Shown here: positions 1 to 29,940 of the stretch, piece after piece
Layout of the letters: each line of letters begins with the position of its first letter
Position numbering within the stretch: position 1 is the first letter of the stretch
IMG/VR virus record: IMGVR_UViG_3300021963_000468
Location: 1 to 29,940 of that record
Source of the DNA: a virus
Reading direction: 5' to 3' (one strand)
DNA length: 29,940 nt
The notes under the pieces: model-generated
Told to the model about the DNA's origin: nothing
The model's input: the letters and a program-made list of their open reading frames with translations, nothing else
Databases searched by the model: none
Translations under genes and position numbers: made by a program

Positions 1-5767
<5,767 letters not shown>

Positions 5768-5806
5768 GGTTCACTATCCCCTTTGTTTTAAAACGTACTT
5801 CTATAA

Positions 5807-6967
5807 CTAACTATTTAGTTTAATAGTTTGAGGCATTTCATGAGGATAATTTTTCTTTAACCAATTCAATTGAAGTCTTGCATCATTTCTTTCATACCAA
5901 CCATTACCAGTGTAAACATTTAAAACAGATTGAAAATATTCCTCATACATTTTGCCAACTTTTTCTAATGTAAAGTTTTCAGCAAAAGCACGACAATTTT
6001 TAGGATTAATATTGTGAATATTGTTAGCAGCCCACAAATATTGTTCAAAGGTTCTACAACGATAACCAGTAATTCCATGTATGTTATTTTCTGTAAATGA
6101 ACCCCAATCAGTTGTAATTGTAGGTGTTCCTGAGAACAACATTTCAACTTGAACTCCACCAAAAGGTTCAACATACATTGATGGCACAAAGGCTGCTTTT
6201 GCACCAGACATCAATTTTCTTCGCATCTCAACGTCAGCGTAACCAATTTCAGTAATATGAGCAGGTATCTCTTTATAACCCATTTGAGTTAATGAATTTT
6301 GGCCTGCAATAATTAATTTGGCACCAAGTGCTTCAGTTACTTGAACCGCAACATTTACACCTTTACCATCATATACACGACCTAAAAATAAAAAATAATC
6401 TTTTTTCTTTTCTTGGAAAGTAAAATCATCAGGATCAAAATAGTTTGGAATAACTGCATCATACCAATCTTGTTTGCAACTACCAACGGCTGTCATTCCA
6501 TAATAAGCATGGTATATTGCATATGATTCAAATATTTTCCAGCGAGCCCAATGTCCGCCAGCATAACCAATTCCTGGTTCAACACAAATTAAATCTGAAT
6601 GTGCATCACAAACTGGACGCACACCTGATCCCCAAAAAGGAAGAATAAAATCGTGTTTTTGTTTTCTTTTACCAACCTCCACAATGGCGTTTTTATAGAA
6701 TGTTTGGTAAGCATGGTCATTGACATCAAATTTATAAAAATTCTTACGCCAGTCATAATCACCATAAGCAATTTCTAAATCTTTATTAGTGGTGACCGTA
6801 ACATGTTCATCACAAACTAAATCTGAATCTTCGTGGCCGTAGTGTATAATAGTATGGCCTAACGACTTCATCATTTTGCCAAATTTAACTACCTTTTGTG
6901 TATAAGCACAAGCATTATATTCTTTTGAAGATACAGTATGTGGTAAACCTAAAATATGAAAACGCAT
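5807..6967 (-). CDS. Glycosyltransferase, GT-B fold (group 1/GT4-like)
   Basis: A 386-aa protein with the architecture of retaining GT-B enzymes. The N-terminal half starts [11 protein letters not shown] and has [10 protein letters not shown]. The nucleotide-sugar-binding half contains [18 protein letters not shown], then AKLIIAGQN, then an acceptor/donor motif [20 protein letters not shown] (about residues 262-281), where EPFGG corresponds to the E-x7-E region of group 1 transferases. It sits between the giant collagen-like fibre gene and a structural gene on the same strand, so it may glycosylate fibres or another virion or host glycan; the substrate cannot be read from sequence. The ATG at 6967 has AAGGTGA eight bases upstream. 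A late-promoter-like AATAAATACT lies at 7024-7033. Confidence 0.85.
5809..5820 (-). promoter_or_regulatory. Weak late-promoter-like site / short palindrome before the giant fibre gene
   Basis: The minus strand reads AACTAAATAGTT, a 12-bp inverted repeat containing CTAAATAG. It overlaps the glycosyltransferase stop codon and lies about 45 bp before the TTG start of the giant collagen-like gene. It could be a divergent late promoter box (TAAATA core) or chance in AT-rich DNA. It is the only candidate in this gap. Confidence 0.3.
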
Positions 6968-6990
6968 AATAAAATCACCTTTTTAAAAAA

Positions 6991-8373
6991 TTATATTGTG
7001 ATTAACCTTCTAATCATCTTAACAGTATTTATTGCTTGTGTAGGACGAAAATATAAATTAACCACGTTGTTTGCAACATCAGCATCAAATTGACCAAGAG
7101 TAATATCACTTACAAGTTCACCGTATTGAGTCATAAAGGCACAAATTCCATTGTGCATTACCCTTAACTCAATTACTTGATAAAAAGAACCTGATGTTAT
7201 TTGTATTTCATATTTGGCACTTCGATATGTGTAAATATCAAAATTGTCAACAGCAATTGGATTAGTTGTTGTTGTGTCAAATTGAATAATCGATACACCA
7301 CCACCAGCAGCTTCTAAAGAGGTGGCAGATGTAATGCGGCCAAACCTATCTACTGTAAAAATAGGAACTCTGTTTGCAGAACCATAAGTTCCAGGACTAA
7401 CACCCGTATCTGTAAGAGTAAAAGTTCCTGTTTCACCAGTAGTTGTGGCACCCGTACCACCAGTTACAATTGTTGTGCCTGTTCCTGTACCTGACGTTAA
7501 AGCCGATGCAAATGGATTACTATACAATACAGCTGAAGTATTTACTGTTACAGCCAAAGGTCTTGCGGTGGCTAAATCAGTTTTTAATTTTGTTGTACCA
7601 ACTATTTGTAATAAAGAATTTTGTGTAGCACCAACACTAGAAAAAGTTAAAACGGTTTGATAATCTCTTATAATCGCCAAAGAATTTTGATAAAAATTAA
7701 TATCTCCGTTTCTTCTGGTTGCCAACAAAGTTTGTAGAGAATTAACATCTGTTATAATTGTGTTAATACTAGAAACGGAAATGTTACTGTATGTGTTGCC
7801 ATCTTCAACATACAGAGAATTACCTAAAGTTCTTGAATCTATAATTATTGCATTACTTCTTAAATCAACATCGTCACGAATATAAAGGCTTGTAAAACTT
7901 CCCAACACCGGTACGTTATTTTGTGTTTGATCTGCTTTATTGGTTAAACTCAACACTTGGCGACCAATTGACAAAGCCGTATTTAAATCTGGATATAAAA
8001 CAGTATTGGCTGATCGTTCAACGCCAGATATATAATTTGTGTGTGTTGTAAAATCAGAAACAGCCGTTAACGCATTTATAATTGAAGAATATAATGTGTT
8101 TGCTTGAGTTGGAGCTACATTAAAAGTTATTGAACTGGTGTTACAGTTTGCAGCCATACCTGTAAGGACAATAGTAATGTTATTTAATACAGATGTATAT
8201 GGATTTTGATAGTAACCTGTTGCTGTTGATGTTGCAATATCATCAACTTGCCATTGACTTAGATTAATTGAAGAATTATTAAGAAAGTTATTTGCACTAG
8301 GAGTTAAATCAACATCATCACCAAATTTGGTGGTATCAAAATTATATCCTAATCTATTGTATATACTGGACAT
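6991..8373 (-). CDS. Virion structural protein with fibre-like C-terminal module
   Basis: A 460-aa protein beginning MSSIYNRLGYNFDTTKFGDDVDLTPS. Residues 1 to about 290 are Ser/Thr/Asn-rich with no motif I can name. A short Gly/Thr linker follows (about 292-312), then a module TFTLTDTGVSPGTYG with VDRFGRITSA, a pattern common in phage tail fibres. The C-terminal domain of about 110 residues (SIIQFDTTTTNPIAVDNFD to KMIRRLITI) is of a kind repeatedly found at the ends of structural proteins in T4-like cyanophages. It lies one base downstream of the gp5 spike gene's stop, so it is co-transcribed with the baseplate operon. Probable baseplate-attached or fibre-connecting protein; exact role unknown. 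Confidence 0.75.
   Translation of the reverse strand: MSSIYNRLGYNFDTTKFGDDVDLTPSANNFLNNSSINLSQWQVDDIATSTATGYYQNPYTSVLNNITIVLTGMAANCNTSSITFNVAPTQANTLYSSIINALTAVSDFTTHTNYISGVERSANTVLYPDLNTALSIGRQVLSLTNKADQTQNNVPVLGSFTSLYIRDDVDLRSNAIIIDSRTLGNSLYVEDGNTYSNISVSSINTIITDVNSLQTLLATRRNGDINFYQNSLAIIRDYQTVLTFSSVGATQNSLLQIVGTTKLKTDLATARPLAVTVNTSAVLYSNPFASALTSGTGTGTTIVTGGTGATTTGETGTFTLTDTGVSPGTYGSANRVPIFTVDRFGRITSATSLEAAGGGVSIIQFDTTTTNPIAVDNFDIYTYRSAKYEIQITSGSFYQVIELRVMHNGICAFMTQYGELVSDITLGQFDADVANNVVNLYFRPTQAINTVKMIRRLITI
7024..7033 (-). promoter_or_regulatory. Candidate T4-type late promoter (AATAAATACT)
   Basis: Read on the minus strand this is AATAAATACT, one base from the T4 late box TATAAATA. It shares the trailing CT with two exact copies elsewhere in the window (13057-13066, 27119-27128). 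It lies in the 3' end of the upstream structural gene, about 57 bp before the glycosyltransferase start. The position is right for a late gene, but nothing beyond the motif supports it. Confidence 0.45.
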
Positions 8374-8374
8374 A

Positions 8375-9118
8375 TTATGATTCCATTGGTGCGTTTAGTG
8401 GAGGTGAAGTTGGGAATCCACGGTTTCCAATGTGAGTATGCATATTAACTTTTATTCTAAACATTTGTACTGAACCAAACATATCTGAAACTATTGGCGC
8501 AAACATTGAAATGCCGGCATCAATTGTTGTACCTGCTAACATATAACCCAAAGTTTCAACAGATTTATTACCAGATACAGAGAGACCTGCTGTAATATTT
8601 CCATCGGCTTGAACAGATTGAGATGTACCTATATCACCACGAACATATAAATCAGCATTTACGTTAACAGTTGAGGCACCCAATGTAATATCACCAGAAG
8701 AATTTATTTCCACATCACCGTCAACGGATTGTATTGCATCTCCAGAAACGGATTGATTTACATCACCTTTAACATTTTGATATGCAGACCCATCAATTTG
8801 TGTATAAGCATCACCTTTAATGTGAAGTGCCGAATCACCTTCAATAGTTATGTTGCAAATGCCTTTAATTAATACGTTTTTATCAGAGGCAATAATTTCA
8901 TAACCTTTACCAACAATTCTATGAACTTCATCACCGTTGGGGTGCATCTCAATAAACGAACCGGAACGGTGTTGTATACGAACACGTTCACGAGTTGGTG
9001 TATCGTCCATTTCAAATGAATGACCCGATTCAGTTTGTTGTATATTGTTATAAGAATATATTGGTTGGTAATCAGTATTAGCTGCTGATTCCGGTTCCGT
9101 CCATGACATATCAGCCAT
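8375..9118 (-). CDS. gp5C: Baseplate central spike, gp5 C-terminal beta-helix (separate gene)
   Basis: A 247-aa protein matching the C-terminal needle of T4 gp5. QTESGHSFEMDDTPTRERVR parallels T4's TESGHIQEFDDTPGQERYR, followed by HPNGDEVHRIVGKGYEI. Then come repeated beta-helix strands with GD turns (IKGDAYTQIDGS, VKGDVNQSVSGD, VDGDVEINSSGD; residues about 105-165). The C-terminal NMHTHIGNRGFPTSPP has an HxH pair like the iron-binding tips of P2/Mu-type spikes. The ATG overlaps the stop of the upstream OB-fold gene (TAATG), implying translational coupling. In T4 this needle is fused to an OB domain and a lysozyme; here it is a stand-alone protein. Predicted to form the membrane-piercing trimeric spike. 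Confidence 0.9.
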   Translation of the reverse strand: MADMSWTEPESAANTDYQPIYSYNNIQQTESGHSFEMDDTPTRERVRIQHRSGSFIEMHPNGDEVHRIVGKGYEIIASDKNVLIKGICNITIEGDSALHIKGDAYTQIDGSAYQNVKGDVNQSVSGDAIQSVDGDVEINSSGDITLGASTVNVNADLYVRGDIGTSQSVQADGNITAGLSVSGNKSVETLGYMLAGTTIDAGISMFAPIVSDMFGSVQMFRIKVNMHTHIGNRGFPTSPPLNAPMES

Positions 9119-10053
9119 TATGGTTTCCCAACTGTATTTTGAACCGGTACAATAGTTTCTTTATCGGTCAAAGCTAGTTCTGCTGCAATAGCTGATGAGT
9201 TCGCTAAAGAAACATTTCCTTCTGTAATATTTTTTTGAATTTCTTGACCTACAGCAATTGCACCAGATATACCACCAAGAGCTTCTTTTAAACAATTTTG
9301 TAGAAATTTGGCTATTCTTGCTGGTAATGTAGCAACGTATTGAATTATTTTTTGTAGTTGATCCATTAAATCTTTAACAGCTCCGGCATATTGTTGTATT
9401 TTTTTAATAAATTTTTGTATTACTTTAACTTGTGCTTTAATTGTTTTTATAGCACTTCTGATTTCATCAGCAAATGGACTTGAAGATGCACTAGCCCAAA
9501 GGCCTTTAATTGCGGCTCTAATTGTTTCTACCAATTCACTTGTTTTAAATGCCATTTTAGCAATTTCAAATTTCATACTTGCTGAGATATCACACACATG
9601 AGCTAAATTGGCATTGGATTGTGAAATGGCTGTTTTATCAACCACACCTCTAGATAAAGGTGAAAGTGTAGGTTTACCTGCTTCATATTGAACTTGGCCT
9701 GCTGGTGGTGTTGCCGGTTTTAAATCACTTTGAGGTGAAAATCCTTTATTTTTGTTTGGTACGGCTTCAAGTCCAGGAAAAACACCCATCATTATTGGTG
9801 ATTGTGATGAAGTTCCATCGGAGAAGAAACCCATTACATAATCACCTAATCTAGGTGCACTAAATGATTTTGAATTGTTTACTGGATTAACGGCTGCAGC
9901 CCAAGGTAAATCTTTTGTTGGCAATTCTACCAAATTATCTGTGTGGTGTCCAAAAATACGAACTTTTGCACGACCCAACTTGGCCGGATCATTAACATCT
10001 TCTACTACACCATACCACCAATTAAATCCATCTTTACCTATAAAATTATTCAT
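9118..10053 (-). CDS. gp5: Baseplate hub protein, gp5 N-terminal OB-fold, without lysozyme domain
   Basis: A 311-aa protein. Residues 1 to about 95 match the gp5/VgrG OB-fold: WWYGVVEDVNDPAKLGRAKVR (T4: WFVGVVEDRMDPLKLGRVRVR), then LPTKDLPWAAAVNPV, RLGDYVMGFFSDG and SPIMMGVFPG. In T4 a lysozyme domain follows, but here residues from about 130 are a low-complexity linker and helices rich in Lys, Ile and Ala (KTIKAQVKVIQKFIKKIQQ), with no E...D...T lysozyme motif. The gene overlaps gp27-like upstream by 4 bp and the spike gene downstream by 1 bp. It should join the gp27-like protein and the spike at the centre of the baseplate. The missing lysozyme activity may be supplied by the tape-measure-like protein at 15710-17206. 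Confidence 0.88.
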   Translation of the reverse strand: MNNFIGKDGFNWWYGVVEDVNDPAKLGRAKVRIFGHHTDNLVELPTKDLPWAAAVNPVNNSKSFSAPRLGDYVMGFFSDGTSSQSPIMMGVFPGLEAVPNKNKGFSPQSDLKPATPPAGQVQYEAGKPTLSPLSRGVVDKTAISQSNANLAHVCDISASMKFEIAKMAFKTSELVETIRAAIKGLWASASSSPFADEIRSAIKTIKAQVKVIQKFIKKIQQYAGAVKDLMDQLQKIIQYVATLPARIAKFLQNCLKEALGGISGAIAVGQEIQKNITEGNVSLANSSAIAAELALTDKETIVPVQNTVGKP

Positions 10054-11426
10054 TCTGCCACCGCTTCTTTAAATGCCGTTTGATCTATTTCTTGATAATT
10101 ATTTGGTACGCTATCTTTACTAATTTCAAGAACTGTTTGATATTTATTTGGCTGTATGATATGTCGAACTGCTGTAACCAAATATTTACCTGAATAAAAT
10201 TTATCCAATTGTTTTTCGTTTGTTTCGGGTCTTAATGACATTAAATTAAATTCGATTGTTCTGCCTACTGTTAAACCTGGATCACCAGGTATTGTTAATT
10301 TAACAACAGTATAATTGGCCAAAGCAATTTGTGCCGTCCTACTTGGTACATATGTTTCTATTGCAATGTTTTTTGCAACTGATCCTGGTATTTCTTTAAA
10401 GTAAGCTGCCTCATTTTGACCAGCATTTGACAAAGCCACTTTTAGTGTTGCATCATATGTTTCGTATTGAGTTAGCCCCAATCTATTCTTTAAGGCATTA
10501 CTAACTTCACCTTCATTTAATGTAACTGCTTGGTTCTTATACTTTAAATAATCAAAATCGGTTACTTTGTATGACCTTGTTAATGGGTCAATTGAAATTA
10601 ATCTGTTTGCAAATGTGCCAGAACTTATTTCATTGACTGAATCATAAGTTTTAACGAATTCATAATCCAAAACACTTATTGTTTTTTCTTTGAAAGATTG
10701 TTTATCCATGTCAATGTTTTGTGCCTGATATTTGTAGGTAGCATATGGTTCTTCTTTAAACATGGACTGTAATGATCGGTAATTGAACCCATCTTTAGTT
10801 TCAAAGAATAACATATCAGCACCAACAGAACCATTATTTGCTGGTCGAGCATAAGTTGACAACCAACTAATTGCTTCAAATGGCTTTAATCGAGGTATAA
10901 CGAAATCATATAAACCAGTTGTTGATTCAATATTATTAATTTTGCTACTAGGAACTTTTAATTTATCAACCAATATATTTTCTACAATAGTAGATATTTT
11001 TTGGCCAGCATACGATTTGCTAATTTTAATTTGTTCAGATAACAACAATTCTTCCGAACAGAAATATAATGTATATGTTTCAGTATTTAAATTTCCTGCA
11101 GGTTTTTTACCTCCAACCTTATATACTCGAAACAATTGATCATTGTTGTTTGATCCATTTTTTACTTTACCAAAATTAACTTCAATGAATTCATTTCCTG
11201 TTAATTGAAAAAGTTCAACGAATCCTTGTGAATCGGTTACTGTAATATAGCCTGAGGCTGTAAAGCTATAAAGGTCCTCATAATAAGACATATCAATCAT
11301 TAAACGTTTTAACTCAAATCTTTGACCATTTGATGTTAAAAAATTTAAAGTTTCTAATGAATAATCTTGTGCATAGTAAGCACCAGGAGATTCTACACCT
11401 AAAGAAGATTGATCAAATTCTGCCAT
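10050..11426 (-). CDS. gp27: Baseplate hub protein, gp27-like
   Basis: A 458-aa protein lying directly before gp5, where the hub protein is expected. The N-terminal half has beta-rich tube-like text (FELKRLMIDMSYYEDLYSF, GYITVTDSQGFVELF, FRVYKVGGKK). It continues with ETYTLYFCSEELLLSEQIKI and AGQKISTIVENIL, a pattern found in gp27/VgrG-type hub domains, then PRLKPFEAISWL. The C-terminal segment FYSGKYLVTAVRHIIQPNKY with VLEISKDS parallels the end of T4 gp27 (FYVDEVIHELSNNNSV). It should trimerise and adapt the six-fold tube to the three-fold spike. Starts two bases after gp53 ends. Identification rests on synteny and distant similarity; other baseplate hub families are possible. Confidence 0.7.
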   Translation of the reverse strand: MAEFDQSSLGVESPGAYYAQDYSLETLNFLTSNGQRFELKRLMIDMSYYEDLYSFTASGYITVTDSQGFVELFQLTGNEFIEVNFGKVKNGSNNNDQLFRVYKVGGKKPAGNLNTETYTLYFCSEELLLSEQIKISKSYAGQKISTIVENILVDKLKVPSSKINNIESTTGLYDFVIPRLKPFEAISWLSTYARPANNGSVGADMLFFETKDGFNYRSLQSMFKEEPYATYKYQAQNIDMDKQSFKEKTISVLDYEFVKTYDSVNEISSGTFANRLISIDPLTRSYKVTDFDYLKYKNQAVTLNEGEVSNALKNRLGLTQYETYDATLKVALSNAGQNEAAYFKEIPGSVAKNIAIETYVPSRTAQIALANYTVVKLTIPGDPGLTVGRTIEFNLMSLRPETNEKQLDKFYSGKYLVTAVRHIIQPNKYQTVLEISKDSVPNNYQEIDQTAFKEAVAE

Positions 11427-11427
11427 A

Positions 11428-12021
11428 TTAAGCCATTAATTTTTTAAATTGTTTTTCCAATTCACCCACATAAATTGAATTTAATAATTTTATATTTCTG
11501 TACGATTCATTTAAATCCGTTTCGTACTCATAATATGAAACTGTTCTACGACTAGTGGTTATAGTAAATTGTCCGGTTGCCATACTACGTTCAAACACTC
11601 CGGTCTGTAAAGCATTATAGGATTGTTGGTCAATAATGTATTTGTCGATTGTCGTTGTGCTTGTTCTCGAATCAAATTTGGTAATCACTTTTTCATAATG
11701 ATGAATAGTGGCTTTAGCATTAAAATTATACTTATCCGTGATGTAAGATTCCAAAACACTAGATTGCATTGGCCATTGCCATTGTGGGTCTAATATTTGA
11801 TTGACATATAAAACAATCCAATAACGATAGGAATCACCATAGTATTTGTATGCAATAATTTCTGGTGTATCTCCTTCCTGTATATCATATGAATAATATA
11901 CTAATGGATTTTTAAGTATGTCGGGAATAACACTACACCTTGCTATCAAATTGACCATCAACGTTGAATTGCCGTTTGGATCTGTTTTAATAATTTTTGG
12001 TAATGTGTCGAAATATTGCAT
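11428..12021 (-). CDS. gp53: Baseplate wedge protein gp53
   Basis: A 197-aa protein beginning MQYFDTLPKI. The segment EGDTPEIIAYKYYGDSYRYW followed by IVLYVNQILDPQWQWPM is the LysM-like signature of T4 gp53, the wedge subunit that clamps the baseplate inner ring. Length is close to T4 gp53 (196 aa). The start overlaps the gp48 stop by one base (TAATG), so translation is likely coupled. The C-terminal part (YYEYETDLNESYRNIKLLN, VGELEKQFKKLMA) also fits the family. It lies in the order gp48-gp53-gp27-like-gp5, a coherent baseplate operon. Confidence 0.9.
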   Translation of the reverse strand: MQYFDTLPKIIKTDPNGNSTLMVNLIARCSVIPDILKNPLVYYSYDIQEGDTPEIIAYKYYGDSYRYWIVLYVNQILDPQWQWPMQSSVLESYITDKYNFNAKATIHHYEKVITKFDSRTSTTTIDKYIIDQQSYNALQTGVFERSMATGQFTITTSRRTVSYYEYETDLNESYRNIKLLNSIYVGELEKQFKKLMA

Positions 12022-13028
12022 TAATAACCTTCTTCTATTTTTTCTCTTGTGATGAGTTCGATTTCTTTGAAACTTATAATTACTTTTGTTTGAACTGGCG
12101 CACCATCACCAAAAGTTGAAAATCCATTTGGAGAATAATCAACATCAATACTTTCAATTACACTTTCAGCAACTCGTCCAACATTTTGATTTCTTTTGCC
12201 ATTAAATAAAAATTCTAAATTAAATGTTGAAGGTGGAACAAAAAACATACCAGATGTACCCTCCGCTAATCTTGGCGCTGCATGCGTCTTTAACATTTTA
12301 ACAATTTTTGCAACTGTTTCTGCCTCTTTTTTAGAATATGGTGTAAATGTAAATTCCATCCGATATGTTCTAAATTCTATACCATCAAATAACAACTGTT
12401 GTTGTGGGTTAAAGGCAAAGCCAGCACCTTTAGCTAATAATCTAGCAGGTCCACTATTAACAATAGAAGCGATAGCACCAACAGCTTTTCCAGCACCAGG
12501 TAGTTGTGCTGCAGCATCAACTAAACTTAATTGTCCATATGAAGCATTATATGTAAAAGCCATGGTGTCGGGTATATACAATGATATTGCAGCTATAGAT
12601 TTTTTTATTGGATTTTTGATTTTAATGGTATCATTACCTAATATTTCTTTTACTTTACCAATACCATCCTTAAATACTCCATCTATTGATATTTTTCCAT
12701 CTTTTATTTCTTGAATTGTTCCGGAAAGAGATTTTATTGTGTTTTCTACAGAACTTCCTTTAGCTCGATCAACTAAATTACCTACAGCACCAATAAATTT
12801 ATCTTTAGATTTGATAAGTGTATTTTTTATACTTTCATAAGTTGCTGGCTCTATTTCATTGATATTAATTACAACAACATGACCTCTCGTAGATGTTTGT
12901 AAATCTCTAGGGTATTGTAAATCGGTTCGACCAAATTTATTTCCAAATAAAGTACCCAAAGGACCCTCAACTAAAGCTCCTGGTATGGAAACTCCACCTA
13001 TGGAATTTGGTATGGAAATGATGGCCAT
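12021..13028 (-). CDS. gp48: Baseplate tail tube cap, gp48-like
   Basis: A 335-aa protein. The C-terminal part has the tube-protein pattern: FDGIEFRTYRMEFTFTPYSK, then PPSTFNLEFLFNG, IESIDVDYSPNGFSTFGDG and a final FKEIELITREKI, comparable to the T4 gp48 end (SIRFDKTPNG ... MREIITLNRASL). The middle is an Ala/Gly-rich stretch (LPGAGKAVGAIASI). gp48 caps the baseplate and nucleates the tail tube. The ATG at 13028 has AGAGG six bases upstream and an exact late promoter TATAAATA about 30 bp upstream (13059-13066). First gene of the minus-strand baseplate operon. gp54 is the main alternative because the two proteins share a fold. Confidence 0.75.
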   Translation of the reverse strand: MAIISIPNSIGGVSIPGALVEGPLGTLFGNKFGRTDLQYPRDLQTSTRGHVVVININEIEPATYESIKNTLIKSKDKFIGAVGNLVDRAKGSSVENTIKSLSGTIQEIKDGKISIDGVFKDGIGKVKEILGNDTIKIKNPIKKSIAAISLYIPDTMAFTYNASYGQLSLVDAAAQLPGAGKAVGAIASIVNSGPARLLAKGAGFAFNPQQQLLFDGIEFRTYRMEFTFTPYSKKEAETVAKIVKMLKTHAAPRLAEGTSGMFFVPPSTFNLEFLFNGKRNQNVGRVAESVIESIDVDYSPNGFSTFGDGAPVQTKVIISFKEIELITREKIEEGY

Positions 13029-13056
13029 TGGATCCTCTATTAAAAAAGTTATACAT

Positions 13057-13066
13057 AGTATTTATA
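13057..13066 (-). promoter_or_regulatory. T4-type late promoter TATAAATACT upstream of gp48
   Basis: The minus strand reads TATAAATACT, an exact match to the T4 late -10 box TATAAATA. Transcription would begin around 13050, giving a leader of about 20 nt that holds the AGAGG ribosome binding site of gp48. The same ten bases occur at 27119-27128 before another probable virion gene. Recognition would need phage sigma gp55 plus gp33, and gp33 is encoded in this window. Confidence 0.75.
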
Positions 13067-13500
13067 TGGCTTATAATGGACGTTTTACACCTTCTAATCC
13101 TCAAAAGTACGTTGGGGATTCTAATAATATCATTTATCGCTCTTCGTGGGAGTGTAAAATGATGAACTGGCTCGACAAAAATCCAGATATTATATCGTGG
13201 GCTTCAGAAGAATTGATTATTCCCTATAAATCTCCAAAAGATGGCATGTGGCACCGTTACTTTCCTGACTTTTTGGTTAAAGTTCGAACTAAAACGGGAG
13301 TGTTAAAAACCATGTTGCTTGAAGTTAAACCTAAAAAACAAACAATAACACCTGAACCTAAAAAAAGATTAACAAAACAATACATAAATGAGGTGGTTAC
13401 ATACGGAATCAATCGGGCCAAATGGAAGGCCGCCACAGAATATTGTTTGGATCGTGGATGGGAATTTAAGCTTATAACGGAAGACCATCTAGGACTATAG
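13066..13500 (+). CDS. gp4: Head completion protein gp4
   Basis: A 144-aa protein starting MAYNGRFTPSNPQKYVGD, closely parallel to T4 gp4 (also called gp50: MAYSGKWVPKNISKYRGD). It continues IIYRSSWECKMMNWLDKNPD with IISWASEELIIPY, RYFPDFLVKV and LLEVKPKKQT. The D...ExK arrangement (FPDF...LEVKPKK) is that of an endonuclease-like fold, as known for this family. I chose the ATG at 13066 over ATGs at 12985 and 13021 because the conserved family begins here and the longer versions would run into gp48 on the other strand. It has no clear Shine-Dalgarno sequence. Acts in head completion after DNA packaging. Confidence 0.92.
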   Translation: MAYNGRFTPSNPQKYVGDSNNIIYRSSWECKMMNWLDKNPDIISWASEELIIPYKSPKDGMWHRYFPDFLVKVRTKTGVLKTMLLEVKPKKQTITPEPKKRLTKQYINEVVTYGINRAKWKAATEYCLDRGWEFKLITEDHLGL

Positions 13501-13513
13501 CCTAAATAATACA

Positions 13514-14110
13514 ATGGGATCTAAACTTACACAACTAGCCAAAGAAAGAACATCTGCTCAATTGCAAATAATGAGCCGTGATTCTCTTAAATGGTTAACC
13601 ACAAAGATTGCTGAACTGAGAAATCCTTCTGGAATAGCCTCAACAATTAATAACGAAGCTTTTAGAAAAAGAAATCGTTTTGTGACTGGTGGATTATATT
13701 ACTTTTATTATGACCCTAAAACAAAAAAAGACATACCATATTATGACCGCTTTCCTTTGGTTTTGGTATTGGAAAGATATGAAGATGGTTTTCTTGGTTT
13801 AAACCTACATTATTTACCGGTAAAATACCGAATCACGCTTTTGGATAAATTGATGGATTACGCCATCCTTGACGGCAATAATGATATTATGCGTATGAGA
13901 GTCAGCTACGATATTTTAAACGCCTCCAAGCGTTATAGAGAGTTTCGGCCATGCTTGAAGAAGTATTTGTATGGTCACATTCAGTCAAAAATACTTGCCG
14001 TACAACCAAATGAGTGGGATATTGCGGCATACTTGCCTATTCACCAGTTTAAAAAGGCTTCGGTAAATGAAGTTTGGCAAGATTCATTAGAAGAAATAAG
14101 GAAAAGTTAG
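13514..14110 (+). CDS. Conserved T4-like phage protein of unknown function
   Basis: A 198-aa protein with KERTSAQLQIMSRDSLKWL near the start, GGLYYFYYDPKTKKDIPYYD, then FPLVLVLERYEDGFLGLNLH, RYREFRPCLKKYL and QPNEWDIAAYLPIHQFKKAS. I recognise this pattern as conserved in T4-like phages of bacterioplankton but cannot give a proven function. Position between gp4 and a tail-tube-fold protein suggests a morphogenesis role. No signal peptide or membrane segment is seen. It starts 13 bp after gp4 and ends one base before the next ATG, so it belongs to the same late operon. DNA-end protection (T4 gp2) would be a guess from location only. Confidence 0.8.
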   Translation: MGSKLTQLAKERTSAQLQIMSRDSLKWLTTKIAELRNPSGIASTINNEAFRKRNRFVTGGLYYFYYDPKTKKDIPYYDRFPLVLVLERYEDGFLGLNLHYLPVKYRITLLDKLMDYAILDGNNDIMRMRVSYDILNASKRYREFRPCLKKYLYGHIQSKILAVQPNEWDIAAYLPIHQFKKASVNEVWQDSLEEIRKS

Positions 14111-14779
14111 ATGCCAGGTACCATTAACGATTTTAAATCCAGTTTCACAAAAGACCTAGCAAGAGCAAATAGGTTTGATGTGAACATTCCTATTCCTTTA
14201 ACTTTAATACCATATATCAAATCGGCTAGAAATTTAGTGTACCGTTGTGAGAATGCTAATTTGCCAGGTAAAAGTTTAATGACAATAGAACAAAAAATTG
14301 GATCTAATCCTGTTGAGAAATATCCATATCTGACTGGTTATAACGACATGGATTTAACTTTTATCGTTGATGGTGATATGCAACAAAAAATATTCTTTGA
14401 TGCTTGGATGAATTTTATTAATCCAACATACAATTATAATTTTAGATACAAAGGTGATTATTCCACCACAATACAGATTAATCAATATGATGTGGAAAAC
14501 AAAGTATCATATTCTGTTAATTTGTTTGATGCATTCCCAATCTCAATGAATCAATTGGATTTAGATTGGTCATCCGATAACCCACATAAGCTTTCAGTAA
14601 CTTTTGCATATACTCGTTGGAGTAATAATTCTCTACAGTCATTTGGTATGGAATTGGTCGATGCTGGTTTGGCCAATTTCTCCGATGTGGTTGGTGGTTT
14701 AGGTGGAAACGCTCAAAGTGCTGTAAGTGCAGCTGGTCAATCAGTAGTGAATAATATACAAAGAAGTATTTTTAAGTGA
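14111..14779 (+). CDS. Tail-tube-fold protein (gp19 family)
   Basis: A 222-aa protein. FTKDLARANRFDVNIPIPLT, LVYRCENANLPGKSL, then SNPVEKYPYLTGYNDMDLTF, FFDAWMNFINP, and a C-terminal LDLDWSSDNPHKLSVTFAYT correspond to T4 gp19 text such as LQLDWDSNNEIQTFEVTLAL. A Gly/Ala/Ser-rich extension of about 45 residues follows the tube domain, making it longer than T4 gp19 (163 aa). It immediately precedes the tail assembly chaperone-like gene and tape-measure-like genes, the usual place for a tube protein in tailed phages. It could be the main tube subunit or a gp54-like tube initiator; a second gp19 elsewhere in the genome would favour the latter. Confidence 0.8.
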   Translation: MPGTINDFKSSFTKDLARANRFDVNIPIPLTLIPYIKSARNLVYRCENANLPGKSLMTIEQKIGSNPVEKYPYLTGYNDMDLTFIVDGDMQQKIFFDAWMNFINPTYNYNFRYKGDYSTTIQINQYDVENKVSYSVNLFDAFPISMNQLDLDWSSDNPHKLSVTFAYTRWSNNSLQSFGMELVDAGLANFSDVVGGLGGNAQSAVSAAGQSVVNNIQRSIFK

Positions 14780-14798
14780 TTTTATAAGGAGATAAATT

Positions 14799-15524
14799 AT
14801 GGCTTTACCAAAACTTGACGTGCCGACATATGAAATAGAATTGCCGTTATCAAAAAAGAAAATTAAATATCGACCATTTTTGGTTAAAGAACAAAGAAAC
14901 CTTTTAATGGCAGTTGAATCGAATGAAACATCCACGATTCACCAAAATGTAAAAGATATCCTTTATAATTGCACCTTAACAGAAGGTGTCGATATTGAAA
15001 AATTACCTATTATTGATGTTGAATATTACTTCGTTAACTTACGTGCTAAATCCGTAGGTGAGGTTGTTGAATCAAAATATAAATGCAACAATGAAGTTGA
15101 AGGCAAAGTATGTGGTAATTTAATGGAAAAAGAAATCAATCTGTTAGATTTACAGGTTGAACGCAAAGAAGGTGTTTCTGATGAAATTCAGTTGACCGAT
15201 ACAATCTCAATTAAATTAAAATATCCAGAGTTTAACATAGTTCAAGATTCATTGAAGTATGATAATATTACTGAGACCACATTTAACATGATTGCCAGCT
15301 CTATAGAGTACATCTATGATGGTGAACAATTCTATTACTCAGCAGAGGCACAACCAGGTGAAATGTTGGAGTTTGTAGAAGGCATGAATCAATCACAATT
15401 TGCCAAAGTAGAAGATTTTTTTAATAATTTACCAAGTTTAAAACAAACAGTTGAAATTGATTGCTCAAAATGTGGGTTTCACCATAAAATAGAAGTAGAA
15501 GGCCTAGAAAATTTTTTCGGCTAA
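14799..15524 (+). CDS. gp26: Baseplate hub/tail assembly protein, gp26-like
   Basis: A 241-aa protein of the T4 baseplate family (Pfam T4_baseplate type). Visible text includes YEIELPLSKKKIKYRPFLVK, EQRNLLMAVES, VEYYFVNLRAKSVGE and YDGEQFYYSAEAQP. Two cysteine-containing elements, YKCNNEVEGKVCGNL and DCSKCGFHHKIEVEG (CxxCxxHH), look like metal-binding knuckles. TAAGGAGAT lies just before the ATG, a strong ribosome binding site. The 3' end carries AAATTTT and TTTTTTC, in slippery register, six bases before the stop; the next coding frame (-1) has no good start, so a longer frameshifted product is likely. Position between tube protein and tape-measure-like genes matches tail assembly chaperones. 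Confidence 0.85.
   Translation: MALPKLDVPTYEIELPLSKKKIKYRPFLVKEQRNLLMAVESNETSTIHQNVKDILYNCTLTEGVDIEKLPIIDVEYYFVNLRAKSVGEVVESKYKCNNEVEGKVCGNLMEKEINLLDLQVERKEGVSDEIQLTDTISIKLKYPEFNIVQDSLKYDNITETTFNMIASSIEYIYDGEQFYYSAEAQPGEMLEFVEGMNQSQFAKVEDFFNNLPSLKQTVEIDCSKCGFHHKIEVEGLENFFG
15509..15518 (+). promoter_or_regulatory. Candidate -1 ribosomal frameshift site
   Basis: In the gp26 frame the bases read gaA AAT TTT TTC GGC TAA. They contain two overlapping X-XXY-YYZ heptamers (A AAT TTT, 15509-15515; T TTT TTC, 15512-15518) only two codons before the stop. The -1 frame then continues for 63 codons into a conserved-looking domain that lacks its own start. Confidence 0.65.
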
Positions 15525-15709
15525 TTTTTCGTCATGACAATCTGAGTAATTATTACAAGACAAACTTTTCATTGATACAACACCACAAGTATAGTTTGTC
15601 AGAGCTTGAAAATATGATGCCTTGGGAACGGGACATTTACGTTTCTATGTTGATTGCGTATATTGAAGAAGAAAACCAAAAGATACGAGAAAGACAAAGA
15701 AAAAAGTAA
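15518..15709 (+). CDS. Tail assembly chaperone extension (gp51 position), probably made by -1 frameshift
   Basis: This frame is open from 15488 to the TAA at 15707-15709, -1 relative to gp26 and overlapping its end. It has no ATG before residue M32 of the segment and no ribosome binding site. It encodes RLIFRHDNLSNYYKTNFSLI, HHKYSLSELENMMPWERDIY and VSMLIAYIEEENQKIRERQR. The SLSELENMMPWERDIYV pattern resembles the second (T) part of frameshifted tail assembly chaperones. Slippage on A-AAT-TTT or T-TTT-TTC (15509-15518) would fuse 240 gp26 residues to 63 more, about 303 aa. The next gene's ATG abuts the TAA. In T4, genes 26 and 51 are adjacent, hence the label, but homology to gp51 is not established. 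Confidence 0.7.
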   Translation, partial: RLIFRHDNLSNYYKTNFSLIQHHKYSLSELENMMPWERDIYVSMLIAYIEEENQKIRERQRKK

Positions 15710-17206
15710 ATGGACTATTTTAAAGCCAAAGACATCAGAAAAAAAGGTTTAATGTCTATGATGACCGAAAGGTTATCATCTGGTATGGGCACGGGTGCTG
15801 CCATTGGAAGTTCCATTTCTGACAGAACAAAAGCAACTTTCACTGGTATTAAACAACGTTTTGATCCATTAAATATTGCCAGAGTCGTAACTGGTGGTTC
15901 TAAATTTGCTCCTGCTTTTCTTGGTGCTTTAACAGGAAGAAGTAAACGAGATATTGGTTTTTTTACCGGTAAGAAGCCACGAGATTATCGAGGATTAAAA
16001 AGTTCTTCTGTTGATTCTGGACTTGCGGTCCAATATCTTGGCCAAATATATGAATTATTGGTCAAAATTGAAAATGATAGAAAATTAGAATTAGAACAAA
16101 GAGAAAACCAACAAGAAGAAATTGAGTCTGAAGAAAATCGTAGAAATCAGGCCCTCATTGAAGCGTTGACTACCAGAAAAAAAGCTAAGCCAACAAAAAA
16201 ACAAACAAAAAAATTAGATGATACTAATAAACAAATTGGTAAAGAAAAAAAGAAAACAGATGAAGTAAAGGTTGGACCTTCAGCACCACCGGCACCAAAA
16301 CCTCCTACACCAGCACCAACACCTAAACCACCAGCACCTACACCAACACCGACTCCAGCACCAACACCAAAACCGCCGGTGCCAACAACCAAACCAAGTG
16401 TACCAACAAAAATATCCACAGCTAGTAAAATCGCTGGCGGTGCAGCAATTTTAGGTGCTGCAACTGTAGGATTAACCTCACTAAGTTCTTCTGTAATTGC
16501 AAAAGAAGAAGGTTTACCCAAAAATGGAAAAGCCTATTGGGATCCACCGGGTCAAAAGAATTTAGTTTCTATTGGATACGGACACCAAATAAAACCAAAT
16601 GAATACAACCAGGGTTTTATTCAAGCTGGTGATGAACAAATTACTATCAAAGGAGAAAAAGGCATTGATACCGTAATGACACCATCACAAGCACAAAAAT
16701 TATTACAACAAGATTTACCGGAATATGAAAAGCGTGCAAAAGTACCTTTGGGTGATTCGTGGAACAAATTAAATGATAATCAGAAAGCAGCATTAACATC
16801 ATATGCATATAATACAGGCAGCACAAAAAGTTTAGTAAAAGCAGGATTAAAAGATGCAATTGATAGTGGAGATATGGCCGGTGCGGCCGATATTATAGAG
16901 AAAAAGGGAATTAGAACAGCATCAGGTCAATTTAATGCTAGTTTGGATAAAAGAAGAAAAAAAGAAGCAGAATTATTCAGGTCCGATTTAAAAACCAATG
17001 TGCAAGTTCCAACACCAGTTTCAACTGGTAATAAAATTGATTCAGAAACAAAAGAGAACATGGGATTAAAGAAATCTTTTCAAGAATCTCCAGCAACCAG
17101 TAAAAGTGTAAATAATACCAATATAAGTAATAAAACAACGGCCAGTAATGTGCCAGAAAAAGAAGATGATACCAATCCTCTGATTAAGAAAGCTAGATCA
17201 ACATGA
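15710..17206 (+). CDS. Tape-measure-like tail protein with internal GH24 lysozyme domain
   Basis: A 498-aa protein. Residues 1 to about 160 (FDPLNIARVVTGGSKFAPAF) are paralogous to the next gene. A charged coiled-coil-like region follows, then a Lys-rich stretch and a Pro-rich hinge (about 188-233). A hydrophobic Ala/Gly segment (about 240-262) leads into a GH24 lysozyme domain: VIAKEEG (E267), AYWDPPG (D278), LVSIGYGH (S287 where T4 has Thr), then MTPSQAQKLLQQDLPEYEKR and NDNQKAALTSYAYNTG. These match the T4 gp5 lysozyme layout, E11/D20/T26 in T4 endolysin numbering. Presumably a tail-lumen protein that digests peptidoglycan during DNA entry. ATG abuts the previous TAA; the end overlaps the next gene by 4 bp. 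Confidence 0.82.
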   Translation: MDYFKAKDIRKKGLMSMMTERLSSGMGTGAAIGSSISDRTKATFTGIKQRFDPLNIARVVTGGSKFAPAFLGALTGRSKRDIGFFTGKKPRDYRGLKSSSVDSGLAVQYLGQIYELLVKIENDRKLELEQRENQQEEIESEENRRNQALIEALTTRKKAKPTKKQTKKLDDTNKQIGKEKKKTDEVKVGPSAPPAPKPPTPAPTPKPPAPTPTPTPAPTPKPPVPTTKPSVPTKISTASKIAGGAAILGAATVGLTSLSSSVIAKEEGLPKNGKAYWDPPGQKNLVSIGYGHQIKPNEYNQGFIQAGDEQITIKGEKGIDTVMTPSQAQKLLQQDLPEYEKRAKVPLGDSWNKLNDNQKAALTSYAYNTGSTKSLVKAGLKDAIDSGDMAGAADIIEKKGIRTASGQFNASLDKRRKKEAELFRSDLKTNVQVPTPVSTGNKIDSETKENMGLKKSFQESPATSKSVNNTNISNKTTASNVPEKEDDTNPLIKKARST

Positions 17207-18579
17207 ACTATCAAGAAGCCAAAAAGATAAGAGAAAAATCTTATATTTCATATCTGACTGAAAAATTGTCGGAAGGCCAAGGCGTAGGTTCAGCCATAAA
17301 AGCAACACTATCTGATAAATCTAAAGCAAGGTCTAAAGGTTTTAGTGAGAAATTTGATCCATTAAATATTGCCAAGTTTATGACCGGTGGTTCTAAATTT
17401 GCTCCTGCTTTACTTGGTAGCATGCTCGGTAGAACTCAACAAGATATTCAATATTTTTCTGGCACCAAAAAAGCAAAAGAGGTCGGCGGTACAGCTACTA
17501 AAATAGGTCAATTAGATTCTGATAATAATGTGATGGATATTCTTTCTAAGATATACACATTATTAAAAACAACAAACGATAATGATACTCAACGTAGAGC
17601 AAAAGAAGGTAATTTTAAAGAAGAACAAGAATTAGAAAGAGAAAGAAGGCATAAAGCTTTAATTGAAGCCATCACAGGTAAAAAACAAGCCAGTACAGCA
17701 ACAGCAACAGCTGTAAAACAAGATGATTCTGGAGGATTGGTATCTTTTATTTTAGGAATAGTAACAGGAATGATTAGTTCTGCAATTAAAGGTGTCATGT
17801 CGGTTATTGAGGGTGTAAGCACCTTGGTTAGAGGTATATTGTCGGCATTTAGTTTAGGACCACTTGGACCTTTAAGGCTTTTAGCAAGCTTAGGTTCTTT
17901 TTTGATTAGTCCTCTTGGATTAGGATTGATGGGTCTTGCAGCCGGAGCGATTACCGCATGGGCATTTTGGAAAATGTTAACAGATCCTTCTGGTTATGAA
18001 GCCGCAGATTCCGATTTAAGTAAAGGTTTGAATCAAGCAGAAAAAGCTGGCGGTTTAGCTGGCGTTAAAGATGAAATGGACCGCCGTAAAAAATTACCAG
18101 AATATGACAGAACAATGGCAGAAATAAAAGATTATCAATTCAATTATAATGAAAGTGAACCATTAAACAACGTTCAATTGAAAGGTTTTGCCGAAAGGGG
18201 ACCTGGTGCTCTAGAAGCTGTTGAAGATTATAAAATGGAAAGAGATAGAGTAAAGAAAGAACTTCAAAAAATAAATCAAACTGCCACACCAGTTGACACA
18301 ACACCACAAGCTTCACAAGCGGTGACGCCAACAGAAACACCAGCACCAAGTGAACAAATGTCCAATCCAAAAACAACCAGTAAACTAAATGCCGTAACCA
18401 GTGAAAATTTAGAATTGAATTTACCAAGCACACCAGAATCGGTTACGACTGCACAGATTACAAACAATACGAATATCAGTTCAACCAAGAGCCAAAAACC
18501 AAAAGGTCCTATACCTTCTGTGAGGAATATGGAAGATTCCTTTCAGAGAATGCTATTAAGTAGTTTACGGGTTGTATAA
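17203..18579 (+). CDS. Tape-measure-like tail protein with hydrophobic segments
   Basis: A 458-aa paralogue of the preceding gene. The N-terminus has YISYLTEKLSEGQGVGSAIK, SEKFDPLNIAKFMTGGSKFA and ALLGSMLGR, aligning with the neighbour, followed by the same charged helical stretch (ERERRHKALIEAITGKK). From about residue 178 there are long hydrophobic helices (GGLVSFILGIVTGMISSAIK, PLGLGLMGLAAGAITAWAFW), typical of tape measure proteins that interact with membranes. The C-terminus is Thr/Pro/Asn-rich and ends VRNMEDSFQRMLLSSLRVV. It has no lysozyme domain. Position after tube and assembly chaperone genes supports a tape measure or hub-lumen role (T4 gp29 or gp28 equivalent). Last gene before the terminator. 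Confidence 0.75.
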   Translation: MNYQEAKKIREKSYISYLTEKLSEGQGVGSAIKATLSDKSKARSKGFSEKFDPLNIAKFMTGGSKFAPALLGSMLGRTQQDIQYFSGTKKAKEVGGTATKIGQLDSDNNVMDILSKIYTLLKTTNDNDTQRRAKEGNFKEEQELERERRHKALIEAITGKKQASTATATAVKQDDSGGLVSFILGIVTGMISSAIKGVMSVIEGVSTLVRGILSAFSLGPLGPLRLLASLGSFLISPLGLGLMGLAAGAITAWAFWKMLTDPSGYEAADSDLSKGLNQAEKAGGLAGVKDEMDRRKKLPEYDRTMAEIKDYQFNYNESEPLNNVQLKGFAERGPGALEAVEDYKMERDRVKKELQKINQTATPVDTTPQASQAVTPTETPAPSEQMSNPKTTSKLNAVTSENLELNLPSTPESVTTAQITNNTNISSTKSQKPKGPIPSVRNMEDSFQRMLLSSLRVV

Positions 18580-18583
18580 TAAA

Positions 18584-18610
18584 AAACCCACCATAAAGGT
18601 GGGTTTCTTT
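18584..18610. terminator. Bidirectional rho-independent terminator
   Basis: AAACCCACC (18584-18592) pairs with GGTGGGTTT (18598-18606) across a 5-nt loop, giving a 9-bp stem. A T-rich tract follows on the plus strand (TTTCTTTT) and six Ts on the minus strand. It lies between the convergent tape-measure-like gene and gp32 and should stop both transcripts. Confidence 0.93.
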
Positions 18611-18624
18611 TAAGTAAAAGAAAA

Positions 18625-19509
18625 TTAATTTTCTTCAGCAAGTTTACTAAAATATGCCATATCATCATCTTCAGAATCATCTTTAAATGGAGAATCTTCT
18701 GCAACAGGTTTAGGTGCAGGCTTTGCTTTGGCTTGTTCTACAGTTGTGCGTGGTGCTTCACCATTAAGACCAAGAACTTTATCTAAGCGTTGCTTCAAAG
18801 CATCATACGACTTGAATTCACCATCTTTTAAGAGTTCCTGTAGAGAGTGTTCAGACTTCCAAATCTTCTCTAGTTCTTCATCGTCATTCAGCAAAGCAGC
18901 AGGCGATTCGAATTCAGATTTATCATAATTCTGATAACCTTCAACTTTACGGATCTTTAACTTAAAGTTGGCACCTTTCCACATATCAAATGGGTTAATT
19001 GCTTGTTCATCTTCAAATTGTGGATTCATGGCTTCTGAAATCTTATCAAAAATCTTCTTGCCAAACTTAAACAAAAATACTTTACCTTCATTTTCTTTAT
19101 TTGAAGGATCAGATACGATATAAATGTTTGCAATGTAATTTAGTTTACGTTTTTGCTTACGGACAATATCTTTATTTGCTTCAATACCAGAATTCCATAA
19201 TGAGGAATTATGTTCACAAACGGGACATTGTTGATTGAGTGTGGTTAAACAATTATCAATTAACCATCCACCTGGACCTTGGAATCCGTGTGAGAAAATC
19301 TTCACCCATGGTAACGCATCATCACCATCAACTGCTGGTGCTGGGAGGAAACGAATCGTTGCCATGCCATTGCCAGATTTATCTACGGCTGGGCGCCAGT
19401 AGTTATCTGATTTATCGTTGCCTTCGGATGAGGTATTAAGTGCCTCGATTGCTTTAGATAGTTTGTCGAGGTTGCCAGATTGGCGTTTGAGGTTCGCAAA
19501 TGAACTCAT
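18625..19509 (-). CDS. gp32: Single-stranded DNA-binding protein gp32
   Basis: A 294-aa protein with the full T4 gp32 plan. The N-terminus has the LAST-like basic motif LKRQSGN for cooperative binding. The core zinc site is H74, C87, C95, C98 (KIFSHGF, IDNCLTT, QQCPVCEHN), with the same 13- and 3-residue spacings as T4 H64/C77/C87/C90. RPAVDKSGNGMATIRFLPAP is also typical. The Ala/Pro/Lys linker leads to an acidic tail (DSEDDDMAYFSKLAEEN), the protein-interaction domain. It coats ssDNA in replication, recombination and repair. AAGGAAG lies upstream of the ATG. The leader has a strong sigma70-like promoter and a tandem 11-bp repeat, consistent with early expression and possible autogenous control as in T4. 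Confidence 0.97.
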   Translation of the reverse strand: MSSFANLKRQSGNLDKLSKAIEALNTSSEGNDKSDNYWRPAVDKSGNGMATIRFLPAPAVDGDDALPWVKIFSHGFQGPGGWLIDNCLTTLNQQCPVCEHNSSLWNSGIEANKDIVRKQKRKLNYIANIYIVSDPSNKENEGKVFLFKFGKKIFDKISEAMNPQFEDEQAINPFDMWKGANFKLKIRKVEGYQNYDKSEFESPAALLNDDEELEKIWKSEHSLQELLKDGEFKSYDALKQRLDKVLGLNGEAPRTTVEQAKAKPAPKPVAEDSPFKDDSEDDDMAYFSKLAEEN

Positions 19510-19524
19510 AATTTACTTCCTTTC

Positions 19525-19546
19525 GTATAAACGGTGTATAAACGGT
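19525..19546 (-). repeat. Tandem 11-bp repeat in gp32 leader
   Basis: Two perfect, contiguous copies of gtataaacggt (plus strand) sit at 19525-19535 and 19536-19546, with a further partial copy (gtat) after them. They lie in the gp32 mRNA leader just before the ribosome binding site. T4 gp32 represses its own translation by binding its leader, so these repeats are candidates for a nucleation or operator site. This role is inferred. Confidence 0.8.
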
Positions 19547-19577
19547 GTATTAAAAACGACTTGTCCACATACTTCTC

Positions 19578-19606
19578 ATAATATAGTAATATTTATCCAA
19601 TGTCAA
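19578..19606 (-). promoter_or_regulatory. Sigma70-like promoter of gp32
   Basis: On the minus strand a consensus -35 TTGACA (19601-19606) and a -10 TATTAT (19578-19583) are separated by exactly 17 bp. The -35 overlaps the stop codon of the upstream HAD gene. A late-like GATAAATA (19590-19597) lies within the spacer. It should give early, host-polymerase transcription of gp32. Confidence 0.82.
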
Positions 19607-20088
19607 GTGTACATCTTCAAAATACCGATGGTAGTAATGGCGTCCGTGTGAAGTATACCAATACCACCTTCAACTCGCCATTGGTCGATGTTCTGTGGTG
19701 TATCATCAATCAATAGTGAATTCGAATTAGAAAAATCTCTCTTAAATCTTTTACCTGGAACCAAGTTCACAGGAAACTCAATGTTTTGGTTATTCAACCA
19801 TTCAATCTTTTGTTCCCGAATCTCTGCATCCCGTTTCTCAGAAGAAGTGGAAGAAAGAATCTCTGTTGGTACCTTTAATGACCTGAGATAGTTAATTAAC
19901 TCGATAGCATCAGGCATCAAGTTCAATGTAGCAAACTGCCTTTCAGCAATGAACATGGTGAAGAACTTGTCAAAGGTTTTATAGGTGTCGGCCTCTTTCG
20001 GTTCAATTTTGTACAATTCCTTGTATCGTTTATTGAAATCGGCAATCACACCATCCATGTCCAAGTAAATCTTGGTAATCTTATGCAT
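19603..20088 (-). CDS. HAD-superfamily hydrolase, 5'(3')-deoxyribonucleotidase-like
   Basis: A 161-aa protein. Motif I is YLDMDGVIADFN, with nucleophile D10 and acid/base D12. A helical cap follows (KTFDKFFTMFIAERQFATLN). Motif II is EILSSTSS, with K/R residues nearby (EKRDAEIREQKIEWL), and the acidic motif is LLIDDTPQNI. This is the plan of small nucleotidases and phosphatases of the HAD family. A likely job is trimming deoxynucleotides or related phosphate esters for phage nucleotide balance; the substrate is not visible. It overlaps gp59 by 8 bp and its stop codon contains part of the gp32 promoter, so it is in the gp33-gp59 operon. Confidence 0.85.
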   Translation of the reverse strand: MHKITKIYLDMDGVIADFNKRYKELYKIEPKEADTYKTFDKFFTMFIAERQFATLNLMPDAIELINYLRSLKVPTEILSSTSSEKRDAEIREQKIEWLNNQNIEFPVNLVPGKRFKRDFSNSNSLLIDDTPQNIDQWRVEGGIGILHTDAITTIGILKMYT

Positions 20089-20686
20089 ATTCTTTAATCT
20101 TTTCTTTCAAAATTTGTTTGAACTTTTCTTTATCATAATGTAGAAATGGTTTATATTTCACACATTTAGTTTTAAAACTAGGCCAAACAATATCATCATA
20201 TATTTCTTTTTCCCACATCGGGAAAAAATTCATCAGGTCGTTCAAAATGATAAGTGTTTCAAGTGTTATATCTCCTTGTGTAGTATACTGCATTAACTTA
20301 GGAAATTCATTGTTTCTTACCACTAATAAATCATTTGGATTTTCTACCTTATCCAATAATACAATTATATCATTTTCAAAGGTATATGTCAAGCTTTGTT
20401 GAGTTTTTTGCCACTTGGTATAATTCTCGTCACCATCCTGAAGTAAATCACCTACCCAATCACCTTTGCCTTGTATAAAATTGGCAATATAAAAGTTCTT
20501 GAGTTCTTCTAAATCATATTTACGAGATAGTTTATAGAATTGGTATTTTGATTTGTTGGTAGTAAATGTTTGCTTAGATACATTTGTTTTTCCGTTGTAT
20601 CTAAAGTAATCATAAGATTCGGAAGTAAAATGTAACTTCAAAGCATTCCATAAAGCATATGCGGCAAAACCGGTATTCTCCGTCAT
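20081..20686 (-). CDS. gp59: DNA helicase loader gp59
   Basis: A 201-aa protein similar in length to T4 gp59 (217 aa). Corresponding segments include YALWNALKLHFT, YDYFRYNGKTNVSKQTF, then KSKYQFYKLSRKYDLEELKN (T4 RDKYFFQKLSEKYKLKEL), FYIANFIQGKGDWVGDL (T4 FISNLVANQDAWIGDI) and QGDITLETLIILNDLMNF (T4 SNIISFETFILLDSFLNI). It loads the gp41 helicase onto gp32-coated forks. The gene lies between gp33 and the HAD gene and close to its partner gp32. The start follows gp33's stop by three bases, with no Shine-Dalgarno sequence in the AT-rich junction, so translational coupling is likely. Confidence 0.9.
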   Translation of the reverse strand: MTENTGFAAYALWNALKLHFTSESYDYFRYNGKTNVSKQTFTTNKSKYQFYKLSRKYDLEELKNFYIANFIQGKGDWVGDLLQDGDENYTKWQKTQQSLTYTFENDIIVLLDKVENPNDLLVVRNNEFPKLMQYTTQGDITLETLIILNDLMNFFPMWEKEIYDDIVWPSFKTKCVKYKPFLHYDKEKFKQILKEKIKEYA

Positions 20687-20689
20687 AAT

Positions 20690-20911
20690 TTAAATTGGCA
20701 ATCTGGATGTTTTCTTCAACATATTATTATCTTGAGCCTCTTCTTTAATCTTTGATTTAAGTGCGGGTGAGATTAATGTTGCGGCCACTTCAATTTCCAA
20801 ACCAGTTTCTTTGCAATGGTGGCAGATAGCGTCCATATAACCTAAACGATTTTCTATCACCAAATTTTCAATCATCATACTAAATTTTTTAATTTCTTCA
20901 CGATTAGGCAT
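20690..20911 (-). CDS. gp33: Late transcription coactivator gp33
   Basis: A 73-aa protein, MPNREEIKKFSMMIENLVIE with RLGYMDAICHHCKETGLEIE and VAATLISPALKSKIKEEAQD, ending TSRLPI. This matches the short gp33 form of T4-like marine phages. gp33 bridges RNA polymerase, the gp55 sigma factor and the gp45 clamp to activate late promoters. Its presence fits the TATAAATA boxes in this window. Order gp33-gp59 matches T4, where genes 59 and 33 are neighbours. The start is 3 bp after the hydrolase stop in the same AATTTAAATTATG junction that precedes gp59. Confidence 0.8.
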   Translation of the reverse strand: MPNREEIKKFSMMIENLVIENRLGYMDAICHHCKETGLEIEVAATLISPALKSKIKEEAQDNNMLKKTSRLPI

Positions 20912-20914
20912 AAT

Positions 20915-21457
20915 TTAAATTCTACTGTAAAATATATGATTACCTATTTTCGTTACAACCTTTTGTTTATTCCAGCCAGGATTTACATAAACTGCATGGT
21001 AATACAATGCGTTTGTTTCTGCTATTTTATCATGTAAAACTGAAACTGTCAATGCTCTTTTTGCAATTAAATGAGATTCTTCCCATCTATACCGATCATG
21101 AATGTGTACCATTTCTTTGACCATACAAGTCCATGAAAATTGACACACGGTTCTTAAATTTTGATCCGTTGTTTTCTGATAAACAACTGAACATATATTT
21201 CGTGGAAAAATGCCACTATTAACACGATTCATTGTGACCTGTGCTACGGCTAATTTGCCTTCATAAGATTCACCAGCAGATTCATAATAAATATTTTTAG
21301 CAAGGCATTCAATTTGTTTTAGATAATCTGCCGATACTTGTTTCTGTGTTGCATTTGTAATAAACTCTCTCGATAGAGTTGGTGCTGTATATACTATTGT
21401 TAATACTGCTAATACTACTGCTAATGTGTTAAACTTCTGTGTGTTAAATTTAAACAT
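20915..21457 (-). CDS. SleB-type cell wall hydrolase with N-terminal membrane/signal segment
   Basis: A 180-aa protein. Residues 10-27 form a hydrophobic segment (NTLAVVLAVLTIVYTAP) after a short basic N-terminus, acting as signal or signal-anchor. The catalytic domain contains CLAKNIYYESAGESYEGKLA with likely catalytic E59, then VAQVTMNRVNSGIFPRNICS, QFSWTC and ALYYHAVYVNPGW with KIGNHIFY. These are hallmarks of the SleB/CwlJ hydrolase_2 family, which cleaves peptidoglycan. A signal-anchored wall hydrolase in a phage could be the endolysin (SAR-like) or act on spore-less host walls late in infection. AAGGAAG precedes the ATG. No adjacent canonical holin is evident; the two tiny membrane proteins nearby are possible partners. 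Confidence 0.85.
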   Translation of the reverse strand: MFKFNTQKFNTLAVVLAVLTIVYTAPTLSREFITNATQKQVSADYLKQIECLAKNIYYESAGESYEGKLAVAQVTMNRVNSGIFPRNICSVVYQKTTDQNLRTVCQFSWTCMVKEMVHIHDRYRWEESHLIAKRALTVSVLHDKIAETNALYYHAVYVNPGWNKQKVVTKIGNHIFYSRI

Positions 21458-21477
21458 CTTTCTTCCTTATTGATTGC

Positions 21478-21499
21478 GGCGGCCAAACATCTGACCGCC
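21478..21499 (-). other. GC-rich hairpin between the small conserved gene and the wall hydrolase
   Basis: On the minus strand GGCGGTC pairs with GGCCGCC (one G-U) around an 8-nt loop. It is unusually GC-rich for this genome. There is no downstream T-tract, so it is not a standard terminator; it lies about 20 nt before the hydrolase start and could affect mRNA stability or translation. Confidence 0.6.
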
Positions 21500-21510
21500 T
21501 TGGTCTCCAA

Positions 21511-21789
21511 TTACGAATTTGTTTTCGATTTTATTTTAACTTCAGGTTGTGGAGTGGTTTGAGAAACGAATTGATTGAGAGCTTCCGCTTTCTTTACAAT
21601 TTCATCTTCTGTGGGGAATGCCGGTAAGGCGGGGTAGTCAGGTGATGTTGTACCAGCAATTTTAGCTGCATCGACCTGTGTATGCCATTGCTGTTGTAGA
21701 GCATCACGTTTTGTGTGATAGTCATCAGTTAACATATCTTTGGCCATTTTTAAGAGTTCTAGCCGAATCTCATAAGGTGTCATACTCAT
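21511..21789 (-). CDS. Small conserved T4-like phage protein, unknown function
   Basis: A 92-aa protein starting MSMTPYEIRLELLKMAKDML, then DDYHTKRDALQQQWHTQVDA, a Pro-rich linker (SPDYPALPAFPTEDE) and VKKAEALNQFVSQTTPQP. The MTPYEIRLELLKMAKDML to QQWHTQVD pattern is one I associate with T4-like cyanophages, but no function is known to me. Mostly helical and soluble, no membrane segment. AAGGAG lies six bases before the first ATG. It directly follows the tmRNA region on the same strand and may share its transcript. Confidence 0.8.
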   Translation of the reverse strand: MSMTPYEIRLELLKMAKDMLTDDYHTKRDALQQQWHTQVDAAKIAGTTSPDYPALPAFPTEDEIVKKAEALNQFVSQTTPQPEVKIKSKTNS

Positions 21790-21852
21790 TTACTTCTCCT
21801 TGTGTGTGTTTATGTGTATTACCAGCGGTTTGTGTGATGCTGGTGATTTATT

Positions 21853-22136
21853 TATCCAGGTGATTCTGTTGCTAAGTTCACCTGGCGAAACTCCGCTTAC
21901 CTATTAGGCAGCAAGTGCATACTTATCGTTTGCGTTTAATTTAATTAGTGATTACGCCTTCTCTGGCGATTCTCCATTGTTCTAATTATTGCCATGTCGA
22001 TTCTAAAACACCCCCATCAGAAGTATATTGCCACTTTTGTGTTTGCTACCGAAAACTCGGTTCGTCAATATACTTTTGGTGGAGGTGGTGGGAATCGCAC
22101 CCACGTCCACAACAACTTTCAAACAACTTCTACGAA
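21853..22136 (-). ncRNA. ssrA: Circularly permuted two-piece tmRNA (tag ANDKYALAA)
   Basis: Read on the minus strand, the acceptor piece comes first (about 22136-22077). It ends in GTGGAC, a 5-bp T-arm (GTGGG/CCCAC), CACCTCC and encoded ACCA. A 61-nt spacer follows, then the coding piece begins at 22015 with GGGGGTG and the tmRNA-typical GAATCGACATGG. GGGGGTG pairs with CACCTCC over 7 bp with a G-U at the third pair, the alanyl-tRNA synthetase identity element. The tag frame GCA AAC GAT AAG TAT GCA CTT GCT GCC TAA (21933-21904) encodes ANDKYALAA. CAATAATT of the coding piece pairs with AGTTGTTG of the acceptor piece (P2). Hairpins CGCC/GGCG before and CCAGGTGA/TCACCTGG after the tag are pseudoknot-like. 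Outer ends are approximate. Confidence 0.93.
22016..22076 (-). other. Internal transcribed spacer of permuted tmRNA with processing stem
   Basis: Between the CCA end of the acceptor piece and the 5' G of the coding piece lie 61 nt. AAGTATATTG (22075-22066) and CAATATACTT (22030-22021) form a perfect 10-bp stem. An inner ACCGA/TCGGT hairpin sits within it. The stem would hold the two mature ends together until removed by tRNA-type processing (RNase P at the 5' end, 3' trimming to CCA). Processing is inferred from known permuted tmRNAs. Confidence 0.85.
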
Positions 22137-22247
22137 TTAGTTTAATACAAAAAGTATTGTTAATACACCTACAGCAAATGCACAGGCGCCCATGTAGAAA
22201 GCAAAACTTCTTACTTTATATTCTTTTACACAATCTTTGTTAGGCAT
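22137..22247 (-). CDS. Small membrane protein (36 aa)
   Basis: MPNKDCVKEYKVRSFAFYMG followed by ACAFAVGVLTILFVLN: a basic N-terminus and one membrane-spanning helix. I chose the ATG at 22247 because AAGGA lies eight bases upstream and it overlaps the stop of the preceding tiny gene (TAATG). A longer frame up to 22361 exists but lacks a ribosome binding site. The stop codon abuts the tmRNA acceptor piece. Function unknown; a holin-like or membrane-regulatory role is conceivable given the wall hydrolase nearby, but this is not shown. Confidence 0.65.
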   Translation of the reverse strand: MPNKDCVKEYKVRSFAFYMGACAFAVGVLTILFVLN

Positions 22248-22372
22248 TACAGTATCCTTTCTAGTAACCAAATAACAAAAAGAAAACTTAAACCACCAGC
22301 CAAAAATTTTAAAGCCCCGTACTGTCTTTCGTTCTGCTCGGGAGTGCAGAGTTTTTTCCAATATTTGTTCAT
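22247..22372 (-). CDS. Small membrane protein (41 aa)
   Basis: MNKYWKKLCTPEQNERQYGA followed by LKFLAGGLSFLFVIWLLERIL: a polar N-terminus and a C-terminal membrane helix. AGGA lies five bases before the ATG and the stop codon overlaps the next ATG in a TAATG junction, which supports a real coupled pair. A sigma70-like promoter lies immediately upstream, so close that the leader would be only a few bases. No family is recognised. Confidence 0.6.
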   Translation of the reverse strand: MNKYWKKLCTPEQNERQYGALKFLAGGLSFLFVIWLLERIL

Positions 22373-22380
22373 AGTGTCCT

Positions 22381-22409
22381 ATTATAAGTGTTTATACTTA
22401 TATAGGCAA
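22381..22409 (-). promoter_or_regulatory. Sigma70-like promoter with embedded inverted repeat
   Basis: The minus strand has TTGCCT (22404-22409), a 17-bp spacer and a perfect TATAAT (22381-22386). TATAAGT/ACTTATA (22383-22402) form a 7-bp inverted repeat overlapping spacer and -10, possibly an operator. It would transcribe the two tiny membrane genes and the tmRNA. Confidence 0.7.
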
Positions 22410-22418
22410 CCAGCTTAA

Positions 22419-23078
22419 TTAATATTTACCACTTTTCTCATAATATGAAATGGCATTGACTAGGCCTGTGATATGGTCCTCGGTCTTTTGTTTGAATACG
22501 ATAGGACTCGAATCCTCAACGGCCATGACGATAACCAAATCATGGATAGGTTGACCAATCAACTCCTCATACATCAAGGCGTAGGCAGATGTTTGCCAGA
22601 AGTAATCTTCAATGTCCTCATGGCTCTTAATTTTTTTGGATGTTTTAAAATCAATTACCGAAAGCACACCATCGAACTCAGCAATACAATCCACTCGGCC
22701 TGCCATCTTTAATTGTGTGGACCATAATGCTTGTTCTTGGTAATGAATATTGTTAATACGATTTAAATGCGGTTTGATTGATAAAAACATTTCATGTGCA
22801 TCGGGCATAATATTACCTAATGATTCATTGTTTAAATATCGTTCACACAATGTATGAACATTTGTACCACGAGAAGTTGCTTTTTTGGTAATGGCATTGG
22901 CAACATCTTCACCCACTTTGTTGCGCCATGCCTGAAAAATATGTTTCTTTTGAGCACCAATGACTGTGGTGACCGATGGTAATTTTGTACCATCAGGTAG
23001 TTTATAAAACCGTTTACCATCAGGAAATGTTTCTGATGGTAGGTCTTGTAATACTTTTGGTGGGCAGTAATTAAACAT
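22419..23078 (-). CDS. PD-(D/E)XK exonuclease (RecB/MGME1-like)
   Basis: A 219-aa protein starting MFNYCPPKVLQDLPSETFPD. Motifs are LPSVTTVIGA, then SRGTNVHTLCERYLN (helical motif I region), QEQALWSTQLKMAGRVDCIA with active-site D130, and VLSVIDFKTSKK with D143 and K145, then YFWQTSAYALMYEEL. This is the RecB-type exonuclease plan related to mitochondrial MGME1 and is common in T4-like marine phages. Likely used in DNA degradation, recombination or end processing. The ATG at 23078 overlaps the preceding stop (TAATG) with AGGA eight bases before it; ATGs at 23084 and 23099 are inside the upstream gene. Confidence 0.87.
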   Translation of the reverse strand: MFNYCPPKVLQDLPSETFPDGKRFYKLPDGTKLPSVTTVIGAQKKHIFQAWRNKVGEDVANAITKKATSRGTNVHTLCERYLNNESLGNIMPDAHEMFLSIKPHLNRINNIHYQEQALWSTQLKMAGRVDCIAEFDGVLSVIDFKTSKKIKSHEDIEDYFWQTSAYALMYEELIGQPIHDLVIVMAVEDSSPIVFKQKTEDHITGLVNAISYYEKSGKY

Positions 23079-23218
23079 TACCATTTTCCTATAGGGCATT
23101 TTACAAAAGGTAAATTTACTTTAATTGGCATATAACAATGGCATTGTGTGCATATTTTTATTTTAACTTTATAATTCTCACAAGTATTGCATATGTCTAA
23201 TTTTGTATTTGCATTCAT
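23078..23218 (-). CDS. Small Cys-rich zinc-ribbon-like protein (46 aa)
   Basis: MNANTKLDICNTCENYKVKI followed by KICTQCHCYMPIKVNLPFVK and CPIGKW. Cysteines at 10, 13, 23, 26, 28 and 41 give CxxC...CxxCxC...C, with the ending CPIGKW. This pattern of a tiny CxxC/CxxC protein ending CP-x-x-KW recurs in T4-like phages. It presumably binds zinc. Its stop overlaps the exonuclease start and its ATG lies one base after the upstream stop, so it is a firm member of the operon despite its size. Function unknown. Confidence 0.8.
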   Translation of the reverse strand: MNANTKLDICNTCENYKVKIKICTQCHCYMPIKVNLPFVKCPIGKW

Positions 23219-23219
23219 T

Positions 23220-24002
23220 TTACGTTACGTTATAGTTGGTTACATATTTCTCTTTAATAGCTTCAAAGAAGTCAATATCTTCTTGTGTTAGCTCCGCTTC
23301 TTCTATATCTTGCCTAAATTTTCTGGTGAAATCTTCTAACTGTTGAAATTCACCTTCATACTTAAAAAACTTTGTTATTTTTTTAGTATCGTAAGCATCC
23401 ATTATAATATGATATCTAGGCTCATCGGAATCATTTCTAATTTGATGCCACAAATTCACCCAAACAATGTATGCTGATCCATCGGCCGGCATATGTAAAT
23501 TTTTTCCTTGACATATATGAACACACTTTTTGTTTGTCCATAATGGTATGTGTATTCTGGCCATATAATCTGTTGTTTCAGCATCTTTGTGCACCAAGCT
23601 CTTACAATGAGGCTGTAAACAAGTTATTCTTACTCGCCTTGGTTCAAATCCCAAATCTTTCAATTTATCTACAACCTTTTTAATTTCTCCGACACAAGCT
23701 TGAGTTGGTCTATCGTGCTCCAAACTGTGAGCAATATTAAAATGTTTGTACGACTTCATAATCAATTCTCTTGTCGGTAGAAAATTTTCTAATTTTAATC
23801 CATGTTCATGCTGAACAACTTCCCAACCATCTTTCCAATCACCACGCCTACTCAAAATACTCCAACCACCAAACCCATGATAATTTTGTGTTTCAAATTC
23901 TTCACCTTGAACAACTTGATCACCTAGAGGAAAAACACTTTCTTCTACTTCTTTTCTTAATTTTTCAATATCAAATTGAATATCTAATTTTTCATACCAC
24001 AT
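23220..24002 (-). CDS. Aspartyl/asparaginyl beta-hydroxylase-like 2OG-Fe(II) oxygenase
   Basis: A 260-aa protein. VRITCLQPHCKSLVHKDAET carries an HxD pair (H138, D140), followed by ARIHIPLWTNKK, SAYIVWVNLWHQIRND with the distal histidine H186, and EPRYHIIMD with R196, a likely 2-oxoglutarate contact. That order, HxD...H...R, is the jelly-roll dioxygenase plan, and the RIHIPLWTN/HxxRNxxxEPRYH text is like aspartyl beta-hydroxylase relatives. The C-terminal about 60 residues are helical and acidic. Overlaps the preceding oxygenase gene by 11 bp. The substrate could be a protein side chain or a small molecule. Confidence 0.78.
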   Translation of the reverse strand: MWYEKLDIQFDIEKLRKEVEESVFPLGDQVVQGEEFETQNYHGFGGWSILSRRGDWKDGWEVVQHEHGLKLENFLPTRELIMKSYKHFNIAHSLEHDRPTQACVGEIKKVVDKLKDLGFEPRRVRITCLQPHCKSLVHKDAETTDYMARIHIPLWTNKKCVHICQGKNLHMPADGSAYIVWVNLWHQIRNDSDEPRYHIIMDAYDTKKITKFFKYEGEFQQLEDFTRKFRQDIEEAELTQEDIDFFEAIKEKYVTNYNVT

Positions 24003-24627
24003 TTTTTTGTTTTTCTTTCATTTCTATAAAATTGTTCAATAGATTAGTTGAAAATGTTTGCATATCGGTAGACAATGAAATTCTCATATTTTTAGATTTA
24101 TTAACATCTACAGAATGTAAAACATATGATGGAAAAAATACAAGTTTTCCTGGTTTCGGTATTATTTTTTTAAATTTAGCTCCATTAACATTTTTATAAA
24201 CCTCTTTGTCCCAATCTACACCACCACGGGGATCAATTAATAATAGGTCACCACAATCATCATCTGTTTGTATATAGTATGTTGCTGTTATTTTACTACC
24301 TCCATGATCATGTATTGCCATGGATTGTCCAGGTAAACTATAGTTAACCCAACCTCTTGTGTGATGAAATTCATATTCATCATAATTTTTTGCAACATAA
24401 TCATAAGTAAGTTCTGTCACCATTTTAATTATATAATCATTTAATGATTTTACATAAGGTGTATTCATCACCCATATATTAGAATCTTTGATATTTTTAA
24501 TTTTTTCATCTGTGTAAAAATATTTCAATTCACTTAATAAATTATCATTAAATTTTTCATCAAAATCTGTTTGTATTTCCCACACCGGTGTCACCCACCA
24601 ATCATTACGAATTATATTCATAGACAT
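23992..24627 (-). CDS. 2OG-Fe(II) oxygenase family protein
   Basis: A 211-aa protein. WWVTPVWEIQTDF begins it; the iron-binding strand is QSMAIHDHGGSKITATYYIQ (H106, H108 region), then GDLLLIDPRGG, PKPGKLVFFPSYVLHSVDV (H171) and MRISLSTDMQ (R182). This fits the putative 2OG-Fe(II) oxygenase family whose members show HxH...G-x-L-x-x-FPS-x-x-H...R-x-S. It is a paralogue of the gene at 25136-25861. Overlaps neighbours on both sides by about 10 bp. Substrate unknown; in T4-like marine phages such genes are frequent and uncharacterised. Confidence 0.82.
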   Translation of the reverse strand: MSMNIIRNDWWVTPVWEIQTDFDEKFNDNLLSELKYFYTDEKIKNIKDSNIWVMNTPYVKSLNDYIIKMVTELTYDYVAKNYDEYEFHHTRGWVNYSLPGQSMAIHDHGGSKITATYYIQTDDDCGDLLLIDPRGGVDWDKEVYKNVNGAKFKKIIPKPGKLVFFPSYVLHSVDVNKSKNMRISLSTDMQTFSTNLLNNFIEMKEKQKNVV

Positions 24628-25157
24628 CCAGTTTCTTTTAACATCTCACACACCGATTCATAATTATGTTTTCTTGTGCCTAAAGTTACGGCTTTTCTAA
24701 AAGGTTCTTCTTTATCCGATTCGACACTATGAATTTTCTTAACATTTAATACCCAAACTTCCATTGGTTGTGCCACGAAACTACCAACTTCTTTTAATTG
24801 CTCTTTTTTGTATATGAATCCATTTGTTTGATTTTTTATTTGAAATATCTGCAAATCATCTACCAAAGGTTCATAATATATCGTTTTACAGTTATCAGTT
24901 TCAATGTAAAAATTAATTGTGGTTAATATATCACTATCTGTATGTGGTGGTATATTTCGATTGATGGTCATAACAGTTAAATAAAAATCTTCCCAATATT
25001 TTTTAGGTAAAATCTTATACATTATTTCGGGTTCAGGTGACCATATCTTTTTATAATCTATACCTTTATTATCAACACCCGTAAACGTATTCAACCCCTG
25101 TGTAACGGCATATATGGGTTTAGAAAACTCATAATTTAACTTTGTGAACATTTCCAT
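24618..25157 (-). CDS. 2OG-Fe(II) oxygenase-like protein (HTD type)
   Basis: A 179-aa protein with YLTVMTINRNIPPHTDSDIL and TTINFYIETDN, where H72-T-D74 would bind iron. Next come FVAQPMEVWVLNVKKIHSVE, with distal H143, and EPFRKAVTLG, with R154 as a possible co-substrate contact. The HxD...H...R order and spacing fit a compact double-stranded beta-helix oxygenase, but overall similarity to the neighbours is low. It overlaps the flanking oxygenase genes by 22 and 10 bp. Activity is not proven; a catalytically divergent cupin is the alternative. Confidence 0.65.
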   Translation of the reverse strand: MEMFTKLNYEFSKPIYAVTQGLNTFTGVDNKGIDYKKIWSPEPEIMYKILPKKYWEDFYLTVMTINRNIPPHTDSDILTTINFYIETDNCKTIYYEPLVDDLQIFQIKNQTNGFIYKKEQLKEVGSFVAQPMEVWVLNVKKIHSVESDKEEPFRKAVTLGTRKHNYESVCEMLKETGCL

Positions 25158-25861
25158 TCTTTAATTTTTTTCATTCGACTGGCCCAACTTTTTAATATTA
25201 CAGTATTATTGGTGTTTTTGTCAACCACCTTTCGTAAATCGGTAGATAAAGATATACGTAAATCATTTGATTTATTCTCCGTTACACCATGAAGAACATA
25301 TGATGGTGTAAAGACCAATTTACCTTCAATAGGTTTGATTCTTCGTTCTTTCACTACAGGCGTACCGGTTAAAGTGGTGTTTTTCCAATCAATTGCGTTG
25401 GAACTGTCAAATAGTACCAACTCTCCACATCCTTCTGGTGCTTGTATGTAATATGTGGCCGCAATAGCGGATTCTGTATGGCCATGTACTTCTAAACCTT
25501 CTCCCGGTTCATGCACATTAACCCAGCCAAAGAAGTGCTCACAACCTTTAAGGTTTAACATTCTGATTTCTGGAATTTGTTGGGTTATTGTTTTTGTAAC
25601 AATATCAATAATTTCTTGTTTGATAATGTTTAGATTGGGCTTGTCATAATCCCATATGCTGTCTTTTGGTTTTTTATCTTGGCCAGTGGCGATGCCATAA
25701 CCTATACTATAAATTTCGTCTAGTAGTTTTTTATTGAATTCTGCATTAAATTTTGTTTGAACTTCCCATATTGGAGATTTCCAAAATAAGTTTTGCGCAT
25801 TTTGATACCAGTGAAACTTTTCACGGTCATTCAGTTGTTCTATTTGATTTCCACTCATCAT
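25136..25861 (-). CDS. 2OG-Fe(II) oxygenase family protein
   Basis: A 241-aa paralogue of the 23992-24627 gene. SPIWEVQTKFNAEFNKKLLD aligns with its WVTPVWEIQTDFDEKFNDNL. The core has FFGWVNVHEPGEGLEVHGHT with H126-G-H128, AATYYIQAPEGCGELVLFDS, EGKLVFTPSYVLHGVTENKS (H191) and LRISLSTDLR (R202). It therefore belongs to the same HxH-type putative 2OG-Fe(II) oxygenase family. The start overlaps the preceding gene by 35 bp, and no later Met precedes the conserved region. Natural substrate unknown. Confidence 0.82.
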   Translation of the reverse strand: MMSGNQIEQLNDREKFHWYQNAQNLFWKSPIWEVQTKFNAEFNKKLLDEIYSIGYGIATGQDKKPKDSIWDYDKPNLNIIKQEIIDIVTKTITQQIPEIRMLNLKGCEHFFGWVNVHEPGEGLEVHGHTESAIAATYYIQAPEGCGELVLFDSSNAIDWKNTTLTGTPVVKERRIKPIEGKLVFTPSYVLHGVTENKSNDLRISLSTDLRKVVDKNTNNTVILKSWASRMKKIKEWKCSQS

Positions 25862-26153
25862 ATGCCATAATCAAAGGTTGTGCTTGCTCACGATTAATTC
25901 GAACTTCTGTACTCATTTCCGAAGCTGTGTTTGCTGTCTGCCATGGTGTGCCTTTGATGTGGTCCAATATCGGGTGATTGCCAGCATTTAATAATTCGGA
26001 CAACACATTCACATGAGTTGTTAACATGGTAAAGACGTTTGCACGTTGTTCTTCAGGTAAATTTAGTATTGCATTGAAAAAAATATTGTTGAAGTAGTAA
26101 TCAACATACTCATGCAATAAATCTCTCTCGATGACGATTTCATTTTCATTCAT
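25827..26153 (-). CDS. Uncharacterised small protein
   Basis: A 108-aa protein, MNENEIVIERDLLHEYVDYY with FFNAILNLPEEQRANVFTML, THVNVLSELLNAGNHPILDH and TPWQTANTASEMSTEVRINR. It looks soluble and helical, with no cysteine, membrane segment or motif that I recognise. It overlaps the upstream Cys-rich gene by 8 bp and the downstream oxygenase by 35 bp, so it is almost certainly expressed with them. Confidence 0.75.
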   Translation of the reverse strand: MNENEIVIERDLLHEYVDYYFNNIFFNAILNLPEEQRANVFTMLTTHVNVLSELLNAGNHPILDHIKGTPWQTANTASEMSTEVRINREQAQPLIMAYDEWKSNRTTE

Positions 26154-27093
26154 TGTATTTTTTCCTTATGAATAATTTATTATTAAATAATTTAACTATT
26201 TTAGAATAAATTTCTGCTGAGTAATATGTTCCCGCAAATGTAATCCAAATAAAATATACGGTCAATAAACCAACTGGTTTATTTTTATTTGGTAACTTAC
26301 CTACCAAACGGCTAATTGGTCGACCAACACGCATCAATATACGGCCAATATCATTATCTCTATTCACAATATTCATAATATAAGCCATATGTTGCGACCA
26401 AGGAGTTGCTATACGGTGAGCCCACTTAATAAATTTTTGTTTTTCAGCTTTTTTACGTTCATCTTTGGACATCCAAAGCATAAAGTCCGGAGATTTGCCT
26501 TCCATGCCATCAACAATAACTTGAGCCCAACGAATATAACCAGCATAAACTTCTGGATCATTTTCTCTCAACCAATTACCATATTTTTGGTCAGCATAAA
26601 AAATATCATGGGGCATCATACCGAGTTGATATAATTTATGACAAATAATTTTTGAACAATTACAAGCTTGAGCATAACATTGAAAACTTGTACAATTATA
26701 TGTTGGTGGCGGTTGTTGATTACAATTTCCTGTTTGTAACCATGATTGGCTATCACAATTTGCACAATTAATAGCTCCACAATTAGCACACACATGGCAA
26801 TTTTGACTTTGATCACCGCATCCACAATTACAATTTGATGGGTCAACTACAGGACAATTTCCTGAAGCGCAGTTTTCACAGCAATTATTAATTCCCGTGC
26901 CGTTGCAATTTCCTGCAGTATTTTTTTGAAAATAACTTAGGCCATAAAATCCAGCCATATTAGGAGTACCTGGTCGTATAGACGGCAACACTAAATTGTT
27001 TAAAAAATTTAAATCACTAGAATATGTTGATGATTGACCAATTTCTTGATTAATTTGCGATACGGATATTGGTCCAGATGATGGTAATGTCAT
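26146..27093 (-). CDS. Cys-rich putative virion protein with C-terminal membrane helix
   Basis: A 315-aa protein. The N-terminus MTLPSSGPISVSQINQEIGQ is typical of structural proteins in T4-like phages, and GFYGLS follows. Residues 63-151 hold 19 cysteines and many Asn-Cys pairs (GNC, SNCNCGC, ANCGAINCANC, YNC); no cysteine occurs elsewhere. A charged helical middle (SKDERKKAEKQKFIKWAH) precedes a hydrophobic helix near the end (VGLLTVYFIWITFAGTYY). An exact late promoter lies just upstream, supporting late, virion-type expression. The adjacent upstream gene is a radical SAM/SPASM enzyme, so the Cys region is a candidate for metal clusters, disulfides or peptide modification. Function unknown. 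Confidence 0.8.
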   Translation of the reverse strand: MTLPSSGPISVSQINQEIGQSSTYSSDLNFLNNLVLPSIRPGTPNMAGFYGLSYFQKNTAGNCNGTGINNCCENCASGNCPVVDPSNCNCGCGDQSQNCHVCANCGAINCANCDSQSWLQTGNCNQQPPPTYNCTSFQCYAQACNCSKIICHKLYQLGMMPHDIFYADQKYGNWLRENDPEVYAGYIRWAQVIVDGMEGKSPDFMLWMSKDERKKAEKQKFIKWAHRIATPWSQHMAYIMNIVNRDNDIGRILMRVGRPISRLVGKLPNKNKPVGLLTVYFIWITFAGTYYSAEIYSKIVKLFNNKLFIRKKYNE

Positions 27094-27118
27094 TTTTACG
27101 TCCTAATCTTTATTATTC

Positions 27119-27128
27119 AGTATTTATA
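27119..27128 (-). promoter_or_regulatory. T4-type late promoter TATAAATACT upstream of the Cys-rich gene
   Basis: Exact TATAAATACT on the minus strand, identical over ten bases to the box before gp48. It overlaps the TAA stop of the radical SAM gene and lies about 26 bp before the Cys-rich gene's ATG, which has AGGA upstream. Confidence 0.75.
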
Positions 27129-28575
27129 TTGTTTCTACTTTGGATTTTCCGTAAATTTCGACACCTTCAATCACACCAATCTTCTCACTAATTATTTTGA
27201 TAGGTATAATTTTCTTTTTCAAATCTTCCTTATGTTCGTAAATTGTACCAAAAATATCTTGCCTTTCGAGTGGTAGACCATCACCTTTTATGAGTGTTGG
27301 TATATAACCTGTTATATCCTGTATAGCTAAAACAAAAAATGGTATGTTATCCGAATATGAATTTGCACAAGATATGTCCCAAAATTTTTCATCCAAAAAC
27401 ATACAGGCACCCTTACAAATATGTAGTACAGGACAACCAGAACATTCTTTACGGTTCGACCAATGTGTTGATGATTTAATTGATACATTATCATAATCTT
27501 CTAATGTACCTCCGTGATGCGACTCGCCATTTTTTGACATTTCAAGAGAACTTACGTTTTGGCACGTCATTACATTACCACGCAAATCTACAGCTAAAGC
27601 TTGTTCTTCATCCATGCCACATTTTTGACCTAAAAAATCCGATTTTCGGTGAGCAAGAACACTTTTGGTAAATTGAAACGTTTTTTCTTTTGGAATAGTG
27701 AATCCAATTTTGCCGCCTGTGGAAAATATGTCAGCAAAAGCCGTTCTTCGATATTCAAAATGGTCTTTTTTTGTTAGTAAAGAATTTGAAATTCCTTCTT
27801 CATCGTAAGCATCTACGATACCTCCTTCACCTAGTGTTACAAATTCATCACCAGTTAAATTCACAAACCATTCATAAACTTCTTTACGACTTCTATTTTT
27901 TGCGTTCATCATAGGATTAAAACTTATTACTTTACCCAAACGTTTCATCATTCTATAAAAACCCAATATTCTTTCTTTTTGTTCAGGATCGTCAAACGGA
28001 TCTGGCCCACGAACTGATTGACCAGGTCCATCATGTGAAATGGCCACATCAAAATCATACATCATCAACCAATCAATAATATCATCTGTAAGAATAGATC
28101 CGTTTGTAATAACAGAAAATCTTGGTTTTCTTTCCCAATTCTCAAATTTTTCTGCCAACAATTCTGCTAGTGGTTTCATTGTTTTCCAATAAACAAATGG
28201 TTCACCACCCCAAAATTCTATTTTCAATCCTTTACTTTCATCAAATTCTAAAACTTCTAATTTTTTCATAAAAGCATCAATGTCTTTTTTAGATGTTTCA
28301 GGCATACGTTCAACAAATTTTTGTGAGCAATAATCACAAGAATAATTACAACTTAATCCCATTTGAATTTTAAGTGTTGTGATTAACTTTGATTTCTTTA
28401 AAGGATTGTTTTTATTAAATGCTTTATATGGTTTTGTGTATTCTTTAGGAATTTCAATTGGTTGCGGATATTCATATACGATACCATTGGCGTCCTTTAA
28501 AATATTGCTCATGTTATCATAATAAAATATTTTCTTATCATCTTTTGATTTTTCAGCGTGTATTTCAAATAACAT
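27124..28575 (-). CDS. Radical SAM/SPASM domain protein (peptide or protein maturase-like)
   Basis: A 483-aa protein. QMGLSCNYSCDYCSQKF carries the CX3CX2C iron-sulfur/SAM motif (C76, C80, C83), FWGGEPFVYW the GGEP motif (123-126), and SVITNGS and VAISHDGPG are further barrel strands. The C-terminal SPASM domain is complete: C319-X13-G333-X4-C338, then C378-X2-C381-X5-C387-X3-C391, and C403. SPASM enzymes modify ribosomal peptides or proteins (sulfatase maturases, thioether and other RiPP enzymes). The N-terminal about 60 residues may be a substrate-recognition element. It starts in a TAATG overlap with a small upstream gene and is followed by the Cys-rich gene, a plausible substrate. Enzymes for small molecules are possible too. 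Confidence 0.9.
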   Translation of the reverse strand: MLFEIHAEKSKDDKKIFYYDNMSNILKDANGIVYEYPQPIEIPKEYTKPYKAFNKNNPLKKSKLITTLKIQMGLSCNYSCDYCSQKFVERMPETSKKDIDAFMKKLEVLEFDESKGLKIEFWGGEPFVYWKTMKPLAELLAEKFENWERKPRFSVITNGSILTDDIIDWLMMYDFDVAISHDGPGQSVRGPDPFDDPEQKERILGFYRMMKRLGKVISFNPMMNAKNRSRKEVYEWFVNLTGDEFVTLGEGGIVDAYDEEGISNSLLTKKDHFEYRRTAFADIFSTGGKIGFTIPKEKTFQFTKSVLAHRKSDFLGQKCGMDEEQALAVDLRGNVMTCQNVSSLEMSKNGESHHGGTLEDYDNVSIKSSTHWSNRKECSGCPVLHICKGACMFLDEKFWDISCANSYSDNIPFFVLAIQDITGYIPTLIKGDGLPLERQDIFGTIYEHKEDLKKKIIPIKIISEKIGVIEGVEIYGKSKVETI

Positions 28576-28838
28576 TATTTTTCCTGTAATCTTTTAATTG
28601 GTCGACTTCTCTTTGTAACTTTATATATTCTATCAATTCCTGCCGAATTTTTTCCTTGTTTTGATATTCGTAATATAGCCGCTGTTGTTTTGACATCATT
28701 CTTTTTTTGCTCATTAAAACTCCTATCGTTATTATTATATTTTGGAATTTTAGAAGCGGATTCTACAGGATTAACTTTGTCATTATCTGGCCTCCTGATG
28801 TTAAGTAGAAGTGGAAGTTGATTGTTCACTATTACCAT
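28575..28838 (-). CDS. Small basic protein upstream of the radical SAM gene, unknown
   Basis: An 87-aa protein, MVIVNNQLPLLLNIRRPDND, then VNPVESASKIPKYNNNDRSF, KKNDVKTTAAILRISKQGKN and IDRIYKVTKRSRPIKRLQEK. Lys/Arg-rich and Asn-rich, no cysteine, so it is unlikely to be the thioether-type substrate of the neighbouring enzyme. The stop overlaps the radical SAM start by one base (TAATG), and the start overlaps the preceding stop by 7 bp. It might be a small accessory or structural protein. I do not recognise the family. Confidence 0.7.
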   Translation of the reverse strand: MVIVNNQLPLLLNIRRPDNDKVNPVESASKIPKYNNNDRSFNEQKKNDVKTTAAILRISKQGKNSAGIDRIYKVTKRSRPIKRLQEK

Positions 28839-29113
28839 TCTCTAGGCAACTTTGTCTTGTGTGATTTGTGTAGTGTATTTCCTGGTACCGTATCTTTAAT
28901 TCGTTGTATGACACCTTTCTCAAAGGCAGAATCGGCAGTTTTGGTACGAGGAACATTCATACGACCCACGTCACCAAAAACTGGTAGGTTCTCGGCTGAA
29001 TGGTATCGTTGTAAATGTGGATTTGATTGTATGAATTCATCTAACACCGTATATGACATACGGTGTTCTTCGATTGTGTTTGTTTCTTTATTTAAAAAAT
29101 CATAGGTTGGCAT
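28832..29113 (-). CDS. Conserved T4-like small protein beginning MPTYDF
   Basis: A 93-aa protein, MPTYDFLNKETNTIEEHRMS, then NPHLQRYHSAENLPVFGDVG, RMNVPRTKTADSAFEKGVIQ and IPGN-type ending near PREW. The MPTYDF opening resembles the FmdB zinc-ribbon family, but the CxxC knuckles are absent, so it does not bind zinc in that way. It recurs in T4-like marine phages as I recall, with unknown function. It overlaps the genes on both sides by one to seven bases. Confidence 0.75.
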   Translation of the reverse strand: MPTYDFLNKETNTIEEHRMSYTVLDEFIQSNPHLQRYHSAENLPVFGDVGRMNVPRTKTADSAFEKGVIQRIKDTVPGNTLHKSHKTKLPREW

Positions 29114-29703
29114 TAACTATACTCATGGGCAAGTGATTCATTCATTTTTCGAAACCATTCTTTCATAAAGACTGGTACTTCTCTTTTATTTATCTTACCT
29201 TTCCATGACCAAAGATGTGATTTATTCATACGATAATAGTTATGATAGGATTGTAATGAATTATTCGGCACTTTACACTCATCTGGCATGGCAGGTGTGG
29301 GGCCAGTAAATGAACCAATTGGACAATTATCCGGTACACGAGCCAAGTCAGGTATCAATCGTGCCGTGGCATGAACTTTACCATAACGATATGTAAACTC
29401 TTTAAGTAGTTCACACCACATATTATAGAGCCAAGTATAGTTGGCCTTACTTTGGCGAACCCATATGGCTGATGGATGGTTCATCATCGTAGGCTTCATC
29501 AATCGTTCTTCACGTTCATCTGGCAGGCGCCACCGTTTGATATTACGATTATTGGTTGTTTTACCAAGGTACATCTCACCATCAAGAACTCGGTGTGCAG
29601 TAGAAAGTAACTGAGCATACTCGATTACCATTTTACAAACATGGCGGTCAACGTGCATTTCAGCACACTTCACAGGATTATGGTCAAGATAAAATATATT
29701 CAT
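29113..29703 (-). CDS. Conserved phage protein of unknown function
   Basis: A 196-aa protein. The start MNIFYLDHNPVKCAEMHVDR is followed by HVCKMVIEYAQLLSTAHRVL and, further on, WRLPDEREERLMKPTMMNHP, SAIWVRQSKANYTWLYNMWC and ELLKEFTYRYGK. The D-x-x-P...H-D/R-H-V-x-K-M...E-x-A-Q-L-L-S-T-A-H pattern is conserved in T4-like phages of aquatic hosts; the conserved His, Asp/Arg and Glu residues suggest an enzyme but I cannot name a reaction. The C-terminus has SLQSYHNYYRMNKSHLWSWK. Overlaps the next gene by one base and the previous one by 4 bp (ATGA). Confidence 0.8.
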   Translation of the reverse strand: MNIFYLDHNPVKCAEMHVDRHVCKMVIEYAQLLSTAHRVLDGEMYLGKTTNNRNIKRWRLPDEREERLMKPTMMNHPSAIWVRQSKANYTWLYNMWCELLKEFTYRYGKVHATARLIPDLARVPDNCPIGSFTGPTPAMPDECKVPNNSLQSYHNYYRMNKSHLWSWKGKINKREVPVFMKEWFRKMNESLAHEYS

Positions 29704-29940
29704 AGCATTCTAATTAAACCAATAGTATCAATAGTAGTTAACAAGATGTAGTTAGCAAGCATCCCAAATGATTTCCGAGTATAACTAGCCCAAGCATACA
29801 GAGCACAACCAGTAATCCAAACAGGATATAAAACAAGTAACGGTGGGTTCGGAACGGTAAGTGCCATAGTAATAGAGCAACCAATACTAATAGCCCAAGC
29901 CAACAACTCAACAATAAAACGGAAACGACCACTTCGCCAG
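29700..29940 (-). CDS. Small membrane protein, partial (5' end beyond right edge)
   Basis: The frame is open from the right edge to a TGA at 29700-29702. It encodes RSGRFRFIVELLAWAISIGC, SITMALTVPNPPLLVLYPVW, ITGCALYAWASYTRKSFGML and ANYILLTTIDTIGLIRML. At least two or three hydrophobic helices are visible. The LTVPNPPLLVLYPVWITGC and SFGMLANYILLT text is similar to small membrane proteins of T4-like cyanophages, function unknown to me. A TTG at 29906 could be read as a start, but the frame continues upstream in the same hydrophobic style, so the true start probably lies outside the window. Confidence 0.75.
   Translation of the reverse strand, partial: WRSGRFRFIVELLAWAISIGCSITMALTVPNPPLLVLYPVWITGCALYAWASYTRKSFGMLANYILLTTIDTIGLIRML

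Follow-up and report, generated by a model that had tools for sequence, protein, structure and literature searches.

Does a T4-type phage carry a tmRNA of its own, and is the gene kept in working order? tmRNA is the RNA that frees stalled ribosomes and marks unfinished proteins for destruction. The question is raised by a 29,940-nt stretch of viral DNA (IMG/VR record IMGVR_UViG_3300021963_000468; hereafter, the window), in which the two halves of such a gene appear in reversed order. Judged from its sequence, the gene is probably a working, phage-owned permuted tmRNA. This reading is based on the anatomy of the gene, compensatory pairing, an intact tag frame, a fixed operon position, and a conserved promoter.

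Identification and Anatomy of the tmRNA Gene

A complete circularly permuted tmRNA gene was identified on the minus strand of the window at positions 22137-21844 (Table 1). The Rfam model tmRNA_permuted (RF04321) matched the minus strand with 118.8 bits (E value, 6e-23) over its full length (model positions 1-213), and beta_tmRNA (RF01850) and alpha_tmRNA matched with 94.7 and 76.2 bits, respectively; the gathering cut-offs are 47, 84, and 50 bits in the same order. Independently, ARAGORN called a permuted tmRNA at 21813-22169 with the tag ANDKYALAA followed by two stops. The covariance models and ARAGORN confirmed what the preliminary description had read from the letters, namely that a tRNA-like 3′ half with encoded CCA precedes the 5′ half, with the CCA ending at 22077 and the 5′ half starting at 22015; the strand, which had not been given, is minus.

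From 5′ to 3′, the gene consists of a P2 strand, the T arm, an acceptor strand, CCA, a spacer, GGGGGUG, the second P2 strand, the mRNA-like domain, and a terminal hairpin. The fold of the precursor RNA had a z score of -3.68, and none of 200 shuffles was equally stable. The spacer, whose excision during maturation is expected, folds into a hairpin (AAGUAUAUUG/CAAUAUACUU). The loop of the terminal hairpin (CUUA, 21876-21873) could pair with UAAG at 21899-21896, suggesting a possible pseudoknot. A match of the window to mir-1306 (E value, 0.54) was attributed to chance.

Table 1. Features of the permuted tmRNA gene and its neighbors in the window.
Feature	Position	Strand	Evidence or remark
PD-(D/E)XK exonuclease, conserved upstream neighbor	22419..23099	minus	PHROG 298, 1.6e-74; Pfam PDDEXK_1
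Sigma70-type promoter TTGCCT-N17-TATAAT, just 3′ of exonuclease stop	22381..22409	minus	10/12 matches
41-aa ORF, one hydrophobic stretch, transcript leader	22247..22372	minus	no PHROG match
36-aa ORF, one hydrophobic stretch	22137..22247	minus	no PHROG match
tRNA-like 3′ half, first in gene	22077..22137	minus	5′ bound putative
P2b strand of tRNA-like half	22126-22122	minus	
P2 strand of tRNA-like half	22116-22108	minus	
T arm	22104-22088	minus	
Acceptor strand of tRNA-like half	22087-22081	minus	
Discriminator	22080	minus	
Encoded CCA	22079-22077	minus	
Intervening segment (spacer), 61 nt	22016..22076	minus	
5′ half with mRNA-like domain	21844..22015	minus	3′ bound putative
Acceptor strand GGGGGUG of 5′ half	22015-22009	minus	
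P2 strand of 5′ half	21996-21988	minus	
P2b strand of 5′ half	21981-21977	minus	
Tag reading frame	21901..21933	minus	resume codon GCA at 21933
Terminal hairpin CCAGGUGA/UCACCUGG	21856..21885	minus	sequence; present in RNA fold
92-aa ORF, next gene downstream of tmRNA	21511..21789	minus	no PHROG or Pfam match
Cell wall hydrolase	20915..21457	minus	Pfam Hydrolase_2, 2e-24; PHROG endolysin
gp33-type late transcription coactivator	20690..20911	minus	PHROG 254, 5e-19
gp59-type helicase loader	20081..20686	minus	PHROG 269, 6.5e-58
gp32 single-strand DNA binding protein	18625..19509	minus	PHROG 224, 1e-109

Pairing of the Two Halves

Covariation was determined on an alignment in which the two pieces of the tRNA-like domain were joined and the spacer was left out. 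With 25 distinct tRNA-like domains, the covariation score was 0.327 compared to 0.101 for shuffled alignments, and none of 500 shuffles reached it; sliding the alignment by one column lowered pairing to approximately 45%. The two acceptor strands form a 7-bp stem that includes the alanine identity pair G3-U70, as had been described from the window, and the G-U pair was kept in all 25 genes, while the other pairs covaried. Among the relatives, the entire stem has been rebuilt around it (GGGGGUG/CACCUCC, GGGCCUG/CAGGUCC, and GGGCCGG/CCGGUCC). Even in loci L200 and L148, where the acceptor stem is largely replaced, G3-U70 is still present.

A P2 helix extended by AACAA with TTGTT had also been proposed. 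The helix exists and the extension was right (100% of pairs kept in the relatives, one of them compensatory), but the register given, CAATAATT with AGTTGTTG, was 3 nt out. In that register, only 80% of the helix pairs were kept and the whole structure was 93.9% paired. P2 is instead formed by CAUGGCAAU with GUUGUUGUG, which is also the register of the Rfam model; 99.5% of its nine pairs were kept and six were doubly changed. The corrected structure was 99.8% paired across the cells of 25 distinct relatives, and 15 of its 26 pairs showed two-sided changes.

Tag Reading Frame

The tag frame of the window reads GCA AAC GAT AAG TAT GCA CTT GCT GCC TAA TAG, encoding ANDKYALAA. A tag frame in the 5′ half had been noted earlier, and the ARAGORN call gives it a resume codon, a stop, and an AA end. 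Among 28 distinct genes of the clade, 15 versions of the tag DNA were found, each open to its stop and each ending in AA. Variation was greatest at third codon positions (nine of 19 variable columns), and ANDKYALAA differs from the variant ANDNKYALAA by the loss of one whole codon. Loss of acceptor pairing and tag frame in close relatives had been named as evidence against a tmRNA; both are kept.

These frames bear on whether the RNA might act as a decoy that occupies SmpB or alanyl-tRNA synthetase (AlaRS) and blocks host trans-translation. Such a role has been proposed for the tmRNA of mycobacteriophage DS6A, which is tRNA-like only (PMC4131195; PMC11915505). A search of 12 related phage records, which are linear, possibly fragmentary, and up to 136 kb long, turned up no SmpB gene, so the phage tmRNA would compete for host SmpB. 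However, a decoy needs no mRNA-like domain, resume codon, tag frame, or stop, and all of these were intact in 28 of 28 aligned genes, which makes this reading improbable.

Genomic Surroundings and Promoter

PHROG matches to gp32, gp33, gp59, and the exonuclease bear out the earlier placement of the gene in the replication and late-transcription region of a T4-type phage. The T4-like genes recognized in the window also include those for baseplate, tail tube, and DNA end protector proteins. The nearest named relatives of the window proteins were cyanophages, with a Pelagibacter phage for one tail protein, at identities of no more than 64%. Along the minus strand, the exonuclease is followed by the promoter, two tiny ORFs, the tmRNA, the 92-aa ORF, the cell wall hydrolase, gp33, and gp59. 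The start of the 36-aa ORF overlaps the stop of the 41-aa ORF (TAATG), and its own stop abuts the tmRNA.

Of 26 distinct tmRNA loci, 25 have TATAAT with 17-nt spacing no more than 450 nt upstream of the gene, and in four of these both hexamers are perfect. Elsewhere in the tmRNA loci, strict promoter matches occurred about once per 4.2 kb; when six clade loci that lack a tmRNA were checked, one had such a match in the corresponding interval. Eight of 60 shuffles gave a promoter as good as that of the window, so this single site is not beyond chance; the promoter argument is drawn from conservation across loci. No match to the T4-type late promoter TATAAATA was found near the tmRNA gene.

An early-type promoter and an operon shared with phage replication and late-transcription genes would also suit a role mainly in counter-defense or host takeover. 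The tmRNA would then provide ribosome rescue when host toxins cleave mRNA or tmRNA during infection, or it would mark host proteins so that their amino acids can be recycled; the recycling idea has been proposed for phage Melnitz (PMC9004378). Against such a role, the analysis identified neither a defense gene nor a toxin target nor an altered protease signal, and the tag is of the ordinary AND...ALAA type. We regard this role as possible but rather unlikely.

Several other genes of the window were noted. Positions 1022-5767 encode a 1581-aa collagen-like repeat protein with many Gly-X-Thr triplets, and 2OG-Fe(II) oxygenase and Asp/Asn hydroxylase-like genes at 23220-25861 might modify it. At 26146-28575, a radical SAM protein adjoins a 315-aa protein whose N-terminal part is rich in cysteine, a possible enzyme/substrate pair.

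Distribution and Residence in Related Phages

A gp59 scan yielded 80 viral loci, of which 55 had more than 2.4 kb of upstream DNA and were eligible; the loci are partly redundant, as 10 carry a gp59 identical to that of the window. A permuted tmRNA was found upstream of gp59 in 44 of the 55. ARAGORN accounted for 38 of these, all in the same orientation and 0.9-2.4 kb upstream of gp59, Rfam added five, and a relaxed search added L148, which has a 517-nt spacer. The tmRNA appears to be dispensable in some phages, since no gene was detected in 11 of the 55 eligible relatives; no remnant was seen in five tmRNA-less loci at the relaxed threshold.

Pelagibacter phages Mosig and HTVC008M and OM43 phage Melnitz also carry a permuted tmRNA between the exonuclease and gp33, whereas in cyanophage S-ShM2 these two genes overlap and there is no tmRNA. 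The preliminary description had suggested capture from a host, which is a possible origin. That Mosig, HTVC008M, and Melnitz have the gene in this interval too is a sign of long residence in phages, and the tmRNA is best regarded as an old resident of the group; repeated insertion at a single site is a possible alternative. The tmRNA of HTVC008M (L211:3939-4280) lacks an annotation in the GenBank record of that phage (KC465899).

The ssrA gene is a frequent integration site for phages and islands (PMC9004378; PMC11915505), and the tmRNA could in principle be a functionless host fragment left by imprecise recombination. This is highly improbable: no integrase was found among the window proteins searched, the tag frame and promoter are conserved, and the position is kept across phage groups with different hosts. 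Moreover, the compensatory changes over 25 genes already contradict such a reading.

The preliminary description had called a full-length permuted tmRNA in such a phage unusual. This is half right, as phage permuted tmRNAs have been published and were present in 44 of the 55 relatives tested. Their aquatic bias (marine or aquatic phages account for 50 of 53) and the idea of transfer from hosts are also in print (PMC9004378). The window gene is thus a new member of a published kind, which now reaches beyond a few cultured marine phages into a broad group of uncultured T4-like phages.

Two minor observations were made in other loci. Matches to the abiF RNA family exceeded the gathering cut-off at L191:6673-6710 and L200:4884-4920, both loci of related phages. 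In other viral contigs (L033, L073, and L092), ARAGORN called permuted tmRNAs whose tags are unusually long and atypical, and some of these may be miscalls.

Comparison With Known tmRNAs

The closest counterparts, in Melnitz, Mosig, and HTVC008M, are likewise permuted and lie in the exonuclease-gp33 interval of T4-like, Kyanoviridae-type phages. They differ from the window in their tags (GEDNFALAA and ANFNEYALAA in this group versus ANDKYALAA). No glutamine riboswitch was found in the window at gathering cut-offs. The tmRNAs of Mosig and HTVC008M fit alpha_tmRNA best, whereas that of the window fits beta_tmRNA best of the three older Rfam models. This betaproteobacterial model was matched over its full length above the cut-off, as in an Alcaligenes phage tmRNA used for comparison, but several of its pairs are not met by the window.

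The window and L133 were fitted best by beta_tmRNA and other clade members by alpha_tmRNA or by none; close relatives with a longer mRNA-like domain matched alpha_tmRNA or none. G at position 55 in the T loop of the window (UGCGAUU) was considered as a phage-only feature. When bacterial genomes were scanned for the window T arm, 43 loci were obtained; 41 were called by ARAGORN, all in standard form and none permuted. The idea was rejected, as the scan pattern required TGGACG and this G is also present in the alpha_tmRNA consensus loop (GGCgGUA). Phage-encoded tmRNAs are also known in mycobacteriophages (the Bxz1 group and Wildcat) and Bacillus phage G (PMC4131195), which belong to phage groups unrelated to the window phage.

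Proposed Function

The steps by which a working phage tmRNA would act are drawn from established tmRNA knowledge. Host RNA polymerase with sigma70 would transcribe the gene early, and RNase P and tRNA 3′ processing would excise the spacer, leaving two RNA pieces held together by the acceptor stem and P2/P2b. Host AlaRS would charge the tmRNA via G3-U70. Host SmpB would be needed, given that no SmpB was found in the 12 phage records searched, and with it the tmRNA would enter ribosomes stalled on cut or stopless mRNAs. There, the tag ANDKYALAA would be added, the ribosome freed, and the tagged protein passed to ClpXP-type proteases. The most likely benefit is that ribosome recycling would be kept up while host mRNAs are destroyed in infection. 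Selection keeps the structure, tag, promoter, and position of the gene, and it is now reasonable to test whether phages need ribosome rescue of their own.

Modularity and Genes Nested in the Spacer

Each of two tRNA-like types, with P2 CAUGGCAAU or UUAUCAGAU, was found joined to a short mRNA-like domain in some genes and to a long one in others, and T-loop types crossed both. Recombination within the gene is the simplest explanation of the four combinations. Mosaicism was also seen around it: between L166 and the window, the exonuclease, hydrolase, and gp33 were 90-94% identical and gp59 was 71% identical.

The 517-nt spacer of L148, a single assembled contig, encodes a 152-aa protein that matches homing endonuclease family phrog_655 (5e-14), with a Pfam HNH domain matched weakly, below the cut-off. 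This homing-endonuclease-like HNH gene lies wholly within the spacer (L148:2664-3181; IMGVR_UViG_3300025392_000724), and the acceptor stem and tag are intact. A structural search of 2.6 Mb of loci found no other spacer longer than 200 nt, all matches being from the L148 contig, and HNH homologues in 36 related loci lay inside a tmRNA only in this contig. The published database (PMC11915505) lists a tRNA gene and a repeat as contents of permuted spacers and reports homing endonuclease genes for the intron form; a limited literature search found no earlier report of a homing endonuclease gene in a permuted spacer.

These nested genes suggest that permutation gives the tmRNA a tolerant insertion site, intron-like in effect. 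It is a tentative idea, and one we hold to be doubtful, that the tmRNA is a modular mobile cassette whose spacer serves as a landing site for genes, including the homing-endonuclease-like HNH gene, which could spread alleles without harming the RNA. Such HNH-driven spread between phages would account for the reshuffling of T arms and mRNA-like domains. Smaller spacer frames were also found: L149 (near 4710) and L022 (near 412), which are different phages, carry a conserved 50-aa spacer ORF, 68% identical over its whole length, and the 142-nt spacer of Melnitz contains an open frame.
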